Source: Isoetes taiwanensis (lineage: Eukaryota; Streptophyta; Lycopodiopsida; Isoetales; Isoetaceae). Taken from it: a stretch of DNA of 64,000 nucleotides. The notes under the pieces were generated by a model that worked only from the letters and a program-made list of their open reading frames with translations, had not been told where the DNA came from and ran no database searches. The translations under genes were made by a program, and so were the position numbers. The stretch covers positions 8,305,891 through 8,369,890 of the forward strand of contig JAJEKV010000035.1 of NCBI GenBank assembly GCA_021234155.1. Direction: 5' to 3'. Position 1 is the first letter of the stretch, and every line of letters begins with the position of its first letter. This document shows positions 1-64,000 of the stretch, piece by piece.

Positions 1-924
1 TTTAAACAGTATCCAAGCATCCCCTCGAAACAATGCAAACGAGTATCTTTCAAGGCCTTGCAGAGAAAGGCCTTGCAGAGAATGACACCACCAGGTGGAC
101 GGTGATTCGTCCAGTGAAAAGCTTGCCTCAATCGAACATTCACAGCTGCAAACTGTAGGCGTGGTTGCAGGGACTAGGGACTCGGAATACACACTGTAAG
201 TGGAGATGATCAAGCTAGGAGCCACGCTCGACTGCCACCATGCCCGCCAAACAGTCTGAATCTAAAAACTTGCATGCTCTCAAATAGTGCTCTTTAAGTA
301 TATCAGAGCCACTCACTGTCACGGTCACGCTGACATCCAGCACACTGTTTTTCCCATCCTTCTCTGCATTCTTCTTCATCTCCTTCTCTTTCTTCTATAT
401 GCACTTCTTCTCCTGTTTCTGCCTCCTCACCTTTTCTCGTTCCTCCATCTTCTTCCTCTGTCTCTTCTCTTTCTCCATCTGTTTCAACTTCTTGCTCTAC
501 TCCTTTTGCTGCTGTCTGCTCTTCTTAAGTTCATCTCTTTCATTCTGTTCACGAATTACAACTCCAACATTCTTTCGTGGCCTACCCCTCTTCCTTGTTG
601 GCACAAAGGCCTCGCAGGGATTAGCCACTGAGTTCTTTTTAGAGGCAACTGCAGCACCTCAGAAGGAACCTCTACAAAGGCACTACGATGGAAAAGCCGA
701 TGGGAATCAAGGCTGAGGAAATCATTGGGAGCCAGCGGATTCATGCTGCCCCTGGGCCTGGCAGCTCCAGCACTGCTGCTCTCAGGAGGTCGTCCCTCCT
801 CATCCACAGAATCATGCATGCCCATGCCCTGCCCAGACCTAACACCTTTAACAAGTTTTTTTATCATTGAAACAGACTGAAACATACCTCTGTCACCTTC
901 GCCAGACCCTTGGCTACTCGGCAT
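1..924 (-). pseudogene. HUH-endonuclease (Rep-like) gene remnant with AT-hook, copy H2, cut by window edge
   Basis: Read on the minus strand, this is a decayed coding region that runs off the window. An AT-hook core KRGRPRK lies at 572-595, followed by a very basic Lys/Arg/Glu/Gln-rich stretch with two in-frame stops. Then comes a stretch ending GMVAVERGS, a TAG stop at 215-217, and LDHLHLQ at 191-214, which fits HUH motif II (His-hydrophobic-His). About 60 codons on, GYCLK at 1-14 fits motif III with its nucleophilic Tyr (codon 9-11). The window ends there. A 12-base direct repeat (CTCTGCAAGGCC) duplicates four codons near 60-85. The minus ORF at 556-924 is open in another frame, so there is at least one frameshift. 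The same motifs in the same order occur at 11740-12549. Rep-like HUH proteins nick DNA to start rolling-circle replication; assignment to a transposon (Replitron-like or other) is inference. No exact start is supported. Confidence 0.6.
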
Positions 925-1700
925 GGTGCTCCACAGAAAGCAGACAACAACGAGGCCCTTGCATCATGCATCTTCAAATACAAGCCGACTCCAACAAGAT
1001 CGCCCAAATGATGCCAAGCGTAGCCCATCAGGCCTAATTCTTGCCAGGCGTGAGGCTACCAAGCCGATTCCGGCCAGGCGTGAGGGCGCACAGGCGCTCC
1101 ATGCCAAATATCCTCTATGAGGGCAATTCCAAATCTGTTGGTGCCAAATCAGGCCGTCCATTAAGCAAGCAAATTCCAATCCAACGGCCCATAATGTTTT
1201 GACCCCAAAAAATCAAACAAACCTTTGTTTCATTCATTGGGAAACCTAACTTACAACAATATACCATTTTGTATGCAAAAGGGCAGCTAGATACAACAAA
1301 CCCATAAGTAAATTGGCCTTCATACGAAAACTCTAATACTGCTGTCGTCCCATATATGCACGCCTTCTCTGTGGTCTGCCAACTCTTGGAAAACGCATAC
1401 GGTTTCAAATACCGTTTCCAAATATATGCAACACCTCCGGCATTTGTACACCGTGAAAGAAAGAAAAACGTTCAACTTTCCTGTCAATATATTCATTATT
1501 TAAGTATATGTCTGTCCTTGATGAGGTGATGAGAACCATCGACATCCTTGCTCATCCGTCAGGTGCAAGTTTTGTTTGACTTCTCTAAATGTGTTACCTG
1601 TCATGATTCCTGTTAATTCACCATGGTATAAATGATAACCATCGATCCCTTACTTTGTTTCCATACCTGTACAGTCCCAATAATGTGTAAGCTGCAAACT
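925..1700. other. No gene seen
   Basis: Unremarkable sequence downstream of the PPR gene. Short imperfect repeats of a 'gccaggcgtgaggc' type occur near 1045-1090. The short ORFs here show no domain or codon pattern I trust. It should contain the 3' UTR of the PPR gene. Confidence 0.5.
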
Positions 1701-4292
1701 CTAAAAAAGTAATCCTACAACCTGTGTTGTGGCACGCCTTGCTCTTTCAACATCATGGTAGAGCCTACAGCCACCAAGTAAAGTTGTCCAAATTGCCAAA
1801 GTAGGATCAAGTAAAAGATTAATAATGAAGTCTTCAGTTTCGTCCAGCCATCCTATTCTTCCAAGTAGGCTGAGTAAACAACCACAGTGTCCGATTGTCG
1901 GTAGCATGCCACAGTCGTGAGATATGGAGAGAAAGTAATTACAACTCTCATCTACTAGTTCTTTAAAAGTGCATGCCGCGAGAAAGTTGAGATAAGTAAC
2001 TGCATCTGGCATCATCCCCTGTCTTAGTAAATGCCAAAAAAGTTGAAGTGCCTCCTCAGTATCAGCATTCTGGCAGTATGCTCCAATCATAACATTCCAA
2101 CAAACAATACTACATGTCAAAGAATGAATAAATGCTTTTTGTGCATCTTTAACATTGCCACACTTGGCATACATGTTTATCACAGCACTGGTTACTGCAG
2201 GATTCAAGTCTAATCCACTGTGCAGCATTTGAGCATGTATCCATTTCCCCTCTGTTAATGCTGCTAAAGAGGCACATGCTTCAAGAGCACTAATCAAAGT
2301 GATTGCATGTGGTACAATGCCCTCCAATTGCATCTGCTGGAAAACTTCAAGTGCATATCTGTCATGACCATTCTCAGCACAGGCAACTACCATAGATGTC
2401 CAAGAAACCACATTATGTTGGACTCTAGTGTTAAATGTGAACCAGGCATCCTTTGTGGTACCGCATTTCCCGTACATGTTTACCAATGCACTAATAATGA
2501 CAACATCCAGCTCAGATTTGCTCCCTATGAAGAGTGCATGCGCCCATTTGCTTACATTTACATCTGCCATCACAGCACATGCATCCAATATGGCTAAAAA
2601 CGTGAGATGATTTGGCATCATACCTTCCAGCTGCATGTGCTCAAGAATCCAAAGTGCTTCTTTTACACACCTATTAAAAGAAAAAGCTGCAATTATTGTT
2701 GTCCATGAAGTTACATTGCGGTCAGACATCCCATTGAATACTCCCAGAGCCTCCTTCAGGTAACAACATTTTCCATACATGTCAACCAGGGCAGTGCCAA
2801 TAGCTACATCCATCATTAAACTGCAACTTAACAAGAAAGCATGCAACCTTTTCCCTTCCTCCAGATCCCTAAAACAGGCACATGCATCAAACATGGTCGT
2901 GAAGGTAATGTTATTTGGAAGCATGCCTTTAGCTTGCATTTCTTGAAACAGCTTTATAGCTTTCTCCTCTTCCTTAGTCTGGACATATGCAGCAATCATG
3001 ACATTCCATGTGACCACATTTTTCTTGGGCATTCTATCAAAGACAACCTTTGCATCTAGGGCACTACCGCACTTGCCATACATGTTAACGATAGCTGTCT
3101 CAACAATAATGTCGGGCACAATTCCACTACACAACCTGCAGGCATGTATCCATCGGCATTCCAAAAGATCTGCAAGACAAGCATAAGCATGAAGCATGCA
3201 TACAAATGATACATTATCCGGTTCCACGCCTTCCAGTTGCATTGCCTTGAACACCTGCATTGCATCCATTTTAACCAGGTTATCTGTACAAGCTGTCACC
3301 ATAATGTTCCAAGATATAACATTTCTTTTTACCATGTTCTGAAAAATAATGTAAACATTGTCTAAGTATTTACATTTAGTATACATATTGAGAAGAGCGT
3401 TTCCCACAATGATATATAGTTCATATCCTTCCTTTATAACATAAGCATGCATTCTCTTCCCTTCTTCCAAGTCTGACAGACCACCACATGCATTGATAAC
3501 GCTCACAAATGTCACCTTGCTTGTCTTCAATCCCTCCTCTTGCATTTGTATAAAAACATTAACAGCATCAACATTGTGCCCATTCTGAACATACGCTGCA
3601 AGCATGGCATTCCAGGAAACAATATCTCTTTCCTGCATCTCGTTGAAGAGTTTCTGTGCATCTTTTAGACTTCCACATTTGCCATACATTTCAACAAGAG
3701 CAGTTGCAACAATTATGTTTGATTCAAGCCCAAATGCCATAATGCACCTATGCATCTCTCTGCCACTTTCTAAACTCGCAGCCCCATTGAAAACAGCAAC
3801 AATTGTGCTAAAGGTGAACCTGTCTGGCTTCACGTCTTCCATGATCATACTATCAAACAAGTGAAGGGCATCCCGATCAAGTCCTAGTAGAACATATGCC
3901 CTAATCATAACATTCCATGCATAAATATCCTTTTCGGCCATTTGATTAAACACAACGTGAGCATGTTCCAATGACCCAGATTCTACATATAACTTCAAAA
4001 TAAGATATCTAAGCTGTATCTTCTGCCACCATTCAGGATGTTCTAAAATCTGAGAATGAACAAGCTTACCTCGGGGAAGAATTTTATTATTGGTACACCA
4101 TCGCAATAGCAATATAGTAGTATATGGTACTTCATGATCTGGCTCACGTTTCTGGGATATGTCCTTGTTTTGCAGTGTAAATTCCTTGCTTTTGCAACAT
4201 GGTACTCCAAATGAGACAGGCTGCATTGAGAAATTCTGATAATATTTGGCTCCTCCAGGGATGGATGTAACTGTAATGGCCATGGAGGGCAA
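1701..4292 (-). CDS. PLS-class pentatricopeptide repeat protein, intronless, lacking DYW domain
   Basis: 863 residues, a single uninterrupted ORF. From about residue 120 to 830 it is built of PPR units in P-L-S order, with repeated signatures such as NALLNMYTKCK, DIVSWNAMLAAYVQNG, and A-MYGKCG linkers recurring about every 100 residues (seven or eight P-L-S triplets). This is the architecture of organelle RNA-binding PPR proteins that usually specify C-to-U editing sites. The N-terminal ~60 residues are poor in acidic residues and could be a plastid or mitochondrial presequence, though not a textbook one. The C-terminus (IWTTLLGGCRLYHDVERA...) matches only the opening of an E1 motif and stops at TAG; no E2 or DYW deaminase follows. 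It may therefore need a partner deaminase in trans or be C-terminally shortened. The ATG at 4290-4292 starts the longest frame. The family call is near certain; the target transcript is unknown. Confidence 0.93.
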   Translation of the reverse strand: MPSMAITVTSIPGGAKYYQNFSMQPVSFGVPCCKSKEFTLQNKDISQKREPDHEVPYTTILLLRWCTNNKILPRGKLVHSQILEHPEWWQKIQLRYLILKLYVESGSLEHAHVVFNQMAEKDIYAWNVMIRAYVLLGLDRDALHLFDSMIMEDVKPDRFTFSTIVAVFNGAASLESGREMHRCIMAFGLESNIIVATALVEMYGKCGSLKDAQKLFNEMQERDIVSWNAMLAAYVQNGHNVDAVNVFIQMQEEGLKTSKVTFVSVINACGGLSDLEEGKRMHAYVIKEGYELYIIVGNALLNMYTKCKYLDNVYIIFQNMVKRNVISWNIMVTACTDNLVKMDAMQVFKAMQLEGVEPDNVSFVCMLHAYACLADLLECRWIHACRLCSGIVPDIIVETAIVNMYGKCGSALDAKVVFDRMPKKNVVTWNVMIAAYVQTKEEEKAIKLFQEMQAKGMLPNNITFTTMFDACACFRDLEEGKRLHAFLLSCSLMMDVAIGTALVDMYGKCCYLKEALGVFNGMSDRNVTSWTTIIAAFSFNRCVKEALWILEHMQLEGMMPNHLTFLAILDACAVMADVNVSKWAHALFIGSKSELDVVIISALVNMYGKCGTTKDAWFTFNTRVQHNVVSWTSMVVACAENGHDRYALEVFQQMQLEGIVPHAITLISALEACASLAALTEGKWIHAQMLHSGLDLNPAVTSAVINMYAKCGNVKDAQKAFIHSLTCSIVCWNVMIGAYCQNADTEEALQLFWHLLRQGMMPDAVTYLNFLAACTFKELVDESCNYFLSISHDCGMLPTIGHCGCLLSLLGRIGWLDETEDFIINLLLDPTLAIWTTLLGGCRLYHDVERARRATTQVVGLLF

Positions 4293-4510
4293 TGTAATGG
4301 TCGCCGCATGGACACATTGCCGAATGGGTACTTTAGCAGCCTTAAAGTAATAGGAAACTGCAGAATATTCTGTGAATTTTTTCAGATCGGGTAGCCCACA
4401 ACATTTTGAATCGAAAAGACAAACAACATTTCAATGGTGCATATTAATGGTGCATATTGACCGGTATGGTTGAAAATATCTGACTTACATATATTCTTAC
4501 AAGAAACTTA

Positions 4511-4534
4511 TCGCGGCGGCCAAGGCCGCCGCGA
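4511..4534. repeat. Perfect 11-bp GC-rich palindrome
   Basis: Arms TCGCGGCGGCC and GGCCGCCGCGA separated by AA, in otherwise AT-rich DNA about 220 bp upstream of the PPR start codon. GC-rich inverted segments of similar composition occur at about 25193-25217 and 55044-55062. It could be a small hairpin or a relic of a transposon end. Confidence 0.7.
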
Positions 4535-4680
4535 ACATTTCTCTTCCCCAACTCGTCTATACATGCTAGAACATGCAGAATTTGAACCTGCATTTTGTTG
4601 CCTTGTGTTCAGTGCCCACACGATAGAAGAATATTGATCATAACGACTCGTTATGAAAGATGTTTTGCATTAAATCAAAA

Positions 4681-4732
4681 GAATCTAAGTTCCGAACATA
4701 CAAAAAGAATCTAAGTTCCGAACATACAAAAA
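4681..4732. repeat. 26-bp tandem duplication
   Basis: Two adjacent near-identical units beginning GAATCTAAGTTCCGAACATA. Confidence 0.9.
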
Positions 4733-4940
4733 TTGAACTGTGTTTGAGCATGGGGAATTCTAACCTCTGTAGTTTAAGGAGCCCTATAAATACTGCTCCA
4801 TGGATAGATCTAAACTTAAGTCTTTAGGCCACTTGAAGCAAAATAGAAAGGCACTGTGTATTAATAGTCATCCTAAAGCCTATGATACTGACCCTGGAAG
4901 TAACACACATAATAGATTTTAAATTATTAAAATCATGCAG

Positions 4941-5030
4941 CATATCATGAGAGAGATTTAATGTACTGCGAATCATCTATTTATATACATATCATGAGAG
5001 AGATATAAAGTATTGCCAATCATCCATTGA
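4941..5030. repeat. Diverged 47-bp tandem duplication
   Basis: Two units beginning CATATCATGAGAGAGAT at 4941 and 4988, with several substitutions between them. Confidence 0.7.
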
Positions 5031-5031
5031 T

Positions 5032-5107
5032 GTATTCTACCAGTTAGCCCTTACAACTTATCAATAGGAGTATTCTACCAGTTAGCCCTTACAACTTATC
5101 AATAGGA
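5032..5107. repeat. 38-bp tandem duplication
   Basis: Two identical adjacent units beginning GTATTCTACCAGTTAGCCCT, so the event is recent. Confidence 0.92.
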
Positions 5108-5180
5108 GTTTAGTGAGGAAATTCTCACCAAAAATATTCTATCACATGGCATATACACCTGCTGCAGATCACCTACAGCT

Positions 5181-5280
5181 TAGACCAGCCTAGCACATGG
5201 CCTAGCCAATATACCATATCATAGCTCAACTAGACCAGCCTAGCACATTGCCTAGCCAATATACCATATCATAGCTCAAT
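5181..5280. repeat. 50-bp tandem duplication
   Basis: Two adjacent units beginning TAGACCAGCCTAGCACAT that differ at about two positions. Confidence 0.92.
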
Positions 5281-6234
5281 TAATACTTATGTTTCTATCT
5301 GCACAGAGCAAGCAATAGCAAGCACACACTTAAGTCTTAACAATTAGCACCTGACAACCTCCACTAAATCAACCAACAATTCAATGGCCGAGAATAAACA
5401 AAAGCTAACAAACCCTAGCAATAATAGAAAATCATATTGCCACAAAAGATTCAGCATATAAGCGTATCCATGGAATTATGAAAGAAGAAGATGGGGCTAA
5501 AGGAAGCGTAGATGTAGGCTCATGGTAAGCAGCATATGCCAGTCTTTGATAAATATAACATTTGCACCTATATATATTCTATATATATTCTGCAACCAAG
5601 TGAAAATTTTTGCTCATCATGAATATCTGTCTATAGAACCCAATTGCATCATATACCTTGAGCACCAAAGTTTTTAAGAATTGGACAAAGTTTTTGGGAC
5701 CTTCTTGTGGACATGTTGTCTAGATTTTTAGTTTGTTTATGAGACATGCCTTTGCACTTGGTGATCAATATTTAGGTAAAATTTAGGTACTTACAGGAAA
5801 CATTCTTTTTTGCAGCATCTGGCATCAATCCTGGACATCTCACTTATTTTCGTTTTTGTGGTCGAGTGATTGCATTGGCCTTGATGCACGGAGTGCAGTT
5901 AGACATATTATTTGTTGTTTCCTTCTTCAAACAGCTAGCAGGTGTTCCCGTAAACTTGGGAAGATGCTAAAGATATAGATCCATGTCGGCATGAAAGTTG
6001 TAAAGAAATCTTGAACATGGATCTTTGAAGCTTTGGATTCGGATGCATTAAGCCTAAATTTTTGTCGATTGAAGTAGATATCTTTGGGTTGTCACAAAAC
6101 CGTAGAACTTTGTCCCGGAGGCATGGATATGATGGTGAAACAGTAATAATAGGTTGGACTTTGTGAACCTTCTAGTGCGACAAAAGACTTGGAAGAACGT
6201 CACCACGACAAAGTTAAATGTATCATATACTTCT

Positions 6235-6402
6235 TTCGATAATAGGCTGCTTCTGTCATTCATTGGCACTTTCATTATCAAAAAACTAATAAGTTCATAT
6301 GCTATAAATAACAAATTTTTTTTTCGATAATAGTCGCTCACGTCATTCATTGGCACTCATTATCAAAACTAATAAGTTCATATGCTACAAATAACAAATT
6401 TT
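6235..6402. repeat. 88-bp tandem duplication
   Basis: Two units starting TTCGATAATAG (6235 and 6323) and both ending with 'aataagttcatatgct', with small indels. Confidence 0.85.
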
Positions 6403-9125
6403 CTGTGCTTGCCTTGGTATTCTACTGAGATATGTCATTAAACACCATTTCTACATCTTCCAAATGCTTTAAATACATGGTAATTAAGGCATTTTGCCGC
6501 GATAACAAATGAGTTAAATCCATGTTCCTCAATACGGATGTGCAACCATCCGCGCTTGAGCAAGAGTTGCATGTATCATACATGCATCAATGATGTTCAA
6601 AAGGTAACTACATTAAGTCTCATGTCTTCTTCCTGCATTTGATGAAAGACTTTGAAAATCTCAATAGGAAAACTTAAAATCCATATTTAATATTATAAAG
6701 CTTAATAGAATCATTATCGTTTTTATAAAGTCTTTGGAAGGGGACAACACTAAGATTAATATGAGTTGCAGTATTAATATCTACATACTTGTTAAAAGGT
6801 GTTATGATAGAGTTCAACTTAGATATTCCGGTTCTTAACTAAGAGATCAAGCCAATCTCAAAGGAACTTCATGTGGCAATGATCTGATTTTAAGTATATA
6901 TGGATATCACACGAAGATGGCAAGATCAAACTATGGGAAAAATCTGATTGTATGCGGGGCCTTGTTGGTCATGTAAAAAAGCGAGAGAAAAGGCCACATA
7001 GGTGATTTTGACTTGATTATGTTTTACGGATTGAAGAATTATGCATGATCATTAAACTAGATGCCTTCTAATCTCGGGCGTTGTGTTCAATGAATTCTCC
7101 GGCTATGGACAATATAGTCTTCCGTCCGTCATTTTCAGTCTAGTAAAATGAACTATATCGCGTGTGAAGAGGTTGCCCAGGACTCATGTACATGAATTAT
7201 AGAAGAAATTGCCGAATCTTGAAGATAACAACTAACCTTGGCAAGTGATTGATTTGGAGCTAGAATAAAAGGCGAGGCCTTGGTGGAAATTCTCAAACAA
7301 TTGGCGATACAAAGGCGTTGCAATTGGCCCTTAGCCCCTGGCCGATGAAGCGACCTATCATCGATAAGACTCCTGTTGGCGGAGGTTCAATCAGTAAATT
7401 ATGCCACACAAAGGGTACCATTACGCCTTTGCTTCTGCGAGATACCGCATACCGTTCCAAACACAAACAACTCCAGAACACCCAAATAAGGAAGCACGTA
7501 GATCAAGCCCTCTTAGTTGCAATATCCTCCAGACATTTTGGAGCTTGGCCACGAAAATCTTCTTCTGCATTTGATGAAGGACTTTGAAAATCTCAATTAG
7601 ATCTTCTTCTCTGTTCTCTACCCCCTACACCTAATCCGGGAGTAATTTTTACCCTAATATAAGCCCCACTCGGGGGGAAACCCATCGGAATCCTTGGTCA
7701 CTACAACGAAGATGCGACAAAGCGAGTTGGATGCGTCATAGTCCCCGGATATTATTTGCGGTGAAGCCCATTTGGGTAGCTTCATTTGAGCAATGTGGTT
7801 TCTTTATCCGCCCCGATTGAATACATGGAGCTCATATTTTCGGCTGGATTGGAATGCCAATACCTACATTCAAAAATCATCCCAAGTGCTAAGTGCTGCT
7901 AATGCGGCCACCCAAAGCCCGAGAGGAATGGGGCGGCGAGCACTAAAGCAAGGGGAAAAAGACCGTCATAGCGCCGATAAATGCCGCGATACCACATACG
8001 TCTTATACCACGTGTCAACGGGAGGGCTCTTCAAATAAATAGCTCTCAAACAAATATTTTCAAACAGAAATTGACACACCATTATATATGAGTGATAGAG
8101 GGCTGCCTGACCGCTGATAATTGGGGCCATCTGAACCTTCTAAATTGCCACGTGGCACAATGGACGGTTGTGATGGCTTCCTCCAGTCTGATGATTCTTG
8201 GCGAGCCAAGCTTGGTGTCGATGCTCGGTGCTTTGGGTATGGGCCTAGGTTCTAGTGCTTCGTATGGCATCATCGATGCAATTTGAGGGAAGGTCATAAC
8301 CGTGTCTTTCTGTATTTTTGTTGTATGTTTTAGGCCTCGGCCTCTCTATCTTCGATGCGGGTTTCGTGGCTTATGTTACCCAAGGCCTAATTCTATGAAG
8401 ATTTCGCCCCCAAATCTTTTATTAGTAATTGAGGCGTTCATGGTTCTTGCCTTCTATCACGGTTTCAACTGCTTTTGTCGATCCCAAGGGTTTAGTATAT
8501 CCGTTAGCCATAAAAAATGCGGCATGGGCATGTGCAGGAAACCAAGAATTTGTTGCCTTGAAGAATTTGTTGTCTTAAATGCCTTCAAGGCATCGCTACT
8601 CTGTATCGGAATTCACGAACAGAGGTTGAACTTGATCCGTTGCATCGGTGCATTTTTTGCGAAGCTTATTACGCAAAGATCCATGTTCGATTGGGTTTTT
8701 GCTTGGATTAAATGATTGAGAAATGATCAAGATTCGAACCTCGAGGATTCCACGATTCAAACACCCGTGACATAATGGCTCGAAGTTCTTCGTAAATCGT
8801 CAAACGGAGAGGATTCATCCGGTAAATGATCTGTGGCAGCCCAAGATTCTGATTATGGCCCTCTTCGGTGAGCGTTTTTGAAATTATGCATATTTTTTCG
8901 GCATGCGCCACATGCGAAACAGAGCCCTGGGTATACTTTCCTAGCTAGCCTAGTGATGATGATTTGCCCAGCGATGATACTTTTAAGCATGATGGCCACA
9001 GCGATGGATTTGGTCGTCCCTGGATTGGAGATTGGAAGCAAGGATGTGGCTCTGATTTCTTATAGAAATCATCACATCCCCTTTATGCCTGCACTTGGTC
9101 TAGCATCATCGCAAATTGAGACTTA

Positions 9126-9535
9126 AATTGACTGTTTACTTACAATTTTGGCATGATTCATCCATACTCAATTCGCTTTCTGGGATCTTGCATATGCTAT
9201 CGGCTTTTATAAACCCAGGTAAATCGAATCTATCTTTGCTTTGCTAGTTTGCAGTAGATTTAGTATTCCATTTCCATAGTGAAACTTTGCAATCGTATTT
9301 CCAGCAAGTGTCTTCCAAATTTGTTGGTTCTAGCCGCTTGGTCTAGCATCAAATCAGGTTGCCCTAGGGCAAATTGACCTTCTTCAGATCTGGATTGACT
9401 CTTTCGTTGCAAATTTAGCATGATTCACCCATATTCAATTCGTCAGCTTTTATGAATCCAGGTAAATCCAATCTATCTTTTGCTTTGCTAGTTTGCAGTA
9501 GATTTAGTATTCCTTTTCCATTACTATGTCAGCAT
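9126..9535. repeat. ~265-bp imperfect tandem repeat
   Basis: Two units share TTGACT, GCATGATTCA, AGGTAAATC and GCTAGTTTGCAGTAGATTTA in the same order (about 9128-9290 and 9393-9530). The second is shortened internally. No coding potential seen. Confidence 0.75.
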
Positions 9536-9784
9536 AGTTAAGCTATAATATAATTCTATATAATAGGCAACTCAAACTGATTATTCACTGTGCATGCATA
9601 GTATGTCATAACAATGGCATGCACATACAAATTACACAAATCAAAGGTTTCTAGCCAGTAATTCATACATCTCCAAGCTTCAACGAAGGCTACACACATA
9701 AACTTAAAAAATCAATACTATTTACAATCTGTTCTCCACTACAAGCTATGGCTCGGTTACCTTCCTCTTGCTTGGCCCGGCAAT

Positions 9785-10390
9785 CTACGTGTCATGACGC
9801 CTCCTTATCATCTCTAACTCCCGCAATTCCTTTATGAGGAGCGCTCTACAAAGGTTCAGATGAGAACAGAGCATCCCCATCTCAAAGACGAGAGAGTCCA
9901 CACCACACTGTCCCACCACCCCCATGGCGCTCCCAATCTGCTCTAAAGTAATTGCAAGCACCATGCGCAAATGCTTCATTGCTGAACACACACTCTTCAC
10001 GGCCTCTTCCGCGTACCTTAAAACCTGCACGAAATCATACTCTTCTTCTTTAAGGCCAGATTCCACAACTGACTGATCCACAAAGCTATCATTGATCACA
10101 ATCACCTCTCGCTCGCCATCATGATGTGCTCTCATCCCATTATCACCTAAAGTAACAAGCAAAAGAAGTTAGAGAAGCTCACATGGACATATTCATAGTG
10201 TGAAGTCAGGTTGCTACATCAAACAATGTCAAACAATATCAAAGTCATCATCACGAATATTGAGGGGAATAAATTCAGCATAAGGATCAACAGTTTCCGG
10301 AGATGAGGGTTGCACTCCACTATTGGCATACACAAACTCATCACTACTACACCCTCTCTCAGAGCTCTCTTCTCCATCCTCAAATATGCC
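9785..10390 (-). pseudogene. Remnant of an acidic protein gene, possibly a Myb/SANT-like transposon accessory protein
   Basis: The minus ORF at 10162-9785 encodes 125 residues with a regular heptad-like C-terminal half, a likely helical segment. Just upstream on the minus strand (about 10390-10231), a different frame reads as a Ser/Glu/Asp-rich linker, including SSDEFVYANSG and NIRDDDFDIV before a stop. Together they resemble the region after a Myb/SANT-like DNA-binding domain in plant PIF/Harbinger-associated proteins, where an acidic linker leads to a coiled C-terminal part. The DNA-binding domain itself is not readable upstream. The resemblance is from memory; the family call is weak. That this was once coding is more likely than not. 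Confidence 0.3.
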
Positions 10391-11013
10391 AGCAGCATCC
10401 CAAAACTATTTCCGCCTTCTTCCAACACACTCTATCGGAACCATGCCTAGTTGGCTCCCAAACAGTGCCATGCGTACATCCTTATAGCTATGGAGCTAAC
10501 ATAATCCGCCACGCTGCTTGCACTCTCTCCAATGAGGTGTATGCGGAATTATTAGGCAAGACTCAAGAGCTTGCAAACCTAAATTTACCAGTCTGCACCA
10601 TACATTTAATAGTGTGAAAAAGAGACGCGGTTCTGAACTTGCCAGCATGATATGCTATATAGTGCATAGCTTTGGCCATGAGGTTTTGATTATCAAGTAC
10701 AAGTGCTTCACCCGCTAGCACCATATAATGCATAGAGCTCTTTATCAACATTAATTCACCCCGTTATGGAGATGAGACGTAAACTGCCATTTGGCGAAAA
10801 TTCCTCGATTTTCCTGTGTTTATTTCTTATAGGTAATTTGGCGTTTACAGGTTCTTGGTGGCGTCGCTTGCACCGCCGCCATAGCTTCCAGACCTGTTTT
10901 TGATCGGCTTCCCCTGTTTTCGCATCTGTTTTCTACTCTGGGCGGCCATTTCTGTGCTTGTGCAGAGGTTTGTGCAGAGCGAGACCTTCCGACCATAGCT
11001 GCCGGCCATAGCC
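10391..11013. other. No gene seen
   Basis: Contains a short GC-richer part from about 10850. The segment CCGACCATAGCTGCCGGCCA recurs at about 10988 and 11210, and GCCGGCCATAGCCTCAGAG recurs within 50 bp. No coding region supported. Confidence 0.45.
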
Positions 11014-11379
11014 TCAGAGTGTCATCGCCGGCCATAGCCTCAGAGCTTCAACAAACAAACAGGGGCGGAGCCTTGAAGAAGCAGGGTCTTGAGCCTTCAT
11101 GTCGATCGGAAGAGGAAACTCGCCTTCACCTGCAAATATTTCCTTCAAATCCGACCTGGGCTGCAGCGTAACCTGGTATCTCTTCTCCAAACAAACAACA
11201 GGGGGCTTCCGACCATAGCTGCCGGCCATATGCTGGATATGATCTGCATATAAAGCAGGCGCAGACGATCCAAGAACCAAGACATCTTTCTGATACTCCA
11301 ACGAGCTGGAAGCCAACATTCTGGAGACATTTTCAAGCTCTAACACAGGGCTTTTGGTGAGAAAATTTGTGGCAAGCAA
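11014..11379 (-). CDS. Hypothetical ORF, 121 residues
   Basis: An open frame with fairly even amino-acid composition and no transmembrane segment or domain I recognise. It overlaps the short GC-richer repeats noted around 10990-11230, so it may be an exon fragment of a mobile element rather than a gene. Downstream on the minus strand nothing continues the frame. Confidence 0.2.
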   Translation of the reverse strand: MLATNFLTKSPVLELENVSRMLASSSLEYQKDVLVLGSSAPALYADHIQHMAGSYGRKPPVVCLEKRYQVTLQPRSDLKEIFAGEGEFPLPIDMKAQDPASSRLRPCLFVEALRLWPAMTL

Positions 11380-11739
11380 AAAAACGGATCTGTTCGTCGG
11401 AGTTGGGCAGATCGTTAAACAGACCCAACTGTCTTGCTTGGAGTTTACTTATCTCCACGAATCGGACCCCTTTTGCAGTGATTTCTTCTCCTTTTGTTGC
11501 GCAGCAGAGCACCGACCATGGTGGCCAATGTGAAGGTAGAAACAAGCAGGGGCAGAACTGTGTAGAAACAAGCAGGTAGAAACAAGCAGGGGCGGAAGAT
11601 TGAAGCGATTAAGGCAGATTGAAGCAAGATCAAAGCAAATTGAAGCAAGAATCACGGTCGAAAAAGAATGCCGGAATTTCCACCAAACGCCGGTTTACGT
11701 TTGGTAGCCAGTCGGATTTCGGGGTTTCCGGCCGGTTAC

Positions 11740-12549
11740 TTAGCACTTAAAATGCAGCTTCCCAATATCCTTTAAGCAATATCCTGCAATCCCTTCGAAG
11801 CAATGCAACTTGCTTCCTCTCAGAGCTTTGCATAGGATCATCGCTCCCACAGGCTTAGATGTATTCCATCCAAGGAAGTTCTTAATTCTAATATTAAAAT
11901 TGGTTGGGGTCTTGACATTTGACCGCATCACAACCTGGATATGTAGATGGTCAAGGGATGAGCCTCTCTCTAATGTTACCACTCCTGTCTTGCAGTTCTC
12001 CCTCGGAAACAACACGCTTGAAGTGCTTGCTCCGTAGTCTACTGAAGCTGGGTTGAGATATTGCAGGTACCATTAGTTCTCGAAGCAAAGCATTCACTTC
12101 CTCCAATATGCTCTTCTGTGTACAATGGGATGGCAATCTCTTCTCGACAATTATTTTTTCCTGTTAATCTTTCCTACTTTTATGTGGCATATTCTCAGCA
12201 TTGAATTCAACATATTTATCAAAAACCTCCCTAGCAGCCAGGATCCTAGAAGTCGGCCTCAACATGCTATTATTTCCATGTAATGCAATTTTGCTCCCTT
12301 TTGCATGACTTGCTTGCAAGATAAAATTGGAATGCCATGAATATTTATCCATGCCCCTAGTAGTGGGTATCTTTTTTTCTTTGGATATTTTTCATCTTGA
12401 AGTGCAAGCTCATGAATGGAGTACATGTAAGTCCTCCTCTCATCACAAATATACTCTTGGAAGATGGCTCTTGCTTCCACCAATTCATCAATTTCAAACT
12501 TCTGAATACAATTAGCCCAACAACATTCCATTCCCCTTACCTTAGCCAT
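11740..12549 (-). pseudogene. HUH-endonuclease (Rep-like) gene remnant, copy H1
   Basis: Several minus-strand frames read in succession as one decayed protein. The part at 12549-12259 holds a Cys-containing and charged region. 12352-12164 continues in another frame, and 12136-11951 leads into the catalytic domain. In the frame 12015-11740 the sequence GVVTLERGSSLDHLHIQ (HLH codons within 11932-11955) fits HUH motif II. About 50 residues on, GYCLKD (Tyr codon 11779-11781) fits motif III (Tyr-x-x-Lys). The block from ERGS to GYCLK is collinear with copy H2 at 1-220, sharing ERGS-LDHLH-Q, ILCKAL and LHCFEG. Frameshifts separate the N-terminal pieces, so the gene is inactive as read. A further minus ORF upstream (12949-12644) may be part of the same gene. 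Strand transfer by an HUH nuclease is the family role; host or element identity is inferred. Confidence 0.6.
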
Positions 12550-12643
12550 AGATTCATGTCACTACTTGACTTGGACCTCTTGCTACAATAATAATGTTTC
12601 ACCATTGAGTGTGCCCTCTTTTCTGAAAATGTGGTCTTGGAAG

Positions 12644-12949
12644 CTATTGGAGGTGTATTAAGAAACTCAGTGTCATCCACAACCTCTGGCTCTGGTCAGG
12701 GAAATCTCCTATAAACTCAATGCAGGCTATAGGCCATGGCATGATGCCTGGAACCTCCAATTGTTTAACACAAGCAGTGCAATCCTGATGATTTGACCCT
12801 TTTTCCTTCCATTTTTCTTCTAAACTTATTATGGCCACACTCACTTTATCCTTTCCTAATCTTTCATCATTGACAGCTTGGATAGGATCGGCTAGTATGA
12901 TAGTTCCTTCACTTACTAGCTCCTTATTGCATTGGTGCTTCATTTTCAC
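12644..12949 (-). pseudogene. Hypothetical ORF upstream of HUH remnant H1
   Basis: 101 residues, with a Lys/Glu-rich centre and a CxxC-like CTAC motif. It lies on the same strand just upstream of H1 and may be its N-terminal part, but no counterpart is visible in copy H2. Function unknown. Confidence 0.25.
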
Positions 12950-13290
12950 CTTCTTATTCTTTCAATCCAACCTACTATAGAGGATAATTTGCTTAGTAGT
13001 CTCAGCCTCAACACCCTTTGGGTGGTCCACACCATTGACCTACAAGAACAATGTTAACAATGGGGTAACAATGTAATAAGAACATGTGATAACGATGTTG
13101 ATACATGTTGGGGGTGAAAGGCATTACATTTTTACCCTTTTTAGGATCCACACGCTTCACCTATATAAATTTAAATGTTCTTAGTATTAGCTCGAAAAAA
13201 GGACAAAGCAATTATGAGAATAGATTAAAGGGAACTTCAAAAAATACAAAAAAAAAACCATTAAATGGGAAAATATATGTTGTAAGTGTA

Positions 13291-13500
13291 GGCAAAAATA
13301 GGTTGTAAGTATAGCTGAGGTGTGGGTAATTCTACAAAATTAAAGATAACATAGGGTGTATGTAAGTAGTACTAAAGAATTAAGTATAGGTTGTAATTCT
13401 AGAGTATTAAGTATAGGCAAAAATAGGTTGTAAGTATAGCTGACGTGTGGGTAATTCTAGAGAATTAATGATAACCTAGGGTGTAATTAATTCAATAGAA
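13291..13500. repeat. ~125-bp imperfect tandem repeat
   Basis: Two units begin GGCAAAAATAGGTTGTAAGT (13291 and 13416) and continue through GTGTGGGTAATTCTA. Minor differences show it is not brand new. Confidence 0.85.
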
Positions 13501-13804
13501 TTAATGATAGCTAATTCGTATACGGTATAATTCGTATATGATGTGATGGAATCATAATTACAACTGCGCCTACTAAACTATACGAAATCTTGCATGCAAC
13601 TACTATATCTTGCATGAAACTCTTCATTCCTTCAAGTGCCCATCCTTTCTTCCTTCCAACGCCCATCCTTCCTTCCTTACTTCCTTACCATCGTGAGCCA
13701 TGCCGCCCGGCCCGCTCCATCCCGCCGGACTCGCCTCAGAGAGGCGAAGAAGGAGATCAAGAAATTGATCTCCAAATCCCTTCCCCCCTCTCGCAGATGC
13801 TGTT

Positions 13805-14125
13805 GTGGCTGCCTTCCGCACCACAGTCCGGAGGAATGCAAGGAGCTCTTTCGTGAGGGCAAGCTTCGCCCAGAAAATCCAAATCTCAGTAGCAGCACTA
13901 GCAGCCCGGAGTCCCCCCCATACACCAGCAGATTCTGAGGTCGAAAAAGCAAAAGAAATGGAGGAAGCAGATGAGGAGTGGCGCGAAGAATTGGAAGAAG
14001 AGAAGAAGCAGATTATCATGAATGCCCTCTCCTCCTCTGATGACGAAGATGTTGCAAAAGCCATCCTTGAAGAGATGGCAGAAGAAAGCGAAGAGGAAGA
14101 AGAGGAGGACGAGGAGGATGAGGGC

Positions 14126-14131
<6 letters not shown>
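13805..14131 (+). CDS. Acidic coiled-coil ORF fragment, unknown
   Basis: The frame begins MAAFRTTVRRNARSS and continues with a long Glu/Asp-rich segment (SSDDEDVAKAILEEMAEESE, then a run of acidic residues). It ends in a T29 homopolymer at 14130-14158 that would encode poly-Phe. The real coding part probably stops at the T tract. Acidic N-terminal exons of this kind occur in plant PIF/Harbinger nucleases, but no nuclease domain follows, so that is only a thought. A possible splice acceptor (CTCTCGCAG) precedes it at about 13795. It abuts the tandem-repeat unit beginning at 14227. Confidence 0.25.
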
Positions 14132-14159
<28 letters not shown>

Positions 14160-14226
14160 TATATAAATATTTAAAGAGGTGCTTAAATGATTGTGCACTC
14201 ATCATCTGCCTGATAAGAAAAACTAT

Positions 14227-17200
14227 TAAGTATAAATGTTAGGCATACATATTAGTGTAAAAAGTTATGGCCCATGAATGTTATAAACCTTTGGGCAAGA
14301 TAGATAACCTGGGACCTAGATATGTAAGTTAAAACCAAATAGACGGCTGGGTTCCTTATAAGAATAATATTTAAGCTACTAGGGGACTTAATGTTTAACC
14401 CGAAACATTAGTATATGACCAAAGTAGTGACCCCTAAGGGGCTTAATACTTGTCGCCAAAATTAAAATAAGGTTTCTAGGGTTCTGAAAATCGAGGCAGG
14501 ATATCCGATACCAGAGATGGCAGGGATCGGATTGGTAAATAGCAGCCAACCAGTCTTTATGACCTCAAAAATCCCCCGCTAATTGGCATTACTGCAAATA
14601 TGGGAGGTAGTTCTGCAAGCGGAGGTGAAGGCTTTTGCTCTGACGAAGAGGAGCGGCTCTGTGAAAGCTTGAGAAGGGAACTTGCTTGGTGTGATAGGGA
14701 AGTGAGATTCAAGGCATTAGAAATGGAAAGGAGAGGCAGAGGCCGTGGCTTTGCACCTAAGAGAGGCTATGGTGATAGCAATACAGGGCAGCTGGCTAAA
14801 AGAAGCAGCGGTTTCAATAGACCACAAGGGGGCTATACTAGAGCAAATCCCAGCAATGAACACTTTGTTCCAGAAACACAACAAGACATGGATGGATCTT
14901 CAGATGAAGATGAACTTCAGGTAACAAAAAATAAGTCCCATTTCTATTAAGAGGTCAGATTAGATAAAAGATCATTGAGGCTTATGGTTTCCAAGTGATA
15001 CATGGCAGCTGCCTAAGGTTGGTCTAAATAAACAGATTAATTAACACTAGTTAAAGGAAAAGGATCCAGAGATAAGCACATAGATTGCATGCATTATTAT
15101 AATTATGCTACCAGGTCCTGCTATGAGGATATAGATCAGCTGGCAGTCCGGACCAGTTAACTAATAGCAAAATAAACCCTGTATTATCCCAGGTTTTCAA
15201 ATATCTATTTGCAGGCCAGATAACTTCGCAATGGACCTTAGTATCATATGTACTATTAATACACTGCCCAGGCATGCTGTGAGGATGTATAACAGCTAAT
15301 AGTCCAGGCCAAATAACTAATGTATAAACAGGCCTTGTATTGTTCCATGTTTTCAATATTTACTATTTGGCCAGATAACGGATATCTAAGTAGACCTGGT
15401 TTTATCCCTGATATTGTTACGATTTCAAGTCAGTATAAGATAGCTGATTAAAGCTGGTTTAAGAAAGTAGAATGTTTAACATTAACTGAAAGGAGAAGAT
15501 CCAAATGTTAACATAAAGATTGCAGGCCTTAGTATAAATATGCTGCAACAGCCTTGTATGATGATGTACTGCTGCAGCTGTTGTAAATAAATAACAGGTT
15601 TTCAGAACCAGTTACTCTTATCTTTATTATATGTTTGTCCAATATTTGTTTTCATTTTATCTGAGCTTGAACGAATCAAGGGCATAAAAGAGGTACAATG
15701 GGTGAAGGGCGAAGAGCCAAGAAATTCCCAATGTACCTTTTGGCCCTTGTATCGTTACCAAGCCTATTGCTAACGTTTACATGATTGGCTGCAGGTACGT
15801 GGAATTTCTTCTACTATTGTGCTTTCCTTTTTGCTGTTATGAGGAGTTCGGACTCAAAAGGATGAATGGAATCAAATATATGGACTTCACAAGAATCTCA
15901 AGTATGATAAGTAGGCAATTTTGTATATGCCAGGATAAGATGAAGGATAGGAGGAGTAATAGTGAAACTTCTGGTATTTGAAAGTCTTTATAACTATATA
16001 TCAAAAAGAAATTTTGATCTCGCAGATAGAGAAGTAGAAATGGGCAGATGGTAAAGTGCATGGCATGTATAGACATATTTTAACCTGCCATTGGCAACAT
16101 AATTTTGTTAAGTTCAAGACAGATTTCCAATATTTAAATACCGTTCTTCGTCGTTCCAGCATATTGTGCTTTAGTATTCTGCTCTAGTTTGACTTGGTTG
16201 GGTGAAAATGAAATGCACACTGGCTGTATCTATCTTTGGTTTCTGAACTGGTTTTTTAAAAAAAAAAAGTAACTCAGACTTCCTTGTAAAGATAATGCTG
16301 GACATGCTTAGGTTCAAGGGAGTCAAACTCTATCACACTTAATATTTAAGTTTAGGTATCGTTAAAGGCAAAGAACAGAAGTATAGGCCTGTTCAATTAA
16401 ATGTAAATATTGACTACTTAAAGTTAGCCATATATGGTAGAACAGAAAAATCGAGACTGGATATATATGAAAAAATAAGCATAGCATTTACTGAATGAGG
16501 GTGTATCACGAAGCCTTAAAATCGAAAAAGCTGGATACTTGGAAACATGACAATAAGAAAAATTAAAAAAGGAGTTAAGAATATGAAACGATACATGATT
16601 ATGGCAGGTTGTAAATTAAAAAAAAAGGCCTGTAAAGGGTTATGACATGTGGATAAGCATGCAAAAAGTTAAAGCTGACCCTTGTCGTCTTTGTTTCCTT
16701 TCCTTTTTTAAAAAAAAGAAAGTATGTGGTTGCATGGTCAAGTTTAAACAGACTCTTTAAGACTTTCCAAAAACATTGGACTTCAGCCATACGCCTGGTC
16801 CTAATAGCAGTTATACATGCATAAAGTAAAAGATCAAACATATGGGAGGACATGCTTAACATGGACTATAAAGGTAAAAAGTTGTAGAATAAGAAAGCAA
16901 AGATATTTTATCTATTTAAAGTTATAAAAATTGTATAGACCTGGATATGATGCACTATCTTTGTCCTAAGCTCAAGACAATGTATAGAATGATTAAACTA
17001 CTTAAGGATTGACTGCGGTAGTTTGATTGGCTAGAAGGATTGTTGTCCTGACTAGTTAAGTCCGGGTTTTTTTTAGATAATTCATTTCATTGGTCTTACC
17101 AGTGAGGCATCATATCTATTGGTAAAGATTTGAGCAAGTTGGAGATTATAGATATATACTTAAAGGACTGAATGTATGGTTGCAGGATGATGGTGAGACA

Positions 17201-18598
17201 CAAACGATTGAGTTCGTGCCTCCAACATGGAATAGAGACCTCGGACCAATGGGATATGGTTCGAGCAAGATTATATGTCCCAGCAATGCAGTGCAGACAC
17301 TATTAACATGTCTTAAAGGCCCCAAAGTACACATGTTGCTGCTGGAAAAAGAAGCAATGAGGACCCCTGAGCAGTTATCAGCTATCTCACATCTGGGCTT
17401 TAGCGACTGGTTAGAGCTTGTACCAAGACTGAACAAAGTATGTGAGGATTGGGATGCTACCAATAAAATACTGGAGGAAGTATATGAAGAATTACCAAAT
17501 AAGGTCTATAAGTGGACAATAGAAGAAGATGCTGCAAAAACACAGTTTTTTACAGGTGTACCAGCCTTAGAAAAGGCTAACAAAATTAAGAAATCCTGCC
17601 TAAGTAATGTCGTATGTGAAAATGTGGTGACAAATGACGAAGAGGATGTGGATGATGATCCCTTTGGCGAATCCCTGCTTTCAGAACAGGATAAAATTGC
17701 CATGGGCAACAAAGCTGCCAAGACAAAAGAAGAAGATGACAAGGAATTTAACTTCACATTGCACAACTGCCATCTTTCCTACAATACCAGAGAGACTGGT
17801 AGAAGGACACGCAATGTTTTGTAATCAAGGCATATGGCGTACGAAGAACTTCGGAGCACTTGCTCCTATTAGCAGGACAGCCTGGGTCATGTTAGGAAAT
17901 ATTACCCCTGAACAGGAAAGGATGGCCAAGACTGCTGCAATGAAAATGGAAAAGATAATATCTAAAGAGAAGTTCAAATTGAAGATTGATCACAGGTTCT
18001 TTGATAAAACCTGCAACATTGATGACTGTATTTATGTGAGACAAAAGGGACATATGGCGTATTCTACAATTCCCAGGGATGCATTCTATTTGAAACGGGT
18101 ATGGAGGACCTTTTGCCCCTACTTCAAATGCGTTTGTGAACCCAGGGCAAAAGGAAATGCATGTAAGGACAGCATGACATGGCTGGACCATGCCGTGTGG
18201 TTTATGTTCAATAATTTGGACAACATCTTCCCTGATATATCCGTGGTAGCCCAGATGGTTTCTATGAGAAAATTATTGAAGACCACGCTCAGGGATAGCA
18301 TAATAGCATATCTGTCATATTTGGAAGTCAGGATGGCACTTATTAACATGACATTTTTGCAGGCTGCTGACCCATGGTCTGATTTAAAGATTAACTATCC
18401 AAGTTGCAAAATGGCAGTCATTTGTGAAAAGAGTATCAAACCTGTGACTTTCATGCAGGATATTGAAGCTGGATCTAGTAGCAGCTATGGCAAAAGAGCA
18501 AAACTAGGAAGATCTAAAGCGTTAACCTTGAGGACAGTAGAAGGTTATACTCCCCCACGTATTACAGCACCTCCAGTAGGTAGCAGATCGAGCATTGC
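14227..18598. repeat. Tandem duplication, unit 1 (4372 bp)
   Basis: The sequence from TAAGTATAAATGTTAGG at 14227 recurs at 18599. Unit 1 holds exon 1, the intron, exon 2 and the C-terminal frame of the orphan gene. The unit boundary lies within the last codons of that gene (…KYKC stop), so each unit carries the 3' UTR of the previous copy. Confidence 0.93.
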
Positions 18599-18614
18599 TA
18601 AGTATAAATGTTAG
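14600..18614 (+). CDS. Unrecognised two-exon gene with an internal frame change
   Basis: Exon 1 (14600-14920, 107 codons) begins MGGSSASGGEGFCSDEEE, has an RGRGRG patch and an acidic end (DGSSDEDELQ), and stops at donor CAG|GTAACA. The intron ends TTGCAG at 17185. Exon 2 (from 17186) continues in frame (DDGETQTIEFVPP) to a stop at 17822-17824. A second frame, open from 17634 to 18614, carries on as a plausible protein from about 17790 (RLVEGHAMFCNQG) with Cys/His-containing stretches and a basic Ser-rich tail ending AKYKC. Joining the two needs a one-base change of frame near 17760-17800: an indel, a missed small intron or programmed frameshifting. The protein would be about 590 residues. I recognise no domain. 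Low-complexity acidic/RG regions and two overlapping frames could suit a Gag-like protein, but no reverse transcriptase or recombinase is linked to it. Confidence 0.55.
15719..15810. other. Conserved stem-loop in the intron, copy 1
   Basis: Arms AAGAAATTCC (15719-15728) and GGAATTTCTT (15801-15810) pair perfectly. A second helix GTACC/GGTAC (15733-15737 with 15794-15798) follows, then GCC/GGC. The loop side keeps TTTTGGCCCTTG and GGCTGCAG. See copies at 20092 and 30174, the latter with compensatory changes. Confidence 0.65.
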
Positions 18615-18971
18615 GCATACATATTAGTGTAAAAAGTTATGGCCCATGAATGTTATAAACCTTTGGGCAAGATAGATAACCTGGGACCTAGATATGTAAG
18701 TTAAAACCAAATAGACGGCTGGGTTCCTTATAAGAATAATATTTAAGCTACTAGGGGACTTAATGTTTAACCCGAAACATTAGTATATGACCAAAGTAGT
18801 GACCCCTAAGGGGCTTAGTACTTGTCGCCAAAATTAAAATAAGGTTTCTAGGGTTCTAAAAATCGAGGCAGGATATCCGATACCAGAGATGGCAGGGATC
18901 GGATTGGTAAATGGCAGCCAACCAGTCTTTATGACCACAAAAATCCCCCGCTAATTGGCATTACTGCAAAT

Positions 18972-19292
18972 ATGGGAGGTAGTTCTGCAAGCGGAGGTGA
19001 AGCTTTTTGCTCTGACGAAGAGGAGCGGCTTTGTGAAAGCTTGAGAAGGGAACTTGCTTGGTGTGATAGGGAAGTGAGATTCAAGGCATTAGAAATGGAA
19101 AGGAGAGGCAGAGGCCGTGGCTTTGCACCTAAGAGAGGCTATGGTGATAGCAATACAGGGCAGCTGGCTAAAAGGAGCAGCGGTTTCAATAGACCACAAG
19201 GTGGCTATACTAGAGCAAATCCCAGCAATGAACACTTTGTTCCAGAAACACAACAAGACATGGATGGATCTTCAGATGAAGATGAACTTCAG
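18972..19292 (+). pseudogene. Orphan gene copy 2, exon 1 only
   Basis: 107 codons, almost identical to exon 1 at 14600-14920, with the same donor (CAG|GTAACG). Its second exon is absent because the duplication unit is truncated by a retroelement at about 21433. Exon 1 stays fully open with mostly silent differences, which suggests either recent duplication or past constraint. Confidence 0.7.
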
Positions 19293-20091
19293 GTAACGAA
19301 AAATAAGTCCCATTTTTATTAAGAGGTCAGATTAGATAAAAGATCATTGAGGCTTATGGTTTCCAAGTGATACATGGCGGCTGCCTAAGGTTGGTCTAAA
19401 TAAACAGACTAATTAACACTAGTTAAAGAAAAGGATCTAGAGATAAGCACTTATATTGCATGCATTATTATAATTATGCTACCAGGTCCTGCTATGAGGA
19501 TATAGATCAGCTGGCAGTCCGGACCAGTTAACTAATAGCAAAATAAACCCTGTATTATCCCAGGTTTTCAGATATCTATTTGCAGGCCAGATAACTTCGC
19601 AATGGACCTTAGTATCATATGTACTATTAATGCACTGTCCAGGCATGCTGTGAGGATGTATAACAGCTAATAGTCCAGGCCAAATAACTAATGTATAAAC
19701 AGGCCTTGTATTGTTCTTTGTTTTCAAGATTGGATATTTGGCCAGATAACTGATATCTAAGTAGACCTAGTTTTATCCCTGATATTATTATGATTTTAAG
19801 TCAGTATAAGATAGCTGATTAAGGCTGGTTTAAGAAAGTAGAATGTTTAACATTAACTGAAAGGAGAAGATCCAAATGTTAGCATATAGATTGCAGGCCT
19901 TAGTATAAATATGTTGCACACTGGCCTTGTATGATGATGTACTGCTGCAACTGTTGTAAATAAATAACAGGTTTTCAGAACCACTTACTCTTAGCTTTAT
20001 TATATGTTTGTCCAATATTTGTTTTCATTTTATCTGAGCTTGAACGAATCAAGGGCAAAAAAGAGGTACAATGGGTGATGGGCGAAGAGCC

Positions 20092-20183
20092 AAGAAATTC
20101 CCAATGTACCTTTTGGCCCTTGTATCATTACCAAGCCTATTGCTAACGTTTACATGATTGGCTGCAGGTACGTGGAATTTCTT
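20092..20183. other. Conserved stem-loop in the intron, copy 2
   Basis: Same arms as copy 1 (AAGAAATTCC / GGAATTTCTT), with one loop substitution. Confidence 0.65.
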
Positions 20184-22064
20184 CTACTATTGTGCTTTCC
20201 TTTTTGCTGTTATGAGGAGTTCGAACTCAAAAGGATGAATGGAATCAAATATATGGACTTCACAAGAATCTCAAGTATGATAAGTAGGCAATTTTGTATA
20301 TGCCAGGATAAGATGAAGGATAGGAGGAGTAATAGCGAAACTTCTGGTATTTGAAAGTCTTTATAACTATATATCAAAAAGAAATTTTGATCTCGCAGAT
20401 AGAGAAGTAGAAATGAGCAGATGGTAAAGAGCATGGCATGAAAAGACATGTTTTATTGCTACATATTTTTGTCAAGTTCAAGACAGATTTCCAACATTTA
20501 AATATAGTTCTTCATGGTTCTAGCATATTGTGCTTTATTATTCTGCTCTAATTTGACTTGGTTGGCTGAAAATGAAATGCCTGCAACTGTATCTATGCTG
20601 GTTTCTGAACTGGTTTTTTTAAAAAAAGTAACTCAGACTTCCTTGTAAAGATAATGCTGGACATGCTTAGGTTCAAGGGAGTCAAACTCTATCACACTTA
20701 ATATTTAAGTTTAGGTATCGTTAAAGGCAAAGAACAGAAGTATAGGCCTGTTCAATTAAATGTAAATATTGACTACTTAAAGTTAGCCATATATGGTAGA
20801 ACAGAAAAATCGAGACTGGATATATATGAAAAAATAAGCATAGCATTTACTGAATGAGGGTGTATCTGAAGCCTTAAAATCCCAGAAAGCTGGATACACT
20901 GGAAACATGACAATAAGAAAATTAAAAAGGGAGTTAAGAATATGAAACGCATACATGATTATGGCAGGTTGTAAATTCAAAAAAAAGGCCTGTAAAGGGT
21001 TATGACATGTGGATAAGCATGCAAAAAGTTAAAGCTGACCCTTGTCGTCTTTGTTTCCTTTCCTTTAAAAAAAAAAAAAAAGTATGTGGTTGCATGGTCA
21101 AGTTTAAACAGACTCTTTAAGACTTTCCAAAAACATTGGACTTCAGCCATACGCCTGGTCCTAATAGCAGTTATACATGCATAAAGTAAAAGATCAAACA
21201 TATGGGAGGACATGCTTAACATGGACTATAAAGGTAAAAAGTTGTAGAATAAGAAAGCAAAGATATTTTATCTATTTAAAGTTATAAAAATTGTATAGCC
21301 CTGGATATGATGCACTATCTTTGTCCTAAGCTCAAGACAATGTATAGAATGATTAAACTACTTAAGGATTGACTGCGGTAGTTTGATTGATTGGCTAGAA
21401 GGATTGTTGTCCTGACTAGTTAAGTCCGGGTTTTTTTTTTTTATGCATGCCACATGTTGGAGTTTCTACATGTTGGCTTTTCCTACACGTTTGCTACATG
21501 ATGCCTTAGTAGCTGCCTATTGGCAATGACTGAACGATAGACTGAAGTAGAGTTTTGATGGGTGTCGCCCAAGGTCTCCTGGCAGCTCAAAATTAATGTA
21601 AAGAGGCATGTCTTACTAGCATTGTTCCTAGTGTGCATGTTACTGGTTGGCTAAGTGTTAAGCTTTTCCTAACTGTGCTCTGGCTACCTTTTCTTTTAAA
21701 AGAATTGGTTTTTCCTAATGTGCTTTGGCTACCTTTTCTTTTAAAAGAATTGGTTTTTCCTAATGTGCTCTGGCTATATGTCTTTGTTTCACACAAATAA
21801 GGCATATCTTCTAGAATGGCAAATTTCAATGGCTTGTTCACCACCTTACATAAGCAATAGGTTTCTGAATCTGACCCTAGGGTGAAGCGAATTTGCTTTA
21901 ATAATATCACAGTATAGAAGTTCCTTGAATGGGACTTATTATTGAAATTCATCGATTTCAATTTAATATTGGAATTCATGGAATTTACATGTGGTAGTAT
22001 TTTTCCCATATACTCTCCTTACCTTTTTCCTTGGCCGAAATTGGGCTTTCTTCTCGGTCTTTAT

Positions 22065-22132
22065 GTAGGGGGAAACTTTCGCCACCTGCAAATTTCCACC
22101 CGGAAACCGCCAGGTGGCGAAAGTTTCCCTAC
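22065..22132. repeat. Foldback (inverted repeat) at left end of the Crypton-like element
   Basis: Arm 22065-22088 begins GTAGGGGGAAACTTTCGCC. Arm 22111-22132 is its reverse complement except for two extra G. Both arms end in CGCCACCTG. The right end of the element lacks this foldback. Confidence 0.85.
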
Positions 22133-25100
22133 GTGGCCTACAGCCACCTAGAAATTCCCCCTGCCACGTCGGTAGGGGTATAAATATAATTTTTTTAATT
22201 CTTTAATGCCCTTTTTTTTTGGCCGGAACTTTTTTTTTTTGGCCGGAGCAGTGGAGGTCGGAGCTTTTTCGTTGGCGTTAGGGCGTCGGAGTCGGCGGTA
22301 GGGCGTCGGAGTGGCGCCAATCGAGGCGCCAGGATCTAAGCTTCGATGTCGTTTTCTTTTGATTTTTTTTTGTTTTTTTCTGTTTTCTTCATTAGTGATG
22401 TGATTATTGGTTTTCCTTGCAGGTTTTTATGTAGATCTGTTCCTGTGGAGTTGTTTTTGGCGGTAAATCTTCGGATTTAGTATTTGGATTTCTCTATTAT
22501 TTGTATTGGTAGTCGAGAGGCGTTTCTTGAGTTATTTGCGGTTGCATGCGGCTCTTTACGCAAGTGAAGGCGTTTTTGAGAGAAGATCGAGTTACGCAAA
22601 TTTTTTGTGGAAGTTTTAAGGTTTGGAACTTTGTTTTTTTTGTGTTTACTTATTTTGTATTTTTTGTTTATTAAAGCTTACATGCATTCTAACTTAAGTT
22701 TTTGTTTGTAGGTTGCAATGGTTGGTGTGTTAAACTTCTTGTCACGATTATCTTATCTAATTGTTACGTGTTTATTAGTACTTCCAAGCGGTATGGATGT
22801 GGAATGTCCGTCCTTTTCTATCTGAGTTCACGCTTTGCTCTTGGTCTTTGAAGAAGAGATAGGGATGTTGATCGGTTTACGGAAAATGGGAATCTTGTGA
22901 AATAGACAAGTTTATGGCGAAGTTGAGAAAGAAGAGTGGTATAAAGTTGATTTCGGGGATCGGTGAAAAAAGATCTGAGAGAAAGAGGTTGAGGATCCGA
23001 GGGTTCTTGCCTCTTGATCAAAATGAATGCATGATGTGTATCATGGAGGGAAAGATTGGTCTTCTAAGGCCACTAATTGGGCAAGGAAAAAGTTTGATCC
23101 TTGGGGGAATTGAGAAAGTTTGACATACGTTTCCAATTGAAGATGTTCCCTTGAGGAGATGAATGATATGTTGGTCATGTTCATGATCCAGGTGAAGAAA
23201 AACAATGGCAAAATGTTTCCTGCAAGCAGGTTAGTTACTTTGTTGTTAATTTTGTTTTTTAATTATTAGTTCTAACCTCTTTAATTGTTATTCTTGCAGC
23301 CTCAATAACCTGTTTAAGACTATTGGTCGAATCATAAGGAAGAAACAAGACATGATTATTGAGTAGACAGGAGTTGATAGGGAGAGGTTCAATATTTTAA
23401 GGCATCCAATCTTTGATAGGGCTTGCAAGGTGTTCATTGGTGCTGCAGAGCGTTCAAGACGTGCTGGTGTTGGAGCTGAGAAGAAGAAGACAACAGAAAT
23501 TAGTTTTAATGTGGAGCGCAAATTATTGGCAGATCGTGACCATCAAATTACCTTTAACACAGGTAAATTTCTTCTTTTATTTGTTATTTCTAGTTGTAGG
23601 CTAGTTTTTTTAGCTAGTTTTTAGCTAGTTTTTTCTAGTTTTAGTTTAATGTTTTAGGGTTATTACACTGTTATGAGATTGTTTTCAGGTTTATGATTTA
23701 CACTAATGTAATTTTTGTTTTATTTATAGGTTGTCAAAAAAGGCTGTGCTATTATATGGTTAGTAGGTTTGGAATCAGAGGTCATGCAGAGTTGCATGGG
23801 GTCCTCGATTGTGACATGAGTCTGCGGAATGATGAATTTGGAGAGTCTGTTCAGTACAGAGAACGCACATCAAAGAACTGGAATTGTAGTATCACTAGGT
23901 TTGATGATTCTCACTTCCGGCCTCCTATTTGGAGCTACGAAGCAGATTTTATTGAGACATACAAGCAGTATGTCCGACACTTGCCTGAAAAAGAGAATGA
24001 TATGCCACGACACTTCTTCTTGCAGACAATTCCTAATCCTCGATACAATGTAAGTTAATTACTATTATTTTCTTTAAATATTTTATTTTTTTTCTAATAT
24101 GTTTCTTGTTTTTTGCAGGTGTGGTATCAAAAGGTGCCTATGGGTGTCAATAAATTACGGACTTGGCTGCAAGCAATGGGGAGTCTTGTGAGTGATATCG
24201 AAATCACTAATAAGAGTGGTCGTGTTACTTTAGTTTCTAGGCTTTCGATGGCTGGAGTTCCACCAGAAGTTGGGATGTTGATCACTGGGCACAGGAAGGT
24301 CAAGTCTTATAGCAAGTAGTTTATATTTATTTGTTTTATGGTTTGTTTTTTCTTATTGCTAACAGTATTTCCTGCAGGTATGATAGGACAAAGGAAATGC
24401 AGGTTGATGCTGCAATGAGCATTCTGGCAGCTCCATATAATGAGGATGGAACTTTAAAAGTTTATAGCGATGTGTTACAGCAAGAGAAAACAAGAAAAAG
24501 CTCAATTATGTCAGCATTTAATGGTGGAGCAAGTTCTAGTAAAGGAATCAAGGATGCTACTAGTGAGAAAGTTGCAGGTGATCAAATTAAAACTTCTGAT
24601 AAGGTAATATATTTCTGTATTCCTTGATTTCATTGTAAAATTCCTTTAGTAACCATTTATTTAAACAGGTTGCTATGTCTGTTGTTCCTTCTATACCTGT
24701 TCCTTCAGTTTCTACAAATATGGATGTTGCTACTGTTGAAGATGTTCCGAATTCAGGAAGTATCACTGTAACAGGTTTGAAGCAGTTGGAAATAGACAAA
24801 TGAGGTTTGGGAAAAGTGCCTGAAGAATTGTCCTCAGTTAGAAGGTGGTAGCATGATTGCAAATTCTACAATGACTAATACAGGTGGTCAGTCTTTTATG
24901 GCGGCAACAAACAAGAATTGCGTGTTTCTGTCAATATCGATTGCGAATCCTTTACAGGCTGGACCGATTATTGAAAATGTGATGGCTTCAATTCCAAAAA
25001 TTTCTTGAAGATGTTTGATCTATCTTGGAGATCTGATAGTAACTGAACTTTGAAATGGGAAACTTGGAAATGTGAAACTTTTTGAAAATGTGAAACTTTT

Positions 25101-25301
25101 TTGTTGAAACTTTTTTGGAAATGTGAAACTTTTTTGAATTTAAGCTGTATTGAAAAATATTATTGTAATCTTATTGTATTGAAAAATTATGTGGTGGCGG
25201 CGCCACCAGACCGCCGCCAGAAATAAAACACTCGAAAACAGTTAAAAAAACCATGAAAAAACCTTAGCAGGTAATCTCAAGGAATTTCTAGGTGGTGTAG
25301 G
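22066..25301 (+). mobile_element. Crypton-like tyrosine-recombinase DNA transposon
   Basis: The uninterrupted site in copy B of element X (TCTTTATGAATGGCGG at about 33036-33051) defines this 3.2-kb insertion exactly. It is bounded by TTATG (22061-22065) and TTACG (25302-25306), a likely 5-bp direct repeat with one change. Its right end GGAATTTCTAGGTGGTGTAGG (25281-25301) is the inverse of CCTACAGCCACCTAGAAATT at 22137-22156 apart from one extra base, giving subterminal inverted repeats of about 21 bp. Between 22066 and 22136 lies an extra foldback. The body encodes a multi-exon tyrosine recombinase (separate entry) and a TATA-like TATAAATATAA at about 22180. Classical Cryptons lack terminal inverted repeats, so the end structure is unusual. 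Confidence 0.75.
23036..24803 (+). pseudogene. Crypton/DUF3504-type tyrosine recombinase, intron-containing, decayed
   Basis: Exons readable from conserved reading and GT-AG borders: ~23036-23229, 23300-23562, 23730-24049, 24119-24315, 24378-24603, 24669-24803. The N-terminal part carries the SAM-like core-binding region (ATNWARKKFDPW, then EEMNDMLVMFMIQV). The catalytic part has FGIRGHAEL (catalytic Arg, codon 23777-23779), TNKSGRVT (second Arg at 24221-24223, with Lys where the first His of HxxR is usual), TGHRKV (His at 24290-24292) and SYSKYDR with the likely nucleophilic Tyr at 24379-24381, split by an intron just before it. This layout is that of Crypton/KIAA1958-type DUF3504 recombinases. 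Damage: an in-frame TAG at 23363-23365 (IIE*TGVDR), a frameshift near 23148, stops before that, and a frameshift at the C-terminal end (about 24800) beyond which the frame stays readable to ~25008. The copy is inactive as read. Confidence 0.8.
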
Positions 25302-25333
25302 TTACGAATGGCGGATGCTGCTGGCCGATTAAC

Positions 25334-25729
25334 CTAGGCAGGGATCTGATGGGTTCTGCCCAAGAGATATGATGGGTTCTGCCCAAGAGATGGGCATAAG
25401 ATGTAGTAGGGCAAAGCATGGCTACGGCAAACGATGCTAGCATTCTGTCTATGGGTCTTCACAGCAGTGCTATTTCTCAGAGCTTTAGAAAAGGGGCAAA
25501 CAGAGCTATGGCAGCCGGCCAATGCCAATAAATAGAAGCTCTGATCTTCAATATTGAGCTTTATATCACAAACAAGGCATACATTTTGCAAGCAGATATG
25601 GCTTTTTGTATGCATTCTGCTTTGGAAGACTTGTTTTGCAACATGGATAGCAGTCTTTGATAGTTTGGAGTGGCCGCCATCTGCAAAAAAGAGTGTTTGT
25701 GAAGCAATAGCCAAGGAGATTCGTCCCAA
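25334..25729 (-). CDS. Hypothetical ORF within element X
   Basis: 131 residues, rich in Cys, His and Ser, with a segment CLQNVCLVCDIKLN that has paired cysteines. It spans the part of X unique to copy A and the part shared with copy B. No family recognised. It may be untranslated or non-coding sequence of a retrocopied transcript. Confidence 0.2.
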   Translation of the reverse strand: MGRISLAIASQTLFFADGGHSKLSKTAIHVAKQVFQSRMHTKSHICLQNVCLVCDIKLNIEDQSFYLLALAGCHSSVCPFSKALRNSTAVKTHRQNASIVCRSHALPYYILCPSLGQNPSYLLGRTHQIPA

Positions 25730-25870
25730 TCTATGACAGCACAGAGCAAAGTTATGGGAAAGATTCGCAGGTTCATTCCTGGGATAAAAAATGTGATCAG
25801 TGTTCTCATCGACATGGACATGGTGAAGCTTCTCTTATAGTTCCTGAAACCTGAAAATGAAGATCTAATG

Positions 25871-26320
25871 TCTAATACTACAAAGAACCAGGTATGGTTG
25901 TGAGTTTCTGTTTGTGAGTACAGTTTAGATAATTCCTGGTCCTTAAATGTTCTACTGGTCCAATATCTTTAACTTTTTGTTAATCTTCACTGATATATCA
26001 TTTAGATATAAGAAAATGGATCTACTTGGCTGATATCAGATTTATTCGATATGGCCCTTATGTTTTCCTTCGTTGGTCCCCTTATGCACTAATATAAGAG
26101 GCCCTGAATTGTTTGCCTTCAAGCATAGGCAGCTAATTGCAAGCTGCGCGTGGCATAATGCATTTCCTCCGGCATTTGTATTGCTGTAACCCTTAACCTT
26201 AGGTTTCTGATATGAGCAGGTTCCATTTGGAAGGCTAACGCCTATAATGACTGGTATAAGTGATCTGGTTATAACAGGGTTGTTTATCTTGGTTATTGAA
26301 GACTTATTTTTGAACCGTAT
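25871..26320. other. No gene seen; probably part of the diverged third repeat copy
   Basis: AT-rich sequence between element X and the LINE. It is continuous with 30055 onward once the LINE is removed at its target duplication. Confidence 0.4.
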
Positions 26321-26581
26321 TGCGTTAATAGTTTTTTTTTTGTTGAAGGACGTCAGACTTTATTCAATCAAAGAGTCAAATACAAGTATAAATGCAGAGA
26401 CAGAAGCAGAGACCCACCGAGTGAAGCAACCTGCCTAAGCATAAGAGTGCACATCCAAATACTCCTCAAAAATCAATCGCCTCTTGCGAGGGGCAAGTGA
26501 AGAACAATGATACGACTTTACAATGTAACCTTGAGCTTCTTGGAGAACACGATTATCTACGCCACATCGGACCTTTGAAGA

Positions 26582-27318
26582 TTACCAATCTTCGGTCTTT
26601 TTCGAGATAGTCCAAAGCAACCATCCTGGCGCTAGATGAAAAGCCCGGCCTTGTAACTCTGTCCGGTACTTGGGTAAATTGCCAAAAGCGGTTGTTGACT
26701 TGTTAGTGAAACCCCAAAAAGGGAAAACAACCAGTCCCATACATCTAAGGTGTTCACATGAAAAAGCAATGCTCAATGGTCTCGGACCACGCTTTGCATC
26801 TTGGACACCGATTTGAGATTCTAGGGTTAAACTTATGGACAAGCACATTAACCCGCAGACACCTATGAAGAATCGCCACCAAAGAAGCGCCACTTTAGGA
26901 TGAAGTAGCTTGTCCCATGCCCAAGACCACACCTTACGCCATTGAAGAGGAGGAAGTTGAAGAGACCACTTATTAGACGGAGGAAGAATATCGATATCAA
27001 GCAACAAGCGATACATAGAGTTCACAAGTTTGCACTCCTTAATTTCTTCATGACAAACCCATACCAAAATATCTTCTTGGTGTGGCGAGAATAGGCTGTA
27101 GAAAATCAGTAACTTTTTGCCAAAGAACTCTATCCCATCGCCCCAATAGAAACTTTTAGCGAAAAAGCCTCCCATGTCGACCAACTGGCCTGAGTCATAC
27201 CATCTTTGCAATAGTTAAGATTCCAGCACTTTTCCAACGTCTTTGAGTCAATGGGTGCTTTGTAAAAGCAAAGTGGTTGATTGTCTACCGGAGGGATCCA
27301 CCAACAAGGTGCAATCAA
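26582..27318 (-). pseudogene. LINE ORF2 C-terminal part (zf-RVT region)
   Basis: Frame 27211-26582 contains KVWSWAWDKLLHPKVALLWW and a Gly/Trp-rich end typical of the region after the reverse transcriptase in plant LINEs. It is preceded in another frame (27318-27130) by KTLEKCWNLNYCKDG. The terminal Cys-rich knuckle is degraded. Confidence 0.75.
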
Positions 27319-28152
27319 GCTGCATACACTGGCGGTTGGACTGATGTGAAATAAAGTTTTGATCGTGTGCGAGAATCTAACAATCCCTTTAAGAATGGAG
27401 AAGCATTATGATAAGGCCGCAACTCATAAAATAAACTCCATGGAAGAACAGGTTTGAGTGTGACTTTACCAAAAGGGATCTGAGAGGGTAAGAACGTGCA
27501 ATAAAGCCGTAACCCGGAGAATCATCCTTACCTCTGAAGCCGCCAAATGAATTTTGAGATCATAACCTTACTACGCAAATGGAAATCAATCATGCCCAAA
27601 CCTCAGCCGGACTTAGGTTTTATACACTTAGACCATGCAACCTTCACCCACGCCCACGCTTCATTTCCACCCCACGGATAAAGTTTCTAACAACACCCAC
27701 AATCTCTTGAAACTTTGAGTGGGAAGCAAGAATGGCGAAGCCATATAGACATGTGTGTTGCTTAAGACATGCTTAGCAACCGTTACCCTTCGGGCATAGA
27801 TAGCTTAGCAGGTATCCCACCAAAAAGGTGCCTCCCATAACCCCTCGATTATAACATCCCAAGCATCGGAAGTTGAAACATGAATACCTTTGGGATACCA
27901 AGAAGCTTGGTTGCCTTCCCATGAGGCAACACCTTCCGTGGGTAAGCAAGAACACATGGTGGGACTTCATCATCTAGAGTCCACAAAGCGAGAACACTTT
28001 TGCCAACCGACCAAAACTCGGAGGCTAAGGAAAATGTGTCAAGCGAAGCTTTGCATTTTGGAGATTATCGACATCGCTTTCAAAAATAGAAAGGTATCAT
28101 CGCATCTTGATTAATAATTTCTTGAGAGCCATTTTCCATAGGAAGACCCCGA

Positions 28153-28970
28153 TCACATCATCCTCGGTGACACTAGAAAATAATTGTGAAAGCACCTCGC
28201 CACTATTGTAAAAGCAATGGAGCCAAGGGGGCAACCTTGGCCGAACTCCTCTACCAGCGGGAAAGACACACGAGGGCTCTCCCGGAAAGTCTTGTAGATC
28301 TTGCTGAAGTATGCAACTTCATGACATCTCTTGTGAATGGGATACCAAACCCTAAAGCCAATAAACACTTCTCTAAAAAACCCCAATCCACAGCGTCATA
28401 TACCTTGGCAAAGTCAAGTTTGAGATACACAATCTGATGGGCCTTTAGGCTTGCCCAATACATACCTTCATAGGTCATTTACCAACATTATCAAGAATAC
28501 ACCTTCGAGGCAAGAACCCGGTTTGGGTGGGCCGAAATTGACTCAACAAGAACAACACACAACTTCTCTGGCCGAGCTTTTCATAAAAATCTTATACAAC
28601 TTTGTAGAAAGCAATGTTATAGGGCATAATCCGAAATGATCTTGGGCTCTTTACACTTGGGAATGAGGGAAATAGCACCTGTGTTAAGAATTTTGTCCAA
28701 ACACGTATCTTCTAAATTCACAAAATGCATTATATATATCATCTCCAATCCACTCCCAATATTCTTGAAAAAATTCTCTTTGGAAAACCATCAAGACACG
28801 GACATTTTCCTTTCTCCAATAGGTGAGCCGTTGCACCTAGATCGTCTCTAGTGATATTTGTCTCTAAAATTGAGCGTTGCTCTGCTGAAACAATAGAATG
28901 CACTTTAGTTAACACGACTGATTGCATGTCCTCTGAAATGGTAGCGATGCCGAGCAAAGAATCTTGCAAA
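28153..28970 (-). pseudogene. LINE reverse transcriptase domain, broken into several frames
   Basis: Pieces in order: CPCLDGFPKRIF (28969-28739 frame; the usual motif is GPDGFP), LKLDFAKVYDAVDWGFLEKC (28478-28251 frame; the catalytic-Asp motif A region) and EEFGQGCPLGSIAF (28386-28153 frame; motif B, RQGCPLSP-like). The YADD motif C is not readable. Multiple frameshifts make it inactive. Confidence 0.85.
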
Positions 28971-30036
28971 ATGATTATGTAGGTGGCGCTTTAAGTGCAG
29001 GATCGAAACCTCCGAGCCATCCGGGAGAGTGAGAGAGTTAATAGAAGTAGCCATCCTCCTCCGCTTTTGCCGCCCTAAAAAGAAATGAGAACACCTATCA
29101 CCGGACTTAAACCATTGCAAACCGACCTTCAACGGCTCCGGTAACTGCTTGGTCTCAATATCTTTGATTTCTTGTAAGATCGTTTCTCTCTAATGCGGAA
29201 GAAGGAATGTGAGCTCTGCATATTTGTAACTCTGATATAAGGCTGTCGTCAAATGACCTCGGCCTCAACCACTTTCACGATGACCCCATTCCTTAGCAAA
29301 GGATTTGACCCGCCGCCATGGCGGCTACAACCCCTGACATCCCCACGGATGAAGCGAATACTGTGACCATGCATCTTCTGACTGTTTTAAACTCTTCGTT
29401 CTTGGTGGCGGTATTGAGCTTGAAAAATGTTTTAATGGGCCTTCTATTATTTGCCGGTAGAGAAGAAAACCATTGTGGGTTGTGATGAAGCGGAACTATC
29501 AATAGATTAGTCTGTGAAAAGGAAGTACCAAGCCCGGCGCAATAACATTATAATAGCCACGATCATGGCGGCGTAGGGCTCTACCATAACCCCGCCCAAC
29601 CATTACACCATGTGTATGGTGGTCCCCATCAATTTACGCCGGCCAGAAAAGCGCCATGTTCCCTCTCAAATCCTTGGATGACTTGTGATCCCCCGACCAC
29701 ATCTATCAACTTCTGCTTCTACCATATTAAAGTCACCAACCATAAACCAAGCAACATTACTTCCAAGTCTAAGCACCTTACTCCTCAAAGAAGCCCATAA
29801 AGAACCCCTTTGACCCGGTTGATTATGAGCATAAACATTTACAATACTCCATTCCTGACCCTTATCCTGCCATTTAACAATAATCCAGCGACCAAACTTA
29901 TCAGTCTGAGTAAATGTCACATCAATAGAAGACCTCCAAGCAGTGAGAACCCCAGCTTTAGATGAGTCAGCTGCCGCCACCAAAACATTGTACTCCCGAC
30001 CTAGAATGGAAGCCAGCTTGTGTACATCACCTCTTC
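28905..30036 (-). pseudogene. LINE endonuclease (APE type) and linker
   Basis: Frame 29983-29666 carries WSIVNVYAHNQPGQRGSLW and WFMVGDFNMVEAEVDRCG, matching the NVYAP and GDFN motifs of AP-like endonucleases that nick target DNA. Downstream frames, including 29132-28905 (QWFKSGDRCSHFFLGRQKRR), lead to the reverse transcriptase. The N-terminal part of the endonuclease is missing because of 5' truncation. Confidence 0.85.
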
Positions 30037-30173
30037 ACCTCTGCGTTAATAGTTGCATTATGATGTATGGGACAGTTGTTCTCTTTCTCTTATATTTAAA
30101 CTAAGTTTATTTCCTGCCATACTCATTTAATCTGTTGGGCAAAAGGTTTACATTAGGTGATCGGTTGATAACC

Positions 30174-30259
30174 GAGAAGCCTAAGGTACCTTTTGGCCCT
30201 TGCATCTTTACCCTTATCAGGCTAATGATGTATTAGTTGGCTGCAGGTACGGGCTTCTC
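30174..30259. other. Conserved stem-loop, diverged copy 3
   Basis: Outer arms GAGAAGCC (30174-30181) and GGCTTCTC (30252-30259) are complementary to each other but differ from the arms in copies 1 and 2. Inner helix GTACC/GGTAC (30186-30190 with 30246-30250) and the loop segment TTTTGGCCCTTG are kept. Confidence 0.65.
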
Positions 30260-32095
30260 TTCTTAATGTACTTCTTTTGTCCAATAGATCTTAGGTGAGC
30301 TGCGGATTTGTCATCAGAAGATGACTATTTAACAGAAGGATGGAAGACGTTAACATGTCTACAAATACATGAATTTGACTATCCATTTTAGGTAGCATTA
30401 TGTTTGCACTTTTAAAGCGATGCTAAGGTACTCTATTACTCTGGTTTCTTTTCCAAGGTATTACAAGTTGAGCTTGGCTGTTACTTTCTGGTTAGTAGGT
30501 AATGGGTTCTCACATAAACCATTACCATTTTGAATGTCTATTAGGCTATAAGGCCTTTATCTTGCTGGTCGAGTGCTCTATTTTGAACCTGCCCATCTAG
30601 ATTAGAACATGCAGCAGGCCATACTTTAGCAGGGCTGATCATATGCTGCAGGATTGTATTTGCTACATGAATATATAAAAATGAAAGCTAGTTTTCTGAA
30701 CTAAGTTTTATTATTGTATATTCTATATCCTGACATAAATATATTGTTATAAAGTTTTTGATTGCTTGACATTCTTGTCTCTTATTTGCTGAAGTGACGT
30801 GTGGAGTTTTCATGTAGCACCAGTAACATTTGGGCTGTGTGCATCTTTAATTCTGCTGTGATATGCATTCCAGTTATCATTTAAGACCTGAAATCTAAAG
30901 GCTATGACACAGATAATATTGCAGACACTTAAACATGATGCTTTGATGCATTGTTATTTTGTCATTATAATGGTCAATGTTGGGTCTGTTTATGATCAGA
31001 AATCTTAAAGTCACTCTTTATTTTGGCTCATTTTACAGCACAAAATTTCTAGACCTGTAAAAGCCATGAAAATATCATATGGTTCTTATCCGTCTAAGGT
31101 AAAGGTTTAATAGTTCTTTAATGCTCCCAATGAATTTATTTGGCATAAAATCCATTGACCATTTGTTTAAGATAAGATAAGATGAATTTTTACGTCCACG
31201 GGAACCCAACGGGTTATGGGACGGCACATGCAAGGGCAACAACCCATCTAAAACCAAACACAAAACACAAATATTAAAAGGCTACCAAGAATAAGATAAG
31301 ATAATGCTAATGCTAGTGGTAAATTTATGCTTCTAAAATTATCTAGACATAGCCAGTCCAAGGATTGGAAGGCCATTGATCTAGAATAATTGTTGCGCCT
31401 CCCATGTACACTGCCCATTTCTTTTGCAGGCGGGCTGCCCTCACCTTGCAGAACTCCTCCTTACGGTTACACAATTGAAGAGGGGAGAGGTCCTCCTGTA
31501 CTGAGAAACTAGTCCCTCTGAGATGGTTTCCATGCTGAAGAATATGTAAGCGGCTAAGAATGTCTTGAAACCGAACCAAAAGATGGCGAGGACGATCAGG
31601 TCTTGCCGCTCCCACCCTAGCAGCGGAGACAACTCGACTTAAGTAAATGTCCAGGTTTCTGGTTAAGGCCTATTGTAATAGCAGTAAAGATTTTTGTAAC
31701 TGGATACCAAGAAAGAATGGTACCATCCTGGACTTTTAATAGTTCTCGTTTGGCCAGATAAGACAGCAAAGGGATTGACCAATGCTGATGTTTGCGCTAG
31801 TTTTTACTAGTTCAAGCCGGTTTTTTTCATGACACTTCTGTGCATTGGTCTTATCAGTGCTGCTAAACTTTCTTGGTAAGGGTTTTTTTGCATTTGCTAA
31901 AGTTTGATATATGATGCATTCTGCCTACTCAATAAGCAGGATCTAATATATTAACATCTCATGATTCGATATGAATGCAGGCTGAATTCAGAAACTAAGA
32001 ACAGATAGGTCCTGCTATGCAATACTGACACTATGAGGTTGCTACAAAATTGAAAGGGACACTTGTCATAGTTTGCCATTTGGCTTGACACACAT

Positions 32096-32254
32096 ACATG
32101 GACTATTGTCCAAAACATTGCCACTCGGCTTAATGAAAATATGGATGATTCTTGGAACAAGGAATTTTCTGAGTTAGAACTGGACTCATTTTCTGAATTA
32201 AGTTTTACTCCTGAGAACTTTTGCAAGTTATCAACAACTACTTCTGAATTTGAG
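32096..32254 (+). pseudogene. Exon-like remnant, unknown protein
   Basis: Reads HTWTIVQNIATRLNENMDD, then a Ser/Glu/Phe-rich tail, up to a donor GAG|GTAACC at 32254. Two stops lie just upstream in the same frame. It sits where exon 2 of the orphan gene would be in the diverged repeat copy, but similarity to that exon is not convincing. Confidence 0.25.
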
Positions 32255-32408
32255 GTAACCAACTACTTTGATTTTTTAAGTTAATTTCTAACTGGCATTG
32301 AATTCACATAGGGTGTGGCATGGCGCCTGCTTTGAGTAGGGGCCTGCCACCCCTATATCTAAGAATATGCAGGATAAATAATATGCCTCACTCTACGGTT
32401 GGAGGTAG

Positions 32409-33236
32409 GGTTTTTTTTATGCATGCCACATGTTGGAGTTTCTACATGTTGGCTTTTCCTACACGTTTGCTACATGATGCCTTAGTAGCTGCCTATTGGC
32501 AATGACTGAACGATAGACTGAAGTAGAGTTTTGATGGGTGTCGCCCAAGGTCTCCTGGCAGCTCAAAATTAATGTAAAGAGGCATGTCTTACTAGCATTG
32601 TTCCTAGTGTGCATGTTACTGGTTGGCTAAGTGTTAAGCTTTTCCTAACTGTGCTCTGGCTACCTTTTCTTTTAAAAGAATTGGTTTTTCCTAATGTGCT
32701 CTGGCTACCTTTTCTTTTAAAAGAATTGGTTTTTCCTAATGTGCTCTGGCTATATGTCTTTGTTTCACACAAATAAGGCATACCTTCTAGAATGGCAAAT
32801 TTCAATGGCTTGTTCACCACCTTACATAAGCAACAGGTTTCTGAATCTGACCCTAGGGTGAAGCGAATTTGCTTTAATAATATCACAGTATAGAAGTTCC
32901 TTGAATGGGACTTATTATTGAAATTCATCGATTTCAATTTAATATTGGAATTCATGGAATTTACATGTGGTAGTATTTTTCCCATATACTCTCCTTACCT
33001 TTTTCCTTGGCCGAAATTGGGCTTTCTTCTCGGTCTTTATGAATGGCGGATGCTGCTGGCCGATTAACCTAGGCAGGGATCTGATGGGTTCTGCCCAAGA
33101 GATATGATGGGTTCTGCCCAAGAGATGGGCATAAGATGTAGTAGGGCAAAGCATGGCTACGGCAAACGATGCTAGCATTCTGTCTATGGGTCTTCACAAC
33201 AGTGCTATTTCTCAGAGCTTTAGCAAAAGGGGCACA
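32409..33236 (-). mobile_element. Retroelement X, copy B (uninterrupted)
   Basis: Begins with T8 and ATGCATGCCACATG, matching copy A at 21434, and runs without a break across the site where copy A holds the Crypton-like element. It ends near 33236 where the two copies part. It includes the 138-residue minus ORF (32985-32569) with two 45-bp tandem units, nearly identical to copy A. Confidence 0.85.
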
Positions 33237-34400
33237 TCATCTGGCACAAGGGATATCATTATGAAGATTATATAGGCGCTTTTAAACTGCATCCTCAAAT
33301 CAGTATCCTTTGTCTCAAAGAGAAGAGAATCTTCCCTAACGATCTTTAGGTAATCCAAGTCGTATGAAGCCACCAAAGAATATGCATATGAGGCGCTCCT
33401 GGAGGGCATATGATGACAATAGTAAAGAGCTTCTCAGTTGTTAAGCTTATGCAACTAGTAAAAAAACTGTTGTACTCTTTTTTAGTCATCCCCTTCTCTC
33501 CTTTTACAGTCCTGCTATCCAATACAGACAGAGAAATATTATGAGGGCCTACTATTGTATCGGGTAGGAGACCTTTATAGCCAGTATAGAGGTATTGGAG
33601 TGCATGTAAGTCGCCACCAACATCTTTCAGGATGGCAACCTTTCTTCTCAGCTCAGCCATCACCTTATTTGATAGTTTTGTAGTATGCTGTTGGTTCTTT
33701 GATTTCCTGTTTTTCAGAAAGTCCTTGGCCCAAAAGACGTATTTCTTGATGTCATCAGCAGACACATCATACTTGTCTAGTAGGCCGAGTTCAGATAATG
33801 TTATATCATAGATAGCTTCTGAAGTTCTTGACCAACTACGACCTTCATAACTCGCATGTCCTTTATACGAGTGCAACAATCAATGAAGGGCATTTTGTCC
33901 TTAACTGAAGAAGCCTTCTTGTACAGAACTTCTTTGCTTATGCATTGATCTAACAGCCAAATGACTTCATCATCCTGAAGTCCCTGTACTTTTCTCATCT
34001 CGGTGGCCTTCAAATCAAATATTGAAGTATCTTAAGAAGGCACTCTTCCCATTGCATCTGATAGCTGTTTCTGAGCATAACCATCACAGAACTCGTTTCA
34101 CTTCGCTTAGACTTCGTCCTTAGCGAAGATGATCCTGTAGGCATCTGTAGGGCCTCTGGAAGATGCTTCAGACATCTCCCCAGCTTCCTCCCCACTTTTT
34201 TCTGTCTTTTTGGGCCTTGGTTTCTTATCTTGGATGATAATCTAGGCCAAGGTCTTCTCCAATGCCTTATACTCCTCAGACTTCGTGCCTCCCTGTTTTG
34301 TTTGTAGCGGTCTTCCATATTCTATCAATTGCTGGCGGGCATGACGGAGTTGTTCCACGTAAGAGCTGCACGAATAAGAAAATCATATCAGCCAAAACAC
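33237..34400 (-). pseudogene. Decayed unknown protein gene
   Basis: Minus-strand reading is protein-like over about 380 codons in two main frames. Upstream (34400-33810) one frame reads YVEQLRHARQQLIEYGRPLQ, a Lys/Glu-rich part, then VQGLQDDEVIWLLDQCIS and KMPFIDCCTRIKD, with about four stops. It then shifts into frame 33879-33346, open for 177 residues, including IYDITLSELGLLDKYDVSAD, KYVFWAKDFLKNRKSKN and VAILKDVGGDLHALQYLYTG. I do not recognise the family. No polymerase, integrase or nuclease motif is seen. It directly follows the truncated end of element X copy B and may belong to an older element or a host gene broken by insertion. Confidence 0.45.
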
Positions 34401-34489
34401 GCAGGGCATACCAAAATATACCGCTTTTTGGATCAAGCCAACAGGATAATCAAGAAAGGTTAAACCCGCAGCATGAATACACGTTCAGT

Positions 34490-34675
34490 GCAAATTGGCA
34501 ATATACTACGTGACCAAAACGCTTCTGGCGTGTATTTAGCTGGCAATTCGCGCATGAGTACATGCCAAAAACGATTTGGGCACGCAGAAGTTTGCCAAGA
34601 GGCGCAAATTGGCAATCTATTGCGTGCCCAATTTGCTTCTGGCGTGTATTCATGCTAACAATTCGCACCAGGTGC
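34490..34675. repeat. Imperfect ~65-bp direct repeat, 114 bp apart
   Basis: Two copies begin GCAAATTGGCAAT (34490 and 34604) and continue through CTTCTGGCGTGTATT to CAATTCGC. Part of the intervening sequence resembles the same motif. Confidence 0.7.
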
Positions 34676-34822
34676 GAACTGACAGCATCAATATACGTCT
34701 GACCTAGTCTACTGTTGTTATTTCTACTTGATATATCTGAGGAAGGTTTGACCATTGACACCTTTTGTCATCTAATGAGTGAGATATTCATGCCCTCTAT
34801 CTTCGAGAAAAGATAGAGCCCA

Positions 34823-35839
34823 TATATGACAGTTCAGTTGATGCCACATGCCCTCTTGGGTGTGGTCAGGTAGAAAATTCTAACCAATTTTGGGTCTGGA
34901 CTTCACAGCTCAATCAAGGTTGCCCAGGGAGTTTGATAGACTTTCTAAAGCACAATAATAGATTGATCCAAACGACCAAGAATTTATGTTTATGGATTAT
35001 TTGGAAACATAGAAATGAGGTTGCCATAAATGGAAAAAATCCTAATATGACCTCCCTTAAAAATGCTCTTTTGGACATTCTGGCAGTTACTGCCATGGCT
35101 CATAAGCTATTAAAAGGGAAGAAGTATGACAGAGGCTGGGATAGGGTTGGAAAATTCAATGGCCCTTTCCAATTTTTTAATATTGTTCTAACTGATTTTG
35201 ATGGTGTTCTTCACAGCTCATCAGAGGAGGCTACTCAGGTCGGGAGCACCAGCTAAACTTCTTGATGATGATGATGATGAGGACTCCAGGATGCCAATAA
35301 GTGGCGGGCGATAATCTGATTTTGTTGAAGCAAGAGATGGTCCATCGAAAGCAATAAGAAAAGCTCTTTGAACCCGGCATGAGGTATGGAGACATAACGG
35401 GCTAAGACAGATCTTTCTCAACCTTTTTCATAAATGGCAACAGAGAAGGGAAGCCCATGTTATGCTTGTGATAGACTTCACCAATTTCAGTGCTTTCGAG
35501 GCTGGATAAGTGCTAGAATCTTTGGAAACTCCAAGGTCGAAGATCTTACAATTCAGGATCTGGTGGATGTGTCTTAGGACGCTAACTACCATGGTTTCTC
35601 TGACAGCCTATTGTTTTTACTTGGCTGCTATTTTTGGTCTGGATCTAAACATGAACATTATAAGATCCACTATTCTAGATGCTCTTATTTATATGCATAT
35701 CTGTACTTATGCGGGCCGATTATACCAGGAGACTCACGTGGTGCGTTTGCAACCCCATTTTTGTATTATGTTTTTTTCATAAATGAAATATAAAAAACCC
35801 CTTGCCCTAAAAAAAAAAAAAAAAAAGAGAGAGAGAGAG
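34823..35839 (+). mobile_element. 5'-truncated LINE with C-terminal zinc-knuckle coding region
   Basis: Flanked by the 12-bp direct repeat AGATAGAGCCCA (34811-34822 and 35840-35851). It ends in about 20 A followed by (GA)n at 35808-35839. The frame reads CPLGCGQVENSN and continues through LWIIWKHRNEVAINGKNPNM to a stop at 35256, the C-terminal end of a plant LINE ORF2. The CPLGCGQ knuckle equals that of the LINE at 38594-40200, so they are one family. Truncated just upstream of the zinc knuckle; not autonomous. Confidence 0.9.
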
Positions 35840-35851
35840 AGATAGAGCCCA

Positions 35852-38160
35852 ACCATTTCTCTCCTCCTCCTTCCTTGATGTTGTCAGTCCTAACCTGGTA
35901 GATGTGTACGTTAATTAGGGCTTATGGTGCATTGCATATTAGAGATGTACTTAGATGCTCAATTTTATATCTCTTTGTGTATGTGTGTGTATGTGTGCGC
36001 ATGTCCGCGTGCACGGGAGATCCAAGTCCATGACAAAAAGATGTGGATAATGACTAGTGGACAACATGTAAAAGAAGAAGAACAAAAACAAGATGTTGAC
36101 GCATCACAAGGTTACCCTTTGGAAAAATGCTGTTCATATTTTTTTCATAATATTTTTTCATATGGGGTATTTTGAAGCTAATACGAATGTAAACAGATGA
36201 CAAAAATTGAATGGATGTAATTGACAAAAGGAGGCAAGTACCATATAAAAAATGGGAATACATGTCTATGGAAAAGAATTTGGTTTTTCGGCTATGCTCT
36301 CCAATTAGTTGCTCCTGGGACAAGGAAATGTAATATGATCTGCACAAGAGTATTTGACTTCAGTGATACTTCTTAATTCCTAAGTACATTATTTTCTAGA
36401 TAGGTTGTGATTAAATACAAGTAGTGACTTGGTGAAATCACCATTGATATACCTCAGCGAAGGCATTAACTATTGCTTCACTCATAAAAGCATAAAAACA
36501 ACAAAAAGGATGCATATGTAACATAAAAAACATCTATATGTGGTTAAATCAGCTCCTGTTGTGAAATAACTCTACGAACTTGAGGCATTCTTGATGTCAT
36601 TTTCAATGAATGATTGCTTTATGGCTAAATCATGCTTTATGGCTATCCTGACCATTGATCAGGGTAATAACCTGGGATATGCTGGGAATCAAGCAATCTA
36701 GGCCATCCCCTTTGGATCCATAATTTCAAAATATTAAACGTCTGAAATAACCTAGATTTCCTAGGAAAAATGACACATATTGCATGGTTGGCCCTAAATT
36801 TTTGTTTGCATCAATTTTTTTACATAATATTGTACAAATACATGTTGAAAGTCAATATCGTGTTTGTTAGGAAGCAGGATTATAGTACCAAAATTTCGAT
36901 ACCCTATAAACCCACCAGAGTACACAGAACAAGTCAATACCTCCCACGAGGCTATATATATGAAAGCCGCGTATACAAATAATAAGATGCAATGACAACT
37001 ACAAGATAACTATATGCACACGTAGCCCTGCCAACTATCCAATAGTCGGCACATGACCACGTGTTAGTAACATGCATAGATCATATCCAGTATAGTAACC
37101 ATCAAGCAATGACTGTCTGATTGCAAGAACACACATATGGAATCCACCATAGCATCTGCCAGCAAATGCATCCTGCCATATCTAGACAGTACATTATCTA
37201 GAACCCCTATGCCGGTGGATCCATTGCAAAAAGGAGAAACTACAAGCATGCTAAGAACCACTAAGTAACTAGTCTATTAGTACATGCCTATTACCGTCCC
37301 ATACCAGTGGCATGCACAACCTCACCATCATTTGTGGTCTCATGAGGAGATGACACCTTCATCCATTTGCTTGTATACAATTCCTTGCCATAAATATTCA
37401 AGGCACTCAGTCTAGTATCACCAAGATACTGTAGCAGTGGAGCATAACCCTACGATGGATATCCTAGTTCACTACTATCAGGAAATATATGGTATTGTCC
37501 GATACCAATACCATTAAACTATCTCACCAGCACTCACAAGAATCCGATAGAACAAGCATTTGCTTATTCCCACAGATGAAAAAGAATCTTTCCTGCATTG
37601 GAATCATAGACAGCAATGGACAATGGGCTATCTAAATACAATAAATATACCATTGTAACAACGATACTCACATAAAATTGCAAACCTAGAAGTATTATGA
37701 ATGGTCTTTCTAATGGGATGATAAATAAAAGAGTGCTAAATTAAGATTTTACTTTTCATGTTGTCATAGATGCATCTCCATGGAAGTCACATGGAAGATA
37801 AATGTTAGATAAACATACTTTGCTACATGAGACCTCAATAGCTACTTCAGAATTGGACATGACTCTTATTCTTCTACAACGAACATGGTAGACGATGAAT
37901 AGAGAAGATAAAATTTACCTATAAAAAGCAAGCCTTTGCTTGATAACATTAAAGAAATGCCTGTATTTGGCTCGCAACCTATGGCCTGTGATTCCAAAAA
38001 GATATTGGGCTTTATAGTCTCTTGTCATACATAGACCAAATCCATGCACGACTTCAGGCGTTTGATGAAACTCACTCCATGGAATCACAAAGGAAAAGGT
38101 AGCAACAAAATAGAGTAGCTCTAAAATGGATGGAATGTGGAATCAAATATACATATTCTA
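35852..38160. other. No gene seen
   Basis: AT-rich DNA with a (GT)n-like stretch near 35975-36000. No ORF with recognisable content; the few short ones show no supporting motif. Confidence 0.5.
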
Positions 38161-38164
38161 AACG

Positions 38165-38590
38165 AGGTGCACCCTGGACTACCACAGTCGTCGGATTCGT
38201 CGATCCTACGACCCCAGATTGTATGTTGGGGCCTGTGAGCACCTCTCGTTTCGTTTATAGTCATTTATGATTGGAGGCACCTATGATTTTGCAATATGAA
38301 ATACGATTTCGCCTAAGGTTTTGAGGGAATATCGAACCTCTATACGGCTTTGCCTAAGATTTTAGAATATGAAATAGGAGGGTTTGAAACTCTACCAAAA
38401 TAACTCAATGTCCTAATAAGACTACTTTAACCAATATACACGGTGAGCTAATGTGATTATTTTTTTTATCTTGAATCTATGTTTTTTTTATAGCAACCCA
38501 TTCAATTGTTTTAGGGATATATAATCTATGGTTTCAGGAATTGTTATTTTTTACATCCATATCGAATCCCCCTGGAACCCCCTGTTATTT
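38165..38590. repeat. ~430-bp repeat, copy 1
   Basis: Begins GGTGCACCCTGGACTACCAC and runs through TGTTGGGGCCTGTGAGCACC to TGGAACCCCCTG. Same as 40203-40646 and 40647-41041 with small differences. No coding or RNA-gene feature recognised. Confidence 0.9.
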
Positions 38591-38593
38591 GTT

Positions 38594-40200
38594 TTTAGAG
38601 GTAAGTATGTATATTATATTAATAAAAAGTAAAAACATCTAGATGAACCTTATGTCCTGATATCATCCGTGAGCATAAAGGAACCCGCCTAGTCCTAAGG
38701 GGAATTAGGGGGTTAACTGTCAATGTTTAAGTCCGGCCCATGGCGACCTCCTCCGTGCTCCAAGAGCAATGGAAAAACATGTTGAAACCTTGTATACTAC
38801 CAATCTTATCTAGCTCTTTATCATAGTTTCTGCCATATTTCCTATGGTGCCCCAACCCCATCATCGCAACCTCCATATTGAAGTATTTGCGTATTCGGGT
38901 GGTAGAGAGAGCCTCCTTTCCAATTGCAACATCACACCTGTGTTTCTAGACTGCCCATAGAGCTATGTTGATGACCAAGGCACTGGTCTATGACCTAGCT
39001 GAAACCAATAAGATATGTGGCCATTTCCATTCATCAGGGGTTAAGTGAAGTATGGGTGAAGCCCAGTGCCAAAAGTCTATCACCATAGGACAGAAGAGCA
39101 TGTGCTCCACTGATTCACATTGCCCACATCCTAGTGGGCAGAGATCTGATTCCACTATTTTCCTCCTCCTCAACAGGGACATGGTGCTGATTGCATCCTT
39201 GAGAGCTAACCACCGAAATAGCTGGATCTTCTTGGAGCACCAGCATTGCCAGGAACCCACCAAGAGTAGCAGGAACACCTCATCTGTAACATACATGCTG
39301 GCCAAAACCTTGAAGGGGGAGAGGTTTCTTTTTAGCCTGTAAATCCCACTTACCGAGTATCCCTCTTTCCCCTCAATCCCCCAGAGACCTCCCCAAGGCC
39401 TACAATCCCTGACCAATCATGCACATTAGCCAAAATGCATCTAAAAATACTCTTGTCCAACACACTGGCGTTGTCTCCACCTCGAATATATGCGGGGGTG
39501 GACCAGAGCCAGGGGTAGCCCAAGCTTTTCCCATATTGTTGTGTTCCAGAAGATGCTAAGGCCCCCCACTTCCTCCAGGGGCGGCTTAAGGTGGAAAACC
39601 TCTATAACCTCTTGCCACACACTGAATAGACCTCGCATAATAGGAGATACACCACGTGGCATAGAGAATAAGTAAAAGAAGGAGCTTACCTCCTCCAATC
39701 TGACGGCCTGCATAAGGGTGCGCATTTGCCTAGCCAGAATCGAACAAAGTGAAGCGCATGTGATTGTTCCCCCATAAGAGATCTCCAAATTATTCTTGCT
39801 GCCAGGACCTGAGCTTGCAACAGTAGGTCCTTGCAGCCTAATCCCCCATCTCTTATGTCCCTGCATACTTCAAACCATGCAAGTTCAGAGGGACCATTCC
39901 ATATGAACATCCTGATCATCCTCTAGAACTTCTCGTAGACTGCCTTAGGGCCCATGAGGACTGAGGAGTAGAACACATGTGAGGATCCAAGCACAGCATT
40001 GGCTACCGTCGCTCTACCCACCGTAGAGAGGCTTCTTAATGACCAGAGATTTATTTTCCTCCGAACCTTCTCCAGATTGGGGGTCCACAACCCACAAGTG
40101 GAGGCTTGAAGAGAGAGGGGAATGCCTATAAGCTTTATTGTATCTTGTTGTCTTAGGATTTGAAGCCCAAGGGCCAAAACAGTACTTGACTGTAGTCGTC
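38594..40200 (-). mobile_element. 5'-truncated LINE, ORF2 C-terminal third, decayed
   Basis: Minus-strand pieces in order: 40210-39923 (IKLIGIPLSLQ, then VRRKINLWSLRSLSTVGRAT, the 'LS.AGR' segment after the polymerase), 39919-39686 (FIWNGPSELAWFEVC, RDGGLGCKDL), 39866-39441, and 39416-38988 (QLFRWLALKDAISTMSLLRR, CPLGCGQCESVEHMLFCP: the zf-RVT knuckle). Frameshifts separate them. It sits between copies 1 and 2 of the ~430-bp repeat, and about 16 bp of the repeat junction are missing. No clear target duplication, and the poly(A) is short. Confidence 0.85.
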
Positions 40201-40202
40201 GG

Positions 40203-40646
40203 AGATGCACCCTGGACTACCATAGTCGTCGGATTCGTCGATCCTACGACCCAGATCGTATGTTGGGGCCTGTGAGCACCTCTTGTTTCGCTTATAGTCA
40301 TATATAATTGGATGCGCCTATGATTTTGAAATATGAAATACGATTTCGCCAAGGTTTTGAGGGAATATCGAACCTCTATACAGCTTTGCCTAAGATTTAG
40401 AATATGAAATACGGGGGCTCGAAACTCTACCAAAATAACTCAATGTCCTAATAAGACTAATTTAACCAATATACACGACGAGCTAATGTGATTATTTTTC
40501 ATCTTGAATCTATGTTTTTTTTCTATAACAACCCATTCAATTGTTTTAGGGATATATGATCTATGGTTTCAAGAATTGTTATTTTTTACATCCATATCAA
40601 ATCCCTCTGGAACCCCCTGCTATTTTGCTACATATTCTGAACGAGA
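40203..40646. repeat. ~440-bp repeat, copy 2
   Basis: Directly abuts the LINE on its left and copy 3 on its right. Same sequence family as copy 1. Confidence 0.9.
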
Positions 40647-41041
40647 TGCACCCTGGACTACCACAGTCGTCGTATTCGTCGATCCTACGACCCAAATCGT
40701 ATGTTGGGGCCTATGAGCACCTCTCGTTTCGCTTATAGTCATTTATGATTGGAGGCGCCTATGATTTTGAAATATGAAATACGATTTTGCCTAAGGTTTT
40801 GAGGGAATATCGAACCTCTATACGGCTTTGCCTAAGATATTAGAATATGAAATACGGGGGCTCGAAACTCTACCAAAATAACTCAATGTCCTAATAAGAC
40901 TACTTTAACCAATATACATGGTGAGCGAATGTGATTATTTTTTATCTTGAATCTATGTTTTTTTTTATAACAACTCGTTCAATTGTTTTAGGGATAATGA
41001 TCTATGGTTTCATGAATTGTTATTTTTTACATCCATATCAA
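40647..41041. repeat. ~440-bp repeat, copy 3
   Basis: In tandem with copy 2. It ends near TCCATATCAAACTG, slightly shorter than the other copies. Confidence 0.9.
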
Positions 41042-41056
41042 ACTGTTATTTTGCTA

Positions 41057-42693
41057 CCTGTTCTTACCTTCATCGCACTTTCACTACCAATAGACATGAT
41101 GTGTTTCTAGAGGGGGGAAAAATGCCATGGGAGCGTCAAGCTAAGATCAACAACCAATCAATGCTTTTAACTTTAACTTGACCATATCTAGAAAGAAGCA
41201 AGAAGCACCAGTTCCAATATCAACATAGAAGTATCGTCCAAAAGAGATGCATGAAGAAACTACAATGGAAAGCTTCAAATTCAGGTAAGTGGCAATTGCA
41301 AATACTATTAAAATGACGTACCTTACATCTTCCATCTCACTCAGACTTGAATTCTCCTGGGGAGCCTCACTTATTCTTGGTGTGTAGTCATCATTCTTAG
41401 TGTGTAGCCATTGTTCTGTAGTTAGAAGAAAAAGTAAAAGGAGGATGGAGCAACTATATAAACTAAACTACAAAGCAATTTATATAGAATAAACTCTGTG
41501 AAAGAAAGTTGCGAAAATGGGAAGACCGAACATGCTATTACCTAGTTGAACTTGAATACTTCATGTCTAAAGGAAGAAATGATGCCCAGTGTATCAAGCA
41601 GGACTTTCACACTTCATTAGGTTGAGCCAAGAAAGCTTTATGTGTTTCAGGCCCTTCGTGCTACTCTTGGACAACTGACTGTATATGCAAATACCTATGG
41701 TAGATGGCAAAGGCTGGCAAATCAGCCACCTCTTATGCAACCAAACAGATTCAGATTTAGCATTAATGTGGGCCTCAAGAGAATCCGGCCTCTGAGCTAT
41801 GTTATTCCCTCCCCTAGAAAATGAACATAAAATCGCTATAGTCTCCTTCGTTCAAAACCCTATAAAAACCCTGTAAAACACATATTAGAGGAGTGCAAGG
41901 TTAAGAAATCATATACGAAGAAAAAGAAGAACGAAGAACGTGAAGAACAGGCTTACTTCTATAGTACAACGACCCAAGAGGCTACTGCAATAACCATCAA
42001 TTTTGACAGATTGTTGGCCTTTCATCCTCTTTGCATATCCTTCCTGCACAAAAAAGGCCACATGCAAAACAGGGCTTCTTCCATAGTAAGAGATCATAGG
42101 CAAGCCCTTTCTCGATCCACAAATATTTTTGATCCACAAATTTTACTACGCCATTAGGATTTAGAGAAGAAATGAGTTATTATGCAGCTCGAAATGCGAA
42201 AGTTAAGATAGTATGATTCCAAGGCTTCTATAGTTTAAGCACAGTCTCCTCTCCAAGAAGAGAAAAGAAGAGAGTCACTCTCTGCCAATACTCATTAAAG
42301 AGGACTGAACGAACTTGATCAGAGAGTAGTTCCAAAGGATTCGTGCCACGACAATCCTCTGATGCGCTGCTGGTGCAAGGCGCAGGAGGAGGGGCAATTA
42401 GTTATTACACCCTGGGCACATTAAAAAATAAACACCCCATGTACATTCATTCAAGGCTCAAATAAAGCAAAATTGCAAGGATGTTGCACTCCGGTTTGCA
42501 TTCAGGTCTAGCAAAATCTAAAAACAATGCAATAACTGCACTTGGTTAAAGACCAAGAAGGCAAAGACAAAGAAGACAAAAGGACCTGAGATAAAGAAAT
42601 TACTTGAGGTAGCTCTACAAGCTAGGTACTAGGCCAGAATTGTATGCTAGAACCATATCTATGCATTCCGGAAATCATCTCATAGTATCGAGC
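41057..42693. other. No gene seen
   Basis: Moderately AT-rich DNA with a few unsupported short ORFs. Nothing recognisable upstream of the LTR element. Confidence 0.45.
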
Positions 42694-42698
42694 CTGCC

Positions 42699-43826
42699 TG
42701 TTGACCGGGTTTTTTGCACCCGGTCAACATGAAAAAAGAGAAAAGAAATAACCATTGGAAGGGGGGGTCGATTATAAAGCCCAAATATTGTAAAGGTCTA
42801 AGGCACCAAAAAATAAAAAAGGGCCTAGATCTAGTTATTTAAATTTAAGGGCTTCTAAGATTTTTTAATGGTTGAAGAGGGGTACATTATCTAAGGCTAA
42901 GATGAAGAGGCAAGATCAAAGGTGGAGATTAAAAAAGGCAAAAATTAAAGGTTGAGATAAAGAGGCAAGATCAAGGGTGGAGATGAAGGGGTCAAAATTA
43001 AAGGTTGAGATGAAGAGGCAAGGTCAAAGGTGGAGATTAAGAGGCAAAAATGAAAGGTTAAGATGAAAAGTAATGTTTATAAAAGATTCTTGAGAGCACG
43101 AGCTCCTCCTCTTGCCTTGCTCCAAGTTCTTGGGGATGGTGGCAGCTCCTCCTCGAACTGGATCAATGGCCCCTCCATGGTTCAGAGACATGGAGGGACC
43201 CTCTTGTATTTGAAGTTCTATGCTTATATAAAATTTCTTTTGTGAACACCTTAGACAGGTATGGGATTGGTTGTTTTCCCTTTTTCAGGTTTCACTAACA
43301 AGTCAACAACTGCTTTTGGCAATTTACCCAAGTACCTGGACAGAGTTACAAGGCCAGGCTTTTCATCTAGCAGCAGGATGGTTGCTTTGGACTATCTGGA
43401 AAAGACGAAGATTGGTAATCTTCAAAGGTCTGGATGTGGCAGATAATCGTGTTCTCCAAGAAGCTCAAGGTTACATGGTAAAGTCATTATCATTGTTCTT
43501 CACTTGCCCCCTTAAGAGGCGATTGATTTTGAGGTATTTGGATGTGCACTCTTATGCTTAGGCGGGTTGCTTCACTTTCGGTGGGTCTCTGCTTATCCGG
43601 CTGAGATTTTATTCTGTCTCTGCATTTATACTTGTATTTGACTCTTTGATTGAATAAAGTCGGCGTCCTTCAACCAAAAAAAAAAAAAAAAAAAAAAATC
43701 TTTTGGGCCCAAAGTTATTCTTCAAGTTTTTCTTCAAATCCCTCGATTTTATATTGCGGCACTCAATGTGATCCGATTTACGCCTTTGAGGCCACTGTTG
43801 GGGATTGTGGGAAAAATCCGCCAACA
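42699..43826 (+). repeat. 5' LTR, interrupted by a LINE tail
   Basis: Matches 45466-46129 once 43243-43698 and one 7-bp target copy are removed. It contains three imperfect ~60-bp units (GATGAAGAGGCAAGATCAA type) between about 42899 and 43065, and a TATA-like CTTATATAAAA near 43222. Confidence 0.93.
43243..43698 (+). mobile_element. LINE 3' tail inserted in the 5' LTR
   Basis: Bounded by the 7-bp repeat TCTTTTG (43236-43242 and 43699-43705), with about 23 A at the right end. The sequence is the reverse complement of the 3' part of the LINE at 26334-30041 and still encodes the GLVVFPF-GFTNKSTTAFGN segment. The intact 3' LTR gives the empty site. Confidence 0.95.
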
Positions 43827-43829
43827 GAA

Positions 43830-43848
43830 TGGAGGTCCTACCGAGATT
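43830..43848 (+). promoter_or_regulatory. Primer-binding site, tRNA-Gln-like
   Basis: TGGAGGTCCTACCGAGATT starts three bases after the LTR. Its complement ends in CCA and divides into a 7-nt acceptor strand, discriminator T and T-stem strand CTCGG. From memory it differs at about two positions from the 3' end of plant tRNA-Gln. Confidence 0.7.
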
Positions 43849-45243
43849 GTATTTTTCCCCAGGATCATTCTGGTGCTGTTGTGGCAAGATTATGATGCGA
43901 GCATTCTACTGTTTTCTGACCTATTCTTATGAACAGTGTTTTTTCCTACGCTTTCTTTCAGATGTGCTCAGATGTGGTTCTGTGCTTGTGCTCTCTTTCT
44001 GCTGTGGCAGGTCATACTGCCATATTTCTTGGAGCCCTTCATCCATAAACTATCTCTGTTCTCGCTCTATGCTGAACAGCAGGATGAAGCAGACATTTGA
44101 GATGTTTTAGCTTGATGCCGAACCTGCAAAGAAAGGAAGAAGGATGAGGAACTCTGCTGCCTGATCTGCCTTCAATTATTTTACCCTACCTGCATCAAAA
44201 CCGGTCGCCTCAAATTTCCTTCTATCCCGTCGATCTGCAGAACTATAGCCACCTGCAAGCAAGAAAATAATGATCTGCTGTTATTGTCTGCTCCGTACCA
44301 TCGTCGGAAGGAGGAAGAAGACCTACTCTCAGTTGCCACTGCCGCTTTATCTTTGGTTTAAAGTCGCTGCAATCGCCGGAATGATAGCCGATCTGATCTG
44401 CCCTAAGCTGCCATGCCTGCTGCCGAATCCAACCATCGCCATGTAGCCTCTGTCTCTGCCATTGCCATCTGCAAGAAAAGAAGGAAAAGGAAATCCATCT
44501 GTCAAGCTGCTGCCGGACCTGTAAAGAAAAGAAATCAAAGGATGAAGGTAAGAAAAAGAGAAGCTCCATTCTGTCTGCCGCCTTACCTGCCTCAGCCGCC
44601 CGCCATAGCCGCCTATCACGATTTTTTAATCCTTGCAAGTTTTTTATTTTTCTCCTTTCATTTCTTTTTCTAACCTTTGCTTTTTTTAACCTTTGCTTTT
44701 CATGTTGTTTTCCTTTCATCTCATGTTCTAACCTTGCTTTCCATGTTTTTTTATTTTTCTGCCTTTCATCACATATTTCTAACCTTTGCTTTCCATGTTT
44801 TTATCCGTTCATTCATTTTCTACATTTGCTTCCAAATTCCAATATTTTCTCACTCTTTCATTCTAGTTTTTAACCATTGCTTTCATTTGCTAGTATTTTC
44901 TCACCCTTGCAACAATGTTTCTTTACCATTTTCTCCTTGTCTAAAAATTATGGTCCATCCTTATTGCCTCAAACATCATTGTTTTTGCCCTTATTGTTAC
45001 ACCATTGCCACAATTTTTTGTTTGGGCGCTGCCCTCCTTTCTTATACCATTTTTTTCAAAAAATATAGCCATCTTGCCCCAAGCATTACATGTGTCTTTC
45101 CCTAAAGCCCGAAATTACCATTGATTTTCTATTATCATGGCACTCATTATTATCAAGTTCGAAAGTCTCGGATATCAAAACCTCGGTTATTATCACCAAA
45201 TTATTATCATCATTTTATCATATCAAAACTTCAATTATTATGG

Positions 45244-45330
45244 TGTTGGAGTACACCCTAAAACCTCCAAATATTATTATTATTCTATGCTGTTGGAGTA
45301 CACCCTAAAACCTCCAAATTATTATTATCA
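45244..45330. repeat. 47-bp tandem duplication inside the LTR element
   Basis: Two units begin TGTTGGAGTACACCCTAAAA (45244 and 45291), separated by a TTA-rich filler. Confidence 0.85.
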
Positions 45331-45465
45331 TCATTTCGAGGTTGAAGTCTGGGATATCAAAACCGGTTGTGTTCCTTATTGAGTCTAAGGGACCAACTAT
45401 TGTACTAAATATATGAAAAACTTTGAAGTAAAGAGGAGGGGACCGCCCATTTTTTGTTTAAGAGA

Positions 45466-46129
45466 TGTTGACCGGGTTTTGGCACCGGTCAACATGAAAA
45501 AAGAAAAGAAATAACCATTGGAAGGGGGTCGATTATAAAGCCCAAATGTTGTAAAGGTCTAAGGCACCAAAAAATAAAAAAGGGCCTAGATCTAGTTATT
45601 TAAATTTAAGGGCTTCTAAGATTTTTTAATGGTTGAAGAGGGGTACATTATCTAAGGCTAAGATGAAGAGGCAAGATCAAAGGTGGAGATTAAAAAAGGC
45701 AAAAATTAAAGGTTGAGATAAAGAGGCAAGATCAAGGGTGGAGATGAAGGGGTCGAAATTAAAGGTTGAGATGAAGAGGCAAGGTCAAAGGTGGAGATTA
45801 AGAGGCAAAAATGAAAGGTTAAGATGAAAAGTAATGTTTATAAAAGATTCTTGAGGAGCACGAGCTCCTCCTCTTGCCTTGCTCCAAGTTCTTGGGGATG
45901 GTGGCAGCTCCTCCTCGAACTGGATCAATGGCCCCTCCATGGTTCAGAGACATGGAGGGACCCTCTTGTATTTGAAGTTCTATGCTTATATAAAATTTCT
46001 TTTGGGCCCAAAGTTATTCTTCCAAGTTTTTCTTCAAATCCCTCTGATTTTATATTGCAGCACTCAATGTGATCCTGATTTCTGCCTTTGAGGCCACCTG
46101 TTGGGGATTGTGGGAAAAATCCGCCAACA
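45466..46129 (+). repeat. 3' LTR
   Basis: 664 bp, TGTTG...CAACA, with the same internal ~60-bp units and TATA-like CTTATATAAAA (about 45985) as the 5' LTR. Confidence 0.93.
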
Positions 46130-46134
46130 CTGCC

Positions 46135-47586
46135 ATATGCCGAGAACGGTATTAAAGAGACTGCCAGAAGAAATCGCCACTTCAGTTTAAGCAATCATTG
46201 CATGCGCCCTCCTCGCCAGCTGTAATCGAGTCCAAATAGGAATATGGAAAAGATAAGGAGCCCAAAAATCAAACAAAAAAAAATGTCCAATTTTTGGAAA
46301 ATCGAAAAAAAATTTGGGCACCCAAACTCATCAAAACCTTAGCCAAATAACTTAAAAAGAATTCGAAAATGTTCTCTTTCAAACCGGAAAATCCCAAATT
46401 AAAAGGGTTGATACTATGCAACTCAGGCACAAACTGGCGGAAATCCAAGATATACTACTGCAAATCAGGCACAGCCACTGCCATAGCCGCCAATGGCATG
46501 GAAGAATGACACTCTAATGCCACCTCGCGCTAATCGATGGCAAAGAAGCCCCTCATGCACACCAAATAACACAGGTTGTTTTTCTTTTCAAGCCCTCCAA
46601 ATTGCACATCTAGTGATATCAAATAGTATATTCCATTAGCCCACCTCCCAAACCTTTGCCCTTTGGACAACCCAAGAAGGGCAACGCATTAGTAATTTAT
46701 TTGAGGTTTCAAATAACAATTTATGTGTAGATTAGCTATTAGTAATTTTGCATGATCACCAAAATCCACTCAAAGCTCTTCCCTATCCTTACAACGGTAG
46801 AGAATAGTTTTTGCTACTTTTTTTATTCTTGATATACTTTTTTATGTTTCCCTTTTTTTCTTTTTTCTTTTCCCTTGGGTGGGGGTGGGGGTGGTGGTAT
46901 TGGCACACATATCAGCTGTTCAGTGTTCTCTGGAGCGTATCAAAAAATGCTCTCATAAAAAAGAAGTAAAACCCAGCATATCCATTCCTTGACTTCAGCT
47001 TAGAAGTTGTGCTCAAAGGCCCCTGGATAACCGTTTCTATTTGATCGAAACTTATAAACTAAATGCTTTGCCTCCTCTATCCAGGAGAATTGGGAGATGA
47101 GCAAGTCACCTTTAGCAGTCCCAACTTGGTTAGTCCCAGACGTCCACCATAACATTTTAGCCCCCAATTTTGCATTGCCTGTTGGCCGAGAATGTCCTCC
47201 AACTGTGATCAATCTAGCAGTGCAAACTTATTATTATAGAACTAGTAGAACCAGCATGTGAGAATCTGATACTGATAAAGAAGACTGCTCATTATGATCT
47301 TGCATGTGATTGCAATAATGAAGTGACTCTGGTGAAATCACCAAAGTTACACAAGTTCTGGGAAAACAAGTCCTCAGGTAAAGCTGTACATGGCTCTGTA
47401 AAAGATGCTGCAACCTTGCAAGGAAAAGATGGTTCAGCATGCAAAACTCAGATCGAACAAAACCTTCTGACCTATATATATAATGGAAGTAAGTCAACAG
47501 TATCGCCTTTCAAGCTGGAGGTTAGGTAATCCAGCACATAAATGGGCCCTAAAAGTCTATCTTACAGGCAAGGGCATCAACAATCT
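46135..47586. other. No gene seen
   Basis: AT-rich region downstream of the GT14 gene, with a G-rich tract (GGGTGGGGGTGGGGGTGG) near 46876-46893. It should contain the 3' UTR of that gene at its right end. Confidence 0.5.
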
Positions 47587-49817
47587 TCAATGGAAGACAC
47601 ATTGGTTGGGGCGGAATGTTTCAGCTGCTAGCAACTTCACTACTAAACTCTGAAACCTTTTAGAACCCTGACCAGGTCTTATGAAATTTGGATCCCCCAT
47701 CAGCGTGCATGGGTCTTTCCCATCTTCAGAACTTCCTAAGCACCAAGCACCAGGTGTAAACCGTCCAGGTTGACGTCCCAAAAGCTCCTTATCGATTTTA
47801 TCAAGCACTGGATCATCTTTATCAAACTTGCGTGCAAATGGAGCCCCACTTGCCACCATTGCGCTAAAATCTCTAGTGGTCAATGAGAGCGGATGTTGCT
47901 TCGGGGGATTATCCCAAGCTATATAGTGTAAATCGTGATTGACAGTGGTATTCCTGTACTCCGGTGTATTGCATATAACCGTGTGAAAATAGCCCTCAGG
48001 AGAGGATACAAAGTTTGTATAATACATCATGACTGTCCGAGGAAGATTGTCCCATCCCCAGATACAAAATTCTATGAATGATCGAGTCAGCACAATCCAG
48101 GCTGAACCTGCACAAGCAAATAAAGTTTAGAAGGGAGCAGCCAATGCAAGCAAAAGGGACCAATCATCAAAACGAATCAAGGTCAACATGATGGACAGGA
48201 AACACAAAGACATATATAGGTCCAGTGGATGTTAATAGTGCTCTAATTATCTGCATGCTAAAGACCAATCAACTACAAATTATACCACTATATGCATAGA
48301 CATGCCCTGCTGCTTTATCTCCACATCCATGATATGCATTGGGGTGGAGATAAGACAAGTAGCTGACCTATCAAACTCAAAGAAAATAAAAATCCTGATC
48401 ACAATTATTTCATCTGTAGCCCCAACAGCTGTTCTACTTCACAACATCACAAGTATAAAAAGCATCCTACAAAAGATAGCTTAATAACATGTTTCACCTT
48501 TCATCCTCTTGTAAAAATGGTACAAATAATCAAGTACAAAAGAAGTATACATACCTGTAAACAACTTGAATGATGTAGGTACTGACCGTCTTTGGGTGGC
48601 CCAAAATATATCATTTTTTTTTGTCATATACAACCCAGGATCTATGATTATAGGTTTTGCCCTCTGGAATCTGCAGAAGAAAAAGGTAAGTCCACCTTTT
48701 TATGAATGACGACAAACCTTTGGAACTTATAGATACTTACTCTTTCCAACCAATGTCACTTGTATGCTCAATGAAATTAAGATCCCTTGGTAAATATGAT
48801 AATACATTTAGAAGATCTGCACTGTAAACAAGATAAAGGTTAATCGCCAAACAGAGAAACTGCAAGAACTTCAAGATCTGGGGTGAATTTTTAAGCCCTG
48901 AATACTTTTCATGAATCCTTATTCCTAATCAAAAAAGTTCCTAAATCTGAACTTTAAATTGCTTATGTTCTTATTATCTTCCATACGACGCATGTTTTTG
49001 GTTTAACCCAAAACAATAAACCTATCCGTTTCTGCAAATTCAAAGCCAAAGCCAATATAAAATAAAAGTCTTGGTTAATTTGTGCATGTCCATTATACTG
49101 CAGTACATGAACATTAAGTTCTAGAATAGAGACAATGACACTTGACAAACTTATATATATATGGAGTAAAGATTTGGCACTAAAAAACAAGAAAAGAGAG
49201 GAAAAAAGTAAAACTTAAAAATACTTGCCATCCTGAGTAATGAGAGGATAATCTGAAGCACTAAGATTGATAAACCAATCCCAGTCTTTACTTTGTCGAA
49301 GTAGTATTGCAGCTGCATGGAGGGTGCAGGCAATCATTGTCGGTCCTCTATAAGTCACCAAATTTGCCTTCCCAACAACATGTACGTTGGATGCTAAAGT
49401 AAAAATAGGTTCTGACCTTACATATCTTGCCAAATCCACTCTTTCCCTGGGAGGGGCCTCTAGATCCAAATGCAAAAGGTACTGATTTCTAGGATGATAC
49501 AAGGCTTGTAATGTTCTCTTCATCCTAGCACTATCCCCCTTTGTTCCTGAAATCAAATACGCTAACCTAGGAGGTGCTGGAACCCCAGAAGGGGGCAACC
49601 GGAGTAGTTTAGATTCCACATACATATCTGCCGAATCCTCTGCATCGTTGAGAAACAATTGCAGAACCGAAGACCTTGCCCTGTATGATGACGCCCCCAG
49701 GCTGAGAGTTGTAACTACAAAAAGAACCACGGAAACAAGCGAGCTTGCAAGAAGAGGGAGCAGCCATTTCCTTTCCATAGTTGCAAACCCTACATTAAAT
49801 TGGATTCCCTTCTTCAT
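47587..49817 (-). CDS. GT14-family glycosyltransferase (beta-glucuronosyltransferase GlcAT14-like)
   Basis: Four exons on the minus strand: 49817-49229, 48816-48741, 48670-48555 and 48107-47587, totalling 433 codons with no frame break. A short cytosolic N-terminus and one membrane helix (WLLPLLASSLVSVVLFVV, about residues 19-40) give a type II Golgi protein. The lumenal domain has RLAYLISGTKGD, LHLDLEAPP, ANLVTYRGPTMIA, DWDWFINLSASDYPLITQD, LPRDLNFIEHTS, AKPIIIDPGLYM, WGWDNLPRT and WDNPPKQHP, the ordered signatures of the plant core-2/I-branching (DUF266) group. Arabidopsis GlcAT14 enzymes add glucuronic acid to arabinogalactan-protein side chains; the same role here is inferred. Intron 1 appears to start GC (GCAAGT at 49228-49223) and end AG; introns 2 and 3 are GT-AG. 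The ATG at 49815-49817 gives the longest frame; an internal Met before ERKWLLP is an alternative. Confidence 0.94.
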
Positions 49818-52725
49818 GTTTTCAGCTTTGTTAGGACCAAAATACGAATGAAGAAATTTTATTGGGTTGGCAGGTAAACCGTAATAAAGCTGCCAGACTC
49901 AATTCGATCTTGACGGATGCAATACCAAACAATAGGGCAGCTCTGTTCTAAGGCACATTTGAGACCAAGAACGCTGATTTAATCCACCATAGCTCACATT
50001 TGAAGGTGCCGAAAGGTACTTTGCTGCTGAAGGGTATATTGTACTACGGCGAGGCCCATATCAATGCTAGAGGCCAACATGAAGAAGGCCCAAATAAAGA
50101 ACGGCAGTCTCAATCCAGAGGCAGGAAGCCAAGCTAAAACTCCTCAAAGCGTGGGTTTTTGAAGGAATCTACGCGTCGGCGAGACTGGCATGCTGTTTAA
50201 ACCGGACCAAAAGCTTGATTAGGTCGCCACGGCCCACCGGAATGAGAAAAGGGACCACCGAAAGGTTTTAAAGACATAGAAACACGCAAGAATGTCCAAA
50301 ACAGAAGCTTTGTTTCGACGGTGCTTCGACGTTGGAAATCAACTCCCGAGTTATTGGAAGTCATCGAGGCCGTTGAAATTCTTGGCGTGTGGCTCTCGTT
50401 GGTTAAAGATGCGATTTTGCTAGTTTGGTTGTTTACGGGGGTCGTTTTTCTCTTCACGTTCATTCCCTTTTTTCTGTTCATGTGATCTTGTGCTCTAACA
50501 AAATAAGAAATGAATGAGAGTAAAAATCTAGGCCATGGTAGACATCTTAAGAAACAAGAGATAAAGGAGAGGTTAAAAAAAAAAAGGGAGTTTGGTCTTC
50601 TAATCTAGCCAGAACATGTTCCATAAGTCTTTCATGCCTAGAATCTCAAGACCCTTGTCCTATTCTATCTTCCCACGCCTTCAGCTCGTGAAGTTCTTGC
50701 CCCACGTTCTGCTTCCACCGTCTTCTTCACAAATTTCGTCTCGTGAAGGTTTACCCGTTCAGTGCAATTTTGTCTCCTACATTTTTGATGCACCAATTTC
50801 TTGTCCTTCTTCTGCTTCCTCTTTCTATCGAGATGACGCAAAAAGTACTATCTATCTAGATGACTAGTCATACTACATGTGGCATGCATTGCTTCCTTTT
50901 TTCCTCTCTTTAAATGACCTTTAATTCATTCTAGTCATGCTACATCTGCCACATGTACTGCACTTTCAGCTCCAAACTGGTTTCTAGTACTATTCATGCT
51001 CCATGTTTACATTTGTTATGTATTTTTCCTTCCTCTGCACCTCGATTTAACTTCTCTGCAACTGAGGTAGATTGGAAACGTCCTTTCCCTTGATATATGT
51101 CTCTATCATATGTGACATCAAACAACACTTTCTGTTGTCGACCTATTTTTTTTATGTCTAATCTAACTTCATCATGAAACACTCTTAGCTTATTCTATGT
51201 AACATGCTAAATCCCATAGCTAAATATCTAGCAATAAATAATGGGCCCGGATCCCTTAAGACAGATGTTTTTATTTTAAAACAATAAATTTTAATAAAAG
51301 TCCGGGAGTTGACACCTCAACACATAAGCTGGTCTACAAGAATGATTCATTTAATTGCCCATACTAGTAAAATTATACCAAATTCTATAACATGGACAAG
51401 GCTTTTACAATGTTGTTGTCCAAATCATTGCCCATCTACCCTTTTTGTATATAATATTACCATATTGGAATATAATATGTGGTGCTATATACCTAAGAAA
51501 TGTGTTAACTTGATGGGTCTTACTTGAAAAACACGTCATGTTTACTATAAACACTACAACATTACTCTACATACTAAACTGTACCAAAAGCTTGTGGACG
51601 GTCAAGGGGCTTTAGAAATGGATGCAATTCTAATGTCCTGCTCCTCTTTTTGTCGTACAACATGTGCCGTGTTATGGAACACTTCTTGTGTTCCGATACA
51701 CACCCCATGCCACGTGGGACGTTTCCGCGATACCAGGATCCGATATCAGTTAGGGGGATATTGGGCTCCTCGGGAGATACCGGGTTTTGTTATGTACATT
51801 AAAGTCATTTTACACACATTTAATACATTTATATGACATTTCTATACGTATATGTGCTTTTATATGCCAAACCCTAACTTTACCTATAAAGGCCTATTTG
51901 GGGTTTGGCCATTTTGACTCCTCTCTTGCTCCAACACCTTTTCCAACACACTTCATTCTTATTGTTGCCTATGAGGTATGTGGATCATCCCCTTTTGTTG
52001 CTTTGCTAGCTAGAGCCATTGCATGTATGTTTGGACTGATGATATTTCAAGCTTTGAATGTATGATCGTGTTCTATTTATAATTCATTGTACCTCATGGA
52101 AAAAATAACTCCCTATACTAGCTAAATCCATGGCCTAAAAAGTAATGGATGCATTTGTGTAGTGTGCTCTTAGTTAAAAGGCCCTTAGACCTATTCGGCT
52201 CCCAAATGATAGACCTATTCGGCTCCCAAATGAAACCCACATGTGATCTTCATGAGTTAATTGGAGGGTTGTCATATGTTGAGCAATGGTGTCATGTCCA
52301 ATCTAGCCTCAATGAGAAATATGTGATACGCTCCTCTCGCTAGTTGGAAATGCCATGAACAACGTCGAGGTTAGTGCCCCCCCTAATGTGGAAAGTTTAG
52401 AATAAAATAGAATAGAATAGATTTGTTATCGTCCACGTAGACCAATTGGCCTATGGGACCCAAACAAAGAGAGCGACAAAGCGATGTTCTTGTCGGGGAT
52501 TAAAACCCCCCTTAGAAGGGTTTGAGGGAAAAACGATTATCTTTGGTACAACTGTACAACTGTATAGGACAATTCAATACTGTCCCAGAAGACACAACTA
52601 TATCCACGCATCCATAACCTCCTGGAGGTATGACCCCAACAAGCCATGGACGCCGTACTCAATAACTCATGCGGTCAGGCACTAGTAACCGAACATACCG
52701 CGCTCGGATATGGGCAAACGCTGGG
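49818..52725. other. No gene seen; likely GT14 promoter at left end
   Basis: The first few hundred bases should hold the GT14 promoter, but I could not assign a TATA box. The rest has no supported ORF. Around 52149-52230 a 24-bp phrase (GACCTATTCGGCTCCCAAAT) is tandemly repeated. Confidence 0.45.
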
Positions 52726-53131
52726 TGTGACGACCATACGGATATTCGCATCATACGAACATTATACTCGTATGTACAAAAGATGGTCGTCACACGGATG
52801 CAAAAGGGTAGTTGCACAAGACAGAGTTTGAACTCGGAACCTTCCAATTGCGAGTCACACACCCTTGCCAAGTGCACTACCAATATATGTTGAAGGCATT
52901 CCTTCACGTCTTTCTCATATGTGGGACTACCTCCAGGAGGTTCTAGAATATTCCAGAACCTAAATGCATGCGCGACACGGCGCGATCTCATCCATTGGAG
53001 TGGCGCGATCCTCACCATTGGCCTAGATATATAAGGAGGCACCTCCTTCTTGTCAAACCATTCCGGTTCAACGCCAGTCTTGAGCCTTCTAAGCATCTGT
53101 CTCGTGTTCCTGCTTGCCTTCAGGCCATTGT
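52726..53131 (+). repeat. LTR-like direct repeat, copy 1
   Basis: 406 bp beginning TGTGACGACCATACGGATAT. Near its start is a hairpin with arms GTGTGACGACCAT and ATGGTCGTCACAC. It has a TATA-like GATATATAAGGAGG near 53025. Repeats at 53202-53609. The 70-bp spacer ends in the purine tract TAGGAGGGGGATGG directly before copy 2, as a polypurine tract precedes a 3' LTR. Confidence 0.75.
52807..52881 (-). other. tRNA-like segment in copy 1
   Basis: Seventy-five nucleotides on the minus strand with a 6-bp acceptor-like end pairing (GGTAGT/ACTACC), a D-arm-like segment and a B-box-like GAGTTCAAACTC. The anticodon stem is poor, so it is not a functional tRNA. It may be a SINE head or a tRNA-derived part of the repeat. 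Confidence 0.4.
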
Positions 53132-53201
53132 CCGGATAAGCCAAGTTTGAGTACTCTGGCCCCAGCTCCGAGGACTCGTCGCCGTCGTAGGAGGGGGATG
53201 G

Positions 53202-53609
53202 TGTGACGACCATACGGATATTCGCATCATACGAACATTATACTCGTATGTACAAAAGATGGTCGTCACACGGATGCAAAAAGGTAGTTGCACAAGACAG
53301 GGTTTAAATATGCAACCTTCCAGTTGTGAGTCACACACCCTTGCCAAGTGCACTACCAATATATGCTGAAAACATTCCTTCACGTCTTCCTCATATGTGG
53401 GACTATCTCCAGGAGGTTCTAGAATATTCCAGAACCTAAATGCATGCGCAACACTTGGCGCGATCTCATCCATTGGAGTGACGCGATCCTGACCATTGGC
53501 CTAGATATATAAGGAGGCACCTCCTTCTTGTCGAACCATTCCGGTTCAACGCCAGTCTTGAGCCTTCTAGGCATCTGTCTCGTGTTCCTGCTTGCCTTCG
53601 GGCCATTGT
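53202..53609 (+). repeat. LTR-like direct repeat, copy 2
   Basis: Same as copy 1 with about a dozen differences. After the shared end (GGCCATTGT) it continues to GGGTTCATGACA near 53722, which could be the true LTR end. No target duplication was found. Confidence 0.75.
53283..53357 (-). other. tRNA-like segment in copy 2
   Basis: Counterpart of 52807-52881, with the B-box region changed and the acceptor-like ends kept. Confidence 0.4.
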
Positions 53610-53712
53610 ATTCTTGATTCCTGTTCATATATCAGATTCTTTGCTGATCTTGGCGTATTTCTTCTATATTTCTTGCGTATTTTCCATGTATTTTCCTTGT
53701 TTTCGCGTGGGT

Positions 53713-54630
53713 TCATGACACTGGGCAGATCTGGAGGGCATGACATTCATCTTCAATAAATACGGTGGCTGTGACAAAGCCTCTCCGGGTTCTTCGAGGC
53801 CAGCATACTGTCTCAATGTGGAGACGATGCGCATCCGTGTGAATGGAAGCTATAAGTCTGCGCTTCTTCATGGGTAAATGGGTGTACAAGTACTGGTGTG
53901 GGCCTCTCGTGAGCATAGGGTTGACTTGCTGCTGATAGTGTGTCAGCTTAGCGTGCATCAAAGCATCTGCATCCCAGAGCTTGCGAAGGAAAGTAGCATC
54001 TAGGTACAACTTTAGTGCATTGTGACCCTTCTTTGTCCGTACCTGTACGCATCTGTTTTCCTGTACATCCCAACGTGAGAACCAATGAGCTTGTTTGTCC
54101 TTCCAGCAGGCTTTGAGGCGTTCGGGACCCATTGCTACGGCCAAAGCAAGGTTGGGCAAACATGTATCACCCATCACGACCACCTTCTAGAAGTAAATAT
54201 TCCAATGCAACCCGTTGAAGGGGTAGAAAACATGTCTCCTGGAGTAGGATCTAGTATGGAACTGTGGACTTTACCCCAAAGGCTCGTACCAAGAAGGCTT
54301 TTCTGCGGTGCTTTCGAGATCATTTGGTGGTGAGGGATCAGGACCCCCACGGTTATGCCCCATACAGGGAGGACGGCTCGACCAAGGCCCTAAACAAGTG
54401 TGGTGATGGCGCCATGCATACAACTCGCCTTGTGGGCATTTGTTACGCATGGCATATAGTCTTCCAACCCTTGGTGACCCATGGCGATGGCAGCATCCCA
54501 GTGGGTGGTAGTAGAGAATACGATCCCCAAGTACTTGTAGGTCGGAGCCACCTCTACATCCTGTCCCTGGTAAGTGAATGAGGGAAACCTTGGTTGACGG
54601 GATGACAAAACTAGGAGCACCCTAGGCTTG
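53713..54630 (-). pseudogene. LINE reverse-transcriptase C-terminal remnant
   Basis: Minus frame 54620-54390 carries FTYQGQDVEVAPTYKYLGIV, matching the segment after the polymerase active site in LINEs that ends YLG. Frame 54183-53713 carries KKRRLIASIHTDAHRLHIET and EDECHALQICP, matching the C-terminal knuckle region (RxxAHxLxIE...C...EDExHxLxxC). The stretch between is frame-broken. It differs from the two LINE families elsewhere in the window, perhaps RTE- or CR1-like. No ends found. Confidence 0.65.
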
Positions 54631-55074
54631 TTTCATATTCCTGTGGGATTGTGTCCTAGTAAGGTTCTATTGGTATCGCTCACTTGTAGCATAATCTTTC
54701 TGGACTTGTGCTCAGTTGGATCGTAAATGTGAAAGATGAGATTCCACAACGCAAATTATTTTCAATTCGTGTACTGCAATAGACTATAGGAACACTGTAG
54801 ACGAAATTATTATTCCGTTGATATTGCCTACAACAATGGAGTAAACCTGAGTTTAGAGCTTGATCAAATCGGACGAGTGCCAAGAGATCATCCGTAATAC
54901 AATGCTATGCAGTTTGACTAATAATTATATGCATGTTCTGCAAGCTCTTATCTTAAATTTTGATTGTTAAGCAGCACCAAACATTGATCAATATGAAAAT
55001 GGCTTTATATTATTTGACCAAAAATATACTTATACAAGAATTTGGCGCCGGCGGAGCCGGCGCTTTCTGCGCCT

Positions 55075-55499
55075 TGGGGGTCAAATCCAAGTGTAAAAAC
55101 TTTGATCTGATATGTCTTGCTTGGTTTTTTGTTTTCTAGATTGCCGTTGCAGGTGGTATTTCTTAAGAAGCATAGCCAAACCATTGTAATTATTTGGTGA
55201 ATACCCATAGGCAAAATGCCGTTAATTTGTGGTTGAACGTCCGGTCAAACTTGGGGTCAACTTGTCGGTTCACCTGTAGTCAAATTTCCACGTAAGTTGT
55301 AATCAACGCTTTGTCAACTGCAGTTTGGCTTGACACGAAAGATGAGCACAGTGAACTTGGCCTAACTTTTTAGTATTGGTCAAACCCTAGTCCTCCCATT
55401 TTGCTAAGCAAATTAATATATGTATTTCTTCATACGTTGATTGGGCTATTGTTCTAGGTTGGCAACCAAAAGATGTTACGAATCTAGAATGTAGGATCC
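55075..55499. repeat. Diverged direct repeat R1
   Basis: Runs from GGGGTCAAATCCAAGTG to CTAGAATGTAGGAT; about 80% alike to 56883-57261. A GC-rich segment (GGCGCCGGCGGAGCCGGCGC) lies just before it at 55044-55063. No coding content seen. Confidence 0.75.
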
Positions 55500-56346
55500 T
55501 AGCCCACTAAGATCCCTGGTAGGCTTTACACACCAGAGGGATCAATCAGTGAAGGGACAAGTCCCCCTTTTTCATCGGTCTAGCCCCTCCACCCACAACC
55601 AGGCGGGCTCTTATGCACGGGCCGCATTAATTGGGAATTAATGAGGCTATCTAGGAACATCTGCTACAGAGGCTTTTAGGGTTTCTACCCCCCTTCCCAA
55701 TACACGGGAGAGCATAGAATGAACACCATCATCATCAAAGAACTGAAATGTAGAATAACATCTAATCTGTCTACCTAAACATCCAAAGTTAGGTTCTTTT
55801 GTTAGGGCTTATGATCTCGGGATCTATAAGCCTCTAAGGCTGAACTAACATGCTAAACCAGCTCATTGCAAAGCCAAAAGGCGGCTTTGCACAACAGAAT
55901 GACTATTTACCTGGCGCCTGACTTGGTCCAGATCCTCGGATGCGTCCATGCCTCTGATCCTGCTGAAGACTGCTGCTGCTGGAAGATCTGTTGTGCAAAG
56001 ACGGCTTATCAGAGTCTGGCAATGCGAACTAGGGTCTTGGCTTGGCTGGAATGGCTCTGGGAAACCCTTTGCGAAAAAGAAGAATGGTTTAGGGTTTAAG
56101 GGCAAAGCCCTTATATAGAAACCCTTAGGGTTAGGTTAACATTGGCCAAATGGGGTTTTGCCATTTGGCATGGGGTTTGTAGTTGTATATGTTTATTAAA
56201 CATGCACAACTTACGAGGTTGCCCCTAGGGGCAACCCTTTACGTCTCGCTAGTACTTGTCATGATGACAAGTACGTGTAACGTGGAAGTATAATATACGT
56301 ATTTGGGTCGTATATTATACTGGAACGTCACAATCTCCCCACCTTG
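55490..56346 (-). mobile_element. Ty3/gypsy-type LTR with adjoining polypurine tract, minus orientation
   Basis: On the minus strand, GATGCTGAGGACAGCATCAA and AAGGTGGGGAGAT (56333-56345) are followed by TGTGACGTTCC at 56332. This is the usual arrangement at the 3' end of plant gypsy pol: 'GAGGA' coding end, purine tract, LTR start. A TATA-like TCTATATAAGGGC (minus) is near 56112-56124, and CCTACA near 55490 may be the LTR end. A strong hairpin lies at 56281-56329. No pol reading remains upstream, so it is a solo or deleted element. Confidence 0.55.
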
Positions 56347-56882
56347 AATTGATGCTGTCCTCAGCATCACGCGTCTCCCCACCTTGGAAACCTGCATATC
56401 CTGCAATTACATTTGATATATATAACATTACAACATGATTATCCCAAGGTAATATTTTAATTATTCATAACACATCCTTGTTTAATATTATACTATGGTA
56501 AGAGGTTCTTTCATCCTCTTGCTTTACCGTTTATTATTCACAAAATTTTATAGTTTACACTATTATTATAAACATAGTTCCAAAATTCTCTAATTAAGGT
56601 TCCACATCGTTTCCTTACAACACATCATGACAAAATTATGTGTTGCAAGTCTTCGCAGTGCGACCTTCCTGCCGCTAGACTCTCCTATTGGCCTGCAGGT
56701 TCAACACTACGTCAGTATTCATTAAATTATTATAATTGCCAAAGTGGAATCTTGGGGATGCACTTAGTAATAAGGGGGTATGGATATCTACATTTCGAAA
56801 GGTCGGCAAAACATCTCAGCATACTGATATTTAACTAGGACAAAACAACTCAGCATACTGATCTTTAATTAGTTGCACACTG

Positions 56883-57261
56883 GGGTCAAAGCCAAGTGCG
56901 AAAATTTTGACCTGATATATCTTGTCTGATTTTTTGCCTGATTTTTTCTTTTCTAAATTGTTGTTGCATGTGATAGGTCGTATGAAGTCTAGCCAAACCA
57001 TTGGTCAATTATTTGATCAAGTCCCATGGGCAAAATCCCGTTAATTTGTGGTTGAACATCTGGTCAAACTTGTTAATTGCAGTTTGGCGTGATATGAAAA
57101 ATGAGCACAATGAACTTGGCTTAATCTTTCAGCATTGATCGAACCCTAATCCTCTCATTTTACTAAGCAAATTAACATATGCATCTCTCCATACGTTGAT
57201 TGGGTTATTGTTCTAGGTTGGCAATCTAAAAATATTACGAACCTAGAATGTAGGATTATTA
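56883..57261. repeat. Diverged direct repeat R2
   Basis: Counterpart of R1, missing about 60 bp in its middle. Together R1 and R2 flank the gypsy-type LTR region. Confidence 0.75.
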
Positions 57262-58898
57262 AGATTGAGACTCCATTGTGAACGCTAGTGTCTGGCATTT
57301 AGCACAAATCAATCAAATCGACTGATTGCAGTTCCCAGAGTTACAACTGCGCAATAACTGTCAGGGCATTGACCCCGACAATTTAGTGTGAAGGAATTAC
57401 CGGCATCAAGATCTTGGTGGTTGCTAATATGTGTAGTGTAGGGTATATGTAGTGTAATGTGCATGTGGTGCCTAGTGTATGTGTAGTGATCCCAGTTTGG
57501 AGCTGCAAAAACTGACACAAGTCATACAGGGACATGAATCTATTGTCCAGCCATTGCTATGGCATATCAATGCCCAGCATGTTGCAAGAAGACTAAAATC
57601 CATGCTTGGTCCATGCTTGGTTATGCCTACCAATCCGGCAGCTCTGCCATCGCCATTTTTATTTGCACAGGTTGTGCTTTTCACAAGAGAGGTTAGGTTA
57701 GAATGTGAAAATGTTGCCAATAGAATCATTAGCATGGAAGGTTATTCGATTATTTCTTTTGGTGAGAAATAGCAGCCTGTCAAAGATTAAAGAATTGTGG
57801 CAGATCAAGGACAACAACTTAAGCGAGCAGGTGGAGATTAAAATCCCTTTTCTGCTCATATCGCGGGGCTCTTTCACAAGAAATCATCAAATCTCAATTT
57901 AATCGCAGCTCAAGGCCATCCTTATTGGACGAATGTAGCAGGTTAGGATTGTCGCAACAATAACTGTTAAAAAGTGGTTTGATTCAGATATTCTCAAGCC
58001 CAACTTCGGTTTCTTTCTACCCATCTGCCAAGGCTGCGCATCAGAGGGCCAGGATTCCGCTATCATGAATTAGAATTTATATAAGTGGAGAGGGGGATTA
58101 TCTGTGCAGGAGCTTGGGAACCGGATTCCATCTTGGACTGGAATCGGAGCTTGGGAACCGGATTCTATCTTGGACTGGAATCGCATGCCAGACCCTTAGC
58201 GCTTGAAAAGCACATTCAATCATTGGGTTCAAATCAAACAAATGTATTCCAGTTGCTTTCGAGCAGGCATAATATCTGATCTGGGTTTTGAACTGCAATA
58301 TGAGAAGAATGATCCTTTTCTAACCTTTAACTGAAGAGTTCATAATAAAATAAGCATGCTACAGTCATATGCTCAGCCCGAATCTTTTAGCCCTGAATCC
58401 TTCTTCTTTCTTACGTGCAAGGGCCATTTCTCAAGAATTCTTAGAAATCGCAGCTGGGTTGAGCCTTATGCCTTAAGATACTGGGCTAGATTCTAATTGA
58501 ACCTGCCTTCCTAAGCTTAAAGCAAACTCTATGTTTTGTCTTGCTAATCAAATTAAACTCTAAATTGAAGTCTGAACTAAGAATTATCTGGTTTACACAA
58601 TGACGACACTGTGCTCTTATTCGGAGAAGGACAACATATTTAAAAGGCACGGATATAGAACCAAGGAAATGCTAAGCTGGAATCAAACTTCATGTTTCTC
58701 ATGTCTCTACATAATCAGGACTCGGAAAAAAGCCGAGAAAGGCAGAGAAAGGTACGATTTTTCTGGTACACACAGGGTTAGAATTGATCTGCTTCAGAGC
58801 AGCTTTATCTTAGTCCTATTCGTTGTGCCATATTAATACCTAAATCGAAATCTAACGTTGTGCCATATTAATACCTAAATCGAAATCTAAATTAAAAA
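57262..58898. other. No gene seen
   Basis: Contains a 37-bp tandem duplication (units at 58109 and 58146, beginning GGAGCTTGGGAACCGGATTC) and a 30-bp duplication (GTTGTGCCATATTAATACCT) near 58823-58880. No supported coding region. Confidence 0.5.
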
Positions 58899-59099
58899 TT
58901 GAGCGCTAAATTGAATTGGGACACATCTCGTGGCCATCCCGAGGCTGGGGACTGGAATTGGCGGGCTAATTCCAGCCATAATCGCCTCGAACGAGATGGA
59001 TTATCAAGATTACCCAACTGGCTCGAGCAATTCCATCAACAATTTCTCAATCCGGCCAAGAATCAAGCCTGTCCCCTGTTTTCGCTGCACCCTGGAGCG

Positions 59100-60185
59100 A
59101 TGGTGTCGACTAGGGCCCGACCACAGATCGATGCCACAGTTCCGAGCACTGGCAGACCAACGGCAGTGGCTAGCAAGCGGGTCTGTGCGCCCAAAGCCAA
59201 GAAGAAATGGGCATCAGCTAGCGGATCTGCAACTCCAATGCCAAGGAGGCCAACAAAGCGAGGAGCATGGACGGAGGAAGAGATGTCGACAGCACTCGAC
59301 GAGGTAAGCGAAAATGGGATTTCAATTAGAGAGGCACCTAGACGGTCAGGCATACCAGAGTCGTCTATCAGGGATTGGCTGTATGGGTGGATTTCCAAGA
59401 AGAATGCAAGGCATCCCCAGATCCTTACACCAGCCCAAGAGAAGGAATTGGTTGATTGGGCAATAGGCAGGGCATAGTAGGGTATGGGTGTCACTCTGGC
59501 TGTTGTGAAGGAGCGTGCAGCCGAGATGGCAAGGGAGGGTAATTCGGCATTTGATGGTGTGCCGTGGAGCAAATGGTGGAAGCTTTTCAAGCAAAGGCAC
59601 CCTGAGATTTCCCGTGGGAGTGCCGAAACATTGGAGGTCTCACGTGCCCGGGCAATGAATCAAGCCAACTTGGATGGCTTCTACACAGGGCTGAAAGAAG
59701 TCTATGATGAGTTCAGCTTTCCCCCCTCCAGAATTTGGAATGCAGACGAAACAGGGATCCAAGCTGGGAAAGTAAAGGGTTTGAGGATAATTGCCAGGAA
59801 AGGGGAGAATAGGGTTAGCGAGCTGGTTATGAATACAAGGGAATGGGTGACTATTTTAGTGTGTGTCAATGCAGAAGGATTCAGGCTGCCTAATCTCTAT
59901 ATTTTCAAGGGTACAAGGATGAGGCAAGACAACATAGCCAGGTGTGAAGAGGGAGCAATTCAGGCAGTGCAGCAATCAGCTTGGATGACCACTGAATTAT
60001 TTAAGTCATGGCTATCTCACTTTCAGTCCAGGGTCCAAACACTGAATTGGCATCAAAATAAGGTAAATTATTCAGATAAAAACGTACATGTTTTGCCTTT
60101 GTCTCGCTCCGGTGAAGCCCCTCTATTTTATTTGTGTGCCTGTTGCTGGTCAGACCACACTAGTTCTGCCGTTAAATCGATTTAA
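59100..60185 (+). pseudogene. pogo/Fot1-like transposase (CENP-B-type HTH and partial DDE_1)
   Basis: One reading frame, interrupted by two adjacent TAG codons (59475-59480). The ATG at 59100 has a good context (GCGATGG). The N-terminal part is basic. RGAWTEEEMSTALDEV through IPESSIRDWLYGW is a psq-type helix-turn-helix. LTPAQEKELVDWA and, after the stops, GVTLAVVKERAAEMA to WWKLFKQRHPEIS form the CENP-B-like second DNA-binding half. IWNADETGIQAGK holds the first catalytic Asp of the DDE_1 nuclease. The frame loses similarity after SWLSHFQSRVQTLNWHQNK (about 60063), before the second Asp, so the nuclease is incomplete. Neither terminal inverted repeats nor TA duplications were located. Confidence 0.8.
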
Positions 60186-60619
60186 AGCCCTGTTTCAAAG
60201 CTTTGCCAGATGCTTAGGCTTTGCCGTTCCTCTACAGCCCCATCAAATGTTTTTTGTCGGAATCATCCTCTGATTGCAGCTCGGATTTTCGAGCCAGAGC
60301 CAGCGAGATGCTTGCTGCCAAGGAAGCAAATGCCGGTTTCAAACCTAGCTGCCAAGGAAGCAAGCGCCTGGGCCGTCTGCAGAGTAAGCTGGTTGAAAGG
60401 CATGGTTTTGTGCCGGAAACCAACATCCGGTTCCAAATCTGGACATTTTGGAATTTTTTTGTTGTTGAACCGGAAAGCTGAGGCAGTAATTTTATATGTA
60501 GTAAGAAAACTGCTCACTAAATGAACCCTACGATTTCATGTGTATCCATGTGGACTCATTTTATAATCGTGTTTATATTTTATGGGTTACCTTTTGTAGT
60601 GATTAATTCTTTCCCGTGT
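60186..60619. other. No gene seen
   Basis: Contains a repeated phrase TGCCAAGGAAGCAA near 60315 and 60351. It could be the 3' part of the pogo-like element or flanking DNA. Confidence 0.4.
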
Positions 60620-61140
60620 GTGATAAGCTAATGACTATCAAGTTCAACTTCTCCCATTCCTCCTTCGTGATAACTTCATTCGCACTTATGCAATTCAGTC
60701 ACCCTATCAACCAGAAAAGCATGCGACCACTTAAAACCTTTTGTGAATATATCAGAAAGCTGCAGATTTTTCTTAACATATTCCAATTAAATCAACTTCT
60801 TACTGACCATATCCTGAATGAACCACATTTCCATTTCTTGTTCTTTCATGAAGAACATGATTTCTAGCAATTGCAATACAACTTTGACTATCTAAAAATA
60901 AAACTGTACGTTCACCTTCTATTGTGCCCGGCTCATTTAACAATCTTTGTAACGTATGATCTCTTTAGCTGCTAGAGTAGAAGCTGCATACTTAGACTTT
61001 GCAGTAGATAATGCAATGGATTTCTTTTTATTTTATTTTTTCACTCCTCCAACTTATGGGAATTCCACCTAATATTACAACATATCTTGAAGTTGATTTT
61101 TATTCATCAAGATCACCATATCAATCTGCATCATAATAGG
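60620..61140 (-). pseudogene. Ty1/copia RNase H and pol C-terminus remnant
   Basis: The minus strand reads in one main frame, with stops, DAD-YGDLDE-KSTSRYVVILGG and ISWRSEK. Shifted frames continue with STAKSKYAASTLAAKE, IARNHVLHERTR and LQLSDIFTKGF. These are the ordered landmarks of the copia RNase H (GYSDADWAGD, STAEAEY, RxKHIE and ADxFTK positions). Several stops and indels make it dead. No LTRs were found nearby. Confidence 0.75.
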
Positions 61141-62040
61141 TTTAAATTTCACATCATCTAAATTACATACAATTAAAAAAAAAAGTGTCTAGTCTAGTAT
61201 CCTTGACAAGGAAAGCAAACTTTCAATCAATTTCCTATAAAGAATACAAGTCGTATTTAATTAAAGTGGGACTCATTCCATTCCCACTTTTTTGCGGAAC
61301 TCTGTTAATTTACACAAAAAGAAGCACCTCGACCCGAAAATTGGCCATAATTGCAATTTCTGTCTATTAGTGTGCATCCAAGATTTTCTTCCAGTTTTCC
61401 TAGATAGCATGGCGAGATGAAGACAATGCAACGTAAACATAAGAATTTCATTACCAAAGGTTCTAATGGAAAATTAATTTTTATTAATAAATTGAGTCGA
61501 GAACAAGAACAATGCAACTCAAACATAGGAATTTCATTATAGATTGAAACCAAAGTTCTAGTTGGAAAAGATTCTTAGTTGAACATTTTGGCTCTATTTT
61601 CTTAGGTGGGTAGACAAGAGATCACAAATTCCAACGAAAATTAAACAAATTGTTTACTTAATCACCAAAAAATACTAGTTTTGAGATACCTTATATTTAT
61701 AAATGGGCTCATTACAATATATATTACAGTGGGGGAAGAGACCATAGTGGTCGTATGGGCACAATGATTACACCCTCTTCACACATGAACCTCCTAGTGC
61801 AAAGGCGTGGAGCTCTCTCCAAGTCATAGAGCAACTTACGGGCGATAGAAATTTGTATGAGAAGTTCCTTCATGGGTCACGTGCTTGTATGTCCAACCCG
61901 ATGTCACCACCCTCTTCTCGGTATCTTTCTTCAATGAATTGGTCTTTTCATTGCTCCCAAGCATGTACTATCCGGTCGAGATAAGGGCGAAAAAGACAAA
62001 ATCAAGTTAGTCAAGTGATACTCTGAGGCAAAAAAAATAA
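61141..62040. other. No gene seen
   Basis: AT-rich. A phrase ATTTCATTA-AAGGTTCTA-TGGAAAA recurs imperfectly (about 61445-61475 and 61530-61570). Confidence 0.45.
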
Positions 62041-62085
62041 AATAAAAACAGTTCTTAGGGCCATTTTGGAAAATGGGGCGAGAGA

Positions 62086-62442
62086 GCCTTTCTCGACTCG
62101 CGAAGTCGAGAAAGGCTTCGAAGGAAAAACACAAGTCGAGGAAGGACTTTTTCGACTTCATGAGTCGAGAAAGGCGACTCAAGGCAAAAACGCAGGTTTT
62201 AGGGGTCGAGAAAGGCCTTTCTCGACTCAGCGAAGTCGAGAAAAATGTAAAAAGCTAAAAAGCGAGGTTTTAGGGGTCGAGAAGGTCTTTCTCGACTCGC
62301 TGTCGAGAAAGGCGTCTCAAGGCTTAAAAACGCAGTTTGAGAGAAGGCCTTTCGACTCATGAGTCGAAAGGCAACCAAAACGAAAAAACCAGTTTAGAGG
62401 TGAGGAAGGCCTTTCTCGACTCGCATGAAGTCGAGAAAGGCG
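62086..62442. repeat. Array of six palindromic repeats, ~62-bp period
   Basis: Each unit holds an inverted repeat of the type CCTTTCTCGACT / AGTCGAGAAAGG with a 4-7 base loop (centres near 62101, 62160, 62224, 62294, 62358, 62424), separated by AAAAACGCAGGTTTTAGGGG-like spacers. Arms vary but often stay paired. Degenerate spacer copies without palindromes continue to about 62590. Confidence 0.9.
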
Positions 62443-62599
62443 CTTTCTTTTAAAGCCAAAAACGCGGGTTTGCCGGTTGAGGAAGGCAGCTTCGAGTGAA
62501 AAATGCGGTTCTAAGGCCCTCCAAAATAAAAACGCAGATCTAAAGCTCTCAAGATGAAAAACACAAGTCTAAGGCCATTTAGAGTGAAAAACACAACAG

Positions 62600-64000
62600 T
62601 CCAGGAGGTAAAAATGAATAACTTTCAAACATCATATCATAATACTATACCTTTGTTCAAATGTAATCAAACATACAACAAATGTGGCGAACCTACTTGC
62701 CTACAAACATAGTTTTCTACCTCCAATATCATAGAGTGCAAATCATTATTAGTTGCACCATATCATATGTATTTTCTAAGTCGCACCATACCTATGCATT
62801 TTCTATGTATACATAGACCAAAAAATAGAAACCCCCCCTCCCCCCCCCCCTTCCCCTTTTTAGTATGTCAATGTTTTCTAATAAATACAATATCCTATGC
62901 TATATATTTTCTAATAGACCATCCCTATGGCAACATAATAGACCATCCCCTCTGAAAAAATAGACCATCCCCTATGGCAACATAATGTTTAACAATGTTT
63001 AACGTGTGAATACTTTTTTTTTAAAGCGTATTTTTTACCCCACTTTATTCTAATACCCCACCCTTTTTACGCCCATCTGCTGGAAATTCAAAAAAAAATT
63101 TCAAAGCGTATTTTTTTTACCCCTTTTTTCTAATAGCCCGCCTTTTTTTTCCGCCCATGGTTGAAATTCAAAATTTGGTACACACCTTTGAGACGAAAAT
63201 CCTTTGTACCAGTTGGACTCTTTCTTTCCGGGAAGAAGCTCCCATAGCCATAGCTCCCACGGAATTGACCCCCCAACGAGAAAAGCTTCACGACTATGGA
63301 GAGCCGACATAAGCCTCTAAATTTTTATTTTCCCATGCGAGGAAAAAGTTGAGATCCGCACCGCCGTCGCCATAGCATCGTCCCCATTTGGAAGGTGGAG
63401 CTCTGTTTCATTAGCGCCGCCTGGAACATACCTCGGTGAGAATCGCCCATTGCTACCGGCATTTCTTTGCTTTTAATGCTCCATTATTGCGGAATTAGAA
63501 GTTACGGCCATGGCGGATGAGGGAGAAGTTAAAAACGGAACTCGAGCCGCTCTTATCGCCGTTCTTGAGCGGCTTGGAAGGATTAGCTCATTGTTTTCTT
63601 GTAGATCCATTTCGATGCAAGCTTCGTGCTTTCGTTGAATTATTTGCTAATCTTGAATGTATGGAAGCCTGAACCTTGAATATCTTCTTCCGTCGGGGCT
63701 TGGGCGATGGTCTAGGAACTCCTCTAGATGATTCTACACCAAGAACATAAAAATCGTCGGCTTCGCAGATATAGATTTGTTGAACATGAGGTTTGTTTGA
63801 CAAGCTTTTGAAAACCTGATTTGTAACTGCTACACCCTTTGAATCCGCGCTTGAAGAAGTTCCTTTAAAGCATTGCGCAGAAGCGAGTGCTCCATGCTGC
63901 CTTAAGACGAGGCGGGACTTAATATTGACGATTCTAGTATGACGCAGGTAGGACCGCCTTGCTTAGATTTGAAATACATATTGGAAGAGCCCTCTTTTTG
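62600..64000. other. No clear gene
   Basis: AT-rich and homopolymer-rich to about 63170 (including C12 near 62840), more balanced afterwards. ATAGACCATCCC is repeated four times between 62915 and 62975. One small ORF is listed separately. Confidence 0.45.
63510..63638 (+). CDS. Possible small ORF or first exon, 42 codons
   Basis: ATG in a strong plant context (GCCATGGCGG), reading MADEGEVKNGTRAALIAVLE and ending at TGA. Composition is protein-like for the first 28 codons. TCTT|GTAGAT at about 63599 could be a donor, making this exon 1 of a gene beyond the window. No domain recognised. Confidence 0.25.
   Translation: MADEGEVKNGTRAALIAVLERLGRISSLFSCRSISMQASCFR

Follow-up and report, generated by a model that had tools for sequence, protein, structure and literature searches.

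A tyrosine recombinase transposon family without a reverse transcriptase in Isoetes taiwanensis carries its own joined ends as an internal reverse complement

The stretch of Isoetes taiwanensis DNA analysed here (64,000 nucleotides; the window) contains, at 22066-25301, what the original prediction described as a Crypton-like tyrosine recombinase (YR) transposon with introns, separated from DIRS elements by the lack of a linked reverse transcriptase (RT). The locus raises the question of what kind of YR element resides in this land plant and how it moves. Cryptons have been reported in fungi, animals, oomycetes and a diatom (PMC3212892; PMC8969392). A 2022 review of land-plant transposons omits DIRS elements, being known from green algae alone, and says nothing of Cryptons (PMC9033089), and a 2020 review has none described in Arabidopsis (PMC7385966). 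In a limited literature search, we found no papers on Cryptons in land plants or on Cryptons and Isoetes together.

The recombinase gene of the window copy is made up of the following exons:

23027..23229 (about), + strand: decayed N-terminal (core-binding) exon with frameshifts and stops, located by tblastn against intact relatives
23300..23562, + strand: YR exon with one in-frame TAG
23730..24049, + strand: YR exon with the catalytic Arg (FGIRG)
24119..24315, + strand: YR exon with the NKSGR and TGHRK boxes
24378..24603, + strand: YR exon containing the candidate nucleophile region (YSK/YDR, spanning the splice junction)
24669..24803, + strand: last coding exon, with a TGA stop at 24801-24803

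All five introns (23230-23299, 23563-23729, 24050-24118, 24316-24377 and 24604-24668) have GT-AG borders, and both these and the exons at 23300-24603 had been positioned correctly in the original prediction, which nevertheless has to be corrected in that this copy's gene is broken, by the TAG in the exon beginning at 23300 and by the N-terminal frameshifts and stops. The suggested comparison of the joined exons with Pfam DUF3504 did give a match (E 1.5e-4, 22.3 bits), yet one under the curated cut-off of 29.7 bits; relatives within the family score 15-21 bits or nothing against that cut-off, and two distant relatives pass it (33.4 and 31.0 bits). PHROG "integrase" profiles matched the catalytic C-terminal part in six of seven members (best E 2.4e-5), and Pfam Phage_integrase matched one member (E 0.015). 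The catalytic set consists of the Arg in FGIRG, the Lys/Arg-x-x-Arg in NKSGR, the His in TGH and the Tyr in SY.KYDR; R176, (K/R)xxR, H323 and Y329/Y332 are retained in nearly all alignment rows, a single row (L031) having Cys in place of the second catalytic Arg. Where the HxxR box usually begins with His, this family has Lys or Arg (NKSGR/NRSGR). Profile matches and catalytic residues together place the predicted protein in the tyrosine recombinase superfamily and identify the gene as one for a putative YR/DUF3504-type recombinase. The tyrosine recombinase reading is confirmed by this evidence, and the absence of any YR profile match, which had been named as grounds for giving it up, is not what we found, given the PHROG integrase matches in relatives.

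A protein search of the genome returned >200 matches, many at 48-63% identity, and many matches in this identity range lack the intron at 23563-23729 while retaining the others. The relatives of the window copy have open exons. Recombinase exon dN/dS was 0.04-0.07 among L003, L005 and L007 and 0.18 for the pair L025/L032; these close-pair values indicate that the exon is under strong purifying selection in the relatives. Searches of solved structures with the recombinase, by sequence and by profile, gave no meaningful match, scans of IMG/VR and GTDB returned no relatives, and an Rfam scan of the window from 20 to 28 kb gave no match. The distant relatives L001 (G000:C31) and L002 (G000:C606), which lie above the DUF3504 cut-off, spell their motifs SNKTLR...TGHKR and read as another YR subfamily of this genome, one of deeper divergence. 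Two relatives of ~40% identity (G000:C1037:4904838-4905641 and C1049:1144648-1145451) have a catalytic region without stops or intron, unlike the transposon copies, and are candidates for domesticated genes or for another subfamily.

We searched the Isoetes taiwanensis assembly (1,658,258,908 bases in 1110 contigs) with the element itself and found ~20 near-full-length copies that are 80-92% identical to it and share its sharp ends, along with shortened copies in which only query positions 1-422 and about 3077-3247 are left. The presence of many copies in a land plant was thereby confirmed, and the shared ends and empty sites place the true bounds at 22065-25305, a few bases from those predicted. 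The ends, fixed by ~25 copies, read GTAGGGGGAAAC... at the left and ...GGTGGTGTAGGTTAC at the right, and target sequence adjoins the element as TTTAT on its left side and as G on its right. Its parts are as follows:

22065..25305, + strand: whole element, GTAGGGGG...GGTTAC, with sharp ends common to ~25 copies and an empty site in the window
22065..22088, + strand: A, left terminal arm, GTAGGGGGAAACTTTCGCCACCTG
22089..22110, + strand: loop separating A from A'
22111..22132, + strand: A', reverse complement of A and left half of the internal complementary region
22133..22136, + strand: internal-copy core, GTGG (read on the opposite strand, CCAC; the right-end core is TTAC)
22137..22158, + strand: B', reverse complement of the right terminus and right half of the internal complementary region
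25281..25301, + strand: B, right terminal arm, GGAATTTCTAGGTGGTGTAGG
25302..25306, + strand: right core TTAC^G, near-invariant across copies

The element is 3.24 kb long and the YR is its sole encoded product: it contains no second long open reading frame beyond the YR, and neither RT nor RNase H is present in the full-length copies of ~3.2 kb, so that their coding content bears out the predicted lack of a linked RT. A search for a methyltransferase (Dam) domain gave no match in the whole genome, the E. coli control being positive. As possible RT cargo we considered insertions of 3.4 kb (L043/L054) and 4.7 kb (L047/L057) at the same intron position, and rejected them as unrelated nested DNA because their ends and content differ; the outer stretches of the L043 and L047 extra DNA, which were read, contained no RT-like long open reading frame. 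The L043/L054 insertion (C1035:4225761-4229187) lies in the element's intron 4, has GGTTGCAAATTAAACGGGAG-like inverted ends and carries a PPR-like coding fragment; it may be a gene-capturing transposon. The introns of the recombinase gene argue against a spliced RNA intermediate, an unspliced one remaining compatible with them.

The termini have far more structure than the original prediction described, namely a left hairpin and an internal copy of the joined ends, the latter having been missed. A' lies directly inside the left arm A and is followed by B', and in every copy with intact ends the order is A-A'B'-gene-B, A'B' being the reverse complement of the joined B.A. On the opposite strand, A'B' of the window copy reads GGAATTTCTAGGTGGCTGTAGGCCACGTAGGGAAACTTTCGCCACCTG, which nearly matches a direct joining of the right end to the left (GGAATTTCTAGGTGGTGTAGGTTAC.GTAGGGGGAAACTTTCGCCACCTG). 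In the M subfamily (L030/L031) the ends have no obvious sequence in common with those of W, the subfamily of the window copy, yet the design is the same, with TTAGGGGTAATGTTCGGGCGTAGGCCATTACGCGGGG, its reverse complement and AAATGTTAGGGGTAGGCCACATTTC at the left and GAAATGTGGCCTACCCTAACATTTCG at the right end. In all, five subfamilies with differing terminal sequences (W, M, L032, L029 and L007) retain the internal copy. For L029 the right end was predicted from the internal copy and then found in newly fetched DNA, with 27 of 27 positions complementary. Local match scores of B' with B were 18-27, compared to maxima of 11-12 for mononucleotide-shuffled left regions. Internally deleted copies of ~1 kb retain the ends and the internal copy. 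In the L003 and L026 subfamilies we did not find the fold-back ends.

The internal copy also changes together with the ends. Among 14 W copies, pairing is kept in 98.2% of cells, and five pairs are double-changed in 21 cells, a number reached in none of 500 shuffles; sliding the pairing drops it to 32-50%. Nine M copies are paired in 96.1% of cells and have 14 double-changed cells (0/500 shuffles), and in this subfamily four adjacent pairs have been swapped together, e.g., GCGT to CCAG along with the partner. The count of double-changed pairs taken alone was within the shuffle range (43/500 and 112/500). Because the copies were chosen by arm patterns, those with damaged ends are under-represented, and the shuffles ignore relatedness; the slid controls and the independent subfamilies are free of this weakness. 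We conclude that each element has, beside its left end, its own joined ends in reverse-complement form, and that this copy co-varies with the ends. The core is an exception: in W the internal copy has CCAC and the right end TTAC, so the internal copy does not template the core itself.

To define the target, the flanks of 31 copies were joined by script and empty sites were then searched. Comparison of 13 insertions with 20 empty relatives showed nearly all to be exact at the junction and the rest to be off by a base or two. One empty site lies in the window itself:

32411..33234, + strand: empty target copy in which the insertion point reads TTTATG; identity to 21435-22065 and 25302-25498 is 99.5% and 98.5%

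The empty copy reads ...GGTCTTTATGAATGG... and the filled copy ...GGTCTTTAT[GTAGGGG...GGTTAC]GAATGG..., a single G being all that is shared at both sides, with no duplication or loss of target. Insertion is thus clean, at T/A-rich-Y^G, and neither duplicates nor removes target DNA. The two target versions of the window copy differ by ~0.7%, which makes this insertion recent despite the broken gene, and the window copy was most likely mobilised in trans; alternatively, this filled and empty pair could reflect a precise excision from the second copy. One shortened copy (L065, G000:C952:14179120-14180290) has a left flank that repeats its right flank, including an empty-site-like GTATG, and may be the product of either aberrant integration or incomplete excision.

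The two junctions differ in what they retain. At the left junction the core bases are those of the target, and at the right junction they are the element's own near-constant core, TTAC^G in W and TTTC^G in M. At the second position ahead of the cut, W insertions have A in 10 cases out of 15 and M insertions have T in 13 out of 15, so that the target preference of each subfamily agrees with its own right core. The ~24-nt loop between A and A' is in the normal orientation in 13 of 21 W copies, inverted in three and doubled, with both orientations present, in four (one copy was unassigned). These variants record either fold-back copying or the inversion of the segment between two oppositely oriented att sites, and in either case the left hairpin seems to form or recombine in vivo. 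As single-stranded DNA the left end is predicted to fold very stably on either strand (z -9.3 and -8.7). Loop inversions, together with a constant right core beside a target-derived left core, suggest to us a strand-biased or single-stranded circular intermediate.

The surroundings of the element in the window contain further repeats. Just upstream, 14227-17074 and 18599-21438 form a direct duplication of 2.85 kb with 96.3% identity. On the reverse strand, 26582-27214 is an open frame of 210 aa that by eye resembles the C-terminal part of a plant LINE, and 26332-26758 recurs inverted at 43241-43685 with 88.5% identity. Elsewhere, the LEAFY C-terminal domain matches at 28 places in the genome, many of them short or with stops; compared with the typical one or two genes, this looks like dispersed LEAFY fragments.

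The account that we think probable, although by no means assured, is that of an RT-free, intron-bearing YR family whose members form a splinted one-strand circle and then integrate by short core homology. The YR would join the two ends of one strand, on which A would pair with A' and B with B', the internal copy acting as a splint. This splint would lay the 3' end (B) against the 5' end (A) on a continuous complementary strand and so form a complete att site, which the YR would close; the closed circle would be made double-stranded and would recombine with a genomic T/A-rich-Y^G site by short core homology. Broken and shortened copies, including that in the window, would be mobilised in trans. 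A constant right core beside a target-derived left core fits the inheritance of one strand, although selection acting on the core, or repair of a double-stranded heteroduplex from one side only, could also keep the right core invariant. A similar splint-like model has been proposed for the ends of DIRS1 (PMC3266345), and SE-6945 of Vibrio provides a precedent for strand-biased circularisation by a YR element (PMC9345347).

The same structures can be read in other ways. The element could be moved as double-stranded DNA, by Crypton-style cut-and-paste through a circle, with the inverted internal copy serving as a second att site that is either an accessory binding site or an inverter of the A-loop-A' segment. 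In the yeast 2-micron plasmid, to which such an internal att site may be likened, an inverted FRT pair raises copy number. The inverted copy is indeed a nearly complete att site, exact loop inversions are expected between two inverted att sites, target duplication is absent, and the filled and empty pair in one window also fits precise excision. However, the inverted sites are merely ~70 bp apart, the internal core of W differs from the end core, the doubled loops resemble fold-back copying, and random resolution of a double-stranded circle should transfer left cores to right ends, a spread that the copies do not show; we regard this reading as unlikely. It is also conceivable, but improbable in our judgment, that the family derives from a DIRS-type element that lost its RT and now depends for its movement on an RT supplied in trans, with the internal copy as the inherited DIRS internal complementary region. 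The architecture matches the DIRS1-like order lTer-lICR-rICR-rTer, without target duplication (PMC3266345), but all near-full-length copies found are YR-only and ~3.2 kb across families diverged to ~50% amino-acid identity, no Dam-type methyltransferase was found in the genome, the introns are kept, the internal copy is on the 5' side whereas that of DIRS is on the 3' side, and DIRS elements are not known in land plants (PMC9033089).

We give very little credence to the left palindrome being a replication hairpin, at which the folded 3' end of the lower strand would self-prime in a parvovirus-like manner and the YR would open the turnaround. Flipped and doubled loops agree with this, as does the high stability of the left-end fold whichever strand is taken (z about -9), but the hairpin reading leaves B', a copy of the far end, unexplained, a nickase and a polymerase are absent, and integration is clean and of the YR type, without duplication. 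That the family is an artefact of assembly or a contamination is scarcely credible: nothing beyond the fragmentation of the assembly (1110 contigs) speaks for it, whereas copies occur on dozens of contigs, the longest of tens of megabases, and are nested among other repeats, LEAFY is found in the same assembly, and there are many filled and empty pairs.

Neither named class accommodates the element fully. "Crypton-like" holds for the mechanism: as in Cryptons, a YR is the only clear enzyme and there is no RT, the Isoetes family is ~3 kb long, and its catalytic half is DUF3504-like; an insect Crypton, too, has a derivative that is non-autonomous (PMC3212892). The term does not hold for the termini. 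Published Cryptons have short direct repeats at their ends, without terminal inverted or long repeats (PMC3212892, PMC8969392), whereas the Isoetes family has structured ends, with a 24-nt left hairpin arm and the A'B' copy of both ends; in place of a 4-6 bp terminal direct repeat only G is common to all, the left core being target-derived and not part of identical direct repeats. The host is a land plant, and there are hundreds of recombinase matches, compared with the mostly low copy number of Cryptons. The predicted separation from DIRS likewise stands for coding content and fails for terminal architecture, since a DIRS-type internal complementary region is present. DIRS1-like elements have this region on the 3' side and encode RT, RNase H and a methyltransferase (PMC3266345). 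The Isoetes family shares with them the internal reverse complement of the joined left and right ends, matching both termini in five subfamilies, and insertion without target-site duplication; it differs in encoding no RT, RNase H or Dam methyltransferase, in having the copy on the 5' side, adjoining A, and in that the W ends form no long shared inverted terminal repeat. Ngaro, PAT and VIPER elements combine a YR with split direct repeats, in which the joined ends recur internally as one contiguous copy, but their copy is direct and accompanied by RT, whereas the Isoetes copy is inverted and RT is absent. As described in the part of PMC9345347 used here, SE-6945 and SE-6283 of Vibrio are YR elements with a variable spacer adjoining a conserved end and a one-strand circle; they are bacterial and have two recombinases and two other genes, and that part of the paper mentions no internal complementary region for them. 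Because the element works like a Crypton with DIRS-type ends, we file it as a formal member of neither.

We tentatively entertain the possibility that the family represents an undescribed RT-free YR lineage in which the DIRS-type internal complementary region is already present. Explanations of the odd internal repeats in DIRS elements have so far placed them within the retrotransposition cycle. YR retrotransposons themselves are thought to have come from a Crypton-like element and a Gypsy-like RT (PMC6681497). An RT-free family with an internal complementary region uncouples that region from RT and makes the family a possible, and testable, intermediate between two kinds of transposon. If this is true, the splint architecture needs no reverse transcription, such elements may be mobile in the form of single-stranded DNA circles, and they may represent the DNA stage from which DIRS arose by capture of an RT. 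The finding would put YR transposons in a vascular land plant, and the many young insertions with matching empty sites provide material for studies of target choice.
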